Source: Deltaproteobacteria bacterium (GTDB lineage: Bacteria > Bdellovibrionota > Bdellovibrionia > Bdellovibrionales > JAMPXM01). From it: 64,000 nucleotides of DNA. Where the stretch lies: positions 1 through 64,000 of the forward strand of contig JAFLCB010000005.1 in NCBI GenBank assembly GCA_017302795.1, given 5' to 3'. A program made the translations under genes and the position numbers. The notes beneath the pieces were generated by a model. That model saw only the letters and a program-made list of their open reading frames with translations. It searched no databases and had not been told where the DNA came from. The number at the start of each line of letters is the position of its first letter. Position 1 is the stretch's first letter. Below are positions 1-64,000 of this stretch, piece after piece.

Positions 1-128
1 GAAGAGCGATTATGAAAACATTAGACCACATTCTTCGTTAGGTGGTCTGCCTCCGGCGGAATTTGTCAGACGACAAGCCGCCTAAAACCTGAGCTCTCGA
101 GTGGCTTGGTTAAAGGGGGGACCTCACA
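1..128 (+). mobile_element. Right end of an IS3-family insertion sequence (left part outside window)
   Basis: The segment holds the last codons of an IS3-type transposase followed by about 40 bp of non-coding sequence that ends in ...GGGGGGACCTCACA near 128. Read outward-in from the other strand this end starts TGTGAGGTCCCCCC, the kind of short C/G-rich terminal repeat beginning with TG that IS3-family elements carry. The left inverted repeat and any target duplication lie before the window, so the exact boundary (126 or 128) cannot be proved here. The IS abuts the Rep/FtsK module that follows. Confidence 0.7.
2..85 (+). CDS. IS3-family transposase (OrfB), C-terminal fragment cut by window edge
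   Basis: Frame 2 reads KSDYENIRPHSSLGG followed by LPPAEFVRRQAA and a TAA at 83-85. The N-x-x-RPHSSLG...PPAEF signature is the conserved extreme C-terminus of the DDE integrase (rve) OrfB transposases of IS3-family elements. Only about 27 codons are visible; the catalytic DDE residues are upstream of the window. OrfB cuts and joins IS ends and is normally made as an OrfAB fusion by -1 frameshifting. Whether this copy is intact cannot be judged. Confidence 0.85.
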   Translation, partial: KSDYENIRPHSSLGGLPPAEFVRRQAA

Positions 129-444
129 ATTGGGCGGGATTTGAGGGAAGAATTGATATTAAATATTAAAAATAGAAGAGATTTGAACGAGGCAAGCCGA
201 AACCCGCAGGGGTGGAGGCGAAGCCTCGCCATCGGGTAGTATTATAAACGATGGCACTAATGCTATTCACCGCCCTATATCAGGGAAAAACGCAATACAT
301 TGAGTATTTGTCCACTATCAAAACTATTTTAAAAAAATCGCAAACTTTAAAAAAAATTTCTCCATATAGGTAAGTGAGCAAGGTTTTTGATTGGCAAAAA
401 TCACTCACAAAATAAACCGCCCTAACGGGCAAAAGGAGAAATGT
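129..444. other. Non-coding leader between IS end and Rep/FtsK module, hairpin-rich
   Basis: No convincing gene. AT-rich DNA with several small inverted repeats: GAGGC-GAA-GCCTC near 212-224, CCCT...AGGG near 273-285 and GCCC-TAAC-GGGC just before the first gene. It includes TTGATATTAA (153-162), identical to part of the phiX174-type rolling-circle nick region, and TAGTATTAT (about 237-245), similar to the nonanucleotide of some HUH replicons. Since a rolling-circle Rep is encoded downstream, this could hold the replication or transfer origin and the promoter of the module. That is inference; short matches of this kind also arise by chance. Confidence 0.35.
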
Positions 445-741
445 ATGCGAATGTTCATAGAAACCAAAGTCCACTCATCGTCAGTGGCAACCGAACCAAA
501 GGATGTAGAAAAAGGTTTAGGTTTTATTCTGGTATTAGAAACAACGAAAAAAATTGGTGATGTTGTGGTGCCAGACTACATCAAGTGTAAGTCAAAGGTG
601 AAGATTGACCCGTCCCCAGAAAACCAATTGTTGGAGGTTGAGGTATTCAACATTGCTGGACAAGGTAGCGGACAATTCGGCGGAAAGGTTCAAACCTATT
701 ACCGCATCATCCGCAAAGCAGAGTTTGGAGGGAAAAAATAA
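445..741 (+). CDS. Small conserved protein of Rep/FtsK element (possible ssDNA-binding or DUF961-like)
   Basis: 98-residue protein starting MRMFIETK. The start at 445 is chosen because AAAGGAG sits 6 nt upstream; an in-frame ATG at 391 has no such site. The sequence is rich in beta-strand-type residues with a glycine turn (AGQGSGQFGG) and a basic end, compatible with a small OB-fold or gene-V-like ssDNA-binding protein. In Tn916/ICEBs1-type elements a small DUF961 protein precedes the FtsK-like coupling ATPase and the Rep_trans relaxase in the same order. I do not recognise the family firmly; function is inferred only from position. Its stop overlaps the next ATG by 1 nt (TAATG). Confidence 0.6.
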   Translation: MRMFIETKVHSSSVATEPKDVEKGLGFILVLETTKKIGDVVVPDYIKCKSKVKIDPSPENQLLEVEVFNIAGQGSGQFGGKVQTYYRIIRKAEFGGKK

Positions 742-2018
742 TGCTTCCCACAATTAGCGAACTGTTGAAGCACAAGGAAGCCCTTATCACCGTTTTTTCG
801 GTGGTAGGGGCAACCCTCTTTTATTTCTTTTACCAAATATATAGAGGCCGTAAATATCACTTGAAAGAGCTGAAAGCCCTTGGACTCTACCAAGATGAAA
901 CCAAGGATGTGATGAATGAAAAGACAGGATTAAAGGAACGGCGAGTATGTTCCAAAATCAAAATTTATTGGAATGGCAATAAACTGATTTTTTCCAAATA
1001 CAACCGTGCTTATGGCATCAAAAATTTTGAAAATTTAAAACAGAACTTGGAAACTCTTTTTGGCAAAAAGATTGAACTCATCACCCACGAAAAACAGTGG
1101 TGGTCATCCCAACCAAAAATCATCATTCACACCGAAGCATTTCCAGAAAAGTTTCTATTGTCGCAGATACCATCGCTCGCCGTTGGGCAGTTGTTCATTG
1201 GAATTGATGCCCTGATGAAATTTATAATTTTAGAGGTAATCAAAAATTTTGAGAATACACTTTTAATTATTGGGCCAAAGGGGTCAGGGAAATCGGTTTT
1301 AATTAATTCAATTATTCGGTCATTCTTTCAAACTCTTTTGAAACACAACCGATTGAGCGAGTATCAGTTAATCATAGCCGACAATAAAGGAACTGACTTT
1401 ATTGAGGTTGTTGATGAGTTTAAGGGTTCTTATTATCAGCCGTTTAACTTGAATGACTTGCGAGAACTGGTTGGGCGATTAAGACAGCACAAGGAAGAAA
1501 TTGAGAGCACATTACAGTTTCTAAAAACAAATCGCATATCACCTCGCCACTGGGATGAACTCCGCACGGAGGACACAATGTTTTATGTGCCTCCAAAATT
1601 ATTTTTAGTGCTTGATGAAATGAAAGCCTATTTCGGTTCAGGCAAGCAAGCACCAAAACTTTCCAAAGAGCCAACAGCCGATGAGCTGGTTCGCAGGGAA
1701 AAATATGAGCTTACCCAAGAGTTCGGGCACTTGGTGAACTTCTTTGCCGAACAATGTCGCTCAACGGGCATAGTCCTCATCTGTGCCAGTCAATCGCCGA
1801 ACAAGAGTGATTATGACTATCCAGATTTTATTAATTTCCCAATACTCATAGCCTCTCAAACAAATGCCCAACAAAGCATTCAGTTAATCGGCGATACGAG
1901 CTTAAACGACAACACACTGACCAGAGGGAAGTTTGTAATTCGGGACGAGATTGGAGTCCGCAGGTTTCTGGCTCCGCTATCCATCAAAATCAAAGGTGAT
2001 GGCGATGCTTCTAAATAA
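741..2018 (+). CDS. FtsK/SpoIIIE (TcpA)-like membrane DNA-transfer ATPase
   Basis: 425 residues. One predicted membrane helix (about 16-34, VFSVVGATLFYFFYQIY) anchors it; the cytoplasmic part has a Walker A GPKGSGKS (178-185) and a Walker B-like strand FLVLDE followed by a sensor-like stretch ICASQSPNK. This fits the FtsK/SpoIIIE-HerA superfamily coupling proteins (TcpA/ConQ, Tn916 Orf21) that feed relaxase-bound DNA to a secretion channel or pump DNA. The ATG overlaps the previous stop and follows GGAGGG; its 3' end overlaps the rep start by 14 nt, so the three genes form one operon. Zot-like assembly ATPases of filamentous phage are an alternative, but those carry the helix after the ATPase domain. 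Confidence 0.75.
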   Translation: MLPTISELLKHKEALITVFSVVGATLFYFFYQIYRGRKYHLKELKALGLYQDETKDVMNEKTGLKERRVCSKIKIYWNGNKLIFSKYNRAYGIKNFENLKQNLETLFGKKIELITHEKQWWSSQPKIIIHTEAFPEKFLLSQIPSLAVGQLFIGIDALMKFIILEVIKNFENTLLIIGPKGSGKSVLINSIIRSFFQTLLKHNRLSEYQLIIADNKGTDFIEVVDEFKGSYYQPFNLNDLRELVGRLRQHKEEIESTLQFLKTNRISPRHWDELRTEDTMFYVPPKLFLVLDEMKAYFGSGKQAPKLSKEPTADELVRREKYELTQEFGHLVNFFAEQCRSTGIVLICASQSPNKSDYDYPDFINFPILIASQTNAQQSIQLIGDTSLNDNTLTRGKFVIRDEIGVRRFLAPLSIKIKGDGDASK

Positions 2019-2876
2019 AATATTTTGTGGCCTTGACACTGTTTACATCACTATTACCCGACCAAGGAGCTTAATTTCTTTTATCGGCGAAAATGCGGAG
2101 CCTACGGACAAACTGTTTTATGGAATTTTGGACATTCTACTTGGACGAAATTTTGTCGTTCAAGGGGGTTCAAAAAAATTCGTGAACAATGGGAGCGAAT
2201 ATATCCAAAGCAATTCAAGGGAAATTTTAGTTCAACTCCGCTCCGCTCACCTGATGAAATATGGTCGCTCAAAGGTTGGAGCCATTTTAAAGTTTTTGAG
2301 CGACAGTGGAGTAAAGCCAAAAACAAAGCGAACCCGAAAAAAAGACTTTAAGGCAGAAAAGCAGGATGTGTTCTATCAAATCACACGAATTGATTTTGCG
2401 GTGGATCACGAGACGAGAATTGACCTGATTAAAATTTTGACCGAGCGAGTGGGATACACTCATTTTTTTAGTGGCATCCCCAAAGATTACTTTTTCGGGT
2501 CATCCATCACAGCGAACGAACGAGTAAGGCTACACGAGAGCACCGATTTAAAGAGCTTAAAATTTTCAATAACGGTTTTGAGCTGGCGATATACGACAAA
2601 CGATTAGAAATTGCTGAACAAGCGACCGCAGAAAAGCTTCAATTATATCCGCCCATCTATCGGGACATCCTTTTAGAACCAGAGCGGAAGCTTTACCGTG
2701 TTGAGTTGCGATTCTTTCGCACACGTAGCATTGCCTTTAACCACCTCACGGTGGATGAACTTTTTGATTTACCAGCCAAAGAATTGAATAAGTTTGGCGA
2801 AGCCACCAAATTATTAAAAAGAAAAAAACAAAAAACTTTCCCGAGCACTCTTTTTTCTCGGCTGTTCTCCGTTTGA
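2005..2876 (+). CDS. Rep_trans-type replication initiator / relaxase, expressed through a -1 frameshift
   Basis: The zero frame runs from ATG 2005 (AAAGG 8 nt upstream; ATG 1999 is less well placed) to a TAG at 2605. The protein begins MLLNKIFCGLDTVYITI, typical of the N-terminus of rolling-circle replication initiation factors/relaxases (Rep_trans, Pfam PF02486; NicK, Tn916 Orf20). Homology-like sequence then continues in the -1 frame (FNNGFELAIYDKRLE...LYRVELRFFRT) to TGA 2874-2876, giving a product of about 290 residues if the ribosome slips at TTTAAAG 2547-2553. Such enzymes nick one strand at the origin with a tyrosine and start replication or transfer. The break could be a programmed frameshift, an inactivating indel or a sequencing error. 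Confidence 0.7.
2547..2584 (+). promoter_or_regulatory. Candidate -1 ribosomal frameshift signal: TTTAAAG heptamer plus stem-loop
   Basis: In the zero frame the codons are GAT TTA AAG, so TTTAAAG (2547-2553) is in the X XXY YYZ phase required for tandem -1 slippage. AGCTTAAAA (2554-2562) can pair with TTTTGAGCT (2576-2584) through nine pairs including one G-U, leaving a 13-nt loop. The -1 frame stays open for 109 codons of plausible Rep sequence while the zero frame stops at 2605. The stem begins directly after the heptamer, closer than the usual 5-9 nt spacer, which weakens the case. Confidence 0.5.
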
Positions 2877-2905
2877 TTTTCCATTTAAAGAACGGAGGAA
2901 ATTTT

Positions 2906-3136
2906 ATGGATAGCAATTTTTCAAGTATGAACCGAGCTGTTGAACAATCAATGGCCTTTCTTAACGAACAAATCAAAGCGATGGATTGGAACAAGAAATG
3001 GCGAACGGATTACCCAAAAACTGAACGGGCCAAACAAGAAGCCGAGACACTTAAGAAGCCAGAGGTCAAAGAGGCATTGAAAGAAGTTTTCAGCGAGCAA
3101 TCATTAGCGATGTCCCAACTGGGGGAGGTATTCTAA
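2906..3136 (+). CDS. Small hypothetical protein of the mobile module
   Basis: 76-residue protein starting MDSNFSSMNRAVEQ. The ATG at 2906 has a strong GGAGG 7 nt upstream, preferred over an earlier in-frame ATG at 2873. It is polar and helix-prone with many K/E residues (KTERAKQEAETLKK), without signal peptide or membrane segment. It follows the rep stop by 29 nt and overlaps the next gene by 1 nt, so it is probably in the same transcript. I do not recognise a family; a helical accessory or DNA-binding role is only a guess. Confidence 0.6.
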   Translation: MDSNFSSMNRAVEQSMAFLNEQIKAMDWNKKWRTDYPKTERAKQEAETLKKPEVKEALKEVFSEQSLAMSQLGEVF

Positions 3137-3654
3137 TGAAAGCCGTTAGAATTACCGAGCTGGACGAGATTACCGAATTTCCCGTGAGCTATATCGTGAA
3201 AGCCGATGGGAGTGATGAAATGGTGGGATGTTGCCCGAAAGCATTCTTCAATTTCTTTGGTCTCTTGGATGCGATTGATGAATTGAAATCCTCATTTTTA
3301 TTTTGGCTAAAAGCGGAACTCCAAGAGGACGACAAAACACTGATTACACCGCCTGACGGTATACGAGCCTTTTTGAAAAATCCAATTTTTGAAAAGTTAG
3401 ATTGTCGTGGTGGTTTAATTTATGACTACGACTTACCGACATTTATTTTTCTATTGGCTGACGGTTGGGTTCTACTCCCATTCCTTGTAAGCAACGGTAA
3501 AGGACAGCCTCTCCACTGTGAGGTTTATTATATGAGCAATGGGAAGTTGTTTTGTAATGGTGTTGAGATTTCAACCCAGACATTTGTCCAGAAACTTTAT
3601 TGTGATGAAGACAACCGCTTTATTATCGGAGGAAAAAAGGGGGGCGAGGATTAA
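3136..3654 (+). CDS. Hypothetical soluble protein of the mobile module
   Basis: 172-residue protein with no signal peptide or clear membrane helix; its ATG overlaps the previous stop (TAATG), indicating translational coupling. It is mixed alpha/beta in look, with hydrophobic strands (LPTFIFLLADGWVLLPFLV) and an acidic middle. No catalytic motif is evident and I do not recognise the family. Base use is AT-rich like the rest of the 400-4160 block and unlike the chromosome to its right. It is the last plus-strand gene of the module and converges on a small minus-strand gene, overlapping it by 4 nt. Confidence 0.6.
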   Translation: MKAVRITELDEITEFPVSYIVKADGSDEMVGCCPKAFFNFFGLLDAIDELKSSFLFWLKAELQEDDKTLITPPDGIRAFLKNPIFEKLDCRGGLIYDYDLPTFIFLLADGWVLLPFLVSNGKGQPLHCEVYYMSNGKLFCNGVEISTQTFVQKLYCDEDNRFIIGGKKGGED

Positions 3655-3836
3655 CCCTCGCCCTGATTTTCAAGAACTTTGAGCAAATACTTAATGGATA
3701 CAGAGATGGCACTACCTTGGTTTAGGTAGATTAAAATGTTGGTTCCGTTTTTGGTTTTTCTCACCTTATGAAAAGGCACGAAAGCCAAGCCTCGGTTCAT
3801 TTGTTCACTCTGTTTCTGTTTTTTTTCGTTCGCCAT
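3651..3836 (-). CDS. Small basic hypothetical protein
   Basis: 61-residue protein starting MANEKKQKQSEQMNRG. The start at 3836 is supported by AAAGGAG 7 nt upstream; a longer in-frame ATG at 3857 lacks one. It is basic at the N-terminus and ends with a hydrophobic strand-helix (NILIYLNQGSAISVSIKYLLKVL). It converges with the preceding gene, overlapping its 3' end by 4 nt. Size and charge would suit a small DNA-binding regulator of the element, but no known domain is visible. Confidence 0.55.
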   Translation of the reverse strand: MANEKKQKQSEQMNRGLAFVPFHKVRKTKNGTNILIYLNQGSAISVSIKYLLKVLENQGEG

Positions 3837-4241
3837 TTTAAGACTCCTTTGTTTCAACCCACTTTGGGGTTTTTAGAAATCGCAGAAACCCAAGTGGTGT
3901 TAGAAACGAGTGGTAATCAGCCGAAAATCTTTTTTAGAGTGGAAAAGGACGACTGGCATAACCGATGACAATGTGTTGGCGGTGGTTAGTGAATAAGGAT
4001 GTCCCCAATCGGTCGGCTGATTAGCACGGCTTTGAGGTCATAGTGGCGAATGAAACTCCGCAGACGGGCAAATAGGAGGCTCTGGGGTGCTTTGGATAGT
4101 GGGATTTGAAAGCGGGACAGAACGGCTTTAATATTAATTAATAAGGGTTCATTGCCCGACCGTTGCCCAAATGCTATAAGTTATTGAATACAGGGGGTTT
4201 ACATCACCTCCACCAATTTCCTTCCGCCGAAGGCGGAAATT
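3837..4241. other. Right flank of the mobile module, no firm gene
   Basis: About 400 bp without a supported gene. On the minus strand, roughly 4180 to a stop at 3986, an open stretch without ATG reads ...NEPLLINIKAVLSRFQIPLS and on to ISRPIGDILIH, which looks like degraded coding sequence, but nothing identifies it. A small hairpin, TTCCGCC-GAA-GGCGGAA, lies at 4222-4238 directly before the large palindrome. The AT-rich base composition of the module continues to about 4200. Confidence 0.4.
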
Positions 4242-4279
4242 CAGTATCCAGGATACAGTTAACTGTATCCTGGATACTG
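4242..4279. repeat. 38-bp perfect palindrome built from four GTATCC/GGATAC units
   Basis: Positions 4242-4260 are the exact reverse complement of 4261-4279, centred on GTTAAC. Each arm is itself an interrupted palindrome, GTATCC-A-GGATAC and GTATCC-T-GGATAC, so the site contains four alternating half-sites. A second, 7-bp hairpin sits 3 bp to its left. It lies between the mobile module and the 3' end of the four-helix-bundle gene. It could be a bidirectional terminator stem, a recombination or resolution site, or an operator for a tetrameric regulator; nothing in the sequence chooses between them. Confidence 0.9.
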
Positions 4280-4286
4280 TGCGATA

Positions 4287-4613
4287 TCAGCGCCTGGGCG
4301 TTATCGCTGTTGTTGTTTCCGAGTTCAGTAACTTGTAAAGGCTCGCTCCCAAGTGATCGCCAAGACGAACTATCGGCGAGTTTTCGTCCTTCATCAGCTT
4401 AAAAATAGTTTTACATTCTTGAAGTGAAGCGTATGCGGTTTGATAGTAACGCTTCTTTTCTTTTACCGACTGTTTCGCGTTCCCTTCTGACAAATTTAAA
4501 GCAATCGAGGACGAGGCTCGCAAAAGCTGGTCCCGCAAGTACGCCGGTGCTTTTACTTCAGAGGCCAGGTCGTGAAACTGCACTGCTAGGTCCAGCGTTC
4601 GGAACGTTTTCAT
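4287..4613 (-). CDS. Four-helix-bundle protein (S23 / 23S rRNA intervening-sequence family)
   Basis: 108 residues from MKTFRTLDLAVQFHDLAS; the ATG at 4613 has AAGGG upstream, preferred to a distant in-frame start at 4712. Motifs DQLLRASSSIALNLSEGNA and KKRYYQTAYASLQECK are diagnostic of the TIGR02436/S23 four-helix-bundle family. Members are encoded inside 23S rRNA intervening sequences and, as relatives called Avd, in diversity-generating retroelements, where they bind nucleic acid. No rRNA or reverse transcriptase is near. It is bracketed by the 38-bp palindrome downstream and a large hairpin upstream, like a self-contained insertion. The final residues (TTTAITPRR) read into the palindrome region and may be an altered end. 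Confidence 0.85.
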   Translation of the reverse strand: MKTFRTLDLAVQFHDLASEVKAPAYLRDQLLRASSSIALNLSEGNAKQSVKEKKRYYQTAYASLQECKTIFKLMKDENSPIVRLGDHLGASLYKLLNSETTTAITPRR

Positions 4614-4625
4614 ATAATATCCCTT

Positions 4626-4676
4626 CGTTTGTTCGTGAATCGGCTTTCCAGAAAGAAGCCGATGAATGAACAAACG
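4626..4676. repeat. Large imperfect hairpin upstream of the four-helix-bundle gene
   Basis: CGTTTGTTC (4626-4634) pairs with GAACAAACG (4668-4676) and TCGGCTT (4640-4646) with AAGCCGA (4656-4662), separated by a symmetric 5x5-nt internal loop and closed by a short loop. It lies just upstream of the ribosome-binding site of the minus-strand S23-family gene, so it would form in the mRNA leader. In rRNA intervening sequences such long stems are processed by RNase III; whether that applies here is unknown. Confidence 0.8.
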
Positions 4677-4817
4677 AGAGGCCAGCGAAGCCTGCCAAAT
4701 CTTGAACTTCATAAAAACGTCCTAAATTGGGATAATTGAGCAAGGTTCTGAATTGAATTTGTAACCTTTTAATGACCTCAAGCGTAGACAGTTTGACAAT
4801 TCCAAATAGGAGGCCAA

Positions 4818-5369
4818 ATGGGAGGATCGATGCGGTCATTTTTAACGATGTGTCTGGTGATGGGTGTGATGGTTCTATCTGAGCGTGCGCTTGCGTGGAG
4901 TCCGGAGAATTTTAAAAAACCGAGCGACGCGGATTTAAAGAAGTCGCTGACCAAGATTCAGTATCAGGTCACTCAGCATGAAGGCACGGAACGGCCCTTC
5001 GAGAACGAGTTTAATGAAAAAAAAGATGACGGCATTTACGTCGACATCGTTTCCGGCGAACCGCTTTTTAGCTCGAAAGACAAATACGACTCCAAAACGG
5101 GTTGGCCGAGCTTTTCAGCTGTTCTGAAAAAAGAGTATATTGTCGAAAAAGAGGACCGCGGACTCTTTGGTTCTCGAACGGAGATCCGCAGTAAATATGC
5201 GGACTCTCATTTGGGACATGTTTTTAACGATGGTCCAAAACCGACTGGCTTGAGATACTGCATGAACTCTGCAGCCATGCGGTTTATTCCCGCGGCTGAA
5301 CTGGAGAAACAGGGTTACGGCCAGTTTGTTTCTCTCTTTCAAACGGCAGTGCCCGCAAAGAAAAAGTAA
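4818..5369 (+). CDS. msrB: Exported methionine-R-sulfoxide reductase MsrB
   Basis: About 183 residues with an N-terminal signal peptide ([22 protein letters not shown]) and a complete MsrB domain that reduces R-methionine sulfoxide in proteins. Conserved stretches [16 protein letters not shown] and [11 protein letters not shown] are present, with the catalytic Cys at about residue 148. The two CxxC zinc pairs of many MsrB enzymes are absent, so it belongs to the zinc-free form. Two starts have good Shine-Dalgarno sites: ATG 4818 (TAGGAGG) and ATG 4830 (GGGAGG); the second gives a neater signal peptide. With msrA 300 bp downstream it would form an envelope methionine-repair system. Confidence 0.92.
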
Positions 5370-5420
5370 ATAGCAGCAAGACGTCGTGTTAGTCGGCGGT
5401 GGTTTGACAATTATCTCGGG

Positions 5421-5702
5421 GTGAGAGGTAGTCATGGAATGGCACCTCCAATCGCCGAAGAAGCCGACCTGTCGAAGCAATTCTCGAGATGGATGAAGGA
5501 AGCGCAAGACGGAAACCGCGATAGCTACCTTCAGCTATTGAAAACGATTCGACCACACATCGCAAAGTTTGTAGCTTTTGAGGCGTTTAAATATGGCCTC
5601 GGACGAGAACTAGGGGAGGATATCGTGACGATCACATCGTTCGACTTCAATTTTCCGAAAGGAGGATCGCTTGAGTTTGAAATCAGCCGTACTTTTAGTT
5701 AG
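5421..5702 (+). pseudogene. Truncated ECF sigma factor remnant
   Basis: Residues 15-69 (LSKQFSRWMKEAQDGNRDSY...ELGEDIV) match the region 2 start of sigma-70 family ECF factors, which usually continue into a QDTLLAIH-type region 2.2. Here homology ends at EDIV (about 5627) and the frame runs through unrelated residues into the msrA start, overlapping it by 32 nt. Regions 2.3-4, needed for -10 and -35 recognition, are absent, so it cannot act as a sigma factor. The start may be GTG 5421 or ATG 5439. It lies between msrB and msrA; a deletion probably joined the sigma gene to the msrA ribosome-binding site. Confidence 0.65.
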
Positions 5703-6318
5703 CGGAATTCTAGGCGTGATGATCTGTGTGGCCTTCAGCCATAAGAGCTCGGCGCAAACTCCTGCGACACCTGCTCGTGAAGTCCCGACCGAGTCGCTCG
5801 TTCTGGCTGGTGGCTGCTTTTGGTGTATGGAGCCGCCATTTGAAAAATTAGACGGAGTTGTAGAAGTGGTGTCGGGATACTCAGGGGGATCAAAGGACAC
5901 GGCAATTTACGACATAGTGTCAAACGGCAACACGGGACACATTGAGGTCGTAAAGGTTGTCTATGATCCAAAGAAGATTTCGTATCGGGAGCTACTAAAA
6001 GTGTTTTGGCGGCAAATCGATCCGCTTGATAGCCAAGGTCAATTTTGTGACAGAGGCGAGCAGTACACCTCGGCTGTTTACTACAAAAACGATGCTGAGA
6101 AGAAGCTAGCTGAAGAGTCGTTAGCTGAAATCATGACGACGCCGTCAATTCGAAATGCGAAGATTGCAACGAAGCTACGCCCAACTACGGAATTTTATGC
6201 AGCCGAGGACTATCATCAGGACTACTACAAGAAAAATCCAATCCGCTATAAGTTCTACCGCGCCAACTGCGGTCGAGACGCCCGCCTAGAAAAAATATGG
6301 GGCGCTTCGAAAAAATAG
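5671..6318 (+). CDS. msrA: Exported methionine-S-sulfoxide reductase MsrA
   Basis: 215 residues beginning at a TTG with AAAGGAGG 5 nt upstream. An N-terminal signal sequence (SAVLLVSGILGVMICVAFS...SSA) is followed by the MsrA domain: catalytic GCFWC at 48-52, EVVSGYSGG, GHIEVVKVVYDP, QFCDRGEQYTSAVYY and EDYHQDYYKK. It reduces the S epimer of methionine sulfoxide, complementing the upstream MsrB, and the signal suggests action in the periplasm. MsrA and MsrB share export signals and strand, though the sigma remnant separates them. Full length and apparently intact. Confidence 0.95.
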   Translation: MSLKSAVLLVSGILGVMICVAFSHKSSAQTPATPAREVPTESLVLAGGCFWCMEPPFEKLDGVVEVVSGYSGGSKDTAIYDIVSNGNTGHIEVVKVVYDPKKISYRELLKVFWRQIDPLDSQGQFCDRGEQYTSAVYYKNDAEKKLAEESLAEIMTTPSIRNAKIATKLRPTTEFYAAEDYHQDYYKKNPIRYKFYRANCGRDARLEKIWGASKK

Positions 6319-6352
6319 AGGATGAATTGCTGGGTGGTTGTTAGAGGCACGG

Positions 6353-6384
6353 AAAAAGTGGCACCGGGGCGGTGCCCCAGTGCC
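6353..6384 (-). terminator. Probable rho-independent terminator
   Basis: On the minus strand GGCACC-GCCCC-GGTGCC is followed by ACTTTTT, a compact GC stem and U-tract about 85 bp past the end of the secreted-protein gene at 6470. Flanking CACTGG/CCAGTG-like bases lengthen the stem only partly. On the plus strand the same stem lies 35 bp after msrA but lacks a T-run. Confidence 0.65.
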
Positions 6385-6469
6385 GAATCAGGACACTTAC
6401 CGCTTTATAAAAGTGAACTCAAATGCGGCTTGAACCCCCGACCGGGGGCCTCTACTCCTACAACCGGGG

Positions 6470-6895
6470 CTAGTATCGCGTGCAGTTTAATTCCTGACGA
6501 TAGACTTCAAAGCTTGAGGCGCCGTCGCATTTGATATTGACGCTCAAAGTATTGGTCCTTGTTTCAAAATTTAAATATGCGCCGGTGTAGTTGCAAGAAT
6601 AGTCGAGCTGACTGGTCACATCCACGGTGAACCGACTTTCCGTCGAAAGTCCTGCTTCAGCAACATAGTTGCCTGCCGCAAGGTCAGTTGTTTGAAAGGC
6701 CAAACCGGTCAGCGTAGCTAGGTTAACCGGAGCCGATAGCGAGATCGTTCTGCTCGGAGTATCGACGATGATTTCGGGTGCAGGAGATCGCCCGCTATCC
6801 GCAATGGTCGGTTCGCATCGGATGTATTCAGCCTGAGCAAAACCGACCATGTTAAGACTCGCAATTACGAAAAAAAAGTATCGTGCGATTTTCAT
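6470..6895 (-). CDS. Small secreted hypothetical protein
   Basis: 141 residues with a clear signal peptide (MKIARYFFFVIASLNMVGFAQA). The mature part is beta-rich and contains four cysteines (IRCEP, YSCNY, IKCDG, LNCTRY), probably two disulfides, as in small periplasmic or secreted beta-sandwich proteins. The ATG has GGAGT upstream. No catalytic motif; family not recognised. A terminator-like hairpin follows the gene at 6353-6384, and it appears to be transcribed alone. Confidence 0.75.
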   Translation of the reverse strand: MKIARYFFFVIASLNMVGFAQAEYIRCEPTIADSGRSPAPEIIVDTPSRTISLSAPVNLATLTGLAFQTTDLAAGNYVAEAGLSTESRFTVDVTSQLDYSCNYTGAYLNFETRTNTLSVNIKCDGASSFEVYRQELNCTRY

Positions 6896-7069
6896 AAAGA
6901 CTCCATGTTCAAAGAAGAGCGTACTTCTTGAAATGGGGTGTAGTTTGAATTTCGGCTTAGCTCAAATTTAGATCCTATTTTTCCGCGTCAGACCCGTTGA
7001 ACGCCCTTTTTTTCAAGGGTTCCATCATTCACTGAAGTTTCGGAAATGAAATTTTACGGACTATGCCTC

Positions 7070-7597
7070 TTAACGAGTCTCCAGTCTGAACGTTCCTCGG
7101 CAGCCTTGATCAACCCATACTCGGCTATAATCGTAACCCCAATTTGTGCCTTCAACACAACGTGTTCGAGACTCCTGCCTGTGAAGCTGAGCATGCAAAA
7201 TTCTTTCGCCGCTGTCGGGAAAGCACGAGTTGAAGCGGTGATCTGTGCTCGAGCAAGATACAAATTCCACACGCGGTGGAGGCCGATGACCACCACCTCC
7301 GCCGCGCCGTGGTGCCATCACCTCAAACGTCCCGCGGCAACCCTGATCAACCCAGATCGAGTCATAGGTAAATCCCCAGGTGCGGCCCTCAATACAGGAC
7401 GCCCGAGAATCTTGCGAAATCAATCGCGCAAACGCGATCTCTGTTCCTGCGAAGCAGTCAGCATATCGATTGCCAACGCTCTCACAAGAAATGACAGTCC
7501 GTCTTGGCGGTTCGAATCGTCGGTCTTGTGCGTTGACAACCGAGGTCGAAGTTAAAATCATCAGGCCTATCCCAACGAGCAGTTTTCCAAGTGTCAT
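7070..7597 (-). CDS. Secreted protein with two DUF3011 repeats
   Basis: About 175 residues. The start at 7597 (second of two adjacent ATGs) gives the best spacing from GGGGG. After the signal peptide (LGKLLVGIGLMILTSTSVVNA) come two copies of the same module, each with a spaced Cys pattern: SCESVGNRYADCF...SCIEGRTWGF...WVDQGCRGTF and SCSSTDHRFNSCF...RCVEGTNWGY...WVDQGCRGTF, joined by a Gly/Pro/Arg linker. This is the DUF3011 (Pfam PF11218) cysteine-rich fold, found in exported proteins of unknown function. The duplication is nearly exact at the WVDQGCRGTF ends. It is divergent from the histidine kinase gene. Confidence 0.85.
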   Translation of the reverse strand: MTLGKLLVGIGLMILTSTSVVNAQDRRFEPPRRTVISCESVGNRYADCFAGTEIAFARLISQDSRASCIEGRTWGFTYDSIWVDQGCRGTFEVMAPRRGGGGGHRPPPRVEFVSCSSTDHRFNSCFPDSGERILHAQLHRQESRTRCVEGTNWGYDYSRVWVDQGCRGTFRLETR

Positions 7598-7771
7598 CAT
7601 TCCCCCATTTAAAAGATCTATTCCCGGGGTAAGCAGACCTCGTGCCATCGCAAATTGGGTCAATTTAACACCATTACGATAAAATACATTCAGCCGGCAG
7701 AGCTGGTTCGCGCACCAAGACTTGCCACGCGATTTTCTTGAGATTCTTCAGTATTTTTCCGAAATACCTAT

Positions 7772-9199
7772 ATGCATCTGTATCCGCAGCACTTGTCGAC
7801 GAAGCAAAAGCTAGATCTTGAGCTGGCGAGACGGAGCCCCAACTCTGCGATCGTTTTTGGACTCGTCGCTGCTGCTCTTTTCCTCTTTGATTTTGGCCCT
7901 AAAGACCAGGCCGTTTGGACTAAGTCCTGTGCTCTCATCCTAGTTGTGATCAGTTTGATTAGATACCTTACGGCCAAAATTCTAATGGCTCAGCTTTCTC
8001 CGCACCAAAGAACGACTTTTGTTCTTTATTTGTCCATCATGCTGAATGCCGTTTTTTCGGTGATGATCACGGCACCCACCTACTATGCAGAAAAGTTTAG
8101 CTCGATTTCTGTCTACATTTTAACTTGCCTCACGACTGGTTTTGCGTTTGGTGCCTCGGCATCGCTAGCTCCACTACCTATCATGGGAATTTCAGTTCAA
8201 TCCATCCTGCTGCTCGCTCCGGTGGGGACCGCACTCGCACTTTCGTCCGGTTCGAATGATAATGATTATTACACCGTAGCCGTGCTTCACATCATTCTTT
8301 GGCTACATAGCGGAATGGTGCTAAAACAGAACCATCGAGACCTCAAGCTCGCGATGAACTTCGAAGTTTCAATGCTGAAATCCAACGCCGAACTGAAGCA
8401 TAGCCAAGAACAGCTTGCCAATGAAACCGCAAAACTAATTCATGTTTCAAGACTGACTTCATTAGGTGAAATGGCAGGGGGCATCGCCCACGAGGTCAAT
8501 AATCCATTGGCAATCATGCAAGGCCACTTAATCAATATCAAACGGCAAACGCTAGAAATTCAGGATAGAGAAGCTTCGAAAAAAATTTCTGACAAAGCAG
8601 ATCGAATTCTTTATGCCATTCAGAGAATTGCTAAAATCGTCCATGGACTTCGAGTTTTTTCCCAACAATCAGATCATCTTCCGTTTGAATCGGTAAACTT
8701 CCGCAGCATCATTGACCAAACTTCCGAGTTTGTTGCGGAGAAAATGCGCAGCCGTGGCGTTGAATTTCGCCTGAATGTCGCAACAGATTCATGGTTGCTG
8801 TGCCGACCGGTACAGATTTCTCAGGTTCTAATCAATTTCATCAATAACTCACTCGATGCCATAGAAGATCAAAACGTCGAACGAGTTGACGGAAAAAACT
8901 CCCCCAAAACTGACAATTGGATTTCACTCGATGCTGCCATTGTCGCTGACAAGCTTGTCATTCACTTCAGAGACTCAGGCCTAGGAATCAGCAAACAAGG
9001 CCAGGAGAAGCTCTTCCAGCCTTTCTACACCACCAAGGAACTGGGCAAAGGAACAGGCCTGGGGCTAAGTATCTCGCGGGGAATTATTGCTGACCACGGC
9101 GGAACGATTCGGTACCGACCAAATGACAAACACACCTGTTTTATTATCGAGCTGCCGTTGAATGCGAGCTCGCAATTTTCCAACGAGATTGTTTCATGA
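7772..9199 (+). CDS. Membrane sensor histidine kinase
   Basis: 475 residues. The N-terminal 185 residues form about six membrane helices, with no large periplasmic sensor domain. A short coiled linker leads to the HisKA box GEMAGGIAHEVNNPL, phospho-acceptor His at 240. The HATPase domain has the N box (INFINNSLDAI), G1 (DSGLGI), F (LFQPFYTTK) and G2 (GTGLGLSIS) motifs, so it should be an active autokinase. No response regulator gene adjoins, so it is an orphan kinase. No clear Shine-Dalgarno site precedes the ATG. Its TGA overlaps the next ATG (ATGA), linking it to the broken dehydrogenase start. Confidence 0.9.
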   Translation: MHLYPQHLSTKQKLDLELARRSPNSAIVFGLVAAALFLFDFGPKDQAVWTKSCALILVVISLIRYLTAKILMAQLSPHQRTTFVLYLSIMLNAVFSVMITAPTYYAEKFSSISVYILTCLTTGFAFGASASLAPLPIMGISVQSILLLAPVGTALALSSGSNDNDYYTVAVLHIILWLHSGMVLKQNHRDLKLAMNFEVSMLKSNAELKHSQEQLANETAKLIHVSRLTSLGEMAGGIAHEVNNPLAIMQGHLINIKRQTLEIQDREASKKISDKADRILYAIQRIAKIVHGLRVFSQQSDHLPFESVNFRSIIDQTSEFVAEKMRSRGVEFRLNVATDSWLLCRPVQISQVLINFINNSLDAIEDQNVERVDGKNSPKTDNWISLDAAIVADKLVIHFRDSGLGISKQGQEKLFQPFYTTKELGKGTGLGLSISRGIIADHGGTIRYRPNDKHTCFIIELPLNASSQFSNEIVS

Positions 9200-9354
9200 A
9201 AGCATATGTCATTTACAAGCCAGGCGGCCCTGAGCAATTCATCCTTGAAGAGAAACCAATCCCGACTTGGAAAGCCGGATGGGTGATAACAGCGCGAATC
9301 GCAGAATCGTTATCAAAATCACTTAAAGAGATCACGTCGTATGAGAATTTTTGA
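9196..9354 (+). pseudogene. Alcohol dehydrogenase / quinone oxidoreductase N-terminal remnant
   Basis: 52 codons. The first about 30 residues (MKAYVIYKPGGPEQFILEEK, then PIPTWKAGWV) match the start of medium-chain zinc-type alcohol dehydrogenases/quinone oxidoreductases, normally about 320 residues long. The frame then reads unrelated sequence to TGA 9352-9354; catalytic and NADPH-binding domains are missing. The ATG overlaps the kinase stop. A deletion seems to have fused the gene start to the region before the phosphotransferase. Too short to be an enzyme. Confidence 0.65.
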
Positions 9355-10276
9355 ATGCGAAACTGAAGAAACCTATTCAGAAAATTTTAACGATCCGAAA
9401 TTTGGCGTAGACGAATCTCGTCAAATTCTAGCTTCTCTCGGTATTGAATCGAAAGACCTCCACCGCAAAGTGGAAGGATCCAGTCTTCTGTTTCGAGTCA
9501 ATGACAATTGGCTTAAACTGACGCCACCATTTTGGACTGACGCAGTTGAGACCGAAAAAAAACTGTTGAAGCATTTTGCCAACAGACTCTCCTTGCAGAT
9601 TCCTCAAATTCTCCATTAGGGAGACTTGTTCGGCTGGAAATTTGTTTTATTGAGCCATGTAGAAGGAACCTCGTTTGCAAACATTCATCGAGAGTTTGGC
9701 GATTTAGATCGCGATCGAATGATTGAAGACTTGGCTCGACTTGTCCAAGAGGTCATTCGGGTTGCGCCAATCGAGCTAAACCGGAGCTTTGGAGATTGGC
9801 GAAAATTTGCCGGAACAAGACTCCGCGACCTGAGCTTTCACAAAGAAAAGGGCGTTTCGGATTATTGGGTTGATCAGATCTCCAGTCTTCTCAATGAAGT
9901 AGGTCCGGCGATTCTGGCCCTAGACGATTATCGAATCATCCATGCAGATTTAAACCATGAGCACATCCTGTTTCAAAAATCGACGTGTTGGTGCATGAGC
10001 GGGCTGATCGATTTTGCAGATGGAATGCTCGCACCTAAGGAAATCGAGCTAATCTTGCCTTTCCTCGTGTTCTTCAGAGCCGATAAGGCCAGGCAAAAAA
10101 GGCTCCTTAGTGAGATCGGTTTTGGTACAAAGTCTTATGCCGTACCTTTTTCTCATCTGATGATGGGGCTTACGCTATGCAATCGCTTTCTTCACTTTGA
10201 GGAGTGGTTCTCGCGTGAGATTAAAAGAGAAGGTCTCAAAGATATTCGCGAAATCGCGGAGAAGGTGTTCGCATAG
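9341..10276 (+). pseudogene. Aminoglycoside phosphotransferase-family kinase interrupted by in-frame TAG
   Basis: ATG 9341 opens a frame that reads through PQILH, TAG at 9617-9619, then GDLFGWKFVLLSHVEGTSF in the same frame to 10276. Together the two parts form about 311 residues of an APH/choline-kinase-like fold: hinge region LLSHVEGTSF, catalytic loop IIHADLNHEHILF and metal site GLIDFADG. The family phosphorylates small-molecule hydroxyls. A single nonsense change separates N-lobe and C-lobe; restart at TTG 9626 would lack the N-lobe. Either a recent pseudogene, amber read-through, or a sequencing error. The first ATG overlaps the dehydrogenase remnant. Confidence 0.7.
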
Positions 10277-10339
10277 CAAAAATTTTATGCGAAGTTTAGT
10301 CGTGAGACATCTAGAACTTACTACTGAGGAAGGGTAGCG

Positions 10340-10771
10340 ATGAACTTCATTGGAGCAATTGCCTTGGTCTTTGCCGCGTTATTTTCTGGCGCCGCTTTTT
10401 ATATAAATTTCGCCGAACAACCAGCACGCTTAATTCTTGAACCGACTCAGATTTTGAAACAGTGGGCACCAAGCTACAAAAGTGGATTTATAATGCAATC
10501 TACTTTAGCAATGCTTTCTGGAGTAGCGGCAATCTATACTTTCACACAGACCCAAGACTGGCGTTGGGCTTTAGGGGCAGTTCTAATTCTTGCAAATTGG
10601 CCCTACACCTTGCTCGTTATCATGCCGACCAATCTTAAACTGCTTGCAACGAAAGATGCCGACATTAACTCAACGACTGTTGATCTCATACGACACTGGG
10701 GCAAGCTTCACGCTGTGCGCACGGTACTTGGTCTATCGGCGACAGTTGTCTTTCTTTTAGCGCTGATTTAG
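10340..10771 (+). CDS. DUF1772-family membrane protein
   Basis: 143 residues with four predicted membrane helices (about 3-24, 52-72, 80-100, 124-142). The conserved MPTNLKLL and RHWGKLHAVRTVLGL stretches mark the DUF1772 family (Pfam PF08592), related to fungal anthrone oxygenases, with a His-Arg motif probably in the active pocket. In bacteria its role is mostly unassigned; a small quinone or hydrophobic-substrate oxygenase is possible. The ATG at 10340 follows GGAAGGG. It is a single gene between remnants. Confidence 0.8.
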   Translation: MNFIGAIALVFAALFSGAAFYINFAEQPARLILEPTQILKQWAPSYKSGFIMQSTLAMLSGVAAIYTFTQTQDWRWALGAVLILANWPYTLLVIMPTNLKLLATKDADINSTTVDLIRHWGKLHAVRTVLGLSATVVFLLALI

Positions 10772-10775
10772 CCTT

Positions 10776-10862
10776 CTGCCTTATGCTAAACGCAAATTCA
10801 ATTGCGAAAAATGGGGTTTTGAAGAAACGGATCGTGTGATCTACTACCGCAAGAAACTGTGA
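10776..10862 (+). pseudogene. GNAT acetyltransferase C-terminal remnant
   Basis: The frame ending TGA 10860-10862 reads RKFNCEKWGFEETDRV then IYYRKKL, the usual last strand of GNAT N-acetyltransferases (F-Y-x-K-W-G-F-E-E-T). There is no start or upstream acetyl-CoA-binding motif, so it is only the tail of a deleted gene. It lies directly before the DUF1428 gene and adds to the decayed-gene cluster of 9.2-10.9 kb. Confidence 0.5.
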
Positions 10863-10879
10863 CCCGAAGGAGCACCCAA

Positions 10880-11239
10880 ATGGGAAAGTATGTAGACGCG
10901 TTTGTAATTCCGATAAAGAAAACTAATCTCGCGAAGTACAAGAAAATGGCGAAGGACGGATGCAAGGCCTGGATCAAGCACGGTGCGCTGAGCTACTACG
11001 AGTGTGTCGGCGATGAGTTTCAACCCTATGGACTCGGATTCAAAAAGCTTTGTAAGCTGAAGAAGGACGAAACTTTTGTTTTCGCCTACATCGTATTTAA
11101 ATCGAAATCTCATCGAAACTCTGTCAACAAGAAGGTATTTGCCGAAATGGGCGATGCCTACAAGGACATGAAGATGCCTTTTGATATGAAACGCTTTTCA
11201 GTGGCCGGCTGCACGGTTCTTGTGAATTCAAAAACCTAA
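10880..11239 (+). CDS. DUF1428-family protein
   Basis: 119 residues from MGKYVDAFVIPIKK; ATG 10880 has GAAGGAG upstream, better than the in-frame codon at 10859. Features KYVDAFVIP, WIKHGALSYYECVGD and MPFDMKRFSVAGCTVLV are typical of DUF1428 (Pfam PF07237), a dimeric alpha-beta barrel (ferredoxin-like) family with no settled function. Its stop overlaps the next ATG by 1 nt, and the DUF1905 gene and the GST-like gene follow without gaps, so the three are one operon. Confidence 0.85.
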   Translation: MGKYVDAFVIPIKKTNLAKYKKMAKDGCKAWIKHGALSYYECVGDEFQPYGLGFKKLCKLKKDETFVFAYIVFKSKSHRNSVNKKVFAEMGDAYKDMKMPFDMKRFSVAGCTVLVNSKT

Positions 11240-11583
11240 TGGCGGAAGTTAAGCTCAGAAAGTATGCTTTTAAAAGTAAGGTCTGGAAGCACAAAGGCAC
11301 CGCGGGATGGCATTTCGTAACGGTACCTCTTCGAATGACGAAAACGATTCGGAAGATACACGGACTTTCAGAAGAGGGCTGGGGGCGCTTGAAAGCCACT
11401 GCTTCCATTGGTGAAGTGAAATGGCAAACGGCGATCTGGTTCGATACAAAAGCAAACGGTTATCTTTTGCCGATCAAGGCGCCCATCCGCCGCAAATTAA
11501 AAGCGGCACAGGGATCGTCATTCACCGTTTATCTTTTCCTATTACCAGAAGAACGAAGAATTAATTTTTCTAAGGAAATCTAG
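11239..11583 (+). CDS. DUF1905-family protein
   Basis: 114 residues starting MAEVKLRKYAFKSKVW. The stretch GTAGWHFVTVPLRMTKTIRK and the GYLLPIKAPIRRKL and PEERR motifs match DUF1905 (Pfam PF08922), a small beta-barrel often fused or adjacent to the YdeI/OmpD-associated domain. The function is unknown. It overlaps the DUF1428 stop (TAATGG) and ends 3 nt before the next ATG, so it sits in the middle of a three-gene operon. Confidence 0.85.
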   Translation: MAEVKLRKYAFKSKVWKHKGTAGWHFVTVPLRMTKTIRKIHGLSEEGWGRLKATASIGEVKWQTAIWFDTKANGYLLPIKAPIRRKLKAAQGSSFTVYLFLLPEERRINFSKEI

Positions 11584-12294
11584 ATGATAACTCTTATTCA
11601 GTTTCCACATGCGAAAAACCAACCCTCGTATTCTCCATTCTGTCTGAAATTAGAGACTCACTTTAAAATCGCGAATGTTCCCTACGAGAACAAATACACC
11701 GTCTCGATGAAGGATTCGAAGAAAAAGAAAATGCCGATGATTCTCGATCAAGGTGAACTGATTGAAGACTCGGACTTTATCATTCATCATCTGAAGCTCA
11801 AACACAGTGTGGATCTGGACAAACATCTGTCGGCTGAAGAGAAAGCGATCGCAAAAGCGTTTCAGCTACTTTGCGAAAAAAGTATTGTCGACATCGTGGT
11901 GTACTTTCGGTGGGTTGATAAAGAGAACTGGCCAAAGTTTAGAGAAATTGTTTTTCGGGGCGCCCCTTGGTTCATCAAGGCAACGATCGCGAACGGCATG
12001 GCAAAGAGCATCGAGAAAACACTTTATAAGCATGGGATCGGTCGCTTCACAGATACCGAAAAACTAAAGATCCTCAACGACAACCTCACGGCTATTTCAA
12101 ATTATCTTGGAAGTAAAAAATATTTTTTCGGCGATCAAGTAAGCTCGATTGACGTCATCTTGTTTTCAACTTTGATCCAAGTAAATGCCCGTGGCGCGGT
12201 GAGGCAGTTCGAACAAACTCTCGATGCCTTTCCGAATTTGAAAAACTATCTGGAACGTTTTCGACTGGCCTATTGGCCGGAAATGCAGTCCTAA
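11584..12294 (+). CDS. Glutathione S-transferase-fold protein (metaxin/FAX-like)
   Basis: 236 residues. The N-terminal thioredoxin-like part (ITLIQFPHAKNQPSYSPFCLKLETHFK) contains S-x-x-C near the place of the GST active residue, followed by the conserved Pro of MPMILDQGELIEDSDFII; the C-terminal part is all helical, ending LKNYLERFR. This layout fits the Failed-axon-connections (FAX)/metaxin-like GST group of bacteria, whose substrates are poorly known. The gene starts immediately after the DUF1905 stop, third of the operon. Soluble, no signal peptide. Confidence 0.85.
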   Translation: MITLIQFPHAKNQPSYSPFCLKLETHFKIANVPYENKYTVSMKDSKKKKMPMILDQGELIEDSDFIIHHLKLKHSVDLDKHLSAEEKAIAKAFQLLCEKSIVDIVVYFRWVDKENWPKFREIVFRGAPWFIKATIANGMAKSIEKTLYKHGIGRFTDTEKLKILNDNLTAISNYLGSKKYFFGDQVSSIDVILFSTLIQVNARGAVRQFEQTLDAFPNLKNYLERFRLAYWPEMQS

Positions 12295-12501
12295 CCGATA
12301 AAAAATAATGGGTCACAAAACCGTCAGCTGGATAACGCCGCAACGACGTTGGCGCATGAACAATTTCAAAAACTCTACCTTAGTCGAAATTAACAACTCG
12401 CATTGACGCTTCTTTAAAGCTCGTTACATTTTGTCACATTTGCGATCAACTATTCGGGCCGCGAATTTTAATAACCGGCGAATTTCTTTGGAGGCTAACC
12501 A

Positions 12502-13371
12502 ATGGCGAAAATATTTATTACGGGAGCGAGTTCTGGTTTTGGACGATTGATTACGCAAACTCTGCTGAAAGACAAACATCAGGTTGTCGCAAGTATGCGC
12601 AACATTGAGACCAAAAACAGCAAGGCCGCCTCGGAGCTAAAAGCACTCGGTGCGCATACTGTCGAAATGGATGTAACCAATGACGACAGTGTGAATAAAG
12701 GTATGAGCAAAGGGATCGAACTTCTGGGAGGGGTTGATGTCGTGGTCAACAACGCCGGCATTGGCGTCATCGGCCTTCAGGAAACTTTCACTGCAGATGA
12801 TTGCAAAAAAGTCTTCGACGTGAACGTTTTTGGAGTTCAGCGCGTGAATCGCGCGGCCCTCCCACACATGCGAGAAAAAAGAAGTGGATTGTTGATTCAC
12901 ATTTCTAGTTTGTTGGGCCGCGTGGTCGTGCCATTTTACGGACCTTACAATGCATCTAAGTTCGCGCTTGAAGCATTGGCAGACAATTACCGAATCGAAC
13001 TGTCGTCATTTGGAATTGAATCCGTGCTTGTCGAGCCCGGCGGTTACGGTACGACATTCGTTGATAATTTGGTGCGCCCTTCCGATGCAAACCGAATCAA
13101 GACTTACGGTGAAATGGGTCACGCTCCAGAAGCGTTTCTTAAGAATTTTGAGAAAAATTTCGAGGGACCAAATGCTCCAAACCCACAATGGGTAGCCGAC
13201 GCCGTTTTGAATCTGATCAAGGCACCGCGCGGCTCACGGCCGTTCAGAACAACGGTGGATCGCCTGGGTATGGGCGCTGCAGTTGAACCTTACAACAAAG
13301 CTGCAGACGATCTTCAAAAAGGTATGTATGCCGCCTTTGGCATGTCAGACGTTCTTCAGCTTAAAATGTAA
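12502..13371 (+). CDS. Short-chain dehydrogenase/reductase (SDR)
   Basis: 289 residues. Classical SDR: nucleotide-binding TGASSGFG (7-14), NNAG (83-86), catalytic Ser in HISSLLG, Y149 and K153 in YNASK, and PGGYGT after strand 6. The absence of a basic residue pattern like NADP-specific R-x-S is not decisive, but ASMRN after strand 2 suggests NADP(H). The C-terminal extension resembles bacterial SDRs annotated as oxidoreductases of unknown substrate. ATG 12502 has GGAGG upstream. Monocistronic, with about 200 bp of upstream non-coding DNA. Confidence 0.92.
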   Translation: MAKIFITGASSGFGRLITQTLLKDKHQVVASMRNIETKNSKAASELKALGAHTVEMDVTNDDSVNKGMSKGIELLGGVDVVVNNAGIGVIGLQETFTADDCKKVFDVNVFGVQRVNRAALPHMREKRSGLLIHISSLLGRVVVPFYGPYNASKFALEALADNYRIELSSFGIESVLVEPGGYGTTFVDNLVRPSDANRIKTYGEMGHAPEAFLKNFEKNFEGPNAPNPQWVADAVLNLIKAPRGSRPFRTTVDRLGMGAAVEPYNKAADDLQKGMYAAFGMSDVLQLKM

Positions 13372-13400
13372 TCTAAAATCCAAGCGGGAATGGCCACTCA

Positions 13401-13538
13401 ATGAAAAAAAAGATTCTCGGATTTTGTGGCTTCAAGCCCATAAAAACGACAAGCATAGGAAGCGTCAAAAATCTTAATGAAAAAAAGTGTAGTGAGGTTC
13501 TTGAACAGGTAAAGCAGCTAGGTCATTTGGGACTATGA
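13401..13538 (+). CDS. Possible 45-residue small protein upstream of glycosidase-like gene
   Basis: ATG 13401 to TGA 13536-13538 encodes MKKKILGFCGFKPIKTTSIG and a K/E-rich tail ending VKQLGHLGL. The stop overlaps the ATG of the following secreted-protein gene (CTATGA), the arrangement of translational coupling. No clear ribosome-binding site precedes it. It could be a real small protein, a regulatory leader, or chance. No family is recognised. Confidence 0.35.
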   Translation: MKKKILGFCGFKPIKTTSIGSVKNLNEKKCSEVLEQVKQLGHLGL

Positions 13539-14677
13539 AGTACCACTTTCTGCGACTACTAATTCTAGTTCTGCTATCCGATTTGTTTGAAATCAAACCT
13601 GCAGCTGCGCAAGATTTAAAACCTAGTTCAAATCCACCAAGTCGCACATATAAATTGGGTTTTTCCCCTTGGCCGTGGGACGCGACCTTGGAAGCCATCA
13701 ACTGGACATACGCAAAAGCCATAGAACATGGTGATGTCATTTCTCATCATATCGAAGAAGGTGTTCCTTGGAATGAGGCTCAGTCGGGAGATCCTTTTCC
13801 GAAGGCGATGCAAGAGGAAGTCGACAACCGTCTTCGTCGAAATGCCAACGGTCAAGTCACTTTACTTTCCGTCAATGCTCTAAACACTGGTCGCGACGGC
13901 CTTGCACCAAATCGCGGAAAAAACATGAACGAAGCGCTGCAAGCGCCATGGTCTAAGTATGATTTCAACAAACCAGAAGTGAAACTTGCATACGCGAACT
14001 ACACCGAAAGAATGATCAAGCTATTCCATCCAAAATGGGTAGTGATCGGCATCGAGTCGAATGTGCTGGCCCGAAAAGGGATGGACGCAAATTCTAAATG
14101 GCCGGCTTATGTCGAACTCATTTGCTCGACCAATAGGAGCCTAAAAAACCGAGGCATTAAAATCCCGATACTTGTTTCAATAGTAACGACGGCATTTTTT
14201 CCAGAATGGTCGCCTGAGGACAATTTGAAAAATCAGCAGAAGGTTCTTGAAGAGCTTGATCCTTGTGTAGACGGCTTTGCGGTTTCGGCCCATCCGTTTG
14301 TCAGTGGTCTTCTGGCCGATAAATTTCCCTCGGACTACTTTTCCAGGTTTTTTTCTTTTTCAAAAAAGTGGGTCGGAATCAGCGAATCTAGCTATCCGGC
14401 GCAAGTTTGGAGCCGCGAAGGTCTTACATGGAATGGATCTGAAACTAAACAAGCGGACTTCCTTAAGAAAATGTCTATTGAAGCACAGAAAGTGAAATTG
14501 CAATTTGTGATTTGGTTCACTGTTCGCGATTTCGATCAATTGTGGGCGGGCCTGCTGAGGCGTGACTCTATTTCGCTTGTTTGGCGTGATACTGGTCTCT
14601 ACTCCGAGACAGGCGCGCCCCGGAGCGGACTTCATATCTGGACAAATGAGTTAAAAAAAACCTTCGACGGACGTTAG
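13535..14677 (+). CDS. Exported TIM-barrel glycoside-hydrolase-like protein
   Basis: 380 residues with a signal peptide (FLRLLILVLLSDLFEIKPAAA). The mature protein reads like a beta/alpha barrel: LGFSPWPWD at strand 1, WVVIGIESN (possible acid/base Glu) mid-domain, PCVDGFAVSAHPF, then WVGISESSYPAQ with a Glu in the place of a barrel nucleophile, and FVIWFTVRDFD near the end. This order resembles clan GH-A enzymes such as GH53, but I cannot assign a family or substrate. The gene overlaps the small upstream reading frame by 4 nt and converges on the minus-strand gene ending at 14703. Confidence 0.65.
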   Translation: MKYHFLRLLILVLLSDLFEIKPAAAQDLKPSSNPPSRTYKLGFSPWPWDATLEAINWTYAKAIEHGDVISHHIEEGVPWNEAQSGDPFPKAMQEEVDNRLRRNANGQVTLLSVNALNTGRDGLAPNRGKNMNEALQAPWSKYDFNKPEVKLAYANYTERMIKLFHPKWVVIGIESNVLARKGMDANSKWPAYVELICSTNRSLKNRGIKIPILVSIVTTAFFPEWSPEDNLKNQQKVLEELDPCVDGFAVSAHPFVSGLLADKFPSDYFSRFFSFSKKWVGISESSYPAQVWSREGLTWNGSETKQADFLKKMSIEAQKVKLQFVIWFTVRDFDQLWAGLLRRDSISLVWRDTGLYSETGAPRSGLHIWTNELKKTFDGR

Positions 14678-14702
14678 TAAAAAGCAGACCGAAACAGAGA
14701 GT

Positions 14703-15968
14703 TTATTTAACGGACTTAGATGCCTTTGCTGGCTCTTTGCTAACTTCGACCGCTGGTTTGTCGAATTCCAAACGGAACACTTCTGTGTAGCCTCTTCCGT
14801 GCTTCTTACAAATTTTCGAATAACGATCTAGGTCCAAAATGACAGACTTCGCTAGCAATTGCCGGGCATCTGGCTGAAGGAGTTTGTAATCCTCGTGCTT
14901 TTCCAAATAGGCCGCAATCCCCTCGGGACTTCGCTTAAAGAATTTTTCGGTCGCCCAAGAGACATTGTATCCGTTGGCCCTCAGCAAGAAGCGATCCTTA
15001 TCAGTAAGGCTCAAATCGTGAAGCTCGAAATTTCCGTCATCATCATATAGACACGAAAGCTTCACACCATCTGACTTCACTAACGTGTCAGCGCCATGGG
15101 CCAGCGCCGCTGCTACTCCGACTTTGCCGACATACGAAGTCGCTCGTTGCAAAGCAAGCTGCTTGGCCTCTGGGAGTAAATAGAAGGCAGAAACCGCCTT
15201 TGCTGTGCCTTTTTCAAGAGCCTTAATTCCAACAAAAACCCCTGTACCAACGGTGGAAACGCTAGCGGCTGCTGCGGCTCCAACTCCTGCGCCAGTTTTA
15301 CAATCGTCGATCTTGCTTCCATCCTCTGAACCATGCAATCCGACTACACACCCGACAATTGCTCCTTCTGCCGTAAGATGCGCTGCTCCTTTTGCAAAAA
15401 GTGCCGCTCTTTCGGCATTCGTATACAAGCGATATCCTTCGTACCCCTCGTCAATAATATCGAATCCAACGTCAAACAGTCGCCCGGCGCCACGCGTGAC
15501 GATCCAATCCCAGAGGCCCGCATTGGCAGAAGGAAGAAGTGCCAAAAGAACATCATTTAAGCTCTTCAACCGACTCGCCGATTTTTTACCGGAACCCTTT
15601 TCGGTCATTCCTGAAATCTCGACGGTTCCGAGGTCTCGCCCTAGTCGAACAGTGATTGGATTTCCCTCAAGCCCACTAATATTGATGCCGTTTGCGATCT
15701 TTACGATTCTTGGAGGCTTTCGGTCTTTAGCAAACCCGCTTAGACGAGAATCATCTACTTTGAATCGAAAAATCGCAGCATAAAAATCGCGTTCGCTATT
15801 CTGCTGAACAGAAAGCTCCTGAAGCTTTCCGAAGAGTGCGTTCATACTTTCTTTTTGGGCTTTGTCGATTACCGATCCTATGGTTTCACGATTTACGGCC
15901 TCGGCCCGAGAGTTCGACCACGAAAGTACTGAAATCAGAATCATGGCTGCTAGCTGAAAACGAATCAT
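14703..15968 (-). CDS. Exported hypothetical protein, paralogue of its upstream neighbour
   Basis: 421 residues; signal peptide FQLAAMILISVLSWSNSRAEA after a GGGGAG ribosome-binding site. The middle carries a small-residue-rich hydrophobic stretch (GCVVGLHGS...GAGVGAAAAASVSTVG) that could insert in a membrane; two Cys pairs lie around it. The C-terminus is lysine-rich (KEPAKASKSVK). The order of signal, alpha/beta region, LLPSANAGLW-like segment, Gly/Ala helices and a KSVILDLDRYSKICKKHG tail parallels the gene at 15995-17185, so they are tandem duplicates. Function unknown; probably envelope-located. Confidence 0.75.
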   Translation of the reverse strand: MIRFQLAAMILISVLSWSNSRAEAVNRETIGSVIDKAQKESMNALFGKLQELSVQQNSERDFYAAIFRFKVDDSRLSGFAKDRKPPRIVKIANGINISGLEGNPITVRLGRDLGTVEISGMTEKGSGKKSASRLKSLNDVLLALLPSANAGLWDWIVTRGAGRLFDVGFDIIDEGYEGYRLYTNAERAALFAKGAAHLTAEGAIVGCVVGLHGSEDGSKIDDCKTGAGVGAAAAASVSTVGTGVFVGIKALEKGTAKAVSAFYLLPEAKQLALQRATSYVGKVGVAAALAHGADTLVKSDGVKLSCLYDDDGNFELHDLSLTDKDRFLLRANGYNVSWATEKFFKRSPEGIAAYLEKHEDYKLLQPDARQLLAKSVILDLDRYSKICKKHGRGYTEVFRLEFDKPAVEVSKEPAKASKSVK

Positions 15969-15994
15969 TTTACTCTCCCCTATTTATCTTTCAT

Positions 15995-17185
15995 TTACTT
16001 TGCGGTCGACTTGGGACTGGTTTTTCGAATTTCCTCTAACGTGCGGCGCTGAACATCAAAACTCTGGCTGACTGACTTGCCATCACCGAGCTTCAAACAA
16101 GTTCGTCTGTTGGCTTCAAGGTCCGCGACCATTTTTTTTGCGACCTGGACCACTTGTTCATCGGTGAGGCTCTTAAAGTGGTCGCGTCCTTTCAAAAACG
16201 AGAAAAATGCTTTTTCCGTCGGCTCAACCTGTCCGAGACTACCGTTTTCTCCATATAGCTCTACGTGTTCGCCAAATGATTCATAGAGAGTAAATCTTGT
16301 AGCGCCTTGTGTTTTAGCACTCAGTATAAAGTCGCCCTTCGAACCCGAGCACCTTAATATCGATCCGTTCATTGTGGCTAAGGCCGGAGCGCTATGCAAG
16401 ACGGCTGCAATGGAGCCAACGACTCCGAATGCTTTTAAGAAATTTCCGACTTTGGGACTGAGCACAGCCGTCTTCGATAAAAGTGCCTCTCCCCGATCAT
16501 TAAAGTAGGGAATACTTGCGACGCCACTCAAGATGAGCGCGCCATCCAGGGCGCCACCTCCACACCCTTGGGCGTAGGATTCATAGTCGTACTTCATCGA
16601 AGCACCAGCATAACAACCTGCTGCAGCGCCGGCCCCTGCTCCGGCGGCCGTAACACGAACCGAATTACCAGCAATCAAACGGAACGCACCCATCGCAAGA
16701 CGACCAGCGACCGGCCAGAAGGCCTCCGCAGGAGGCACGGTCAAAAGCTCATAGAAAAAGCCAGAGACGAGGGAACTATGCAAGCCATGAAAGTTTGTTG
16801 GCTGACGCTGGAAAAGTAGCGCCGTCTTCCGATCGGGCCTCTCGTCAATTATTACTTCACCAAACGCACCAAGCCTCATTCTTAAAACGGTAGTAGCACT
16901 GAATCGGAAACTAAGACCGCCATCAAATAGTCGCACCTGAGGAGTTCGCACCCCCTTCACAAGATCCAAGTCACGAGAGTCACCCATGTGAAAGGTCTTG
17001 CTAACAAAATCATAAAGCTCGGGATTCTTCTGTGAAGACTTGGAGATATCTTGGAAGTACTGCTTCATTGTTGAAAGGTATGCGCGGTCAACCGCCGCGC
17101 GATAATCTGGTTCCGTAGCCCATGCGGAACGCATGAGGCCGAAAAAAAACACAAAGATGATTGAGCAAGCAAAACCCAACTGCAC
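15995..17185 (-). CDS. Exported hypothetical protein, paralogue of its downstream neighbour
   Basis: 396 residues from a GTG; signal peptide QLGFACSIIFVFFFGLMRSAWA. It shares architecture with the 14703-15968 product: N-terminal helices (AYLSTMKQYFQDISK), a region naming as TVPPAEAFWP before Gly/Ala-rich hydrophobic segments (VTAAGAGAGAAAGCYAGASM), conserved Cys residues, and a C-terminal VAKKMVADLEANRRTCLKLGDG. It ends 26 nt before the next start, so the pair is an operon. No enzyme motif; possibly an inner-membrane or periplasmic structural protein. The start codon is uncertain because no strong Shine-Dalgarno site is visible. Confidence 0.72.
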   Translation of the reverse strand: MQLGFACSIIFVFFFGLMRSAWATEPDYRAAVDRAYLSTMKQYFQDISKSSQKNPELYDFVSKTFHMGDSRDLDLVKGVRTPQVRLFDGGLSFRFSATTVLRMRLGAFGEVIIDERPDRKTALLFQRQPTNFHGLHSSLVSGFFYELLTVPPAEAFWPVAGRLAMGAFRLIAGNSVRVTAAGAGAGAAAGCYAGASMKYDYESYAQGCGGGALDGALILSGVASIPYFNDRGEALLSKTAVLSPKVGNFLKAFGVVGSIAAVLHSAPALATMNGSILRCSGSKGDFILSAKTQGATRFTLYESFGEHVELYGENGSLGQVEPTEKAFFSFLKGRDHFKSLTDEQVVQVAKKMVADLEANRRTCLKLGDGKSVSQSFDVQRRTLEEIRKTSPKSTAK

Positions 17186-17374
17186 AATTCAATTCTAGCT
17201 ATTTCAGATTCAAAACCGATAGGCATTTTTAGTAAATCAGTCTTAAACTGTGGACCGGAAATCTTCTCTTGAAACATTTCACTAGCCTATGGTCCGGCTG
17301 AATCCAAAAGGGGATGGTTGGAATTGAGCCGTAAGTAAAGTCGAAGAGAAGAGGAATTTCACTGAGGAGGGTTT

Positions 17375-17911
17375 GTGATCAAAAAAATACTATTGGGTAT
17401 CGGGCTCGTTTTAACAGTATTCGTCATCGTGGCCGCACTAAAACCGGAGGATTATGTGATCCAAAGAGAGCTGACGATCAAGGCAAAGCCGGAATTAGTT
17501 TTCCGATATTTAGTCAGTATGAAACAGGTCGATGAGTGGATGCCCTGGAAAGAAAGCGATCCGCAGGTCAAAATTAATTACTCAGGACCCGAAGAGGGTC
17601 TCGGAGCAGTTTCCAATTGGGAAAGCCCGGGACCAATGGGAACTGGAATGGCCGAAGTAGTTGGCGTGACGCCAAATCAGTCAGTCAAAACTAAAATTAC
17701 CTATACAAAGCCGATGGAAATGGTTCAGGACTCAGAATTCATACTCTCGCCTATGGGTGAGGAAACAAAAATGACTTGGGTAGTAAAAGGGAAGCAACCA
17801 TTTTTCGCCCGATTGATTAGCACATTGGTCTTCATGGACATGGATAAGTATGTGGGCGGAATGTTTGAAAAAGGCCTCGGTAATCTGAAAATTTTGGTGG
17901 AAAGAAATTAG
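17375..17911 (+). CDS. SRPBCC (polyketide cyclase/START-like) protein with N-terminal membrane anchor
   Basis: 178 residues starting at GTG 17375 behind GAGGAGG. An N-terminal hydrophobic segment (ILLGIGLVLTVFVIVAALKP) anchors a helix-grip fold: VIQRELTIKAKPELVFRYL, VDEWMPWKESDP, GLGAVSNWESPGP, then the long C-terminal helix. This is the SRPBCC/polyketide_cyc2 architecture, binding a hydrophobic ligand; no specific ligand can be named. Monocistronic. Confidence 0.85.
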   Translation: MIKKILLGIGLVLTVFVIVAALKPEDYVIQRELTIKAKPELVFRYLVSMKQVDEWMPWKESDPQVKINYSGPEEGLGAVSNWESPGPMGTGMAEVVGVTPNQSVKTKITYTKPMEMVQDSEFILSPMGEETKMTWVVKGKQPFFARLISTLVFMDMDKYVGGMFEKGLGNLKILVERN

Positions 17912-17993
17912 GGAGAGTAAAAAAATAGAAAAGGTCTACACTTCGTTCGATGACGTTTAGTTTCCCAAAGAAGCGTATTGTTTCGACCTTGAT

Positions 17994-18783
17994 ATGAGGG
18001 GAAGCGTGTACTTTTTAATTTTCCTTTTGATCCAAATATTCTTGCTCCCAACATCTATGCAAACGGCTTTTGCAACCGGCTATCCCGCTGCGCTCCCCAA
18101 TCATCAAGTAGGTATCGAAGTCGACGACGAATCCGACCGAATGATTGCAAAAATCGATTGGTTTTCGGCAGCCGTCGACGGGCAGTCCCATTTAAGATCT
18201 CTCGGTGTAAAAGATTTTTACCATGGCATTGGCTATTGGGTTCAAGCCAGAACGGAATTCCGTCCACATGAAAATTTTCACCTCAATGTGCGATCAGTTT
18301 TTTGTTCGGGAAGTTTCAGCGGAGGCTACACAGAGCCAACAGGAAACTATCACCTTTTCAGTTTCTATGGCGTTTGACCCGAAACCCTGGCCGGAGGAAA
18401 GCTTACAAATGTATGTGTCGTATGATCAATACGACAAGCGGTTCACCAACGCTGGAAATATTTTTGCCTATGACGACAACGTCGATGTGTATTCACTTAT
18501 CGCTGACATCGATTTTGAGTTTGCTCGGTATTGGACGATCCATTTACGAAACGAGATCGGCACATTCGATTTCAAACAATTCGAAGCCGATCAGTTTTAT
18601 TTCTATCATGCAGGTGTTTCCTACTTTCCCCTTCCCGATCGAAAAGAATCTTTAACTCTTTTTGCCTCAAACAAGGTCTTAGCCGATAGCTACAGCCGGC
18701 CGCCGAGAATTTATTCTTTGGCAAATGGGCCGCTCTTCCAGGAAATTAGTTTCTGGGGCTTCGAAGCGGCGTTTCGATTTTAG
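17994..18783 (+). pseudogene. Outer-membrane beta-barrel-like protein split by a +1 shift at a T6 run
   Basis: The first frame (ATG 17994) encodes a signal peptide (YFLIFLLIQIFLLPTSMQTAFA) and barrel-like strands up to HENFHLNVRSVF, then ends at 18377. A second frame continues plausibly from FVREVSAEATQSQQ to LFQEISFWGFEAAFRF, a C-terminal Phe as in outer-membrane barrels. Removing one T from the TTTTTT at 18298-18303 joins them into a product of about 262 residues. The defect may be a true frameshift, slipped-strand phase variation, or a homopolymer sequencing error. Function unknown. Confidence 0.6.
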
Positions 18784-18906
18784 TTGAAACCTACGGGGAA
18801 TATTTCCACGTCATTGGATTTCGATTTGGCGGCTCGCCTCAATTCTTCCCAGCACATCGTGGTCTAGGCGCTCTCCGATTGCCTGCTAAGATTCCGATAG
18901 GTTCAG

Positions 18907-20577
18907 GTGGGCAACAGGATTGAAATATTCAGCATTCGATCGATCACGATGCTAACTTTTATGTTCGTTCTGCTTACCCATTTTTCTCCTCAATCAAGTG
19001 GAGCTCCGGCGCAACCACCGGTCATCACACGACCACTTTTAGAACCAAAGGCCGTCGGTGCCGATTGGCAGAAAATACTTTCGTTACGAAGTAAACCCGT
19101 TCGAAGCTACCTGGCCGCTGAAACGCCTTCACTTGATCAAGCAGCGCTAGAAAAAGATATGGCGACTTACTTGGTGGAAGCGGAACGGCTAAAACTTTTT
19201 CCTGATGTTGCAGGATTCCGCGAGTGGTGGAAGAAAAATGGCGCTGGTTTGATCAAGTCTCAGGTCACTTCAGAAATGCGGGACGCGAGTCTTACCGAAT
19301 ACACGACTGTCATGTACATCAACTACGCTGCTCATCGAGCCGCAGAAATCGACAAAGCAAATCCGAAACAAGCAGCAGTGGGTTCCTCGGCCACGTCGAC
19401 GTCGGCCTCGAAGGCGGCGACTTCGCCTGCACCCTCGGCCGAAAAGAAACCTGAGCCCACCAAGGGAGAAAGTTTTTTTAAGGACACGCTGGATCTTGTT
19501 ATGGATCATCCACTGGCTGTGGTTGCAGCGGGCGGTGCAGTCTTTGTCGGCAACCAGCTTAAGCATCTATTACTGCTTGGCCCCGGCGTCAGTTTGTTTA
19601 ACGTCGCAACTGAACCGTGGGTGGGGCCAGTTCGAAAACGTCTTGAGCGAATCATTAACGAAAAACTTGGTGTGCGGTCGGCCGCGTGGCGCAACATCGT
19701 GTCGGGTGATGCGTCAGCGGCGAAAAATGCAATGAAGCAGGCCGCAGCCGGTGGCGAGATGACCGGAATGAGCGCAAGATACGTTCACCCAGCGATTGGC
19801 GTAAAAGACTTTAGCGAACTCACTACAACCTTCTATACTCAAATGACCAAGGCCGACTTGTTGTGGCGCGCGTGGTTGAATGCGGACAATCGCGACGCGA
19901 GGAACACCGGGTTTGAACTGCTGTACAATCAATACATGCACCTCTCGGAACGGTTGAACACGTATCGATTGGCAATCAGCATGTCAGCAAACGATCTCGA
20001 CCGATACACAAAAGAACTGTTGGCGGCCGGTGCGACGAAGGAAGAAATCAATGATTTTCTGAAAGTGGTGACGGAGTACCAGAACACGATGGTATTTCAA
20101 GATCCAAGGCATGAGTCCGTTGGACCGTTAAAAGATAAAATCCAGTCGATTGCGAAAGCTTGGACAGAGCGGAAAGTTCCAGAAGATCTTATCAATCAAG
20201 CGTACGGTGCACGTATCGACAATGTAATCGCGAAAAACCGGAAGGCCTTTGCTTTGACCGCCTATTTGAAAGCCGAGCTGTTCTTTCAAGAAAACAACAT
20301 GGCGATGAAAGACCTTCCAGAAGTTCAGAAGTGGCAAGAGCAAGCAAGGGAAGCCTCTGGCCTTTACCGCGAGCTCGAAGAGGACGAAGACACGATTCGC
20401 CGTCTCTTTAAAAAAATGGGAATAAAGTACGACGTAGGCGCCCGCATTGCACAACGAGGGTTTCCGTTGGGTGGCCCTCAACGTCCGGCAAATGTTACGG
20501 CTGTTATCGACCCGCTGAAAGAACTTTTTAGCGGCGCTTGCGCGGCTGACTTTAGCCGCCTAGTTTCATTACCGTGA
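18907..20577 (+). CDS. Large exported hypothetical protein
   Basis: 556 residues; N-terminal hydrophobic segment (MLTFMFVLLTHFSPQSSGA) after GTG 18907 or ATG 18949. A Ser/Ala/Thr low-complexity linker (SSATSTSASKAATSPAPS) separates an N-terminal helical part from a hydrophobic segment (DHPLAVVAAGGAVFVGNQLKHLLLLG), then a long helical domain with many charged residues and an EEDEDTIRRLFKKMGIKYD end. Looks like a membrane-attached periplasmic helical protein. Family not recognised. Its 3' end overlaps the convergent gene at 20552 by 26 bp. Confidence 0.7.
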   Translation: MGNRIEIFSIRSITMLTFMFVLLTHFSPQSSGAPAQPPVITRPLLEPKAVGADWQKILSLRSKPVRSYLAAETPSLDQAALEKDMATYLVEAERLKLFPDVAGFREWWKKNGAGLIKSQVTSEMRDASLTEYTTVMYINYAAHRAAEIDKANPKQAAVGSSATSTSASKAATSPAPSAEKKPEPTKGESFFKDTLDLVMDHPLAVVAAGGAVFVGNQLKHLLLLGPGVSLFNVATEPWVGPVRKRLERIINEKLGVRSAAWRNIVSGDASAAKNAMKQAAAGGEMTGMSARYVHPAIGVKDFSELTTTFYTQMTKADLLWRAWLNADNRDARNTGFELLYNQYMHLSERLNTYRLAISMSANDLDRYTKELLAAGATKEEINDFLKVVTEYQNTMVFQDPRHESVGPLKDKIQSIAKAWTERKVPEDLINQAYGARIDNVIAKNRKAFALTAYLKAELFFQENNMAMKDLPEVQKWQEQAREASGLYRELEEDEDTIRRLFKKMGIKYDVGARIAQRGFPLGGPQRPANVTAVIDPLKELFSGACAADFSRLVSLP

Positions 20578-21088
20578 AATCGAATGGAACTTGATCTTGG
20601 GCTCGGACCAATGGTCCCGTTTGCTGACTTCGAGCTATTTGGATTGCGAAACTATTTGCCCACTCCGGTTGAAGCGCAGGAGCGACTGGAATCAGACGAC
20701 CTCTAATCTTGGCCTCCATCTGATTCCACACAAATCGGATATCATTTATTCCTTCGTTCAAAACAAAACTCGTACTGTACGTCAGATTTCCCGCTTGAGG
20801 ATTAGGATTCCTAACATCTAAGACTCCAAGGACGACTGAAATCGTTACTGATTCAACGGCCCGAATTACAAGCGAGCCTCCCAAAATCCCCGGCTCGATA
20901 ACAAAAGGTATTCGCGCAAGAGCAAAGCCCACTGGGCCCGACTCGCCCTGTATGGCACCGACATGGCCTGTAAAGCGAAGTCCGTCTTGGCCATCATCCA
21001 ACTTCAATTCTGATGCGCCTCCGCGTTCTGTTTTGTCTGTGATAATTTCGAAAAAGGCGGCGCACGGCAGAAAAAAATCGACTATCAA
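20552..21088 (-). CDS. Partner of LamB: beta-sandwich-like hypothetical protein
   Basis: About 178 residues, probably from TTG 21088, 1 nt past the lamB stop. The sequence KTERGGASELKLDDG...LRFTGHVG and PVGFALARIPF recalls CIA30/CBM11-type carbohydrate-binding beta sandwiches, where a GG-S motif precedes strand pairs, but the match is weak. No proper signal peptide is seen from this start (short hydrophobic LIVDFFLPCAAFF), so the start is uncertain. Its place directly behind lamB suggests a role in sugar uptake, as malM follows lamB in enterobacteria. Confidence 0.6.
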   Translation of the reverse strand: MIVDFFLPCAAFFEIITDKTERGGASELKLDDGQDGLRFTGHVGAIQGESGPVGFALARIPFVIEPGILGGSLVIRAVESVTISVVLGVLDVRNPNPQAGNLTYSTSFVLNEGINDIRFVWNQMEAKIRGRLIPVAPALQPEWANSFAIQIARSQQTGPLVRAQDQVPFDFTVMKLGG

Positions 21089-21089
21089 T

Positions 21090-22424
21090 TCACCACCAAA
21101 CTTCGGCTTGATAGCCAAAGTTGAAAGTTTGTGTGTCTCGCTGGAGCGAGCTCGGAACTTTGGTCCTGTTCGCATCATTCCAAAACGTGCCGGCGGCATA
21201 GGCACGAAGGACAGGACGACCCCAGATCGATTTTGATGGAGTGAGCTCCGCTGCGAAGGTTACCCGCGTGAGTTCCCTTTCCCCAAGCCAATCGCCGCCT
21301 GCGTCGACATCGGACTCGCTCGATATAAGCGAATGACCAGTTTCAACGAGCCAACGCAAGTGGTCCTTGGGTTGGTAAAACAATCTAAAACCTGCAGACC
21401 CATATCGAGAATAGGATCGCGCGGCGCTCGCCGAATCTGCCGCTTCTGCAGCAAGAACTCCCAGCACCGTCCATTTACGCGCAAGCTGCCACTGAAATGT
21501 TTCAGTGATACGCAAGCGATTTGCGCGGTTTCCAGCCTCGTCGGTCATCGGATTGGGACCATAAAGATTCATGCCTTGCAGAAGTCCATGGCCGTAGGTA
21601 ACCGCAAGTTCGTTGTTCCAGTCCGTGAACCCTTGCTTCCACTGAGCGCCAATCAGTCCGCCCCGACCATCCACATAATTCTGGCCCAAGCCGTCGTCGC
21701 CAAGTGAAGACCACGCGTATCCGAACCACAGCAAAAGCTCGCCTTTTTCCCCGGTGGAAATCTTGCGCCAACGCGCATCGAGCATTTGAATAATCGGAAC
21801 GCCAGTACTTGGCGTTGATTCACTTCCTTGAATCAAGTGGGCAATAGAAAGCTCGCCAGTCGGCATAGGAATTCCCATGACACCACCGCCAACGCCGCTG
21901 GTGTCACCAAACGAATACCAATCGAAGATGTTGATATCATTTTCTCGATAAAATCGTTTTCCTGCCCAGAAGGTGTAAGGCAAGTCTTCGTACCGTCCGC
22001 CATCAACGAAAGCCTCGGTCAAATTTACGCCGCGACTGGCAATGTCCTCGGCCTTTAGTGCGCCGCCGGCTGTTTGCCCAACTTTGTCATATAGCCTGCG
22101 GCCCTCTGGAAAAAAAGAGACCCGCACGTGCGAGTCAAAAAAACCCGTTCCGCCCTTGGTTTTTGACTCGACGTCATGCCGACCATTGATGCCGATTTCA
22201 GTGTAAATGGAGCATTCGTTTCCAAGTCGAAACTCATTCGATGGCGCACCGCTATTTCCAACGCATTCAATTCTGCGACCCGACCCATTCCAGCCTGTTC
22301 CTGCTCGCATATATCCGGTTGTATCAAACGTCGCCGCAACCGTGACTGAGCTCGGCAATGCCAATGCCAACGTCAAAGCCAAAGCCGGAAAATTGCCAAA
22401 TGACAAAAAAGAGAATAAGCGCAA
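21090..22424 (-). CDS. lamB: Maltoporin-family carbohydrate porin LamB
   Basis: 444 residues from a TTG behind GAGG; signal peptide FPALALTLALALPSSVTVAA. The mature protein begins FDTTGYMRAGTGWNGSG and includes CVGNSGAPSNEFRLGNECS, YTEIGINGRHDV, WAGKRFYRENDINIFDWY and the C-terminal YQAEVWW, all typical of the LamB/sucrose-porin family of 18-stranded trimeric porins for maltodextrins and other sugars. The conserved Cys pair of loop 1 (C54/C69 region) is kept. No mal regulator or ABC transporter lies in the window. It is followed at once by the 20552-21088 gene. Confidence 0.92.
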   Translation of the reverse strand: MRLFSFLSFGNFPALALTLALALPSSVTVAATFDTTGYMRAGTGWNGSGRRIECVGNSGAPSNEFRLGNECSIYTEIGINGRHDVESKTKGGTGFFDSHVRVSFFPEGRRLYDKVGQTAGGALKAEDIASRGVNLTEAFVDGGRYEDLPYTFWAGKRFYRENDINIFDWYSFGDTSGVGGGVMGIPMPTGELSIAHLIQGSESTPSTGVPIIQMLDARWRKISTGEKGELLLWFGYAWSSLGDDGLGQNYVDGRGGLIGAQWKQGFTDWNNELAVTYGHGLLQGMNLYGPNPMTDEAGNRANRLRITETFQWQLARKWTVLGVLAAEAADSASAARSYSRYGSAGFRLFYQPKDHLRWLVETGHSLISSESDVDAGGDWLGERELTRVTFAAELTPSKSIWGRPVLRAYAAGTFWNDANRTKVPSSLQRDTQTFNFGYQAEVWW

Positions 22425-22554
22425 CTTGTATTACCTCACTGGAAATCTGTAGGCGGTGACGACCACGCCTTCCGTCTTAAATCAGGGCTTCGTCTACAGG
22501 GTTTCATCGTGTATGACAACGCCCTTTCCGGCCTTTGAAAACGTTTGGAGCGAA

Positions 22555-22989
22555 ATGGAAAAGCGAATCTTCAAGGTAGAAAATCAGCCTGACTTTGAAC
22601 GGTGCTTTCCTGTCGTAAAAGAACTTAGGCCGCATCTTACCTTTGACGATTTTGTTTCGATTTACGAGGAAGCGAAAAAGGCCAATGGATATCAGCTTGT
22701 CGCAGCCGAAGTCCAAGGTGAAATTGCCGCGGTCCTCGGGTACCGCGTTCTCTGGGACTTTGTACGGGGGAAATACATCTACATTGATGATCTTGTTTCT
22801 ACGAAGGCCAAAAGATCAGAGGGTTTAGGGCGGGAACTACTTGAGTTCGCCGAAGAGGTAGCTAGGTCAACAGGCTGTACGAGCCTCAGACTTTGCGCAG
22901 TTATTGAAAATGAACGCGCCATTCATTTTTACGAGCGGCTGGGCTGGACGAAGCGATCATTTGCCTACACGAAGAAGCTGACTCCATGA
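22555..22989 (+). CDS. GNAT-family N-acetyltransferase
   Basis: 144 residues from ATG 22555, chosen for its GGAG; starts at 22456 or 22513 would add 14-33 residues. The acetyl-CoA site is visible as VSTKAKRSEGLGRELLEFAEE (R/Q-x-x-G-x-G/A variant) and the C-terminal motif IENERAIHFYERLGWTKRS. Substrate unknown. The last codons overlap the HD-domain gene by 4 nt (ATGA), so the two are co-translated. Confidence 0.88.
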   Translation: MEKRIFKVENQPDFERCFPVVKELRPHLTFDDFVSIYEEAKKANGYQLVAAEVQGEIAAVLGYRVLWDFVRGKYIYIDDLVSTKAKRSEGLGRELLEFAEEVARSTGCTSLRLCAVIENERAIHFYERLGWTKRSFAYTKKLTP

Positions 22990-23624
22990 CGCTTAGCCCC
23001 TGGGAATCACGTTTTGAATCGAAAATTTCGGAGGTCGCATCGACCGAAGATCCTGCTCACGATCTTCTTCACTTTAAACGGGTCGCGGCCCTCGCGAAGC
23101 GGCTTTGTGAACTTGAAAATGCGAATCCAGAAATAGTGATTCCGGCAGCCTGGTTACATGACTTCGTCATTGTTCCCAAAAACAGTCCTCTTCGCAGCCA
23201 AGCGTCTCGTTTATCAGCAGAAAAAGCTGTGGAATTTCTTAAGACAATTAATTACCCCGAACAGTATCTCACTCAGATTTCTCACGCCATCGAAGGGCAT
23301 AGCTTCAGCGCTAATGTGGAGGTCAAAACGATAGAGGCGAAGATCGTGCAAGATGCGGATCGCCTGGACGGACTGGGTGCGATCGGCATTGCCCGGTGTT
23401 TTGCAACGGCAGGTATTATGAAACGTGCGTTCTATAGCGCTAACGATCCTTTCTGTGAGACGCGACCGCCAGACGATTCGCGGTACACGGTTGACCATTT
23501 TTTTAAAAAACTTTTTCAGACAGCTGACACTATGCAGACGAAAGCGGGCCAGCACGAAGCCATCAAACGTGTCGCTGTGATGAAAGAATATTTAAAATCA
23601 TTAAAATCTGAAATCGTTCGCTGA
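22986..23624 (+). CDS. HD-domain phosphohydrolase
   Basis: 212 residues. Metal-binding residues follow the HD order: H in DPAHDLLHFKRV, HD in AAWLHDFVI, and D in IVQDADRLDGLGA; GHSFSAN carries further His. This matches uncharacterised YedJ-type HD hydrolases (about 210-230 residues), which act on nucleotides or phosphate esters. It overlaps the upstream acetyltransferase gene and converges on the toroid-fold gene that ends at 23729. Confidence 0.88.
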   Translation: MTLSPWESRFESKISEVASTEDPAHDLLHFKRVAALAKRLCELENANPEIVIPAAWLHDFVIVPKNSPLRSQASRLSAEKAVEFLKTINYPEQYLTQISHAIEGHSFSANVEVKTIEAKIVQDADRLDGLGAIGIARCFATAGIMKRAFYSANDPFCETRPPDDSRYTVDHFFKKLFQTADTMQTKAGQHEAIKRVAVMKEYLKSLKSEIVR

Positions 23625-23728
23625 AGAAGCGATTCACACTACAGAAGCGTGTAGCCCAGTTTCATTATATTTCCTTTTTTAAAAAGTAAGACTCTTTCGA
23701 TTTCGCATATCTGATTTTCTCGTAAAAC

Positions 23729-24706
23729 CTATGGGCCAAATCTCGCCGCTTGCTTGATTAAAAGGACTTTCGCTTCTGCCCATTGCCGAGAAAGGAACGG
23801 TGACTTCAAACCAATTTCGCTTACGTCTTTTAAAAGAGGAAAGATTGATGCCGGTTGCCGACGTAGCCATTCGCCGGAAGGTGCCTGAAGAATAGTCCCC
23901 GTACCAGCGTAGCTTTGTCGTTCGATTTTAACATTCCCATCTGGAAAGCGGCTTGATAGTATGCCAACTACATCACTGATTGCCGCCGGCGGAATCGCCT
24001 GATTCATTTTTTCCGACCACGCCAGTATCGCGGTTAAGCCTCGAAGCACATCGTAAAGGTAGAATCTGGGAAAACACAGTTTCGTCCATTGTTCCGCGCT
24101 TTTCCGCTCGCTAGCATTGTGCTTTGTGTTTGAACCAAACATGAGCCTTCGATCAATAAGAAATTCAGCACCCTTAGCAAGGAAATCACGCTCTTCCCGG
24201 GTCCAATCGCGCGGGGTATAAAGTAAGACGGCTTCAAAGGCAGCGATGGTCCCGACCATCGAGCTCGGGACTTCATCTTTCACAAGATAAGCGTCGTTGT
24301 CGCAGTTTAGTCCTCCATCTGCCATTTGATATTTCAAGAACCATGGTCTGATCCAAGGGAGTTCCCGATCTACATCCACTCCCCACTTTGCCAGCACTTG
24401 ATAAACGTTCCCAAGCTGACAATGGCAGGGACTTCCTCGGTAAGGGTCAATTCCTTCGGGCATATCATGTGGATGAATCGGAAAAATTTTGAGCGGAATT
24501 CGGTTAAGTGACGAAATGTAGGCTTTCACCAGACTTTGGGGAATTCTGTGCGTTTCTCGCATTTCGTGTAGCAATAGCATGTGCCACCACGGCGAATCCC
24601 ACTTAGGCCAATACGGGTCAGCCTCAACACTTTTCATTGCCGCATCTGATTCTAGGTACCGAACTGATTGCTCCACTAACCCATCAGTCATTTTGCATCC
24701 GGTCAT
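23729..24706 (-). CDS. Alpha/alpha-toroid (terpenoid-cyclase-like) hypothetical protein
   Basis: 325 residues without signal peptide. Segments WDSPWWHMLLLHEM, WIRPWFLKYQMADGGLNCDNDAY, SSMVGTIAAFEAVLLY and FPRFYLYDVLRGLTAIL repeat the helix pairs of prenyltransferase/squalene-hopene-cyclase toroids, but the DxDD cyclase motif is not seen. More likely an enzyme-like or binding member of that fold with unknown role. It overlaps the upstream protease gene by 23 nt and belongs to a three-gene minus-strand operon with a zincin and an acetyltransferase. Confidence 0.65.
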   Translation of the reverse strand: MTGCKMTDGLVEQSVRYLESDAAMKSVEADPYWPKWDSPWWHMLLLHEMRETHRIPQSLVKAYISSLNRIPLKIFPIHPHDMPEGIDPYRGSPCHCQLGNVYQVLAKWGVDVDRELPWIRPWFLKYQMADGGLNCDNDAYLVKDEVPSSMVGTIAAFEAVLLYTPRDWTREERDFLAKGAEFLIDRRLMFGSNTKHNASERKSAEQWTKLCFPRFYLYDVLRGLTAILAWSEKMNQAIPPAAISDVVGILSSRFPDGNVKIERQSYAGTGTILQAPSGEWLRRQPASIFPLLKDVSEIGLKSPFLSRQWAEAKVLLIKQAARFGP

Positions 24707-25433
24707 TTTGTTTCCCTGCTTCAGTTAGAGCGCGCTTCGCCCATTCTGAAAAATCTTTGGCGGATGCCTTTTTGATAAGATCTGCAACAGATTCTTTTTT
24801 TACCAAGCCTCTTAGCATCGCCGCGTAGTCTGCATAACTTCCGCGATTCGTGTCGCCTAGAATCTCGTCAATTCTTTGTCTTGGTAACTTCGGCGACTTC
24901 GAATATTGGTCAGCCGCGAAGCAGGCTAAGCCCTCGAAAAACCAAATCGGCCCCATGTCGTCTTCGCGTCCATCAAGCACCGCGATGTGAAGAAGATGAG
25001 TGAGCTCGTGCACAAGAAGTTTCAGATAGTCCTCTTCCGTATCCGCAGGATGCATGCGGCGATAGGCCTCCAAAGAGACCACATGAAACTCTTTTTTCAG
25101 ACCCACCCCAGCATAGGTCGTCGGAACTATAACTCCCTTAGGCCAACTGGGCTGAGCAGAAATCATTTTATCGAATTCCGCCTTCGACTCGTAATGCACA
25201 ACAGTCTCGACGATATCCTCTTGGCGTAAGATCTTCAGCCGGTGTGTTCTAGAAAAAGAGAGAACTTCTGAGGTCGCACGCTGAACGAATGCGCGAAACC
25301 GAAGGTCCGTCGCGCCGACGAATTTAATTGCGATGGGCTGGGCTTTTCGGTCGCTCTCTGCCGCAGCATTAACGGTGGTCACAACAGCTCCGAACAAAAA
25401 GAAACCAAAAAAGATCCAAAAAACCTTTGTCAT
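24684..25433 (-). CDS. Exported zincin metalloprotease-like protein (peptidase MA-like)
   Basis: 249 residues with signal peptide VFWIFFGFFLFGAVVTTVNAAA. The zinc motif HELTH is at 142-146, followed about 20 residues later by WFFEGLACFAAD, giving the Glu third ligand of gluzincin/peptidase-MA proteins. Should hydrolyse peptides in the envelope; target unknown. The gene overlaps its neighbours on both sides by 4 and 23 nt. A second protein of this type lies at 35455-36189. Confidence 0.8.
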   Translation of the reverse strand: MTKVFWIFFGFFLFGAVVTTVNAAAESDRKAQPIAIKFVGATDLRFRAFVQRATSEVLSFSRTHRLKILRQEDIVETVVHYESKAEFDKMISAQPSWPKGVIVPTTYAGVGLKKEFHVVSLEAYRRMHPADTEEDYLKLLVHELTHLLHIAVLDGREDDMGPIWFFEGLACFAADQYSKSPKLPRQRIDEILGDTNRGSYADYAAMLRGLVKKESVADLIKKASAKDFSEWAKRALTEAGKQNDRMQND

Positions 25434-26011
25434 GTCTTAGCTGCCGTTCCCTTTTCATTCACGGCCTTAGAAACTTCTAGCCAATATCGCCTCACGATTT
25501 CGCCCGACCCTTCGTCTGATATCTTATTCTCAAGCGATCCGCCAAAATTTTCGATGATGCGCCATGAGGCCTCGTTATCGTTGTTGCAGGTAATAAGTAG
25601 CTTGGTGATTCCTAAGGACCGACAGAAGCTCATCCCTTGACGAAACATTTCTGTGGCAATGCCCTGCCTCCGAAAACGCGGACTCACGGAATACCCGACA
25701 TGCCCACCTCGATGTAAAAGAAACTCGTTCAGTTCGTGCCGAATACTAAATCGTCCCACGATCTGGTCACCCATGAAACCATAGAGCATCGTCGACGGAA
25801 CACGATTGGCTGCGATCTTAGATTTATGCTTTTGATCTTCTAACTTCTGCAAATGCTCGGCGTGAGACATTCCTGGGGCCCAAGCAAAAGTCGCCCAGGC
25901 CGGATCTTCACCCTTCCAGTCATCGACCCATTTAAGAAACGCTGGCTCGTCGTCTGGACCAAGCTCACGGAGATTGAGGTGAAGAAGACTTCCTCCGTTA
26001 TTCAAAATCAA
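25430..26011 (-). CDS. GNAT-family N-acetyltransferase
   Basis: 193 residues. GHVGYSVSPRFRRQGIATEMFRQ contains the R-x-x-G-I-A acetyl-CoA loop, and ITCNNDNEASWRIIENFGG the C-terminal GNAT signature; the N-terminal LNLRELGPDDEPAFLKWVDD resembles YitI-type proteins. Substrate unknown. First gene of the operon with the zincin and toroid-fold proteins, overlapping the former by 4 nt. Divergent from the HTH-TPR regulator, with about 125 bp between. Confidence 0.88.
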   Translation of the reverse strand: MILNNGGSLLHLNLRELGPDDEPAFLKWVDDWKGEDPAWATFAWAPGMSHAEHLQKLEDQKHKSKIAANRVPSTMLYGFMGDQIVGRFSIRHELNEFLLHRGGHVGYSVSPRFRRQGIATEMFRQGMSFCRSLGITKLLITCNNDNEASWRIIENFGGSLENKISDEGSGEIVRRYWLEVSKAVNEKGTAAKT

Positions 26012-26136
26012 ACTCCTTTGGCCGGCATTAAACGATCCAAGTACCGTGATTTTTCGCTAAGAGCCGTGTTAGAGAGGGGTTAACAAAGCGGATTTGGGGT
26101 TGCAAGGAAATCGAGCAAGCCGGGAGAAATGAGAAG

Positions 26137-27354
26137 TTGAATTCGGGACGTGACCTTCTACTCAACAGCAATTTTTTAAAGAACCGAATTGCTGAACTCG
26201 GAATCAAGCAGTGGTGGTTGGCCGAGCAAGTGGGAGTCGATCGAAAAACCGTCATTCGTTGGACACAAGGACAAGTGAGATCGATTCAAGCAGAGAACGC
26301 CAGCGCTCTGGCGCAAGTTCTTAGCTGTGACATTAAGGATCTTACGCTTTCGAACGAGGCCGATCAGCTTGCCACTATTGACGACCAGAAAAGTGCCGCA
26401 CAGCTTCTCGCCGGCAGCTCGTTGATCGACAAACTTGGACCTATCGGAGAATGGAATGTCATCGAGGGATTGCTGAGGGCGACGATCGTTCCTGATCTGC
26501 CGAGCGGTGTTTTAGCTGAGCTTTACAATCAGCTCACGATTGCAAGCTGGCGCCAAAGTAAGATTGATCAAGCCGAGATCTACAATCGCAAAGCGGAAGA
26601 TTTGGCAGTCCGGTCCAACGATAAAGCGGTTCTTGCTGGAGCTCTCTTGAGCAAAGCCAATCTATTATCCTGGCGAGGAAAAACCTCAAAGGCGATCGCC
26701 ACGTATCGCGAATGCTTAAGCCTCGAACCCTATATCAGCCCCAGGACAGTAGGCTCCATCTATTCAAATCTCGGCGCAGTTCTTTTTGAATCCGGCCAAC
26801 ACGCCGAAGGCGAATTGTATCTAAGAAAGGCTCTCGACTGTTTTGCGCTCTTCGGTAAGCCCATGAATTTGAGTATCGCGTGGTGCCACCTCGCGATGCT
26901 TTATCTCGAAACAGGCCCTCTCGAGGAAGCACACGCCGCCTGTCTGAATTCGATTTCCTTTGCTGAAGCCGATAGCTACTTGCGCGGAATCGCGATGGGA
27001 AAACTTGTATCGGCTGAAATATTCGCGCGGCGTGGGAAGACCGAGGAAGCGAAGAAAACCATGAACGACGGCCTAGCGGATTTTGTGAAGCTCGGAATCG
27101 AGGAAGGGCTTAACTATGAGTTTGCCGGCCGCATTTCGCTGCTTCTCGGTCAACGGGTAGAGGCGGAAGCCTTTTTGAGGAAAGGAATTTCCATTTCCGC
27201 CGAATTCCCCCTTTCGCGCGCAGCCCTTTTCTTTGAACTGGCGAAGCTTCTGTCGTCGCGCGATTTTGCCAGCGAAGCATTTAGGCTCTATTCCGAATGC
27301 GATGCCAACCAACGTTCCGAGTCCGTAAAGTACTTCATAAAATCAATGGCTTAG
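26137..27354 (+). CDS. XRE-type HTH regulator with TPR domain
   Basis: 405 residues from TTG 26137. Residues about 11-65 (LKNRIAELGIKQWWLAEQVG, VDRKTVIRWTQGQVRSIQ) form an XRE/Cro-like helix-turn-helix; from about residue 115 on, repeated helix pairs (AEIYNRKAEDLAVRSND, AIATYRECLSLEPYISPR, GELYLRKALDCFALFG) are TPRs. The layout resembles peptide- or ligand-sensing regulators (RRNPP-like). It probably controls itself, the following TPR gene or the divergent acetyltransferase operon; no operator can be read with confidence. Confidence 0.82.
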   Translation: MNSGRDLLLNSNFLKNRIAELGIKQWWLAEQVGVDRKTVIRWTQGQVRSIQAENASALAQVLSCDIKDLTLSNEADQLATIDDQKSAAQLLAGSSLIDKLGPIGEWNVIEGLLRATIVPDLPSGVLAELYNQLTIASWRQSKIDQAEIYNRKAEDLAVRSNDKAVLAGALLSKANLLSWRGKTSKAIATYRECLSLEPYISPRTVGSIYSNLGAVLFESGQHAEGELYLRKALDCFALFGKPMNLSIAWCHLAMLYLETGPLEEAHAACLNSISFAEADSYLRGIAMGKLVSAEIFARRGKTEEAKKTMNDGLADFVKLGIEEGLNYEFAGRISLLLGQRVEAEAFLRKGISISAEFPLSRAALFFELAKLLSSRDFASEAFRLYSECDANQRSESVKYFIKSMA

Positions 27355-27433
27355 CACGATGTCACGCTATGTCTCTTTTGTTCAAGCGTGATCTGAAGTA
27401 GCTATCTTTCATCCGCTTAAAAGGAGCAAAGAG

Positions 27434-28327
27434 ATGAAGCCGTCGTTTGATGAGTTTTTGAATCTGGCCTGGAATGACCACGCGAAACAGACAAATGAAG
27501 TCGCAGACCGGCTTTTAGAATCCCTTCCGCTCGTCAATGATGCCGAGCAAATTCCTCGTCTTGCCCAGCTTATTACCCATGTTTATGGCGAACACCTTGG
27601 GGAATGGGAAAAAGGAATTGATCTCCTGCTCAAGCTGAAAACCATTCCAATTCTCTCGGACGCCAGCAGATCGGATTCCCCAGGTATGTCAGCCATCACT
27701 CGTTCTGTCGCGGTCTTAGAACTCGCGAGCGGCAAAATCACACAGGTCAACGAACTTCCATTGTCTGAGCAGATTCGGGTGCTTGCTACGGCGGCATCGG
27801 CGTTGAGCGAACAAAAAGATCCAGAACGTGCGCGACGATATTTTCGAGATGCAATCGGAAAGGCCCAGCTAGGTCTTCAAAAAGATGACCCTGCCAATCG
27901 CGCCCTAGCAGTTACCGGAAATAATCTCGCTTGCGCGCTTGAAGAAAAAATATCACGTACAGAAATCGAAACTGAATTCATGGTGCTATCAGCACAGACT
28001 GCGCGCAAGTACTGGGAAATCGCAGGCACTTGGTTGGAAGTCGAGCGAGCCGAGTATCGCCTGTCACAAACCTACTTAAAGGCGAATGATTATGCGAAAT
28101 CATTGATGCATGCGCAGGAATGTTTAGAAGTCGCAATTTCCAATCACGCTCCTCCTCTTGAAATGTTCTTCGGGTACGAAGCCTTGGCGTTGGTCGAAAA
28201 GGCAAAAGGAAACACACTCGGCTTTCAAAAGGCGCTGGATCATATCAAAGCGAATTTTGAAAAACTGAGCGCTGAAGACAAAGCTTGGTGCGAGCCGTCG
28301 CTAAAGAAACTTTTAGCTACTGCTTAA
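27434..28327 (+). CDS. TPR-like helical hypothetical protein
   Basis: 297 residues, no signal peptide; ATG 27434 has AAAGGAG upstream. All-helical, with TPR-like stretches (ARRYFRDAIGKAQLGLQKDD, YAKSLMHAQECLEVAIS and a preceding SQTYLKAND). It follows the HTH-TPR regulator by 80 bp on the same strand, and similar pairing in other genomes suggests a functional partner, perhaps a protein-binding scaffold. No enzyme motif. It overlaps the convergent VOC gene by 11 bp. Confidence 0.7.
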   Translation: MKPSFDEFLNLAWNDHAKQTNEVADRLLESLPLVNDAEQIPRLAQLITHVYGEHLGEWEKGIDLLLKLKTIPILSDASRSDSPGMSAITRSVAVLELASGKITQVNELPLSEQIRVLATAASALSEQKDPERARRYFRDAIGKAQLGLQKDDPANRALAVTGNNLACALEEKISRTEIETEFMVLSAQTARKYWEIAGTWLEVERAEYRLSQTYLKANDYAKSLMHAQECLEVAISNHAPPLEMFFGYEALALVEKAKGNTLGFQKALDHIKANFEKLSAEDKAWCEPSLKKLLATA

Positions 28328-28856
28328 GCTCTTTCGCGTGCAGCCACGCAGTTTGGCGCGGGGGACGCTTGGTTTGGCTCCACTCTTCGAGCATTTGTGG
28401 AGCGATTTCTTTCAAATCTTGCATTTCTTTTTCAGTACCAAGCGCGCACGTCAACTCGAGTCGATGCCCATTGGGATCAAAAAAGTATATGGACTGGATA
28501 ATTCCGTGGTCCGTGATTCCTAAAACTTCGATTCCCTTCTCTTCCAACTCGACTTTTGCCGCGACTACCGCCTCTCTGTTCTTCAAACGAAATGCAATGT
28601 GCTGCACCCACTGAGGTGTATTCAAGTCGCGACTCATTTCCTTTTGGCCGGTGATTTCAAAGAAGGCCAAAATATTTCCACCGCCCGCGTCCAAAAAGAC
28701 ATGCATATAGGGATTGGGCTCTTTGGTGGACGGGACTTTGTCCTCTGCGATGCAAACCAGGAGGTCCATATTCAAATACTTTTTATAGAACTCCACTGTC
28801 TGCTTTGCATCTTTGCATCGGTAAGCGACGTGGTGAATTTGCTCGATACTGATCAT
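28317..28856 (-). CDS. VOC-family (glyoxalase-fold) protein in the hpd-phhA operon
   Basis: 179 residues. Paired beta-alpha-beta modules with metal ligands likely H in IEQIHHVAYR, E/H in MHVFLDAGGG and QHIAFRLKN, and E in NGHRLELTC; this is the vicinal-oxygen-chelate fold of glyoxalases and extradiol dioxygenases. Its start overlaps the phhA stop (ATGA). Being third in an operon for phenylalanine and tyrosine degradation, it may act on an aromatic intermediate, for example as an isomerase or dioxygenase, but the exact reaction is unknown. Confidence 0.85.
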   Translation of the reverse strand: MISIEQIHHVAYRCKDAKQTVEFYKKYLNMDLLVCIAEDKVPSTKEPNPYMHVFLDAGGGNILAFFEITGQKEMSRDLNTPQWVQHIAFRLKNREAVVAAKVELEEKGIEVLGITDHGIIQSIYFFDPNGHRLELTCALGTEKEMQDLKEIAPQMLEEWSQTKRPPRQTAWLHAKELKQ

Positions 28857-29614
28857 CGAATTTGCTCCTTCTGCTTGGTCGAGAATTTATCATACCGATC
28901 GTCCGAAACTCTGGCATAGAGCACGGGAAGACTGGCATACAGCTGTTCTACATTTTCAATGACGAATAATCGCTTTTGCATTTCATCAATTCGAAACTCC
29001 TGATGGCGAATTGAATCAACATCAAACGGCAAGACTTCAGGCACACCGCTGAGCGCGTACTCACATTCGCCGATCGACGAAGCAATGCCGGCACCGAAAA
29101 CGCGAACGCCCGACGGAGTTTTTATCAGTCCAAATTCGACGGTGAACCAAAAAAAGCGCTCGAACTGCCTTAGCAGGTCTTTTCGATCTAAAAACTCGCA
29201 GGCCAGTTTGCCGAATTCTTGGCAAAAATCGCCATATGCTTTGTCCGCAAAGAATGGCAGATGCCCATAGAGATCGTGAATCAAATCTGGTTCGGGCGTA
29301 TAGCTGAGATCATCCTTTGAGCGCAGAAAGTTTCCGATAGGAAACTCTCGTCGCGAAAGCATCGAAAAAAATCGTTCGCCATCTTCCAACCCAGAGACAA
29401 AGACTCCCTTGAACCCGGAAAGCGCGGCTAGCCGCTTGTTAATTTCCCGTAAGTCAGGAATTTGGTTGTTTTTGATTTCGAGAAGTCGAAGACCTCGGTC
29501 AAAGAGGTCTACGATCTTTTCCGACCGAATTTTACTATGGCGATCCAATATTTCACGCCAGGTGCTTAGTCCCTCTGATCCAAAATCCCTTTGTTCTTCG
29601 CCGCTTGCGAGCAC
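28853..29614 (-). CDS. phhA: Phenylalanine-4-hydroxylase
   Basis: 253 residues, the length of a bacterial single-domain aromatic amino acid hydroxylase without regulatory domain. The iron ligands are H113 and H118 in HDLYGH and E160 in FWFTVEFGL; the SRREFPIGNFLR and SYTPEPDLIHD stretches are typical. It converts phenylalanine to tyrosine with O2 and a tetrahydropterin. It lies between hpd (1-nt contact upstream) and the VOC gene (4-nt overlap), so phenylalanine feeds the hpd step. A pterin dehydratase (phhB) is not in the window. Confidence 0.93.
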   Translation of the reverse strand: MLASGEEQRDFGSEGLSTWREILDRHSKIRSEKIVDLFDRGLRLLEIKNNQIPDLREINKRLAALSGFKGVFVSGLEDGERFFSMLSRREFPIGNFLRSKDDLSYTPEPDLIHDLYGHLPFFADKAYGDFCQEFGKLACEFLDRKDLLRQFERFFWFTVEFGLIKTPSGVRVFGAGIASSIGECEYALSGVPEVLPFDVDSIRHQEFRIDEMQKRLFVIENVEQLYASLPVLYARVSDDRYDKFSTKQKEQIR

Positions 29615-30678
29615 TAGAGCCGCCCGCTTTTAATTTGATCGCGTTCAATCGATTCAAATAACGCCTGAAAATTTCCTTCACCAAATGAAAGATGATTTTC
29701 TCGCTGGATAAGCTCAATGAAAATTGGCCCGACTAAGTTTTTTGTGAAGATCTGCAAAAGGTAGCCGCTTTCATCGCCATCAACCAAGACATTGAATTTC
29801 CTGATTTCCTCTTTGTCTTCCCTAACGTTCCGAACCCTCTCGAACGCGCGGTCGTAATAGTCTTCGCCGATATCAAGCATCTTAATTGACGTCCCCTCAA
29901 GCCGACGCATCGAAAATAGAATGTCTTTTGTCAAAAAGGCCAAGTGTTGCACTCCGGGCCCATTGTATTCTTCAAGGTATTCATTGATCTGCGACTTCGC
30001 TTCATTGGCCTCATTGATAGGAATGCAAAACAGTCCGCATGGAGATCTCAAAGCAAAAGATGTCAGACCCGTCTTTTTTCCCTTGATGTCAAAATACCGG
30101 ACCTCTGTAAAACCGAACACATTTTTATAGAAGTCGGCCCAAGTCTGCATGGTGCCGTTCAAGACATTGTTGGTGAGGTGATCGATCAGCAAAAAACCCT
30201 TTTCAGGAACAAGAATTGGATCTTGCAGATTCTTGAATCCGTATCTCTGGTACGAGAATTCACCATTTTCGTCGGGTTCGACAAAGTAAATCAGGCTATC
30301 GCCGATGCCTTTGACAGCGGGAATAGAACCCACACCCTCTTCGCTATAATCGCCTCTCTCGACACCTTCCGCTCCGCGCGAAACAGCTAGACGATGTGCG
30401 GTTCGGGAATCTTCAAATCTCCAACCCATCGCCGAGATCGACGGGCCATGTGTTTTTTGAAACTTGTCACCCCAAGACGACTTTTCGTAGTTCAGCAAAA
30501 ACGTGATCCCGGCCTGACGATAAAGATCAATATTCTTGTCTGTATGCTTGGCGACTTTAGAAAAGCCAAAGTCCAGAAAGAGGCGGTGCAGCTTTTCAGG
30601 CTCCGCGGAGCTGAATTCAACGAAGTCGATCCCATTCATCTTTAGCGGATTATTCAATGGATTCGCGTTCAATGGCAT
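29614..30678 (-). CDS. hpd: 4-hydroxyphenylpyruvate dioxygenase
   Basis: 354 residues of two VOC modules. Ligands are the His of LIDHLTNNVLNGTMQ, the His of GPGVQHLAFLT, and the Glu in GPIFIELIQREN; NPLKMNGIDFVEFSS begins the N-terminal module. The enzyme turns 4-hydroxyphenylpyruvate into homogentisate. First gene of the hpd-phhA-VOC operon, sharing a divergent promoter region with a LysR-type regulator. Homogentisate dioxygenase and fumarylacetoacetase are not seen here; without them elsewhere homogentisate would accumulate as pyomelanin. Confidence 0.94.
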   Translation of the reverse strand: MPLNANPLNNPLKMNGIDFVEFSSAEPEKLHRLFLDFGFSKVAKHTDKNIDLYRQAGITFLLNYEKSSWGDKFQKTHGPSISAMGWRFEDSRTAHRLAVSRGAEGVERGDYSEEGVGSIPAVKGIGDSLIYFVEPDENGEFSYQRYGFKNLQDPILVPEKGFLLIDHLTNNVLNGTMQTWADFYKNVFGFTEVRYFDIKGKKTGLTSFALRSPCGLFCIPINEANEAKSQINEYLEEYNGPGVQHLAFLTKDILFSMRRLEGTSIKMLDIGEDYYDRAFERVRNVREDKEEIRKFNVLVDGDESGYLLQIFTKNLVGPIFIELIQRENHLSFGEGNFQALFESIERDQIKSGRL

Positions 30679-30735
30679 CGGCAGCCCCCCTTACAAGCAT
30701 TCATCGTAGTTCGAATAAATGTTGAAAAAAAGATC

Positions 30736-30769
30736 ATTATTGCGATAATAAATGTCAAAAGTTCTGACA
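30736..30769. promoter_or_regulatory. Inverted repeats in the hpd/LysR divergent promoter region
   Basis: ATTAT-TGCG-ATAAT (30736-30749) and TGTC-N9-GACA (30753-30769) lie in tandem in the 126-bp region between the divergent hpd operon and the lysR-type gene. The T-N11-A style dyads are what LysR regulators bind, so these are candidate operators; assignment is by position and symmetry only. Confidence 0.45.
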
Positions 30770-30804
30770 ATAATGCGAGTCCAAACGAAAGACCGTTGCA
30801 ACCT

Positions 30805-31686
30805 ATGAATATCACTTTTGATCAAGCCCTCGCCTTCGACGCTGTTGCCTCGCTTGGCACGGTACAAAAGGCAGCGAAGTCCCTGCACAAAGGGCATTCC
30901 GCAATTCTGTATTCAATCAACTCGCTCGAGACACAAACTGGAGTGAAGTTGTTTGACCGATCAGGATATCGAAATCGAATAACTGTCGAAGGTGAGATTG
31001 TTCTGAAGTACTGTCGCACTCTTATTCAAACTCGCAATGAGTTAGAACTTGTCTGCAAGAACCTGAAGCAAGATTGGGAGCCGAGCATCAAGCTCATCTA
31101 CGATGGGGTTGTCGATTTCGAAGTCATCGGCGATGCGCTTTTTCGACTTAGCGAATCCCATGTGCCGACCGAGATCAACGTTCTAGCCGCTTACCTTCAC
31201 GAAGTCGAAAACAGCTTTGAAGAGGAAAAGGCAGATATGATGGTGACCGTGGTGCCAATAAAAAACGTCACCGTCGCCTCAATTGCTCTCAAGCCAATTC
31301 GAATGCTTTTGGTCGCGCACCGCACCCATCCGCTTTCCGCCAAACAATCAAAGCGAGTGACCGCAAAAGAATTGAAAAATCACACCTTCATACAAATTCG
31401 CACAGACAGTAACGCCCTTGGGCTGAGCACAGGGTTTTTAGAACATGATTCGTCCTTTCAAGTGAATGATTTCGCTTCCAAAAAGCAGGCGATCATGAAG
31501 AGCTTAGGATATGGTTGGCTACCGGAATATATGATTGAAACTGAACTTCAGCAACGACGCTTAAACGTCCTACGAACTGAAAATCATATTGAAAGCGAGC
31601 ATGTTTTGAAGCCAAGACTTTATCATCGAAAAGAAGAAGCCCTCGGAAAAACCGCTGTCCAACTGCTGAAGTACTTTAAAAGCTAG
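30805..31686 (+). CDS. LysR-type transcriptional regulator
   Basis: About 293 residues from ATG 30805. N-terminal winged HTH: FDQALAFDAVASLGTVQKAA, SLHKGHSAILYSINSLETQ and KLFDRSG, with a C-terminal periplasmic-binding-like effector domain that is rather divergent. It is divergent from hpd-phhA-VOC, the classic arrangement of a LysR regulator and its target, so it probably responds to phenylalanine, tyrosine or a phenylpyruvate. The HTH is more divergent than in most family members. Confidence 0.88.
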   Translation: MNITFDQALAFDAVASLGTVQKAAKSLHKGHSAILYSINSLETQTGVKLFDRSGYRNRITVEGEIVLKYCRTLIQTRNELELVCKNLKQDWEPSIKLIYDGVVDFEVIGDALFRLSESHVPTEINVLAAYLHEVENSFEEEKADMMVTVVPIKNVTVASIALKPIRMLLVAHRTHPLSAKQSKRVTAKELKNHTFIQIRTDSNALGLSTGFLEHDSSFQVNDFASKKQAIMKSLGYGWLPEYMIETELQQRRLNVLRTENHIESEHVLKPRLYHRKEEALGKTAVQLLKYFKS

Positions 31687-31706
31687 TCGCAGAGATGAGG
31701 TCCCGG

Positions 31707-32312
31707 ATGAATCTTGCCAAAGCTATTTTTAGGTTCTTTTTTTTCGTTGCGCCGTTGACTATCTCAATTGTCTCGAGCGCCGACGTCGTTCACTCGAAGT
31801 TCTTCCTTGGCACATCGGCATTTATGCTTGCGAACTTGGACCAAGGTACCGACGAGCCGCCTAAGTTTTATCAGTTAAATCTTGGCTACCGGCTAACGGA
31901 AAAAGATGTCTTCTCCATTGAGGCAATCACCTGGCGCTACTATGGTCCGCTCGGCATTCCAATTGGCGGAAATGCGAGCGACAAATTTCCCGGCTACGTT
32001 TCTGCGGAAGGTGTCGGAATCGCCTATCAACGTTTTATCTGGGACAACATCTATGCGTCCGTGCATGCGACGCTGTTGGCGCAAGACTATTTCACACCAA
32101 CCAGCGATCGGCTTCGCTCAGGCCATCAGCTTTTCGTTGCTTATCGCGTTGGCTATCACATTGCTCTTGGGTCCCACTTTTTTTTAGAACCTTCAGTCGC
32201 CTTAACGACATGGCCAGTAAACACAGGGCTTCCCGCTAGTTTCCAAGAAAAAGAAGATCTCTGGCCCAAACATAAGTTTGAGCCAGGATTTCATATCGGA
32301 TACGTCTACTAG
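31707..32312 (+). CDS. Exported outer-membrane barrel-like protein
   Basis: 201 residues from ATG 31707 (GAGG 6 nt upstream); signal peptide FFFFVAPLTISIVSSADVV. The rest is alternating aromatic and polar strands (VFSIEAITWRYYG, GIAYQRFIWDNIYASVHATL, FVAYRVGYHIAL, FEPGFHIGYVY) ending in an aromatic residue, as in small eight-stranded outer-membrane barrels of the OmpW/PagL type. Specific family not assigned. Follows the LysR gene by 20 bp and may be read from it, though the signal gives no hint of tyrosine metabolism. Confidence 0.68.
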   Translation: MNLAKAIFRFFFFVAPLTISIVSSADVVHSKFFLGTSAFMLANLDQGTDEPPKFYQLNLGYRLTEKDVFSIEAITWRYYGPLGIPIGGNASDKFPGYVSAEGVGIAYQRFIWDNIYASVHATLLAQDYFTPTSDRLRSGHQLFVAYRVGYHIALGSHFFLEPSVALTTWPVNTGLPASFQEKEDLWPKHKFEPGFHIGYVY

Positions 32313-32776
32313 TCGCAAATATGTGGGCCAGCCCAGCCAAAGAACATACCTTTAGCTATGGCGAGACCATTGACATCGGAATATTCAATCGCGCGAACGC
32401 CGGCGGCGTCATCGTCAAAATTTCCGGTCGTGTAGACTTTAACTTTTTGAACTGCGGCACGCTGGACGGGATCGAGATTTGCGACGTCAAGGACACTCGA
32501 GACTCCGCCAACCTGAAGTCCGTCTGCTAAGGAAAGATTCTGAAACACAGTCGACCGTGGCGATGGATCTGTCGCACCTTTTAAGGTTGATACGAACGTT
32601 CCAGCTTTCTCGACAACTGTGATTCCGAACTCGATCCACTCTGGCGCAGCAGGATCGCCACTAATATCCATTCGTTTCTGGCAGTCAAACACGACCGCCT
32701 GAGCCGACGCGTTTTGTGCGATCAAACCTAACGACATCACAAAGCCGATGAAGACGAGTATTTGGTGACGTGACAT
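32309..32776 (-). CDS. Small secreted hypothetical protein
   Basis: 155 residues with signal peptide ILVFIGFVMSLGLIAQNASAQA. The mature part has two Cys (VFDCQKR and the C-terminal HICD), probably one disulfide, and beta-rich sequence. No known family. Its 3' end overlaps the convergent barrel-like gene by 4 nt. It resembles in size and layout the secreted proteins at 6470-6895. Confidence 0.68.
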   Translation of the reverse strand: MSRHQILVFIGFVMSLGLIAQNASAQAVVFDCQKRMDISGDPAAPEWIEFGITVVEKAGTFVSTLKGATDPSPRSTVFQNLSLADGLQVGGVSSVLDVANLDPVQRAAVQKVKVYTTGNFDDDAAGVRAIEYSDVNGLAIAKGMFFGWAGPHICD

Positions 32777-32883
32777 TTAAAACCCCTAAGAAAATTAATT
32801 TTAATCTCAGTAACCGCCTGTCAATAGCTGCGAACCTTTAGAATGTCGAGATGAGAGGAAGCGATTGCAGATATTAGCTAGCT

Positions 32884-33837
32884 CTAAAGCAATTCCTTGA
32901 GCGAAGCACGGTATTGAGGCTTCAGCGAATCTGTGGCAAGGCGAACTGCCTCAAGTGCACTGCGCTTTGCTTGCGCGATCTGATTTGCTTTTTGCTGAGC
33001 CACCGCAAGATTGTGCCACGCAGTCGCCGACTGTGGGTGATACTTAATGGCCAAGGAAAGACTTCTTGTCGCAGCCGGAAAATCACCCTTTGAAAAGTGA
33101 TAGTTTCCAGAGCCAACCAGGGCCCCCAAACTCTGAGGCCATCTTTTCAGAATAGCGGTGTAGGCTTTAAATGAGTTTTCAATGAGACCCTGCTTTTCGA
33201 CCATTGAGGCCGCAGTTAGGTGCGCCAATTCGTCCGCCGTCGCCGACAGGCGATCAGGAGGAAGAACGACCAGACCCCAGTAATCAGCTAGCTTCCAGGA
33301 ACGTTCAAACTTGCGGAGGTCCCAGCGTTTTGCTTTTTCCTGACCTGAATGCATGACGATCACTTCCTGATCAAGGTCGTAACCGTAAACGAGGGCGTAA
33401 TGCCACTGTGGCAACCAAGAAAGCGCCAGGTTTTCAAAAACAATTACCGGGTTCCCGGCCGCTATTTCCCGCAAAAGATTTTCCAGATTTTCAATTGGTA
33501 GCGCCAGCAACCCATTGCGTCTTGTTGCGCCAATCATGTCTGCCTGAAGACTGCCCTTCATGCCTGGCGTAAAAACCTGAGATGTAATTGTCTTTAAGTC
33601 AGTGTTGGCACCGACCGCCTGCATCGACATTGTCAAAGTGGCCGGGCCGCAATGACCTGCTTCCTGATTGATAAACGGGACGTTGGGAATTTCGATTGAT
33701 CTCGATGCATTCAAACGGGAAGAGTTCGTTGCTTCCAGAAGCGCGTCCACTTGGACCGTGGAACTCGCACAACCAACCAGACCAACGGCAACGGTCACCA
33801 GGGCAACCAACCGCCGGCCAGCCATAACCGCTGTCAT
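32884..33837 (-). CDS. PA2778-family C39-like cysteine peptidase lipoprotein with TPRs
   Basis: 317 residues; lipobox VGLVGC with Cys23 as lipidation site. The peptidase part has QEAGHCGPATLTM (nucleophile Cys63) and a later catalytic His in WLPQWHYALVYGYD, typical of the C39-like papain fold; the C-terminal 110 residues are TPR helices (GNYHFSKGDFPAATRSLSLA). This is the PA2778 family. The adjacent PA2779 gene 4 nt upstream is its usual partner. The pair's substrate is not known. An exported, outer-membrane- or periplasm-anchored peptidase. Confidence 0.88.
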   Translation of the reverse strand: MTAVMAGRRLVALVTVAVGLVGCASSTVQVDALLEATNSSRLNASRSIEIPNVPFINQEAGHCGPATLTMSMQAVGANTDLKTITSQVFTPGMKGSLQADMIGATRRNGLLALPIENLENLLREIAAGNPVIVFENLALSWLPQWHYALVYGYDLDQEVIVMHSGQEKAKRWDLRKFERSWKLADYWGLVVLPPDRLSATADELAHLTAASMVEKQGLIENSFKAYTAILKRWPQSLGALVGSGNYHFSKGDFPAATRSLSLAIKYHPQSATAWHNLAVAQQKANQIAQAKRSALEAVRLATDSLKPQYRASLKELL

Positions 33838-33841
33838 AAAT

Positions 33842-34204
33842 TTAGATTCGCTTGATAAGGAAAATAATCAAAACAACGACCAAGATCGTAATCAAAATAT
33901 CGCCGCCGGCTTTTGCCTCTTCAATTTGCGAAGCGATCAAATTTAATTCCGTCTTTGAAAGCGCCGCCAGACGAGAAGTCACTTCCTCTTTTGAAAGACC
34001 GCGCTCCTCCAACTGCTTTTGAACCGTTGAATGACTGAGAAAGTCTGAGATATTTTCTTGCGCCTGTTCACGGCTAAGTTCCGCTACAAGAACACTGGTC
34101 GGAATCATTTGCGCCGCTTCCGCCATAACAACCTGAGGTGCATTCGAAAAAATCAAGGCCAACGTATACACTATTGCCGTTTTCACTTTTCGATTCATTT
34201 TCAT
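33842..34204 (-). CDS. PA2779-family membrane protein
   Basis: 120 residues: signal segment TAIVYTLALIFSNAPQVVMA, a helical middle (REQAQENISDFLSHSTVQKQ, LEERGLSKEEV) and a C-terminal membrane helix (ILITILVVVLIIFLIKRI). This is the PA2779 family, found next to PA2778-family peptidases in many proteobacteria. It precedes the peptidase gene by 4 nt and probably acts as its partner or substrate; function otherwise unknown. Confidence 0.88.
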   Translation of the reverse strand: MKMNRKVKTAIVYTLALIFSNAPQVVMAEAAQMIPTSVLVAELSREQAQENISDFLSHSTVQKQLEERGLSKEEVTSRLAALSKTELNLIASQIEEAKAGGDILITILVVVLIIFLIKRI

Positions 34205-34259
34205 TTCTCACCTCTGTTTAGGGTTGAATTCCCAATGATCTGTTTCTATCTCACGAGAG

Positions 34260-34718
34260 TCAACACAGACCTGATCTCTTGAGCGACTGAATGATTCGGT
34301 CGAGTGTGTTAAGAAATCTTGACCGTGATTTTCCGTCCATCGGAGACGGCCCGCCACGCATCTCTCCCATGTGACGAAGATTTTGCATCAGCTCTCGTTG
34401 AGCAACGGCTGATCCGACATTGTCTTCGGTAAACTCTTCGCCTTTAGACCCAAGAACACGTACCGATTTTTTTACGCAGCGGTCTGCCAAGAGAATATCA
34501 TTGGTCACCACGATATCGCCCGCCTTCGAGTTTTCTACGATCCAATCATCGGCCGCATCGAAGTCGCCACTGACAACTTGTATGCTGATCAAGCCGCCAT
34601 TCGGAAATTTAAGAGCCTTGTTGGCGACAAGCACGACAGGCAGACTGTACCGTTCGGCAACTTTGTAGACTTCGTCTTTTACCGGACACCCGTCGGCATC
34701 AATAAATATTTTCGACAT
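34260..34718 (-). CDS. YaiI/YqxD-family protein (DUF188)
   Basis: 152 residues beginning [20 protein letters not shown]. The [11 protein letters not shown] motif, [19 protein letters not shown] and LADRCVKK stretches define the DUF188 (Pfam PF02639) family, a PIN-like fold that may be a nuclease; no function is established. It lies 3 nt after the gloA stop and may be read with it. Confidence 0.9.
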
Positions 34719-34721
34719 GTC

Positions 34722-35102
34722 TTAGTTTTGAATCAGTTCAATACGATAGCCATTCGGGTCTTCAAGAAACGCGATGACCGTTTTACCGTGTTTCATGGGT
34801 CCAGGCTCACGAACGACTTTCGCACCGTTGGCCCTTGCCTTGCTGCAGAAATCATAAATGTCTGTTACCGAGAAGGCGATGTGGCCGAAAGCATCACCCA
34901 GCGTGTATTGATCGCGGTCCCAATTATAAGTGAGCTCAATACAAGGATCTTTTTTAGAAGTTCCGTAGCTTAGAAATGCCAACGTGAATTTGCCGTCGGG
35001 ATATTCATCTTTCGAAAGCAAGTTCATACCCAGAACTTCTTGATAAAAGCGAATGGAGTCTTCAAGATTTCCGACGCGAATCATTGTGTGCAGGTATTTC
35101 AT
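34722..35102 (-). CDS. gloA: Lactoylglutathione lyase (glyoxalase I)
   Basis: 126 residues. MKYLHTMIRVGNLEDSIRFY gives the first His ligand; CIELTYNWD, the GHIAFSVTDIYDFC His and PNGYRIELIQN Glu complete the Ni/Zn site. Length and motifs match GloA, which isomerises the methylglyoxal-glutathione hemithioacetal. Followed at 3 nt by the DUF188 gene. Confidence 0.93.
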   Translation of the reverse strand: MKYLHTMIRVGNLEDSIRFYQEVLGMNLLSKDEYPDGKFTLAFLSYGTSKKDPCIELTYNWDRDQYTLGDAFGHIAFSVTDIYDFCSKARANGAKVVREPGPMKHGKTVIAFLEDPNGYRIELIQN

Positions 35103-35174
35103 AATGAGACTTTACGGACACGGCGCAGAAACCACAAGTTAGAAGATCCCAAACTGAATCCTGGCGACAAAGTG

Positions 35175-35396
35175 ATGATGAAAATGGTCGGCAGCCAGGA
35201 TTCAGAGGCAATAATTTTAATCTCTGAAAACCTTCACACTATAATCGCGATTAATAGCGATGGCTTTCCGGACTTTTGGCATTCCTATAGTTGGCACGCG
35301 AGTGGGGCACAAAATTCCGGACTGCACTATTCCGTCACGGAAAATGGAAAACTAATCAGGTACGAAACCGTCCCGTACAAAATTCCCGGATGCTGA
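35175..35396 (+). CDS. Possible small hypothetical protein
   Basis: 73 codons starting MMKMVGSQDSEAIILISENL and ending YETVPYKIPGC, divergent from gloA by about 70 bp. The reading frame is open further upstream with no clear ribosome-binding site, so start and reality are uncertain. Aromatic-rich middle (FPDFWHSYSWHASG) is not obviously random, but there is no known family. Confidence 0.35.
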   Translation: MMKMVGSQDSEAIILISENLHTIIAINSDGFPDFWHSYSWHASGAQNSGLHYSVTENGKLIRYETVPYKIPGC

Positions 35397-35454
35397 ACTA
35401 AGTCATAGACAAAAAACAGTTTCATGACCGATGGTAGAGCCTGAAGGGATTGCC

Positions 35455-36189
35455 ATGATCCGAAAAATTGTCGTCCTGTTTACACTAGCGATTTCACTTG
35501 CTCACGTGACAACTGTGACGCACGCAAAGTCGATTCAAACCAACGAGCTCACGATCTCCAATGCACCTGAATGGCTGACCGAATCTCGCGTGGACCGAGT
35601 GGTTTCACGGATTCAAAACAAACTCGAATGGTCCACTCGGCGAACCAAAGTGCAGTGGTACTCAGATTCGAAGGAATACTCGAACGCTCATTCTCTTGGA
35701 CCGCAAGCAATTGCGGTCACGACTTCATCTGGGACCACCTCAACGGTTTCGATAGGACCAACGGTGACAGCCGAAAATTTCGACCACGTCCTCGGGCACG
35801 AACTCGTTCACGTCATCGTTTACCAGAAGTACAAAGGTGCGATTCCCAAATGGCTAGAAGAAGGCTTAGCTAATCATCTCGCAAGACCCGGTCAGATCGA
35901 CTACAAGTGGCTAGCAAAACAGTCGTTTCCAAAAGACGTGCGTGAGCTTGCACATCCAATGGCGCCTGCAAGTGGCAGCCGAAACATGAACCGAGAAATA
36001 GACATCGTTAGATATCGCTACAAAGCATCTCAGGCGTTGGCCGAAATGCTCGATAAGAAATGTGATTTATTAAATCTCGTCCGAATGAGCGTTGCAAAAA
36101 AGATGGAACCTTACATTGCAACGATGTGCGAAATTCAAGATTTAAACGCGGCTTTTCGAGATTGGGTCTTAAAGAAAAGTCGCAGTTGA
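35455..36189 (+). CDS. Exported peptidase-MA-like protein (HELVH)
   Basis: 244 residues from [20 protein letters not shown], a signal peptide ending near HAKS. HELVH at 115-119 and [10 protein letters not shown] some 20 residues later give the zinc His-His-Glu set of gluzincins. The domain resembles the zincin at 24684-25433. Probably a periplasmic protease. Its 3' end overlaps the convergent matrixin gene by 55 bp. Confidence 0.8.
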
Positions 36190-36956
36190 AACGCCAGCAA
36201 GACCGGCAACAGCAAAGCAAAAAGAACTGCGAAAATCGCCGCTAATGTCGCCGCCGACATCGCCACTGACGTCGGTGCCGCTGGCGGCATTAAGCTGCCC
36301 CTCGAACCAATTGAATTCACCAGTCCGCAACCGAAGGGCTGATCTTGGCCCAATTCGTTTCTAGGATACAGGTAGGAAATTCCGTCGACATCGTCTTGCG
36401 ACAGAAGGGCGTTGGTCTTTGCCCCTGCCGAGTACCACATCAAAGCTGATGGCTCTTGCGAATGCCCTAACCCCAATACGTGACCGATTTCATGCGCGAC
36501 GATCGTTTTGACGACCTCGGGTGATTGCCGCGCAATACTTCCAGCCGCCGCTGACGCATTTAAAATCAATAATCCTGAAGTAATCGGACCGCCTAAGACA
36601 GAAGGAGATCCGCGACCAACGCCGACGGTTTGTGCTTCGTCGGCACCAGTGACCGCGCCAAAATTGACCGCGCAAAATACAGTTGGCGGAGAAGAGTCCG
36701 TCGTACTAGTCGTTGCGCCTCCGTAGGTTATGTTGATTCTGCTAGTGGGGACGTTGTTCCAAAGCTTTGCGGCCTCGGCAATTAAAGCGGGCACGTCCAT
36801 GCCAGCTGGGCAGTTCGCGGGATTTACAAGAAATTTCACATTCGGATCAGCCCAGCCCTGACCATCGCCTGTGGTCGCTGAAAGAGTAAAGCTATGGGCT
36901 AGCGCTGGGGCAATCAGTGCTGCGGAAACTATCGAACGAATTAGATACTGCATCAT
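36135..36956 (-). CDS. Exported matrixin-family metalloprotease with C-terminal membrane helix
   Basis: 273 residues. Signal peptide ([17 protein letters not shown]), then a metzincin catalytic domain with [11 protein letters not shown] (155-165) and the Met-turn near SALMWYS. The start [15 protein letters not shown] is typical of matrixin propeptide-less bacterial proteins. At the C-terminus [25 protein letters not shown] is a membrane helix or sorting anchor with a basic end. It should be a secreted or surface-held protease; the target is unknown. Confidence 0.88.
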
Positions 36957-36970
36957 TTTTATTTTCCTAA

Positions 36971-37582
36971 CTATAGACCGTACAAGTATCCAAGCATGAC
37001 ACTTGGAGTTCGCTTTTCCGAGAGCAAGCCTTCAAAAACAAAATCGAACGTGACTCGAGACGAGCCATAGCTAAGCGAAGAGCCGAGCAAAAAAATGGCC
37101 GTCGTCGCAGCAGTGGTTCTGGACGGCCGCTGAAACACTGTCGGCGTACTTCCGTTTAAAAGTGTGTCGGTGCCACCGTTTCCCTTTGTGCTGTATTGAT
37201 TGATGCCGATACCCGTCTGCCAATCAAGCTTCGTTTCTGTCCATCGATAAAGATCAAAACCGACTGGTAATGCAATTTGAAGGAGAGTGGTTGTGGTGGC
37301 TCCGCCGGCGGAATCACGACCGACTGGTGTGTACAGAAGTTGTGGAGAAAGGTACCACTCGGAAGTCATCAGCCAGTCATATTTTATATACAGAGGATAG
37401 CTGAAGGCGCCCGTTAAAGATGCGGAAGCATCTTCGCTTTTCGTGGTCTTCCCGAGTGCATTTTGCTGGTACAGACCTGCGCCGACCTGAAATGATCCAT
37501 CCGTGAATGCATTGGCCTCGCTAGAGAAAATTAGGCTTCCACCAGTGAGCACACAAAGAATCTTAAGTTTAATTTTCTTCAT
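36971..37582 (-). CDS. Exported outer-membrane barrel-like protein
   Basis: 203 residues from ATG 37582; signal peptide [20 protein letters not shown] then SEANA. Strands such as [47 protein letters not shown] and [11 protein letters not shown] fit a small outer-membrane barrel. It ends 14 nt after the matrixin start region and may be the first gene of that pair. Family not recognised. Confidence 0.65.
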
Positions 37583-37691
37583 TCTCTGACTGAACCGTCT
37601 GAAGTACAAGGTGTCAAACCAGGATGTGCCTTTGATTTCAGTTTTGGGTTGCGTAAACCGCAAGCTTTATTAGGCTCTTCGAATCGGAAAA

Positions 37692-38192
37692 ATGCAGGCT
37701 CTCGATTTTTCATCGCAGATGTGCGAGGGCGCTAGAAAACAAGCAGCACAAATGAGCTTTCCAGTCGATGTTATTGAGGCCGACATCTTCGACCAGGTTT
37801 TGCAATCAGGCAGTTCCGACATTGTGGTTTCGTCGTTTGGCTTAAAGACATTCTCAAAGGACCAACAAGCAGCGCTGGCAAAAGAACTGGAGCGAGTTCT
37901 TAAACCTGGCGGCGAATTTTCGTTCATTGAAATTTCTATGCCTGACAGTCGCCTGCTTCGCGCCTTCTACAAGGTGTACATCAATTTATTTATCCCGATG
38001 ATCGGGAAGTTTTGCCTGGGGAACCCTAACAACTACCGCCACCTTGGCGTCTACACAGAAAAATTTAGAAACAGTCAGCACTCTCACAGCGAACTATTAA
38101 AACTTGGAATTGAGTCGAACTACTTCGAACACTTTTTCGGCTGCGCCTCGGGCGTTTATGGCCGAAAACGATCGCGAGCTAAACTTTCTTAA
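37692..38192 (+). pseudogene. SAM-dependent methyltransferase lacking its N-terminus
   Basis: 166 residues starting MQALDFSSQMCEGARKQ. ALDFSSQMC is the acidic loop after strand 2 and VVSSFGLKTFSKDQQ plus ERVLKPGGEFSFIEIS are motifs of UbiE/MenG-type methyltransferases, but motif I (the SAM-binding glycine loop, normally 50-60 residues further N-terminal) is missing. The sequence upstream belongs to the divergent promoter of the barrel gene. Likely a 5'-deleted pseudogene. It overlaps the convergent PhnA-like gene by 14 bp. Confidence 0.65.
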
Positions 38193-38550
38193 CGTATTCG
38201 GACTTCAGGTTCATCGCGCCAAAGCCTTCGATTTTGCACGAAATGTCGTGCCCGTCGCCCGCGTCAGTAAGACGAATGTTTTTTACTTTCGTTCCAACCT
38301 TCACTGAAGAAGACGAGCCTTTGATTCGTAGATCTTTGATCACTGTGACTGTGTCCCCGTCGTGCAAAACATTTCCGTTTGCATCGCGCACAACCCCAGA
38401 TTCCGCTGCGCTAGCCTTTGCTTTGGCAGCTTCGGCCGCCATTTCAGCTGGGCTCCATTCGTGCGAACACTCAGGGCACATCCACAGATTGCCATCTTGG
38501 TAGATATTTACGGACTCACACTTTGGACAATTGGAAGGTGTATCGCTCAT
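38179..38550 (-). CDS. PhnA/YjdM-family zinc-ribbon protein
   Basis: 123 residues from [13 protein letters not shown]; an upstream in-frame start at 38775 is rejected because it would read antisense of the HTTM gene. Zinc ribbon C8-x2-C11...C25-x2-C28, then the PhnA domain ([28 protein letters not shown]). The name comes from the alkylphosphonate operon, but the family is not needed for that; its role is unclear. It overlaps the HTTM gene by 4 nt. Confidence 0.9.
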
Positions 38551-39413
38551 ATACTTGGCGTAGCGCGAATTTTTTGAAAAAACCAGTGCCAGTTGATCCA
38601 CGCTCCGAGCAGTGCAACGTAGGGAGTAAACCGGACGTAAATAGTAAAAAAGATGCCTATTTGAAGGGCCACAATTGCCGGGATGAGGAACTTTGCGAAT
38701 TGTCGTTTCCAGAGGGCAAACGGCATAGATACTTCTAGCAGTACCGCCCCAAACGCAAGCGCGTTGCATAGCCATGGGATTCTAAACAGCACCTCATTGA
38801 GTTGAAAAACATGCGCAAGCTGATTGGTGTCCGAGAAGACAATTGAAGAGCGAATCATATAGTTTCGCAGAGTATCGCCCGTGATCCACTCGATACCGCC
38901 GAATCGCAACTTCGAGATCCCCGCCGCGAAATAGGCCAATACCAAAACGGTCTGGATCGTGCGGATGGGAATCAAATACGTTCGAACGTCCTCTGCATAG
39001 GCAGAAGGCTTTCGCCAGCTATCGAAACTCAAAGCATCACTGGCGCGCGAAAAACAGAGTGGAAGTCCGGCTAGTACAACGGGCATGTAGACATGACCTT
39101 GATAGCCATACGAGTGACCGTTGGTCATGACTATCAGGCCAAGGATCCACCAAATCGGCGCGACCCACCTATAAAAAGCACCCACCAAGCAGGCAAGGGT
39201 CAACCAACGCCAAACATGAAACGCGGCCGCAACGGCATCGGGCGAAAGCGGTTCCGAAAGTAAGCGCATAACACCTCTCGGATACCAGAACTCCGAGGGC
39301 ACTTCCGTCCACTGAAGAAAATAGTCCGGGCCACTGACAGTTATCAAAACACAGATGAAAAAGAAAATTCTTACGGCGGCGAGATTGAAGCACTCTGGCG
39401 GAGCACTTTTCAT
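38547..39413 (-). CDS. HTTM (vitamin K-dependent carboxylase-like) membrane protein
   Basis: 288 residues with about six to seven membrane helices; motifs [13 protein letters not shown]-like, [15 protein letters not shown] and [19 protein letters not shown] fit the HTTM domain family (Pfam PF05090) relatives of gamma-carboxylase. The chemistry in bacteria is not established. It is translated with its upstream partner (4-nt overlap) and downstream PhnA-like gene (4-nt overlap): a three-gene operon. Confidence 0.82.
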
Positions 39414-39916
39414 TCTGCCTCAAACGCGAGTTTCGCGGATTCTAAAAACAAGGGCCCCGCACTCGCATCTCGCATGCGGAGTTCGACCAGTGCAGGCCAA
39501 GAAATGTCGTGCTTGTACAACATCAACTTTTTAACCGTTCGCGCTGGTGGAAGCCCATTGATCTTGGCTACTTTGCGCTGCCAATCGCGGGCTGCTTTCA
39601 GTTTTTTCAAGATGGCTTCTGGGTTTTTATCGACCAGCAAGGCCTCGCGGAAGGCGGCGCCCCAAAAAGGCCGAAGCCCCCAAGGCGGAAGCCCCCTTTG
39701 GGCGCCGACTGTCGTATCAAATTGTATTGTCGAGCCGTCTTCATACTCAGCGGCGACCGACCAAAAAAAAGTTCGATCTTCTGGGGAGAAGAGTTTCGAA
39801 TACATCGGGTAGTTTGAAAACGGAAAGTTATCATCGTCCGCAAATACAATTGCGCCTAGCGAGCCAACAACCACTATAAAAAGAATGGCTTTCTGAATAA
39901 AAACGTAAGAACACAT
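39410..39916 (-). CDS. Membrane-anchored partner of the HTTM protein
   Basis: 168 residues; one N-terminal membrane helix (AILFIVVVGSLGAIVFA) then a soluble periplasmic part with FPFSNYPMYSKLFSPED, a phrase repeatedly seen in proteins next to HTTM genes. The remainder is alpha/beta, with many Lys/Arg. Gene pair overlaps by 4 nt. Function unknown; likely acts together with the HTTM protein. Confidence 0.72.
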   Translation of the reverse strand: MCSYVFIQKAILFIVVVGSLGAIVFADDDNFPFSNYPMYSKLFSPEDRTFFWSVAAEYEDGSTIQFDTTVGAQRGLPPWGLRPFWGAAFREALLVDKNPEAILKKLKAARDWQRKVAKINGLPPARTVKKLMLYKHDISWPALVELRMRDASAGPLFLESAKLAFEAE

Positions 39917-39975
39917 ACTTCGTCAATATACTTACATTGTACCAACACGAATACGACTTTTTCGAAATTCGGCGT

Positions 39976-40299
39976 CTATAATCCACCGCCGTCTCCATCT
40001 CCCCCGCGACCACCGTCGTCAGATGGATCATCAGGTCCGCCGCCGCGACCGCCATCGTCTTCGCAGTTCTCGTACGTTTCACATTTAGCGGCTGAATTTG
40101 GAGTGTCAGACGCCTTCAAACAATCCTGCACGCACTTCTTTAACCCCGGTCCAGGCTCTCCATAAAATGCATTGCAACTATCGACACACTGCTGAAGCTC
40201 AAGCTGAGGATCTGAAGCGTCACTTTTCGAGCTGAAAGCTCCGGTCATTACAACCAATACTCCAGCCACCACTTGACCGAATTTCGCCGAAATCTTCAT
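39976..40299 (-). CDS. Small exported Cys-rich protein with Gly/Asp tail
   Basis: 107 residues from MKISAKFGQVVAGVLV; signal peptide to about SDA. Cys pairs CVDSCNAFYG, CVQDCLKAS and CETYENCED suggest disulfides; the last 30 residues are nearly all Gly, Asp and Pro (DDGGRGGGPDDPSDDGG). Similar Asp/Gly tails may bind Ca2+ or stay disordered. No known family. ATG 40299 is favoured over the upstream start at 40374 because it begins the signal peptide. Confidence 0.6.
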   Translation of the reverse strand: MKISAKFGQVVAGVLVVMTGAFSSKSDASDPQLELQQCVDSCNAFYGEPGPGLKKCVQDCLKASDTPNSAAKCETYENCEDDGGRGGGPDDPSDDGGRGGDGDGGGL

Positions 40300-40420
40300 T
40301 GGTACCGCCTTTTCGATTTCGCGTGTTTTTCGACAGTTTTTACATAAGGTCAAGGCTCTTTCATGCCTCGCCACAGAACCAGATCGACATACGGCCTCTG
40401 GCGCGTGTACTTTCCACGCT

Positions 40421-41608
40421 GTGAATCAATCTTTCGCGCCTAAGTCTGTGATCTTCAATCGACTTAAAAAGAACTGGGACAAGCTAAAGCCTTGGGCTGA
40501 TCGCTTAGGAATCGAAGCGTTTCGCTTGTACGATCGCGACATTCCCGAGTACCCATCGATCATTGAAATCTACGGTCGCTATGCAGTCCTCTGGGATCGC
40601 CGCGATCCAGAAATTGACACTGGCAAAGAGCACCTCTTTGACGAGACGATGGAAGCACTAGGCGGACTGGGATTTTCAATCGACGAGATCGCGGTAAAAC
40701 GAAGAGAGAAGCAGCGCCCACGCGCGACCGAACGCGCTCCATCGCCGATAGTTCCTATCGGCTCAGCGGGCATTGACGAAAACTTAGAAAGCGGCGGGGC
40801 TTCAACTTCAACGACGCCCGTGCCCAATAAGGGTGGCTCTATCAGTAGGCCAGACGGCACAATCGAAATCCGACATGTCGCTCAAACGAAGAGAACTCAG
40901 AACTTTATTCCGTCTTACGTGAAATCTTCTCACGAATTCCCAGTGCGCGAAGGAGATCACAAATTTCTAGTGAATCTTCATGACTATTTAGACACTGGGC
41001 TATTCCTCGATCATCGACTGACGCGAAAAATGGTTGGTGATGAAATCGCGAAACGGCGGCAGACCCTTGGGCCTGCGCAAAGACAATTTAAAATGTTGAA
41101 CTTGTTTTGTTACACCGGAAGCTTCTCGGTTTATGGCGCACGCGCAGGTGCGACAGTGACAAGCGTCGATATGTCGCCGATCTATCTGGCTTGGGCCGAG
41201 CGAAACTTTATCGCCAATGGCCTTCTGACGGCAAACCATCGATTCATAAACGACGACGTGCTTTCCTGGATGAAAGATGGCTTTGCGGCTTCAACCGGGC
41301 CGTATGATTACATCATTTGTGATCCGCCCACTTTTTCCAATTCGAAAAAAATGGAAGGGACCTGGGATATCAGTCGCGATCACAAATGGCTTGTGGAACG
41401 ATGTCTTGAAGCCCTTCGTCCCGGGGGGACGCTGATTTTTAGCGCGAATCGTCGCGACTTTCAGATGGATCCGATCTTGATGGACCCACTTCCTAGAAGC
41501 GGTCTACGTGCGAAAGAAATCACGCGCGACACACTTCCCAAAGATTACCATGATGCAAAAATTCGACGTGTCTTTCGCTTTGACCACACGCCAAGGGCAG
41601 ATGACTGA
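40421..41608 (+). CDS. 23S rRNA methyltransferase RlmK-like (RlmI/RlmL C-terminal family)
   Basis: 395 residues from GTG 40421. After an N-terminal segment (IIEIYGRYAVLWDRRD) and a Ser/Thr-rich linker, KFLVNLHDYLDTGLFLDHR marks the start of the SAM domain; LNLFCYTGSFSVYGARAGA is motif I, SVDMSPIYLAWAERN motif II, and ICDPPTFSNSKKM the catalytic DPPxF. This is the RlmK/RlmI layout, methylating 23S rRNA (m7G2069 in RlmK). Not fused to an RlmL part, and no PUA domain is seen. Confidence 0.85.
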   Translation: MNQSFAPKSVIFNRLKKNWDKLKPWADRLGIEAFRLYDRDIPEYPSIIEIYGRYAVLWDRRDPEIDTGKEHLFDETMEALGGLGFSIDEIAVKRREKQRPRATERAPSPIVPIGSAGIDENLESGGASTSTTPVPNKGGSISRPDGTIEIRHVAQTKRTQNFIPSYVKSSHEFPVREGDHKFLVNLHDYLDTGLFLDHRLTRKMVGDEIAKRRQTLGPAQRQFKMLNLFCYTGSFSVYGARAGATVTSVDMSPIYLAWAERNFIANGLLTANHRFINDDVLSWMKDGFAASTGPYDYIICDPPTFSNSKKMEGTWDISRDHKWLVERCLEALRPGGTLIFSANRRDFQMDPILMDPLPRSGLRAKEITRDTLPKDYHDAKIRRVFRFDHTPRADD

Positions 41609-41611
41609 AGC

Positions 41612-42853
41612 CTATTCGTGGTAATCGAGATCTTTGTGGAATGATTCCTCAAGACCCTTCAACGCCAGCAAAGTTATTGCCAGAGTGATCAGCCCTAGGA
41701 ACACCGCCATCATTGTGACTCCGTACGTGGGTGAGCCCCATTGAAATGCAGCCGTTAAAGGGATCGTTGCTCCGCGTACAAAATTAGGTACGCTGGTGGT
41801 GACTGTTGAACGAATATTGGTACCAAACTGCTCGGCAGCAACTTGAACGAACATCGCCCAATAGCCGACGCCGATTCCCATCAACACACATGTCGCGTAG
41901 AATATCGTCGGCGTTTCAGATCCATGGCTTAACGACAAGTGAAGGCCTACTCCGATTGTCGATAGGCCGAGAAAAACCAGAATTGCTTTTTTACGACTCT
42001 GAAGCCACTGACTGACGAGCCCGCTTGAAAGATCACCAATGGAAAGTCCAATGTAGCCATACATTACGGCCTTGCCGGCCGTCGGCGCATTCGCCATGCC
42101 GAAGGCTTTTCCAAATTCTGGCGCGAACGTAAGTAGAATTCCGACGACGTACCAGATAGGGATCCCAATCAAAACACAATTCAAAAACTTTACGAACCGA
42201 GTGCGATTGTTAAAAAGCATCATGACGTTGCCATGACTCGCAGCCTTTTCTTTCGCCTTATGAAACATACCGGATTCTGTGACGCCCACCCGAAGCAGAA
42301 GAATGGCGAAGCCCATCACGCCACCTATGATGTAGGCCGTGCGCCAGTTGAAGATGTCACCGATAAAGGCGCCGAATACTGCACCGAGGATTCCGACGCT
42401 GGCGACAATCGTTGTGCCAAAACCGCGTATGCGTTTGGGCATTATTTCCGATATGAGAGTGATGCCCGCACCAAGCTCGCCCGCAAGCCCAATGCCCGCG
42501 ATAAAACGCAGAATGGCGTACTGTTCGATGTTCTGCACAAAGCCATTTAAAAAGTTGGCCGCCGAATACATGATGATCGACCCAAACAATACCGAAAGAC
42601 GCCCGCGGCGATCTCCGAGTACGCCCCACACAAGTCCGCCAATCAACAAACCGGCCATCTGAATGTTGATCAAAAGTACGCCTTTGTTTAAAAGTGCGTC
42701 CTCCGCAACGCCGAGATCCTTCAAACTTTGAACTCTTACGATCGAAAACAAAAGCAGATCGTAAATGTCCACAAAATATCCGAGCGCCGCAACTAGGACC
42801 GCCAGCCAAACTTTTTTATCAACGGCCTTCAGTTCACTTCGCGTGATCGGCAA
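41612..42853 (-). CDS. MFS transporter (metabolite:H+ symporter type)
   Basis: 413 residues with 12 predicted membrane helices. Motif VWGVLGDRRGRLSVLFGS between helices 2 and 3 is the MFS signature, and IAGIGLAGELGAGITLISE with PKRIRGFGTT follows it, as in the metabolite:H+ symporter/sugar transporter group. Substrate not evident. Its 3' end is 3 bp from the convergent methyltransferase gene. No neighbouring catabolic genes hint at cargo. Confidence 0.9.
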   Translation of the reverse strand: MPITRSELKAVDKKVWLAVLVAALGYFVDIYDLLLFSIVRVQSLKDLGVAEDALLNKGVLLINIQMAGLLIGGLVWGVLGDRRGRLSVLFGSIIMYSAANFLNGFVQNIEQYAILRFIAGIGLAGELGAGITLISEIMPKRIRGFGTTIVASVGILGAVFGAFIGDIFNWRTAYIIGGVMGFAILLLRVGVTESGMFHKAKEKAASHGNVMMLFNNRTRFVKFLNCVLIGIPIWYVVGILLTFAPEFGKAFGMANAPTAGKAVMYGYIGLSIGDLSSGLVSQWLQSRKKAILVFLGLSTIGVGLHLSLSHGSETPTIFYATCVLMGIGVGYWAMFVQVAAEQFGTNIRSTVTTSVPNFVRGATIPLTAAFQWGSPTYGVTMMAVFLGLITLAITLLALKGLEESFHKDLDYHE

Positions 42854-43002
42854 GAGTCCCCCTAGGTGATTCGAATCGCTTGGGGAATGTCACCATAGCT
42901 GAAAAGGGCGTGCAACCTGGGAATACCGGTTACTGGTGACCCAAGAGCTGCGTTCAACAAGCCTCCGCGATAGAAGTCACCGGTGTGGCAGAATTTGTCA
43001 CT

Positions 43003-43122
43003 TTAGAGAAGCGAGAGCGTGTGGCGAAGTGTCGCTTTCGCGCGCATGTCGTGAAACGACTTCAGGACGAGACTCAAGAGCAGCAATAAGAGCCCAAGCG
43101 ACATGCCGTTGGCAGAAGACAT
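43003..43122 (-). CDS. Possible 39-residue membrane peptide
   Basis: ATG at 43122 behind AAAGGA; sequence MSSANGMSLGLLLLLLSLVL then KSFHDMRAKATLRHTLSLL, a single hydrophobic helix and a basic tail. It has the form of small membrane peptides or leader peptides, which are often missed. Without homologues or expression data it stays tentative. It follows no gene on its strand nearby. Confidence 0.35.
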   Translation of the reverse strand: MSSANGMSLGLLLLLLSLVLKSFHDMRAKATLRHTLSLL

Positions 43123-43595
43123 TTTTTCCTTTCGAAATGTGAGTATTTGGCCCCGCCGTTGCTCTCTTGAATCGGTGCGGGACGTGCGCAGTGAGTTGTA
43201 TGAAGTAGAAGTTTCGAAGCTTTGGCGGGCTCTGGACCCCTCCCCCCCAGATCCCTAGGATTCATGGAATGTGAATTCTCCCGGAGGCCGCCAAGGAATT
43301 TCGAAGCGAAGAGCTGCAAAGGTGAAAGTCTGTTGCCCCCCAACCGATGATCACCGTCTTTGGACCCCAAAGGCCGTCCCGCAATTTTTTATGGAGATTA
43401 ATCCCTAGTGCCCGCCGAATTTTCGTCGTTAACTCGCCGAGGCCGTATGGTTGAAACGCGCGAACTTCAGAAACAGGTTTTTCAATTGTTACCGCAGAGC
43501 CAACAAGGGTTTAGAAATGCCATAAAGGTGCCTTCGATACGATGATGTGTGAACGCGGGTTTATTCCGACCAGAAACTAAGTTTAACCAGAAATT
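43123..43595. other. Intergenic region of 473 bp with no supported gene
   Basis: Between the small peptide and the GST gene I see no supported coding sequence, terminator or repeat. Open frames here are short and lack ribosome-binding sites. Runs such as CCCCTCCCCCCC near 43237-43250 are notable only for composition. Confidence 0.5.
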
Positions 43596-44225
43596 TTAAC
43601 CGGGAAGACCTTCGGCTTTGATCGCCTTTTGCACAGATGGTCGCTCTGTCATTCGCCCCATAAACTGTTTCAATGGTTCGAAGGGCGATAGATCGAACGC
43701 AATCATTCCCGACCATCTCAAAAGCGTTAGCAGATAAAAGTCCGCCACCGTGACTTGGGCACCCATTAAATACGGACGCGAAGACAAGCGCTCTGCAAGC
43801 AAGGTTAAGCGGCGCGCAATCACTTTTTTATTGTTCTCTTTGAATTCTGTGACGGCCTCTTGATTGGAAACCATACGCCCAATCGCGAACATCGCGCCCA
43901 TCGACTTGTGCACTTCCGCCGAAAGATAGTTCAAGAGCTCGAGCATTTCGTAGCGCTCAGGCGTCCCGGCCTTCGGCATCAACGCAGTGTCGGGCTTCTG
44001 ATCTGCAAGAAATTGCAAAATTGGAGAAACTTCCGTCATGACTTGGCCGTCCGGAAGCTGAAGCGCTGGCACATAACCCTTGGGATTAATTTTCAGAAAA
44101 TCTTGGTCATCGAATGTTTTCTTTTTTGCCAAGTCGACGCGAATCACTTCGCAATTCAAACCAAGCTCGTTGATTGTCGAGTGAACTGCGAACGAACATG
44201 CGCCCGGTGCAAAATAGAGTTTCAT
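43596..44225 (-). CDS. Glutathione S-transferase
   Basis: 209 residues. N-terminal thioredoxin-like domain MKLYFAPGACSFAVHSTINE carries the beta-class Cys10 region, then YVPALQLPDGQVMTEVSPIL with the cis-Pro and the ES/VS glutathione-binding turn; the C-terminal helical domain ends MGRMTERPSVQKAI with the capping N-box. It matches bacterial GstA (beta class), which conjugates or reduces glutathione adducts. Overlaps the TIGR02147 gene by 4 nt, though the stop-start overlap on the minus strand makes GST the downstream gene. Confidence 0.93.
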   Translation of the reverse strand: MKLYFAPGACSFAVHSTINELGLNCEVIRVDLAKKKTFDDQDFLKINPKGYVPALQLPDGQVMTEVSPILQFLADQKPDTALMPKAGTPERYEMLELLNYLSAEVHKSMGAMFAIGRMVSNQEAVTEFKENNKKVIARRLTLLAERLSSRPYLMGAQVTVADFYLLTLLRWSGMIAFDLSPFEPLKQFMGRMTERPSVQKAIKAEGLPG

Positions 44226-45196
44226 GCGTGACCTCCTTCGACTTTATCAGTTACTGGAAACAATTGAATGTTGATTTGATAAACTCGCTCACCCTTGGAG
44301 GATTCGCGTTTGACCATAAGGTCTTTCTGAATACGTTTTCTTAGTTGGCGCAGTTCGAAACGAACCTGTTCAAATTCTTGTTGGGTCATCGCCATCGTCA
44401 GTGCGCCAAATTCGCGATCTTTAGGAGAGTCTTTGAAAAGCGACTCAATACCTAGATATATGAGCTCTGCCTGAAGTTTACGAATCATTTCTACAGGAAG
44501 TTCTTGGGGGGCTTCGATAAGATCGCGGCCCTTTACGACTCGTCCGTTCTCTGACTTCAGGTCGCCGTTGTCAATCAGCCGCTTGAGTTCGCCGCGAATG
44601 TCCTCTGGGGAAGTCTTCGCCCTCACCAGCCGGTAAAGTTCATCGGGATCAAAACTTACTCCATACTGTTCAGACATTGCATAGAGAACCCAGCCCATCC
44701 AACCCGGAACCTTGTCCCAGGCCTCTTGGTTGATTTCGCCGCTAGCAAACGCGCGCCGGGCACGGAGATCAGCCAGTTCCTTTAAATATTGATTTCGCTG
44801 AATTGGTTCGGTTTCCTGACCGTAATGGACTAGCGCACGAAACTCTTCTGCTTCTGATTTATGCAATCGAAGTGCTTTCGCAAAACGCACAATCATGTCG
44901 TCTGACAGATTTCGGCGACCTTCAATAATGAGCTTCAGATAGTTCGGTGATTTAATGTCGGCAGCGGCCGAGAACGCAGAGTAAGAATACTGGCGGAGAC
45001 CAGTACTTTCAACTTTTCTTCGGTACTGATAGACGTCCTTTAAGTACTGCCGAAAATCTGTGTATGTCCCTAATGCTGGGGCGCCAGAAGGAACATCTAG
45101 TTTCGCTTTCGTCTTTCCCGCAATCGGCACCGTGGATTCAATGGCGTTATTGGTAGGCGCGGAAGGCAGGGCGGGCGAGATATCGATGTATTCCAT
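44222..45196 (-). CDS. TIGR02147/DUF4423-family regulator
   Basis: 324 residues from ATG 45196 (MEYIDISP); the longer frame to 45361 is rejected because it crosses the structured repeat. Motifs TYTDFRQYLKDVYQYRRK, YSYSAFSAAADIKSPNYLKL, IEGRRNLSDDMIVRFAKAL and the later winged-helix-like SPEDIRGELKRLIDNGDLK are the TIGR02147 family, abundant in Fibrobacteres and Bdellovibrionota and thought to be transcription factors. Its 5' leader holds a large hairpin and repeat copy A, possible cis-regulation. The gst gene overlaps its end by 4 nt. Confidence 0.9.
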   Translation of the reverse strand: MEYIDISPALPSAPTNNAIESTVPIAGKTKAKLDVPSGAPALGTYTDFRQYLKDVYQYRRKVESTGLRQYSYSAFSAAADIKSPNYLKLIIEGRRNLSDDMIVRFAKALRLHKSEAEEFRALVHYGQETEPIQRNQYLKELADLRARRAFASGEINQEAWDKVPGWMGWVLYAMSEQYGVSFDPDELYRLVRAKTSPEDIRGELKRLIDNGDLKSENGRVVKGRDLIEAPQELPVEMIRKLQAELIYLGIESLFKDSPKDREFGALTMAMTQQEFEQVRFELRQLRKRIQKDLMVKRESSKGERVYQINIQLFPVTDKVEGGHA

Positions 45197-45285
45197 GCTA
45201 AGAGGCTTCCACCGAGTCCAACGATTGACAAGCGGTTGCGCGAGCTTGGAAGCGTCGCAACGCTCCGGCTGTTTGCGTCGCTGCG

Positions 45286-45320
45286 CCTTGGCGACCCTCC
45301 ACAGGAGGGCCCCGCCAAGG
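45286..45320. repeat. Strong hairpin in the leader of the TIGR02147 gene
   Basis: CCTTGGCG-A-CCCTCC (45286-45300) pairs with GGAGGG-CCC-CGCCAAGG (45304-45320): an 8-bp and a 6-bp stem separated by a small internal loop, with a 3-nt ACA loop. It lies 90 nt upstream of the ATG of the minus-strand regulator gene and directly adjoins repeat copy A, so both would be in one mRNA leader. Confidence 0.85.
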
Positions 45321-45391
45321 GGCTGCGTCTCGGGCGAGCCTCGCTCCTTCGAAGCTCTCACCCTCGTTCCGTGCAGTAGCGCGGAAAGATT
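45321..45391. repeat. Dispersed structured repeat, copy A
   Basis: About 71 bp, roughly 85 percent identical to 47560-47630. Conserved block CTCCTTCGAAGCTCTCACCC is shared; the 3' part folds as TTCCGTGC-AGTA-GCGCGGAA, where three of the pairs differ from copy B yet remain paired. Located upstream of the TIGR02147 gene. Probably a REP-like mobile or regulatory element; identity unknown. Confidence 0.8.
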
Positions 45392-45426
45392 AGGGTGTTT
45401 TTAACTGCGCGTTAAGTTGGCTGCTG

Positions 45427-46842
45427 CTAGTTCATGGGTAGGCGGAGTTGCGTCGTTGGAGTGTGGATACGCGCGACCGTCAGAACAATTCGGTCGACCA
45501 GCGAATCCGCTGTCGCACTGCGGACTGTCAATTCAACTTGAAGGTTTCCACGGCCATCGTTTTTCAAAAGGCGAGCGTCGCGAATCACGTCGACCAACCG
45601 ACCATCGACGGGAACGACTTCCCCATCAATAACGGTAATGGCGGGCGAGACCGTGATACCAACATTAGGTTGGTCACTGGAATTCGGTTTCGCTAATGGG
45701 CCCGTAACTTGAACCAAGTCTGGCACAACACGGTTCCATTGATCGAGAAGATTCATGTGCATTGTGATCGCAAAGTTGGACGCTCCGCCAATAGTTTCCG
45801 ATGTCGTCAACGTCAGCCTGTTCACCACATTGTAACCCGATGGATTTTTTGTCGTGTTTAAAAGAATCGACATCAAACGATCGTATTCTGGATTTTTAGA
45901 AACACCTGGCGCATTGCCTTCAATATAAAGACTGGCGCTGGTGTGACGTGCGATCATGTGAGCTGTCCGAATTTTACCGCTGGAAGCTTCCTGAATTTTT
46001 ATGTGCACGGTTTTGCAGCCGCCTGAAAGGTCCATGCACGCAACATCAGCCATAATAAACGGCTCGCGAGTAATGGCGCCAACTCGATATTGCATCACTT
46101 CATCGACGGCTCCTTCCATCTCGACCTGAGCTTTGTTTCCATTCCGCAAATATTTGAAGGCGAGCTTTCCTCGGCGCGATGTCCAGTCTACTTCGAAAGA
46201 CGAAAGCTGAATCGAATGAGCTAGCGCTTTATTTTCCGCGCGAGACTGAGGATCCAGCATCGCTTCCTGATTGTTCACCAGGACATAGAGCTGTTCGCGC
46301 AGAGTATCTTGGCCTGCGCCAGTGTAATACAAAGTTTCACCTGGGCCTGAACGTATGTCGCTCGCGACCTTTTCACCTAAGAATGCGCCCGCTTGGTCAA
46401 GGGCAGCTTTTTTAGAAAAAATTTGGTCCGGAGATTGACCCGATGGATCGTAATAGACCACTGATTCAACTCGCGGATCCATCTGCTGGATTTTTGCGGT
46501 TAAATCGGCAGGATCTGCTCCCGGATCCGGCTCCAGCTCGCGCACTTGACCGACATTCGTCGTTCCGAGGTCTTCGCCTCTCTTGTGTACGGCAGCCGAC
46601 TGTCCAGAAGCTTTATCTAATTCATTTGGGGTGGGAGACGGTTTCGCCGGGCCCGCAGAGACTTTCGCCGGCGCTGCGCCCGGTTTAGGTTGTGCACCTT
46701 CTTGTTGATTGGAACAAGCCGTCGTCAGTGCCAATGCCGCCGCTAGTGCGAAAATCGCTTGAACGTAGAATCGAGGAGCCGCATTGAATATGCGTCGATT
46801 TGCCATCTTCTGGTTGGCAGATTTTGAATTGAGTGATCGCAT
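45427..46842 (-). CDS. Large lipoprotein of unknown function
   Basis: 471 residues with GAGGAGT upstream. Lipobox ALTTAC (Cys about 43) after the hydrophobic segment AIFALAAALALTTA; then a Pro/Ala-rich linker (QPKPGAAPAKVSAGPAKPS) typical of proteins crossing the periplasm from a membrane anchor. The mature part is beta-rich with repeated Ile/Val strands and a C-terminal LTVARIHTPTTQLRLPMN; one Cys pair (DVACMDLSGGC). Family not recognised. About 460 bp of upstream non-coding DNA precede it. Confidence 0.7.
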   Translation of the reverse strand: MRSLNSKSANQKMANRRIFNAAPRFYVQAIFALAAALALTTACSNQQEGAQPKPGAAPAKVSAGPAKPSPTPNELDKASGQSAAVHKRGEDLGTTNVGQVRELEPDPGADPADLTAKIQQMDPRVESVVYYDPSGQSPDQIFSKKAALDQAGAFLGEKVASDIRSGPGETLYYTGAGQDTLREQLYVLVNNQEAMLDPQSRAENKALAHSIQLSSFEVDWTSRRGKLAFKYLRNGNKAQVEMEGAVDEVMQYRVGAITREPFIMADVACMDLSGGCKTVHIKIQEASSGKIRTAHMIARHTSASLYIEGNAPGVSKNPEYDRLMSILLNTTKNPSGYNVVNRLTLTTSETIGGASNFAITMHMNLLDQWNRVVPDLVQVTGPLAKPNSSDQPNVGITVSPAITVIDGEVVPVDGRLVDVIRDARLLKNDGRGNLQVELTVRSATADSLVDRIVLTVARIHTPTTQLRLPMN

Positions 46843-47302
46843 AGGGACTCCTCGTTACACGGAAAGTTTCCGACTAAATACTTTGGACTCAACGTCTTCT
46901 ATGGCAATTGAAAAGCAATCACAGTGCCCAAATTTTCATGGTCGAAAACGAATTGATCGACCTTAGACCGAAGTTTCCGCTGCGAAAAAAACGTCGTGCG
47001 CCGATCCGCGGCTTCTGAAGTGCCCAGATCTGTCACCAATTGAGAAAAAAGTTTTTCAACGGATTTACGTTTGAAAAAAACGTTAGGTCGAATCTAGATC
47101 GTCAAGAGGTGTGAGCTTTTTAACACCTGTCAAAAAGTCAGACAGCCATTTCGCACGCACCACTTTTAAACCGTCCTATTGCGAGACCCACTATTCCATT
47201 CGAGGTATTAGCTAGTTAGACTGATCTCAGTTCACAAACAGCTCTGCCAAGCGGTCCGTTGTGTCGCAGAGATAGTCAGAAGATTTAAGCATGGAGGAAT
47301 TT
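46843..47302. other. Divergent intergenic region
   Basis: 460 bp between the lipoprotein and the small membrane-protein genes, read in opposite directions from here. Contains small inverted repeat AGGTGT-N10-ACACCT (about 47109-47130) and AT-rich tracts such as GTTTGAAAAAAACG, possible promoter elements; no box can be named with confidence. Confidence 0.45.
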
Positions 47303-47542
47303 ATGGCGACAAAAAAAACACCGCAGGTACGAATCATCAAGAAGCAATACACACGCAAGGAAGTTTTCGAAAGCCTCGTTTATGAGCTTAAACCGTTTGT
47401 TATTGCCGCAACTGGCTTTGCAAGCGCCGTCTACTTTACTCAACAGCACAACACGATTGCGAAGTACTTTAGCATGGCAATGATGCTCGGCGGACTTGTC
47501 ATCCTTTACTGGCGTGCAAAAGACCGCGGCATTATTCAATAG
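47303..47542 (+). CDS. Small two-helix membrane protein
   Basis: 79 residues from ATG 47303, with GGAGG 5 nt upstream; an in-frame ATG at 47291 overlaps that site. Basic N-terminal tail (MATKKTPQVRIIKKQYTRKE), then two membrane helices (FVIAATGFASAVYF and YFSMAMMLGGLVILYW) and a short C-terminus. No known domain. Repeat copy B starts 18 bp after the stop. Confidence 0.7.
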   Translation: MATKKTPQVRIIKKQYTRKEVFESLVYELKPFVIAATGFASAVYFTQQHNTIAKYFSMAMMLGGLVILYWRAKDRGIIQ

Positions 47543-47559
47543 TGGCGCTTCGCCCTCCG

Positions 47560-47630
47560 GGCTACGTCTCGGGTGAGCCGCGCTCCTTCGAAGCTCTCAC
47601 CCACGTTCGATGCAGGAGCATCGAAAGATT
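47560..47630. repeat. Dispersed structured repeat, copy B
   Basis: Partner of 45321-45391. Contains CTCCTTCGAAGCTCTCACCC and ends in the perfect hairpin TTCGATGC-AGGA-GCATCGAA followed by AGATT, as in copy A. GGGTGAG near the start can also pair with CTCACCC. It sits in the 107 bp between two convergent genes, a place where a 3'-end or terminator-like structure could act on both. Confidence 0.8.
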
Positions 47631-47649
47631 TTGGGCGTGGCGCTACGGC

Positions 47650-48438
47650 CTACGTTTTGTCGAAAATTGCGGTTTCTAGTTGATGATCCCGAAGCCACCG
47701 GCGATGAAGCCGCGCTTCGGGATCAAACGTTTCCACTAAATTCCAAAATCTTACTGAATGATTCGCATGAACGAGATGTGCCAGTTCGTGAATGACGACG
47801 TAGTCGATGACCGCCTCTGGAGCGAAAACCAATTTCCAGTTCAGACTTATATGACCGGAAGTTGAGCAACTTCCCCAGCGAGTTTTTTGGTTTCGGAATG
47901 ACAAGCCCGAAACCTTCAATTTCATTTTTTCGGACCAAAACTGAATCCGTTCGGTCAAGTGCCGACGAGCCTCCGCTTCTGAAAATTTCGCGAGTCCTTC
48001 TTTCAGGTTTTGGCGAAGCATCTCGCCGGCGAGCGAAAACATCGGACCGGGCAAATGAGCAACGAGATAGTTCTCTACAATTTCAAATTGCAGCCTCGCT
48101 TTTTCGCTTTGTTCAAAAATGAGCTGCCGTTCTATTCCGTAAAACCGAAACAACTCGCCAGGTAGAAACTTTTTGGGCGGATTCTTTTTCAGGAGATTTT
48201 CGCGCCGAGAGGTTTGCCGAGCTTGTTGTTTTTCAATCCATTCCAGATTTGCTAATACAAACTCTTTAATCAGCGTTTCAGAAACACGTTTAGGAACCAA
48301 AACCTGCACTTGGCCCATGTGATCCACGGTCATCTTCAAACGTGCAGCCACCAAACGTCCAAATACCCGCCGCTGGCGGCTTTCGACGATCTTCAGCTTA
48401 ATATTTAACACCCGACTTGGGCCAACTTGGATCTCCAC
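47650..48438 (-). CDS. YgjP/SprT-like zinc metallopeptidase (DUF45)
   Basis: 262 residues. HELAHLVHANHSVRFW gives the HExxH-x5-H zinc site; upstream RFYGIERQLIFEQ and WGSCSTSGHISLNWKLV are conserved in the YgjP/DUF45 (Pfam PF01863) family. Probably an intracellular protease-like enzyme of unknown target. The start ATG overlaps the 5' part of the divergent SrkA frame. Confidence 0.9.
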   Translation of the reverse strand: MEIQVGPSRVLNIKLKIVESRQRRVFGRLVAARLKMTVDHMGQVQVLVPKRVSETLIKEFVLANLEWIEKQQARQTSRRENLLKKNPPKKFLPGELFRFYGIERQLIFEQSEKARLQFEIVENYLVAHLPGPMFSLAGEMLRQNLKEGLAKFSEAEARRHLTERIQFWSEKMKLKVSGLSFRNQKTRWGSCSTSGHISLNWKLVFAPEAVIDYVVIHELAHLVHANHSVRFWNLVETFDPEARLHRRWLRDHQLETAIFDKT

Positions 48439-48528
48439 GATTTTGCAGTAAACCTGAACTTCGTTCGCGAACGCAAGTTCGGATTAACAGTGACTTCGCC
48501 AATCCAACCAAATACAGATCAGGGCCAC

Positions 48529-49557
48529 ATGAGTCGTTCAGTATTCGATGACCTCAACCCCGATGTTATTCTTGGTGCCTGTGAAGAACTTGGGTTTTTA
48601 CCTACAGGCGAAGTAACACAGCTCAATAGCTATGAAAATCGTGTCTTCGATATCAAAGTCGAAGCTGACGACCGAATCGACGAAACTTCCGGGCCGCGCC
48701 ACGCCATCATAGCAAAGTTTTATCGGCCGGGACGCTGGTCACACGACGCCATTCGCGACGAACATTTGTTCCTGTCGGATTTGCGTAGCGAAGGAATCGC
48801 CGCAGTAGCTCCTTTCGAAATTCCAACGCAGCTAAAATCACGTCGAGCAAACGATGCGGAATTTTCTTTTATGCATGAAGGCTTTATCACCGCTGTATTT
48901 CCGAAAAAGCTTGGCCGAATGCCGCAAGAATTCCTCGGCGATGAACTGAAACAAGTCGGTCGGCTGCTTGCGCGTATTCACAATGTTGGAGCCCGCAGAA
49001 GGGCTACCTACCGGCCGACGTTGAACGCTGAAACTTATGGCTACCAAGCCCTCGACCGCCTGGAGGGGGTGGTTTATCCCGAATTGTGGAATCGATACCA
49101 AGACGCAGCGGAAGCAATCTGTGAATTCTTGGACGATGAACTTGATCCGCGCGATGAAATTCGTATTCACGGCGATTGCCACAAAGGCAACCTCCTACAG
49201 TACGACCTGCGCGGAGAAAAAGGTTTCAATTTCGTCGACTTCGACGACTGCTGCAATGGTCCGCCGGTTCAGGATTTTTTCATGCTTTTGTCCGGAGCGA
49301 GCGATCTGGATGACCAAGCGAAGTCTGAACTTGAGGACTTACTGACTGGCTACGATGAACTGCGAGCCGTGCCCGACAACCTCTATTTGCTGGAAGCATT
49401 GCGCGGTTTAAGAATTCTACATTACGCCGGATGGATCGCCGCACGATGGGATGACCCGTTTTTCCCCAGCCTTTTCCCCGACTTCAAAGGGCAGAATAGT
49501 TACAACTGGTGGGCGGATGAATGCCTTCGGATCGAACAGATTGCATCTGGGCTATAG
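48529..49557 (+). CDS. srkA: Stress response kinase A (YihE/RdoA)
   Basis: 342 residues from ATG 48529; the frame extends to 48427 but that part overlaps the divergent protease gene. APH-like fold: hinge FITAVFPKKLGRM, catalytic HGDCHKGNLL, metal site FVDFDDCCNGPPVQD. This combination and length match SrkA, a Ser/Thr kinase that lowers stress-induced death by opposing MazF in E. coli. No toxin-antitoxin pair is seen in the window. Confidence 0.92.
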   Translation: MSRSVFDDLNPDVILGACEELGFLPTGEVTQLNSYENRVFDIKVEADDRIDETSGPRHAIIAKFYRPGRWSHDAIRDEHLFLSDLRSEGIAAVAPFEIPTQLKSRRANDAEFSFMHEGFITAVFPKKLGRMPQEFLGDELKQVGRLLARIHNVGARRRATYRPTLNAETYGYQALDRLEGVVYPELWNRYQDAAEAICEFLDDELDPRDEIRIHGDCHKGNLLQYDLRGEKGFNFVDFDDCCNGPPVQDFFMLLSGASDLDDQAKSELEDLLTGYDELRAVPDNLYLLEALRGLRILHYAGWIAARWDDPFFPSLFPDFKGQNSYNWWADECLRIEQIASGL

Positions 49558-49749
49558 CTCTAGCCGAACACGAACACATCACCGATATAGACACGCGGCA
49601 TCAGCGTAAAATTTCTATAAAGTTATCCACCGACCTTAACTTTCTTAAACCCTCGGTCGCTTATGCCTGCTCGAGTACGCCGCGGCGCGCTTGGGTGCGC
49701 GCGAAGGTACCTTTGGTGCACGAAAAAGTGTTAGCCTCCGAGCCTTTGC

Positions 49750-49842
49750 GGCCGGGTCCCGCACAACGGAGCGCCGCTAATCCCGCCAGGTCCGAAAGGA
49801 AGCAACGGTACCGGATGCGATGTGTGATGTGGGGTGCCCGGT
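49750..49842 (+). ncRNA. ffs: Signal recognition particle RNA, small bacterial type
   Basis: The conserved SRP core is clear at 49784-49809: CCGCCAGGTCCGAAAGGAAGC with the GGAA-type tetraloop and the symmetric AGG.../GAAGCA loops that bind Ffh. The outer stem pairs CCGGGTCCCGCAC (about 49752-49764) with GTGGGGTGCCCGG (about 49829-49841). A 93-nt helix 8-only RNA, 80 nt upstream of dnaX as in many bacteria. Ends are estimated from pairing. Confidence 0.93.
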
Positions 49843-49921
49843 CACCATTTTCACAACATTCAGTCGCGTTTCGGGACATCGAACCTCGAAACGAGTCGGT
49901 GGTCGCGGAGTTAAGCACGGA

Positions 49922-51889
49922 ATGTCGCAGTATCAAGTCATCGCAAGAAAATGGCGTCCACAGTCGTTTCAAGATTTGGTCGGTCAAGACCACATTTCGA
50001 CAACGCTCTTGAATGCCCTCCGCGGTGATCGACTTCCTCAGGCACTTTTGTTTACCGGTGTTCGAGGTACGGGAAAAACTTCGACGGCCCGGATTTTGGC
50101 GAAGTCCCTTCGGTGCTCGAATGTGAAGGATTATGTTCCATGCGGACAATGTCGTGACTGCGAAGACATCGCAACTTCACGCGCTGTGGATGTTGTGGAA
50201 ATCGATGGGGCGTCCAACAACGGCGTCGATGCTATTCGCGAACTTCGGGACAGTGTCGGTTATATGCCGTCCAGCGGCCGCTACAAAATTTATATCATCG
50301 ACGAAGTCCACATGCTCTCGACCGCTGCCTTCAACGCACTCTTGAAGACTCTGGAAGAACCACCAGCTCACGTCGTTTTCATTTTAGCTACGACCGAGTC
50401 GCAAAAAATTCCGAATACGATTTTGTCTCGTTGCCAAAGATTTGATTTCCGCCGCATTCCTTCCAGACAAATCGCTGATCAGCTGATGAAAATCTGTTCT
50501 GCCGAAGGCGTTCACGTTGGCCCCGAAGCACTGTGGTCGATTGCCCGCCAAGCGGATGGATCGATGCGCGATAGTCAGAGCTTACTGGATCAAGTGATCA
50601 CATTTTCAAATAAAGATATTACTTTAGAAAAAGTGATTGAAGTTCTTGGCCTCACGGATCGTCAACTTGTGATCGACGGAACTTCGGCGCTTATTCGACG
50701 AGATGCGAGCCTTGCGCTGCAATTGATTGAAAAAGTAAATCGCAGTGGCGTGGATCCTAAGGTTTTCGCGCAAGATTTACTTGAAGAAGTTCGCAATGCC
50801 CTGATGGTCCGCCTCTGCAAGGAAGACCCAGCGAGAGTCGTTGATTTGTCTGACAGCGAAATACAGGCGCTTCAGAAACTCGCCGATGAAACGACAGAAG
50901 AAGATCTACACACTCTTTTCGACATGATGCTCAAAGGTGTTTCAGATCTCCTTCGAGCTTCCGATCCTCGTCTAGTTTTGGAAATGACTATGTTGCGAGT
51001 TTCTTCGGCGCCGACCATGATCAACCTTCGTCAGTTGATGAGCGGCGCGCAGATCACGAGCCCCCCCTCACGGCCGACGCTGGCACCGCCGGTCGCAATC
51101 AATTCAACTTCCACCGGCAGCCCCTCGGGTCGAACACCGGGTTCAGCATCAACGGTTTCAACAGTTTCAACGGTTTCAACAGTTTCAACAGTTTCAATTC
51201 CCGTGACAGGTTCAATCTCTGGTTCGCAACAAAATTCTACAGCGGCTGCCAATGGTGCCGGTAGCGTTTCTGGGGGCGTTTCTGGGGGCGTTTCTGGGAG
51301 TGTCTCTGGGAGTGTCTCTGGCGGCACTTCTGGGAACTCGAAATACACCGTTGATTCTTTCACTCGGGCCGTCAAAGCTGGTGCTGCGAAAACGACCGGA
51401 ACCAAGTCCGTAGTGACCGCTCTGCCGCCGGAAACGAAGGTTCACGTGAACGGCGACGACGATCGCGATGCTTCACCGAAGTCATCCGATCCGTGGCTGA
51501 CGTTTGTCTATCGCGTACGCAAAGCCAACGGTCTGCTAGGAGCAATGCTTGAAAATACCCACATTATTGAAAACTCGACCGACCGCCTTGTTCTGGGAGT
51601 TCCTAAAAAAGTGGGCTTCGTTATCGACAAGTTGCGCGATCCAGAAAATCTGAAACGGATCGAACAATTCGTCGAGACATTTTGGGAAAAGCATTTGAAA
51701 GTAGAAGTGAAATTGGATGACGGTAGCCAGGACGCGATGACACCGCGAGCGCGTGAAGAGCGGTCCCGAGTCGAAAAAACTCAGTCTATCGAAGCCGCCG
51801 TGGAACAGAATCCACTTGTGCGAACAGCTAAGAATGTTTTTAAAACTCAAGTGAAGACAATTCGCGATTCCGACAAGTCGTCGAAGTAA
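49922..51889 (+). CDS. dnaX: DNA polymerase III subunit tau (DnaX)
   Basis: 655 residues from ATG 49922 (MSQYQVIARKWRPQSFQDLV), the highly conserved DnaX start; the frame upstream covers the SRP RNA. Walker A GVRGTGKT at 46-53, zinc Cys65/74/77/80, DEVH and SRC motifs follow; it loads the beta clamp as clamp-loader ATPase. The linker after residue 370 carries tandem TVS and VSGG repeats, and the C-terminal part (PWLTFVYRVRKANGLLGAML) would bind polymerase. No programmed frameshift for a short gamma form is evident. First gene of a run with ybaB, recR, mglA and ilvE. Confidence 0.97.
   Translation: MSQYQVIARKWRPQSFQDLVGQDHISTTLLNALRGDRLPQALLFTGVRGTGKTSTARILAKSLRCSNVKDYVPCGQCRDCEDIATSRAVDVVEIDGASNNGVDAIRELRDSVGYMPSSGRYKIYIIDEVHMLSTAAFNALLKTLEEPPAHVVFILATTESQKIPNTILSRCQRFDFRRIPSRQIADQLMKICSAEGVHVGPEALWSIARQADGSMRDSQSLLDQVITFSNKDITLEKVIEVLGLTDRQLVIDGTSALIRRDASLALQLIEKVNRSGVDPKVFAQDLLEEVRNALMVRLCKEDPARVVDLSDSEIQALQKLADETTEEDLHTLFDMMLKGVSDLLRASDPRLVLEMTMLRVSSAPTMINLRQLMSGAQITSPPSRPTLAPPVAINSTSTGSPSGRTPGSASTVSTVSTVSTVSTVSIPVTGSISGSQQNSTAAANGAGSVSGGVSGGVSGSVSGSVSGGTSGNSKYTVDSFTRAVKAGAAKTTGTKSVVTALPPETKVHVNGDDDRDASPKSSDPWLTFVYRVRKANGLLGAMLENTHIIENSTDRLVLGVPKKVGFVIDKLRDPENLKRIEQFVETFWEKHLKVEVKLDDGSQDAMTPRAREERSRVEKTQSIEAAVEQNPLVRTAKNVFKTQVKTIRDSDKSSK
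51152..51196 (+). repeat. Five 9-bp tandem repeats in dnaX
   Basis: Units ACNGTTTCA repeated five times, in frame, encode TVSTVSTVSTVSTVS in the interdomain linker of DnaX. Unit length is a multiple of three, so copy-number change keeps the frame. Adjacent to the 12-bp repeats at 51261-51332. Confidence 0.9.
51261..51332 (+). repeat. Six 12-bp tandem repeats in dnaX
   Basis: Units near GGGGCGTTTCTG repeated six times with small changes, encoding (VSGG/VSGS) repeats in the DnaX linker; in frame. Identical first copies grade into diverged ones, the usual look of a slippage-grown minisatellite in a disordered hinge. Confidence 0.9.
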
Positions 51890-51900
51890 GGGAGAAGGCA

Positions 51901-52236
51901 ATGAAAGGTAAAGGCGGATTTGGCGGTGGTGGCATGGCTGGAATTATGCGCCAGGCAAATCAAATGCAGGCAAAAATTAAAAAGCTTCAGGAAGAACTCA
52001 ACGAACGCACGCATGAAGGCACTTCAGGCGGCGGGGCCGTGAAAGCGGTTTTTAAGGGCGAAACCAAGTTGATGTCATTGACCATTTCTCCGGACGCTAT
52101 GAAGGCCGGCGATGCTGAAATGCTTCAGGACATGGTTGTCGGTGCGGTGAATGATGCTTTGAAAAAAGCCAAAGATACGCAAGCTGCTGAGATGGAAAAA
52201 ATCACGGGCGGTCTTGGTCTTTCGGGAATGTTCTAA
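51901..52236 (+). CDS. ybaB: YbaB/EbfC nucleoid-associated protein
   Basis: 111 residues; ATG 51901 after GGGAGAAGG. Gly-rich start GKGGFGGGGMAGIMRQANQM then the dimeric YbaB fold (AKIKKLQEELNERTHEGTSG, DAMKAGDAEMLQDMVVGAV). A DNA-binding protein regularly found between dnaX and recR. Its stop overlaps the recR ATG by 1 nt. Confidence 0.95.
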   Translation: MKGKGGFGGGGMAGIMRQANQMQAKIKKLQEELNERTHEGTSGGGAVKAVFKGETKLMSLTISPDAMKAGDAEMLQDMVVGAVNDALKKAKDTQAAEMEKITGGLGLSGMF

Positions 52237-52844
52237 TGCTTCGTATCTCCTCTCTCGAAAGATTGGTGCATCAGCTAAATCGGCTTCCTGGCATTGGCCC
52301 GAAGACGGCGCAGCGCCTCGCCTACCAAATTCTTCGAGAACCAGAGCTTTCCACTGGTCTGCAAGAGGCTCTTGTGGCTGTTCGTGAAACCGTTCACCTC
52401 TGCGATACCTGTTTTTCATACACCGATGAACCCAGTGTCTGTCGTTTTTGCGCTGATCCCAATCGTCGCGAAGATCTTCTCTGCGTCGTTGAAGAACCCT
52501 CTGACATCGTCCGAGTTGAAAGCTCTGGCGCTTTCCGTGGCCGCTATCATGTCCTTCACGGTGCAATCTCGCCCCTCGACGGTGTTGGACCTGATGATTT
52601 AAAAATTCGCGAGCTTTTGCTGCGAATTGATCAAGCCAAACTGACAGCGCCAATGACGGAAGTTATTCTGGCCCTCGACCCCGATCTCGAGGGGGACACC
52701 ACGGTTTTATATCTTGCGAAGATTTTGAGCGAACGCGGCCTCAAGGTCACGCGGATCGCTAGCGGCGTACCGCTTGGAAGTGATATAGATTATGTTGACG
52801 ACCGAACGCTTGGTCGCGCTCTTGAGAATCGGGTCGAACTGTAA
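52236..52844 (+). CDS. recR: Recombination protein RecR
   Basis: 202 residues. HhH region LNRLPGIGPKTAQRLAYQIL, a C4 zinc finger CDTCFSYTDEPSVCRFC, the Toprim domain LCVVEEPSDIVRVE with HGAISPLDGVGP and LALDPDLEGDTT, and C-terminal GSDIDYVDDRTLGRAL. Acts with RecO/RecF to load RecA at gaps. Start overlaps ybaB and stop overlaps mglA, each by 1 nt. Confidence 0.97.
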   Translation: MLRISSLERLVHQLNRLPGIGPKTAQRLAYQILREPELSTGLQEALVAVRETVHLCDTCFSYTDEPSVCRFCADPNRREDLLCVVEEPSDIVRVESSGAFRGRYHVLHGAISPLDGVGPDDLKIRELLLRIDQAKLTAPMTEVILALDPDLEGDTTVLYLAKILSERGLKVTRIASGVPLGSDIDYVDDRTLGRALENRVEL

Positions 52845-53434
52845 TGGCATTTATCAACAAAGAAGCCGGCGAAATTCACTGTAAACTTGTTTACTACGGG
52901 CCAAGTCTGGGCGGCAAAACAACCAACGTGCAATGGGTTTATAGCCGCACCACAGGCCAAGGCCAAACGGCGATGCAGGCCTTCAACGCGAATCCAGAAC
53001 GTACTTTGTTTTTCGATTTCCTACCAATGGATGTTGGGCAGATTCGCGGACTGAAAACACGCTTTCACCTTTACACGGTCCCCGGCCAAGTCGTTTACGA
53101 CTCCAGCAGAAAACTGATCATGAAAGGCTTGGACGGAGTCGTATTTGTGGCGGATTCCCAGATCGAGCGAATGGAAGAAAACTTAAAGGCGATGCAAAAT
53201 CTCGAAAAAAATCTTGATCAGCAAGGTTACGATATTCGTCGAATTCCCTTGGTGATTCAGTACAACAAGCGCGACCTTCCGAACGTCACGCCGCTCGCTG
53301 AAATGCGCGCAGCTTTGAACCGTGTCAACGCGCCCGACTTTGAAGCTGTCGCAAGCAATGGCAAGGGAGTGATGGAAACTCTGAAAACTATTTCTAAAAC
53401 CATCGTTACGACGCTTAAGGGTGGTGACATTTGA
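52844..53434 (+). CDS. mglA: MglA-family small Ras-like GTPase
   Basis: 196 residues. P-loop YYGPSLGGKTTN (about 18-28), PGQ switch motif TVPGQVVYDSSRK, and QYNKRDLPN for base specificity. MglA-type GTPases set cell polarity and motility in Myxococcus and Bdellovibrio, cycled by MglB. No mglB is adjacent. Its place after dnaX-ybaB-recR is typical of these lineages. TGA overlaps the next TTG by 4 nt (TTGA-type). Confidence 0.93.
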   Translation: MAFINKEAGEIHCKLVYYGPSLGGKTTNVQWVYSRTTGQGQTAMQAFNANPERTLFFDFLPMDVGQIRGLKTRFHLYTVPGQVVYDSSRKLIMKGLDGVVFVADSQIERMEENLKAMQNLEKNLDQQGYDIRRIPLVIQYNKRDLPNVTPLAEMRAALNRVNAPDFEAVASNGKGVMETLKTISKTIVTTLKGGDI

Positions 53435-54540
53435 AGATCACAGTTGAACGATCAAAATCCCCGAAATTGATTCCCGCCGCGAAAGAATTTGGCTTTGGAC
53501 GATTTTTTTCGGACCACATGGCACTTGTCGATTATGTCGCGACCGCCTCGAAAGAGAGCAAAGACCCTGCCGCCGGGCGAAGTTGGCAAAATCCGCGGGT
53601 GGTTCCCTATGGGCCATTGTCTCTAGATCCTGGCGCGGCCGTGTTGCATTACGGGCAAGAACTTTTCGAAGGACTTAAAGCGTATCGCGGAGACGACGGC
53701 AAGGTTCGCTTATTCCGACCTGAGATGAATTGGAAGCGGATGCAATCAGGAGCAGCAAGAATTTGCATGCAGGCTCCTCCAATGGAAATCTTCGTCGAAG
53801 TCTTAAAAGAATTTTGCCGGGTCGAATCGCGTTGGATTCCTAACGAACCGAAATCTGCTTTTTATTTACGCCCAACATTGATCGGAACTGAACCGTTTTT
53901 GGGCGTGCGTCCGTCTAATGATTATTTGTTTTACGTTATCGGATCTCCGGTCGGTTCTTACTACGGCGAAGGCGCTGACACGGTCAAAATCAAAGTTGAA
54001 ACTGAGTTCGTTCGCGCTGCTCCTGGCGGAATCGGCGCAGCGAAGACCGGCGGCAACTATGCAGCCAGTCTGCGCGCAGCGCTTGAGGCAAAACAGGAAG
54101 GTTTCGCACAGGTACTTTGGTTGGACGCAACCGAACGAAAGTACATTGAAGAAGTCGGAACAATGAATGTGTTCTTCAAAATTAACGGGAAGCTTTTTAC
54201 GCCACCACTCGACGGTACCATTTTGCCTGGTGTAACACGGGACTCGGTTTTGCGCTTGCTGGAAGAAGCAGGAATGAAAGCTGAAGAACGACCGATTGCA
54301 TTGGACGAGATCGTCGCAGCCTCCAGAGACGGAAAACTAGAAGAAGTATTCGGCACCGGGACGGCCGCCAGTATTTCTCCAGTTGATTCGCTAGGCGTTA
54401 ACGGAGAACGAATTCGGGTGGGCGACGGAAAAGTAGGTCCAGTTTCCGCGCAGCTCTTGAAGCGCCTCACTGATCTTCAATATGGTCGAGCGGAAGACCT
54501 CTTCGGGTGGACTCTTCTGGTCGACGAGAAAAACCTATAG
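53431..54540 (+). CDS. ilvE: Branched-chain amino acid aminotransferase
   Basis: 369 residues from TTG 53431, start overlapping mglA by 4 nt. Fold-type IV PLP enzyme: FGFGRFFSDHM, YGQELFEGLKAYRGDDG, RPEMNWKRMQSGAARI, and AKTGGNYAASLRAALEAK followed by YIEEVGTMNVFF and GTGTAASISPV. The Lys of the AKTGGNYA region is that of the long class (eukaryote/Bacillus YwaA-like, about 360 residues). Makes or degrades Val, Leu and Ile. Confidence 0.95.
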   Translation: MKITVERSKSPKLIPAAKEFGFGRFFSDHMALVDYVATASKESKDPAAGRSWQNPRVVPYGPLSLDPGAAVLHYGQELFEGLKAYRGDDGKVRLFRPEMNWKRMQSGAARICMQAPPMEIFVEVLKEFCRVESRWIPNEPKSAFYLRPTLIGTEPFLGVRPSNDYLFYVIGSPVGSYYGEGADTVKIKVETEFVRAAPGGIGAAKTGGNYAASLRAALEAKQEGFAQVLWLDATERKYIEEVGTMNVFFKINGKLFTPPLDGTILPGVTRDSVLRLLEEAGMKAEERPIALDEIVAASRDGKLEEVFGTGTAASISPVDSLGVNGERIRVGDGKVGPVSAQLLKRLTDLQYGRAEDLFGWTLLVDEKNL

Positions 54541-54632
54541 TGGGAAATTTATAGTCCAGCGTTCACGTCGCTAGGCTTTCCAGGTCTGGATGTAGACCTA
54601 GACTCTTTTCATCGCGCAGTCCACGCGTCAGA

Positions 54633-56075
54633 ATGAAGTCTATGGAAGCGCGCTTTCCCATCGGCGAAGATACCCTCTGGTTCGTGTTTCACGACGACCG
54701 ACAGCTTGGTCCTTTTGTTACGAGCGAACTCGCAAAGCGCATCAATAATGGCGAGCTTCCGAATTCGATCCATGTGTGGGCGCAAGGGTTTGATGACTGG
54801 AAGCCGATTGCGAACGTGCCCGGATTTGATTCTTATCGAATAGATGTGCAGTCGATTGAAGCCGCCGAGGCGGTGGACAAGCTGAATCAGGGTTTCGAGA
54901 TGGCAGGGACCGAATTTATTTCGGCGGAAATTCAAACTAAACAGTCAGACAAACAACTAGACATTCAGCGGCAGGAAGCATCGGAAATCGCATATTGGAA
55001 TCAACGTCAGTCAGTGATAACCCAAGAGGCAAACGAAAGAATAGTAGGGACCAACAACGATCACGGAAATCGAATCGTTTCTTGGGTTTCGAAACATCGC
55101 TTTTTGACTGCGATAGCTTCGCTATTGCTGTTGATGGCGATTGGTCTGGCTTGGCAAACATTCGCCGGTTCGCGCGGACTGAACCGACAAGAACTTTCGC
55201 CCGATGATTTTCATAACTTAAAAGCTTCGATGTTGGAAAGCCTCACGTTTTCCGGGCCTTCGGCGTCGGTCGCTGTGGCAACCACATCGATCGCCGCTCC
55301 TCAGTTTGTCATCGGGACGAATCTAAAAGATGGAACCAAAATCACGGTTAAAATCGAAGGCGTGCCAGATTCGATGGTCGGTCGATTCTACTATTCGATG
55401 AAAACAAATGTTACGGTTAACAACGGGGTCGCAAAAACGGGCCGTCTTCGCGAAACTTCGAAGCAGGGGGAAGCGTTTCTTCCAGGACTGTACAAAGTGA
55501 CTCTGTCTAGCGACGTCGATCGAACGATTCTACATCAACGGACCTTTTTCCTGGGGGCCATGGGCAATGGTGATTTCGAAAAAGAGCTCCAGGCCTATCA
55601 TGCAAAATTGAGCGAACAGGCCGGTGCGGAAATTCTGGAAGCGCGACAGCTCGTCGACACTGTTTCGAAGGTTTTAAATGAATCTAATTCCTGGTTTACG
55701 TCAGTCGAAAAAAAACTGGGTGGAATGACAAAATCAAACCGGACTAAAATCTGGGAAACTCAAAACTCAAAATTTCAGGCGCTCGACGTCCAAATGGCAT
55801 CTATCGAAAGTCAGTGGAAATCTGCGACTGCAGCCAGCCAGATTTATCATTCAGAACTGTTCACCAAAATCAGTGTCCTCCTTCAACACATTCGCTTAGT
55901 CCATCAGACTCAGGGCGAGATCCTACTCGCCACTTCCGATTCACTGGACGCGACTCGACGTTTGGCCCAAACCAATTATCAGGCCCAAATAGCAGTTGAT
56001 AGCGTGACTAAATATTTGAAGTCGATCCCAGAAACCACCGTTCAAAAAGGACTGCCATTTAAGCCGGCGCCCTAA
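54633..56075 (+). CDS. GYF_2-domain membrane protein
   Basis: 480 residues. Residues about 10-65 (TLWFVFHDDRQLGPFVTSEL...VWAQGFDDWKPI) form a GYF_2 domain (Pfam PF14237), a proline-peptide binder. A membrane helix follows at about 163-182 (FLTAIASLLLLMAIGLAW), so GYF is cytoplasmic and the remaining about 290 residues, with beta-sandwich- and coiled-coil-like stretches, are periplasmic. Exact partner unknown. It precedes the long coiled-coil gene by 76 bp on the same strand. Confidence 0.78.
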   Translation: MKSMEARFPIGEDTLWFVFHDDRQLGPFVTSELAKRINNGELPNSIHVWAQGFDDWKPIANVPGFDSYRIDVQSIEAAEAVDKLNQGFEMAGTEFISAEIQTKQSDKQLDIQRQEASEIAYWNQRQSVITQEANERIVGTNNDHGNRIVSWVSKHRFLTAIASLLLLMAIGLAWQTFAGSRGLNRQELSPDDFHNLKASMLESLTFSGPSASVAVATTSIAAPQFVIGTNLKDGTKITVKIEGVPDSMVGRFYYSMKTNVTVNNGVAKTGRLRETSKQGEAFLPGLYKVTLSSDVDRTILHQRTFFLGAMGNGDFEKELQAYHAKLSEQAGAEILEARQLVDTVSKVLNESNSWFTSVEKKLGGMTKSNRTKIWETQNSKFQALDVQMASIESQWKSATAASQIYHSELFTKISVLLQHIRLVHQTQGEILLATSDSLDATRRLAQTNYQAQIAVDSVTKYLKSIPETTVQKGLPFKPAP

Positions 56076-56151
56076 GTCCGGTTTCCGCTGTCTCGCTTTA
56101 GTACATTGGCGAGTGTACCGAAACGAATCATAGGCGGAGGTTTCAAAACCT

Positions 56152-58788
56152 ATGAGCAATTCTGTAAAGTCCGAACACCTTCTATCAAGTGAACGAATTG
56201 AACTCGTTGGCAATCCTACGGAAGTTCAAAAGAAGCTTTTGGCACGCATGGAAGAATTGCGCGCCAGAAACGCAGAGCTTCGCAAATACGAAGAGATCTC
56301 TTGGGAAAAAGATGTTGAAATCCTACGCCTTAAATCGACAGAGGAAGATCTCAAGCGTCGCTTAGACGGCCTACGCGAAGCACAGGAACTAAGCCATGAG
56401 CGCCGTGATCTTTACTTGAAAGAGATCGCTACGTTAAAGGTTGAAATCGAAAAAAATGATGCCTACCTGAGTCAGGTCAACGATGAGTATAACCGTAAGC
56501 TTGCTAGAATCTCGGACCGCGCTTGGGAAAAGGAAATCGAAATAAAGGCCCTGAAAACATCGCAAGCTGCGATGGAGTCAGAAATTGCAGTTCTTCAACA
56601 ATTAAAAGCTGAGAATGAAAAGCGAATCACGGAATCAACTGCGCAGGTCGAAGAACTCAAACAAGAGCTCAAAGCTGCCATCGCGGAGATCCGTTCGCTC
56701 GAAGATCGCGCTCGAAATGACGCTAGATCTGCATCCGACCAAGTGCTTCATGTTTCGAAAGACCGCGAAGAGTACGTACGTCAGCTCGAGAGAGCCGTTT
56801 CTGATCTCCAAGGTCAGGTCAAAATATTGGCCATCGAACGGGACAATGTCGACGACCGAATCCGCAATCGAACCGACTCGATGACCGAGATGAAGTCTCA
56901 GATCGAAAAACTGCAATCTGCCCTTCGCAACATTGAAACAAATCATTCGGCCGAACTCCAGGCTGTGTTCGATGAAAACCGTGTTTTCGTTGCCCGCTTA
57001 AAAGAGAAACATACCGATGCGCTTTCAAGAATGAAAGTAGAGTTCGATTCTCAACATCAATCTGTTCGCGCCGAGAATTTGATGGCCGCGAAAGAAATGG
57101 CTTTGCGATTTGAAGAGCAAATCAATGAGATCAATGCCAACCATGGGATCGAGCTCGACGCACTCGAGCAGATCGAGCGCGACTTGATGGCCGAAATATC
57201 GCGACTGCGCGTTGAGTCCGCTGGGCAAACTAAACATATCGAGTCTTTGAGCCAATCGATTCGCGAACTGAAATCGTCGCTTCAAGAAGAACGACAGAAA
57301 ACTGCACGCAATGAGGAATCGATCACGAAAGCCAATAGTCAGATTCAAAAAATGGAATCTGATGCTCAGGCGTTGGTTGAAAAATCAGCACGGCTTCAGG
57401 AAAGTGCCGACCGCGAGCAGGAACAGCGATCAAAGATAGAGTTTCGTCTGGACGACGCCATCTCCAAAAATACGGAGCTTGTTGGCCAGCTAGCCTCGCT
57501 TCACGAGCAACTATCGATGAAAGAATCGGACCTTCGCGATCTCAAAGAATCTCTTTCCTCGGCTGTCGCTCAATACGACTCCTTGAAAAGGACTTTCTCG
57601 GAATTCGAGCGGGCGCAAAAAGAAAAAACTCGTGAAACCCACTTAGTTCATCAGAATGCGATGAAAGAGGAAAAGCTGAAGCGCCAGGCCGAAGCGATCG
57701 AATGGTCACAGCGACTCAACGAGTTTCAAAATGCAAGTGCAAAAGACCTCGCGACATTGAAAAGCGAAAAGAATGAATTTGCTCTGCAGCTGACCGCTGT
57801 AAAAGCGGAATCTGAATCCATAATTGAAAACCTACGAGCCACGATTGGGGAATTTAAGCGCGAGCGGGAAGATGTCGCTCGCGAGTTTGAAAAATTCGCC
57901 CGCGACAATGATACCGTCGCCCGCGAACGCGACGCCTTCAAGTTGGAAGTCCAACGTCAGGTGGCTTTGGTAACAGATCGCGACCAGCAACTTGTCGCGA
58001 TCAAGGCCGAACATGAAGATCGGCTCGCAAAAGTCGACAGCTGGATGGCACGTAAGGACCAAGAATTGCGCGCAGCACGTGACCAGTTTGACAGCCGTAT
58101 GGAGGCCGAACGCACCGAGCACGCGGCACGCTTGCAAACCGAGCGAACGGCATTGAATTTTGAAATTTCTGAACTGGAAACTAAGATCGAAGCCCTGATG
58201 GCCGAAAACGCGAATCTACGAATCGCGATGGCGACGAGAAATTCGAATATCGAGGCCGAAAGCCGCGAGTTTGAAATCCGCTCTCAGCACCGTGAAAAAC
58301 AAATCGCTGCACGCGAAAAACAAGCGAGCGTTCGAGAGATGCAACTGCGCCAATACGCGAGCACCGTCACGGATCAAAAAACGGAACTGATTCGGCAAAC
58401 AAAGGTCCTTGCTGAAGAAATCCAGATGGCCGCAAAAATGCATCCGTTGAAAGACTATCTCCAGTTGACCGACTTTGAATTGTCGCGGGCGGAAGTACAA
58501 TTGAAACTGACGCCGACGATCTCTTCTGACCGGGCTAAACTTGAATCCCACGTGAAGCAGATGGTTGAGCAGCGAGACTTTTTAAGAAGAGTCGTCCAAG
58601 AAAGCGAACACAAGTTTGCTGATCAAGCGAACACGATTCTTGAACTAATTCGCAGTCCGAAATTGGCAGCGACTCCTCCTCCACCACCCCGCTTTGCACC
58701 GAAAGTCGAGTCGGGTCCTGTAGGATATTCTGCAAATTCCGCACATGCTGATCTTGGGCCCGTCGATAGTCCCGTCTTAGACAACTGA
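56152..58788 (+). CDS. Long coiled-coil protein
   Basis: 878 residues from ATG 56152 with GGAGG upstream. About residues 20-830 are almost uninterrupted heptad-like coiled coil with Glu/Lys/Gln/Ala content (e.g. LKRRLDGLREAQELSHERRD), no signal peptide or membrane helix; the C-terminus is Pro-rich (TPPPPPRFAPKVES). The start SEHLLSSERIELVGNPTEVQ is non-coiled. Likely a cytoskeletal or scaffold rod, able to bind the upstream GYF domain through its proline stretch. It resembles no one family. Confidence 0.8.
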   Translation: MSNSVKSEHLLSSERIELVGNPTEVQKKLLARMEELRARNAELRKYEEISWEKDVEILRLKSTEEDLKRRLDGLREAQELSHERRDLYLKEIATLKVEIEKNDAYLSQVNDEYNRKLARISDRAWEKEIEIKALKTSQAAMESEIAVLQQLKAENEKRITESTAQVEELKQELKAAIAEIRSLEDRARNDARSASDQVLHVSKDREEYVRQLERAVSDLQGQVKILAIERDNVDDRIRNRTDSMTEMKSQIEKLQSALRNIETNHSAELQAVFDENRVFVARLKEKHTDALSRMKVEFDSQHQSVRAENLMAAKEMALRFEEQINEINANHGIELDALEQIERDLMAEISRLRVESAGQTKHIESLSQSIRELKSSLQEERQKTARNEESITKANSQIQKMESDAQALVEKSARLQESADREQEQRSKIEFRLDDAISKNTELVGQLASLHEQLSMKESDLRDLKESLSSAVAQYDSLKRTFSEFERAQKEKTRETHLVHQNAMKEEKLKRQAEAIEWSQRLNEFQNASAKDLATLKSEKNEFALQLTAVKAESESIIENLRATIGEFKREREDVAREFEKFARDNDTVARERDAFKLEVQRQVALVTDRDQQLVAIKAEHEDRLAKVDSWMARKDQELRAARDQFDSRMEAERTEHAARLQTERTALNFEISELETKIEALMAENANLRIAMATRNSNIEAESREFEIRSQHREKQIAAREKQASVREMQLRQYASTVTDQKTELIRQTKVLAEEIQMAAKMHPLKDYLQLTDFELSRAEVQLKLTPTISSDRAKLESHVKQMVEQRDFLRRVVQESEHKFADQANTILELIRSPKLAATPPPPPRFAPKVESGPVGYSANSAHADLGPVDSPVLDN

Positions 58789-58835
58789 CCTCGAGCCGCG
58801 TCGAAGATCCTCCGATGAAAGAGTTGGAGGATCTT

Positions 58836-59909
58836 GTGGCGAAAGCGGTACAAAAAACGACATTCAAAATTGAAGCGTTGCTTTTAGTGGGCTTGATGCT
58901 GGGTCTTTTTCTTGGCCCCGGCTGCGCACTTTTTAGAAGTCAACCGGAAGTGAGTGGCCCCGAAAACGCTGGGTTTCACCGAACCGCATCTACAAGTTCC
59001 AACCCAGTTCCCTTACCTGTAGAAATCGTCACCGATATTTCGATGATCGCATCTGGTTATGGTACCCAACAAGATGGCGTATGGAAGCCGGTTTATCCGG
59101 AAACTGAAAAGCTTCCACCAAGAGCCGCCGGAAATCCTGCTGCACCCGGAAACCAACGATTGGCAGCCGATGGCACTCCGTTGATTGTCGCCGAAGGAAC
59201 TCCGAAGATCGTGGCCGAAGGAGAGGCGGTAGCAGTTGAGCAACAGCGCGAGGTCTCCGCTGAAGGCGCCGTTTCGATTCGGAGCAGAAGGCGAACTGCT
59301 TCGACCGGTAAAACTGAAGACTACACGGTCAAAAATGGCGACACATTGATGAAAATCTCGTTTGCGAAATACGGGAACATTTACCGCTGGCGTGAGATTT
59401 ATGAATCCAATCAAGCACGCATTTCGAACTTTAACAGCCTCGTCGCCGGAACAGTGCTGACGATTCAAGGTGTTGAGTACGTCGTAATCACGAAAAACGG
59501 CGTCCCCTACCTTATTCGGCGCGGCGACACGCTGGGAAAGATTTCGAAAAGCGTTTATGGGGTTAGTGAAAAGTGGCGCTCCATTTGGAAGAATAATCCC
59601 GAGCTCATTCAAAACCCGAACAAGATCTACGCCGGCTTTACTTTGTACTACGTGCCAGCTCCAGGAAGCACGAAGGTGACACCGGTCCGTCAGTTTTCAA
59701 GCGATTCGAATGTGGACGTTGCAAAGGCCCCTGCTTCCGTACCGCAGTCATCCGCATCGGCTTCAGTGCCAGTTTCAGCGTCGGTCGCAGAGACTAACGC
59801 ACCATCCGAAGCCGCTCCTTCGGAAGCATTCTCAGGCCCCACACAACCTGCGTCGACGGTGCAGGAATCTAGCCCCGGGGAAAGTCGCTGGGTCCCTAGC
59901 GAGCGCTAA
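58836..59909 (+). CDS. LysM-domain lipoprotein
   Basis: 357 residues from GTG 58836, preferred to ATG 58815 for its GGAGG and because it starts the lipoprotein signal (MLGLFLGPGC, lipidated Cys about 28). Two LysM domains: YTVKNGDTLMKISFAKYG and YLIRRGDTLGKISKSVYG, about 75 residues apart, with an ETGD-free Ser/Pro-rich tail. LysM binds peptidoglycan glycans. Would anchor outer membrane or rod-linked structures to the wall. Between the coiled-coil gene and the barrel-like gene. Confidence 0.88.
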   Translation: MAKAVQKTTFKIEALLLVGLMLGLFLGPGCALFRSQPEVSGPENAGFHRTASTSSNPVPLPVEIVTDISMIASGYGTQQDGVWKPVYPETEKLPPRAAGNPAAPGNQRLAADGTPLIVAEGTPKIVAEGEAVAVEQQREVSAEGAVSIRSRRRTASTGKTEDYTVKNGDTLMKISFAKYGNIYRWREIYESNQARISNFNSLVAGTVLTIQGVEYVVITKNGVPYLIRRGDTLGKISKSVYGVSEKWRSIWKNNPELIQNPNKIYAGFTLYYVPAPGSTKVTPVRQFSSDSNVDVAKAPASVPQSSASASVPVSASVAETNAPSEAAPSEAFSGPTQPASTVQESSPGESRWVPSER

Positions 59910-59947
59910 CAGGTTGTTTTATTGACCTGAATTTGCGAGCCTTAGCT

Positions 59948-61039
59948 ATGGCTCGCAGTTTTGTTTTCGTCGCAATTCTAATTTGCTTTGTTTCCACTGC
60001 GAACAGCCAGACTCAAGCGCCATCGCAGGTTCAAGCTTCGGCGCAGACACTGCCAGGGGAACAAGCTGCTGACGGCGCTCCACCAATTACTCGAAAGACT
60101 TCGTGGATTGCGCATCTCCTTCGGCGAACGCCCGTCAATTTACGACTGAAGACTCTTGAGTTTTCGGAAACTCAAATTCCAGTTCTGTTGATTGCACGTC
60201 CGGGCAATCTCCGGCCCTTGGTCGAGGTCAAAGGCGTCTTTTCCAGGTCGGGCTGGACACTCTTCGCGCAAAACAGTCCGGTCTCTCAGTCGGCCGGAAA
60301 AAATGAATTTAAATTCTACGCGTTTCTTAACGGCCGAATCAGCGAAGTTATTTTGACAGCAAAAGGTCCCCAAGGGGAAGTCGAAGAGGAACGGGTCTAT
60401 TTGTTCGCTCCCGAGGCGCAGGAATTTACGCTTGTTTCGCCTTGGAATGCGGTCGTGATCGGCGCAGGCTTTTCAAGCGTCGACTACACGCAAACAGGCT
60501 TCGGAAACTACTTGGCATACACCGGATCAATTTCTGCGCGGTATTCTACCTTTGATGCGCCCACGCAGCTTAGTTACTATGGAAGTTTTGATTTCACTGC
60601 ACTCACTTTAGCGTCGCAGCCGACACAAAGTAACCCTCAATTTATTGAAGCTCGTTTTGATGCGGCATGGATGCTTCCCTACTCGCAGAATCAAGCGTGG
60701 AAGACACAAATCATTGGCGGAGGGATGTATTCGACAATGCTTTCGAACGGAAGCGACATAGGCTTTTCGAATTTGATCGCGCCGGAACTGGGGCTCCGCA
60801 CTCGCTACGTCATAAGCGGATTTGATGCATTGATTAGCGACTTTCGTTATGTCTTTTTAGGTTCCACTTCCGATTTTTCAGATCGAGGCTATCTTCTGAA
60901 TCTTACCTTTAGTCGCACGCTACTTAATTCGCATCGTGCGGAACTTGGGCTAACCTACACAAACTACGGATATCAGGCTGGCGACAACGCACGGGTCAGT
61001 TTCGGTATTTTAAGCTTAATTCTGGGCTATAGCATATAG
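59948..61039 (+). CDS. Exported outer-membrane barrel-like protein
   Basis: 363 residues from ATG 59948; signal peptide SFVFVAILICFVSTANS. First about 150 residues are a soluble beta domain, then repeated strands (NAVVIGAGFSSVDYTQ, LAYTGSISARYSTFD, LGLRTRYVISGFDALI, LGLTYTNYGYQAGDN) end in SLILGYSI, like an outer-membrane barrel with a periplasmic N-domain. Family unknown. In the same-strand run with the LysM lipoprotein. Confidence 0.7.
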   Translation: MARSFVFVAILICFVSTANSQTQAPSQVQASAQTLPGEQAADGAPPITRKTSWIAHLLRRTPVNLRLKTLEFSETQIPVLLIARPGNLRPLVEVKGVFSRSGWTLFAQNSPVSQSAGKNEFKFYAFLNGRISEVILTAKGPQGEVEEERVYLFAPEAQEFTLVSPWNAVVIGAGFSSVDYTQTGFGNYLAYTGSISARYSTFDAPTQLSYYGSFDFTALTLASQPTQSNPQFIEARFDAAWMLPYSQNQAWKTQIIGGGMYSTMLSNGSDIGFSNLIAPELGLRTRYVISGFDALISDFRYVFLGSTSDFSDRGYLLNLTFSRTLLNSHRAELGLTYTNYGYQAGDNARVSFGILSLILGYSI

Positions 61040-61147
61040 CACGAAATCCACAGAAATTTAGCACGAAGCTGCCGGACCCAGCAGTTTTCATCCAGCATTC
61101 TCATTCCGAATCACCCGTCGACCCAAAACGATAGATGAGGAGAATAG

Positions 61148-61231
61148 ATGGCCGTGACTGAAAAGTTCTGGGCAAAAGCCGATAGTTATATGGGTTCAAA
61201 CTATGGGACGTTGGCTGAGGGAAAAATTTAA
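61148..61231 (+). CDS. Short reading frame overlapping the start of the giant lipoprotein gene
   Basis: 27 codons (MAVTEKFWAKADSYMGSNYG then TLAEGKI) from an ATG with a good AGGAG site, ending at 61231, 29 nt inside the downstream gene whose own start at 61203 has a poor Shine-Dalgarno site. The arrangement suits translational coupling or a regulatory leader peptide. Could also be the real start if a frameshift is present. Confidence 0.45.
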   Translation: MAVTEKFWAKADSYMGSNYGTLAEGKI

Positions 61232-64000
61232 CAAGATCGCAACAACTGCGCTTGTCAGTTTTGGATTCCTTTTTCTTTTAACAGCCTGTCCCAAAGATGT
61301 CTCGCTACCTTCCGCGTCTGAGACTTCAGAAAAGTCGCCGCTGTACTCGGGATTTGCCGGTGCTACTGCTGCCACGACGGTCGGGCCGACCAAGGTAAAA
61401 ATCACGTGGACTCCGGCATCGGATTCAAAAGTTGTCGCCTATAACATTTATGATTCTACTTTGTTTTTTGCACCGAAACTTTTAAAAACTGCTACCGGTA
61501 ACACGACCGAAGTCACTCTTAGTGGCCTCGAAACCCAAACGCTTTACAAATTTCGAGTTCGAGCCGCCGACAAAGATATGCTAGAGGACGGCAACACCAA
61601 AGATCTTTCCGCTGTTCCGTATGCAGGCGTTCTTCCCGCACAAGTTCAAAGCAGTACATCGGCAATTATTCCGTTTTCCGATGCAAGCAACTCTGATGCA
61701 GTTCAGATTCTTTGTTCAACGCAGACCAATCCCGTCGAAGAACTGCTATTAGAAATCACCAATGTCATTGGCACGACTCAGGCTACCTTGAATGGACTTA
61801 ATGCTGGCGCAACATACACGTGCCGAGCAGCTACAAAATTTGGAAGCTTTGTCGATAACAATTCTATCAAAACAACCTTTACTCCGATGGGTACCGCTGC
61901 AACGCTAGTCTTTGCGACCCAACCCGGAAGCGCTGCTGCAGGCGCAAATTTGTCGACCCAACCATCCATCCGCGTTCTCGATTCCAATGGGACGCTTGTC
62001 AGTGCAGGACCAGATTCGCGCGCAGTGATCACTCTCACTGTTTCAAATAGCTCGCCGACTGTGGGAACGATTCGCGGCACAGCAGCCGTGCAGGCAGTTG
62101 GAGGCGTCGCTACATTTTCTGGTTTGAATCTACAGGAAGCTGGAGCGAAAATCTTTACCGCAACCAAAGAAGATACGGCCTCGCAAGCTCAGGGGTCGGC
62201 TGCAATAACTCAAGATTCTAACCAATTCACAATTACTCCGGGATCGGTTAGTGCGACGAATTCGACGATCGCAATTTCGCCGGCGGTCCCGCCTGCTTCA
62301 CCATTAATTGCGAACGGAATCGAATCCTACTCAGTGGTGATTACGTTGAAAGACCAATACGGAAACTCAGTCGCTGGAACCCGGCCTGTGTTTGCCTCCA
62401 ACATCTCTGGCGATACTTTGACCCAGCCGGCTTTGAATACAAATGTCACCGGAGCAACAACCGGTTCGATCAGTACGACAGTTGCTGATAGCGGACCACC
62501 CTACCGTTCGCTCAATATCACGTCCCCTGCCGGGCTAACCGGCGTGGCAGTGGCCGCGCCATTTTCTGCAGGCACTCCGTCCAAACTTGCATTTTCCACG
62601 CAGCCTACTAATTCGCCCGCTGGCGCAAATGGAATGGGTGTCATTCGAGTTGCGGTTCAAGACGCAAACGGAAATGTGATCACCACCGGCGCGAACGCCA
62701 CCGCACCGATCTCGATGGCTATTTCGAACAACGTGAACGGCGCGATTTTAACTGGGACTTCGCCGGTCAACGCCGTCAATGGAGTTGCTGTTTTCACCGG
62801 CCTTGGCATTAGCAAAACTGGTACCGGATACAAACTCCTCGCCTCTTCCGGCTCATTTACCGCTGCTTACAGCAATAGTTTTAACATCACCGCCGGGACG
62901 CCGAATCGAATTACAATCGCTGGGCCGGTGTCGGTGATCTCGGGAGCGTGCAGCACTGCAATTACTTTCCAATTGCAAGATCTTGGAAACAACCCTGCCA
63001 ACGCTGTACAAAACACCTCTATCTCGATTTCTGGCCTTGGAAGCGGCCAGCTGTTCACGAGTTCTACTTGTTCTGGCGCTGCAATTTCGGCAACTCAGAC
63101 TTTCACCGCCGGAACAAACACGAAGACGTACTATTTGAAAGATGTCAAAGGCGAGGGACTCGTCGTCACGGCCTCCGACCCATCGATGGTTTTAACTTCG
63201 GGGACGCTGCCATTAAACGTCCTACCAAATAAGATCGCACTTCTCGCAGAATCTTCTCCAGGCGTACCGCTTTCAGTCGTTTCAGGTCGCTGCTCAAGTG
63301 CGATATATGTCACGCCCGCCGGCGAAAATGGTGCGGCGGCTCCGCTGTTTGCTCCGACAACTGTCGCTCTTACTGGCGTGGCGGGTACGCAGGCAAATGT
63401 CTATTCAGATGCTGCGTGCACAAATTTATTGAGCCCGGGTGCGATCGCTCTTCCTGCAACGAATGGCGGAAGCTTCCCAATTCCCCTTTACTTAAAAGAC
63501 AATCGGGCAGAGTCATTGTCGCTGACCGTGACGGATCCGAATGGAGTGATGACAACCACCTCTGGCCTTCAGCCAGTTTCGGTAACCGCGTCAGCTATAG
63601 GCTTCACCGGTCCCGTGAGTGTGGTGTCTGGACAGTGTTCCTCGGCGTACACGGTTTCACTTCGTGATGCTCAATCTAACCTCGTGGTCGCACCGGCAAA
63701 TAGAGCTTTAACAATTCGAGGTTTGGAATCGAGCGCCGCTGGAATGTTCTACACATCAGCCTCGTGCACCACTGGCGGAAGCAAAACTGCGATGACCATT
63801 CCCCAGGGAAATTCGTCACTCCAAATTTATTTTAAAAACACGGCTGCCGAGAACCTGTCCATCTATCTACAAGACAGTCTTTCGCAAATGAACGATTCGC
63901 CGACCATCAACATCGCGATTTCCCCATCGACATTAACAATCACCCCGCCGGTTGCGGGAAATTCAAAAACCACAGTTTGCGCCGGTCCGTTCACCGTCAA
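61203..64000 (+). CDS. Giant Fn3/Ig-like repeat lipoprotein, cut by window edge
   Basis: At least 932 residues with no stop to the window end. Lipobox LFLLTAC after ATTALVSFGFLFLL; Cys about 29. An Fn3 domain (about 60-145, KVKITWTPASDSKVVAYNIY) is followed by Ig-like repeats of about 100 residues of the filamin/Big type (LVFATQPGSAAAGANLSTQP; LAFSTQPTNSPAGANGMG). From about residue 580 each repeat carries a pair of Cys (SGACST/SSTCSG, SGRCSS/DAACTN, SGQCSS/SASCTT), suggesting one disulfide per domain. An outer-membrane adhesin or surface fibre is likely. Confidence 0.82.
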   Translation, partial: MGRWLREKFNKIATTALVSFGFLFLLTACPKDVSLPSASETSEKSPLYSGFAGATAATTVGPTKVKITWTPASDSKVVAYNIYDSTLFFAPKLLKTATGNTTEVTLSGLETQTLYKFRVRAADKDMLEDGNTKDLSAVPYAGVLPAQVQSSTSAIIPFSDASNSDAVQILCSTQTNPVEELLLEITNVIGTTQATLNGLNAGATYTCRAATKFGSFVDNNSIKTTFTPMGTAATLVFATQPGSAAAGANLSTQPSIRVLDSNGTLVSAGPDSRAVITLTVSNSSPTVGTIRGTAAVQAVGGVATFSGLNLQEAGAKIFTATKEDTASQAQGSAAITQDSNQFTITPGSVSATNSTIAISPAVPPASPLIANGIESYSVVITLKDQYGNSVAGTRPVFASNISGDTLTQPALNTNVTGATTGSISTTVADSGPPYRSLNITSPAGLTGVAVAAPFSAGTPSKLAFSTQPTNSPAGANGMGVIRVAVQDANGNVITTGANATAPISMAISNNVNGAILTGTSPVNAVNGVAVFTGLGISKTGTGYKLLASSGSFTAAYSNSFNITAGTPNRITIAGPVSVISGACSTAITFQLQDLGNNPANAVQNTSISISGLGSGQLFTSSTCSGAAISATQTFTAGTNTKTYYLKDVKGEGLVVTASDPSMVLTSGTLPLNVLPNKIALLAESSPGVPLSVVSGRCSSAIYVTPAGENGAAAPLFAPTTVALTGVAGTQANVYSDAACTNLLSPGAIALPATNGGSFPIPLYLKDNRAESLSLTVTDPNGVMTTTSGLQPVSVTASAIGFTGPVSVVSGQCSSAYTVSLRDAQSNLVVAPANRALTIRGLESSAAGMFYTSASCTTGGSKTAMTIPQGNSSLQIYFKNTAAENLSIYLQDSLSQMNDSPTINIAISPSTLTITPPVAGNSKTTVCAGPFTV

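Follow-up and report, generated by a model that had tools for sequence, protein, structure and literature searches.

Two copies of a short structured repeat in the window, by which we mean the whole stretch of 64,000 nucleotides that was analysed, belong to a family of paired hairpins that we read, with a probability of roughly 0.6, as a REP-like, non-autonomous mobile DNA element that a transposase, probably a RAYT, moves in trans. The element's two hairpins and short unpaired tags would be recognised as single-stranded DNA (the putative substrate), and a RAYT-type Y1 (HUH) transposase (the putative enzyme) would copy the unit to new sites in trans. New copies would preferentially enter past a YY(N4)RY stretch, and often at positions immediately following a stop codon, where they do little harm; once in place, the unit would amplify in tandem.

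The repeating unit and its two copies in the window

Each repeating unit, some 53 nt in length and without any gene, consists of YGTC, a hairpin (H1), TG, a second hairpin (H2) and ATT. Matches found with copy B as the query gave the consensus GTCGCTNCGGCC-TNC-GGCCTNCGCTGCTTTCGATGC-AGTG-GCATCGAAAGATT, with H1 formed by a 9-bp frame closed by a 3-nt loop and in most cases interrupted by a 3x3 internal loop, and H2 by 10 bp and a 4-nt loop. Units occur singly or in tandem with a period of about 60 nt, the last unit often being truncated. Of 86 units, 80 have the GTC tag, and a Y stands before it at 65 of 66 loci.

That the window holds two structured copies was the starting claim, and they are real: positions 45320-45391 and 47559-47630 are 86% identical across 72 nt, and a 20-mer common to both occurs twice in the window, compared with 0.02 occurrences expected from shuffles. 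Their full extents are 45277-45391 for copy A and 47544-47630 for copy B, the latter with a truncated second unit that runs to 47654. The parts of both copies and their neighbours are as follows.

45277-45279, + strand: copy A, GTC tag at the unit's left end, placed by unit comparison; the preceding CTGTTTGC fits the YY..RY flank
45280-45327, + strand: copy A, hairpin H1, extended form
45286-45321, + strand: copy A, long hairpin insert within H1, CCTTGGCGACCCTCC-ACA-GGAGGG..CCAAGG
45328-45366, + strand: copy A, nested hairpin module M2 (model R2 match C5:45323-45370)
45367-45386, + strand: copy A, hairpin H2, TTCCGTGC AGTA GCGCGGAA
45389-45391, + strand: copy A, ATT at the right end
47544-47546, + strand: copy B, tag, with GGC replacing GTC, 1 nt past the TAG stop codon at 47540-47542
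47547-47566, + strand: copy B, hairpin H1, short form
47567-47605, + strand: copy B, nested hairpin module M2 (model R2 match C5:47562-47609)
47606-47625, + strand: copy B, hairpin H2, TTCGATGC AGGA GCATCGAA
47628-47630, + strand: copy B, ATT at the right end
47637-47654, + strand: copy B, truncated second unit, GTGGCGCTACGGCCTACG, from the sequence and a like pattern at other loci
44222-45361, - strand: TIGR02147 regulator ORF, neighbour of copy A
45427-46842, - strand: 471-aa gene on the other side of copy A
47291-47542, + strand: 83-aa ORF immediately upstream of copy B
47650-48438, - strand: YgjP-like metallopeptidase gene, convergent, downstream of copy B

Three base pairs differ between the H2 stems of copy A (TTCCGTGC/GCGCGGAA) and copy B (TTCGATGC/GCATCGAA). 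All three had been proposed to change with pairing kept; two are true double changes, whereas the third is one-sided (T-A versus T.G). Similarly, the 14-bp hairpin reported to abut copy A in the leader of the TIGR02147 regulator does exist, at 45286-45321, and the TIGR02147 gene is indeed its neighbour, but the hairpin belongs to the element's own H1 module rather than to a regulator leader, and the same long insert recurs in other copies of this genome. The first start codon of the TIGR02147 ORF falls within copy A; judging from the sequence and from orthologues, the true start is probably an ATG near 45197. Elsewhere in the window, a bacterial small SRP RNA (Rfam RF00169, 60 bits) was detected at 49750-49846.

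Between H1 and H2, both copies carry module M2 (TCTCGGG..CTCACCCTCG), which contains the shared 20-mer. Fourteen M2 modules were found in the genome holding the window (G000; 4.23 Mb in 39 contigs), always between H1, or its remnant at C3:384744, and H2. Two more are present in the related genome G002 (L217 and L219), there inverted within H2, and a model search detected none in G001, G003 and G004. From this placement, M2 looks like a second hairpin that inserts itself into the units.

Pairing in the stems and the strand proposed to fold

Compensatory change, suggested at first from two copies, proved far stronger than two copies could show. Across 49 distinct ungapped units (covariation set A5), pairing is kept in 88.4% of cells, compared with 39-45% when partners are slid, and double changes are found in 14 of 19 stem pairs. 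Cells with double changes number 137, where shuffles give 44. The covariation score reaches 0.401, compared with 0.156 for shuffled data (0 of 500 shuffles reached it) and at most 0.085 when slid, with the reservation that these copies are related, so that covariation counts do not equal independent events and can be inflated by template switching or whole-hairpin swaps. Some H1 stems are wholly different yet paired, as in GTGCCGACC/GGTCGGCAC, CACCACCC/GGGTGGTG and GATCGACC/GGTCGATC. The covariation probably reflects selection for structure but does not compel that conclusion, since arms can also stay complementary through template switching from one arm to the other or through whole-hairpin swaps.

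We infer that the minus strand is the folded, working strand. The mismatches T.C and C.T, present in 44 and 41 of the 57 distinct H1 hairpins, become G.A on the minus strand, and minus-strand H1 folds better in 54 of the 57, versus 1, under DNA parameters; fold energies of whole units clearly favour neither strand. The choice of strand also bears on a different reading, namely that the repeat is a transcribed 3'-UTR RNA element whose double hairpin guards mRNA ends against exonucleases or limits read-through to the gene that follows, and which is kept for that role. Many units are co-oriented with the gene ahead of them and lie 1-4 nt past its stop codon, others follow tRNA genes or hairpins, and the stems covary, all of which such an RNA would explain. 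However, the strand favoured by the H1 mismatches is the minus strand, antisense to the gene ahead of the unit, and H2 pairs show G-T over A-C by only 15:7, in counts that are not independent. Moreover, copy A is oriented opposite to both of its neighbour genes, the window copies have no terminator-like site, turnover is high, and orthologous genes within the genus occur without the element. We consider this RNA reading unlikely. An intrinsic terminator was separately ruled out for the window copies, where no stem followed by a T run exists.

Distribution, insertion sites and local growth

The original prediction was to fail if only these two copies existed, which is not the case: the covariance model of the unit (R1) finds 53 matches in G000 at about 29 loci, and a search with copy B as the query returned 37 matches, tandem arrays among them (copy counts in this genome rest on the model searches). 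The family is present in each of the genus's five genomes, with 7, 57, 8 and 22 model matches in the four besides G000. Among sister genera, weak model matches were found only in G005 (2) and G008 (1); the R1 search gave none in six other sister-genus genomes and none in 27 further genomes of the order. A pattern search of 13 genomes of the taxonomic family, for which a reversed control gave 0, agreed with the model and added single H1-like copies in G005, G008 and G009. The family is thus nearly restricted to one genus. A sibling element was observed within the same taxonomic family, in which an H1-like hairpin is followed by CTTTCCTC..CAGTCGCGAA in place of TG-H2; the exact pattern has a single occurrence per genome in G009, G003, G005 and G006 (L258, L266, L274 and L275, respectively).

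Comparison of orthologous sites argues well for mobility of the element. The copy B site is empty in G003 and G004, where the orthologous convergent gene pair is separated by a short spacer, and the orthologous site in G001 gave 0 model matches; the copy A site is likewise empty in G003 and G004, behind the orthologues of the 471-aa gene. Because these sites in relatives are empty, both window copies must have been gained in this lineage. Two further empty sites were identified (L178 versus L077 and L164 versus L093), the scar GTGTCGCT is found in G000 at a site that holds two units in G002, and few loci are common to different genomes.

The family is mainly intergenic, and its 5' flank is conserved, with YY at -8/-7 (59 of 66 loci each), R at -2 (59 of 66) and Y at -1 (65 of 66). 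ORF contexts were set by a length rule, with a minimum of 90 codons, rather than by annotation; of the 43 first units that follow such ORFs, 23 start 1-4 nt past the stop codon, for which p is about 5e-28 under uniform placement over 200 nt, a rough value as intergenic lengths differ. One tRNA-Leu, the same in two species, is directly followed by units with different hairpins (L163 in G002, contig C88, and L023 in G000, contig C4), which would mean either that the site is old or that it was targeted more than once. At the 3' ends of orthologous genes in G001 (L103) and G002 (L163), units located 4 and 3 nt past the stop codon have H1 stems that are wholly different and fully paired, which would be due either to independent insertion at one spot or to hairpin replacement.

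Within arrays, the spacers are near-identical and match the left flank in a few letters; since they do so, and since the last unit is often truncated, the tandems appear to have grown in place. Such local growth also suits a family of passive palindromes, in which slippage and gene conversion, together with chance transfer, would produce the copies and template switching between arms would keep these complementary, with neither transposase recognition nor structural selection. In-situ slippage or conversion clearly happens: units of one tandem have the spacers and hairpin sequences of their locus in common, and a truncated last unit frequently stops at a hairpin border. Stem changes often involve several pairs together. 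Against a purely passive origin stand the dispersal over about 29 loci, the conserved left flank motif, the clean empty sites, and the unpaired tags GTC, TG and ATT, which are conserved as much as any stem position. We regard it as distinctly improbable, more so than the RNA reading.

Three further candidates were rejected. A CRISPR-like array was ruled out by the units of about 60-nt period at about 29 dispersed loci and the near-identical spacers within an array. A phage origin was represented by two exact 17-mer matches in viral contigs, where the sequence is unrelated and no unit surrounds them. As for an autonomous form with a gene common to the loci, blastp of the surrounding ORFs matched almost only the repeat's own translations.

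Candidate transposase and relation to known repeats

Six Y1-like (Y1_Tnp-like) genes are present in G000. One of them, L032, is RAYT-like, matching NCBIfam REP_Tyr_transpos with E=3.5e-15 and 56 bits, under the cut-off of 80; its best PDB match is TnpA-REP (4er8, E=2e-7), in an alignment that covers both the HUH and the C-terminal tyrosine regions. In a tree of 22 RAYTs, those of G000, G001, G002, G004 and G008 fall into one clade (support 98/96), so that, of the genus's five genomes with the element, four also have an L032-clade RAYT, which further occurs in G008, a sister genome with a weak element match. No RAYT of this clade was found in G003, which has the element and whose genome is 76% complete. 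A RAYT gene adjoining the element had been put forward as something to look for, and this part did not hold: no significant R1 match lies in 19 Y1/RAYT loci, comprising the Y1 genes of G000 and the RAYT loci of relatives. RAYTs of other clades are present in most genomes of the order without the element. Because no unit flanks the Y1 genes and other-clade RAYTs are common in element-free genomes, the link of the element to the L032-clade RAYT is suggestive only. Copy number also counts against a RAYT-moved element, tens of copies being low compared with classical REPs.

The five remaining Y1-like proteins of G000 (L031, L033, L034, L035 and L036) are divergent, carry an NVGNHLHL or NVGNHIH motif, stand apart from RAYT and mostly fall below the Pfam cut-off. 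One of these paralogues, or a non-HUH enzyme, might move the element instead. The presence of six Y1_Tnp-like genes, five of which form a separate group, gives this idea its basis, but none of these Y1-like genes is near a unit, and we give it very little credence. Returning to a RAYT-type enzyme, a more specific proposal, possible if doubtful, is that the junctions GTC, TG and ATT alone are read by sequence while the stems drift as long as they pair, that the RAYT lineage would act purely in trans, and that the unit serves as a landing site for a mobile M2.

The prediction of a REP-like element is supported: the repeat is dispersed, palindromic, intergenic and gained at empty sites, in a genome with a RAYT gene. 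It is also undescribed as far as tested, since Rfam covariance models gave no match to it and literature searches found no REP description for the Bdellovibrio group. GTAG and CGTC REPs often lie within 20 bp behind genes, and CGTC REPs, for which TGTC variants and no dedicated transposase were reported, have stems starting with A-T pairs, loops of 4-5 nt and a tail reading CCA, and mostly form head-head dimers (Di Nocera et al. 2013, PMC3733652). Like CGTC REPs, the element has an unpaired YGTC (CGTC or TGTC) tag ahead of a 9-bp hairpin; unlike them, its stem starts with G-C, its loop is 3 nt, a TG tail precedes a second hairpin, and head-tail tandems are the rule. With GTAG REPs, REPINs and BIMEs it shares the many short intergenic palindromes close behind stop codons, stems that vary with pairing kept, an unpaired tag at one end, and a RAYT gene in the genome. 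In contrast to GTAG REPs, it has no conserved GTAG, its minus strand reading GNAG with all four kinds of N, and whereas REPINs and BIMEs are built of two inverted copies of a single hairpin, its unit places two unlike hairpins in head-to-tail order. It further differs from GTAG REP-RAYT systems in that it does not flank the RAYT, is near genus-restricted, has tens of copies and carries a nested third hairpin.

The BOX elements of pneumococcus are modular mosaics of hairpin boxes with a variable number of inner modules, and the present element is modular in a like manner, although it is not known to be related to BOX in sequence. At the ends of IS200/IS605 elements, Y1 transposases recognise single-stranded hairpins and insert behind a short target, as is proposed here; unlike these, the element has no internal transposase gene, its enzyme being only a putative one.

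Overall, the element works like a REP and is placed in neither the GTAG nor the CGTC superfamily; it represents a new family within a general type already known, its unit having two hairpins and housing nested modules. With its junction letters fixed, its stems varying while paired, and empty sites in sister genomes, it lends itself, as a natural experiment, to asking which features a hairpin transposase recognises, and it provides a case for testing whether RAYTs can work when no repeats lie next to the RAYT gene.
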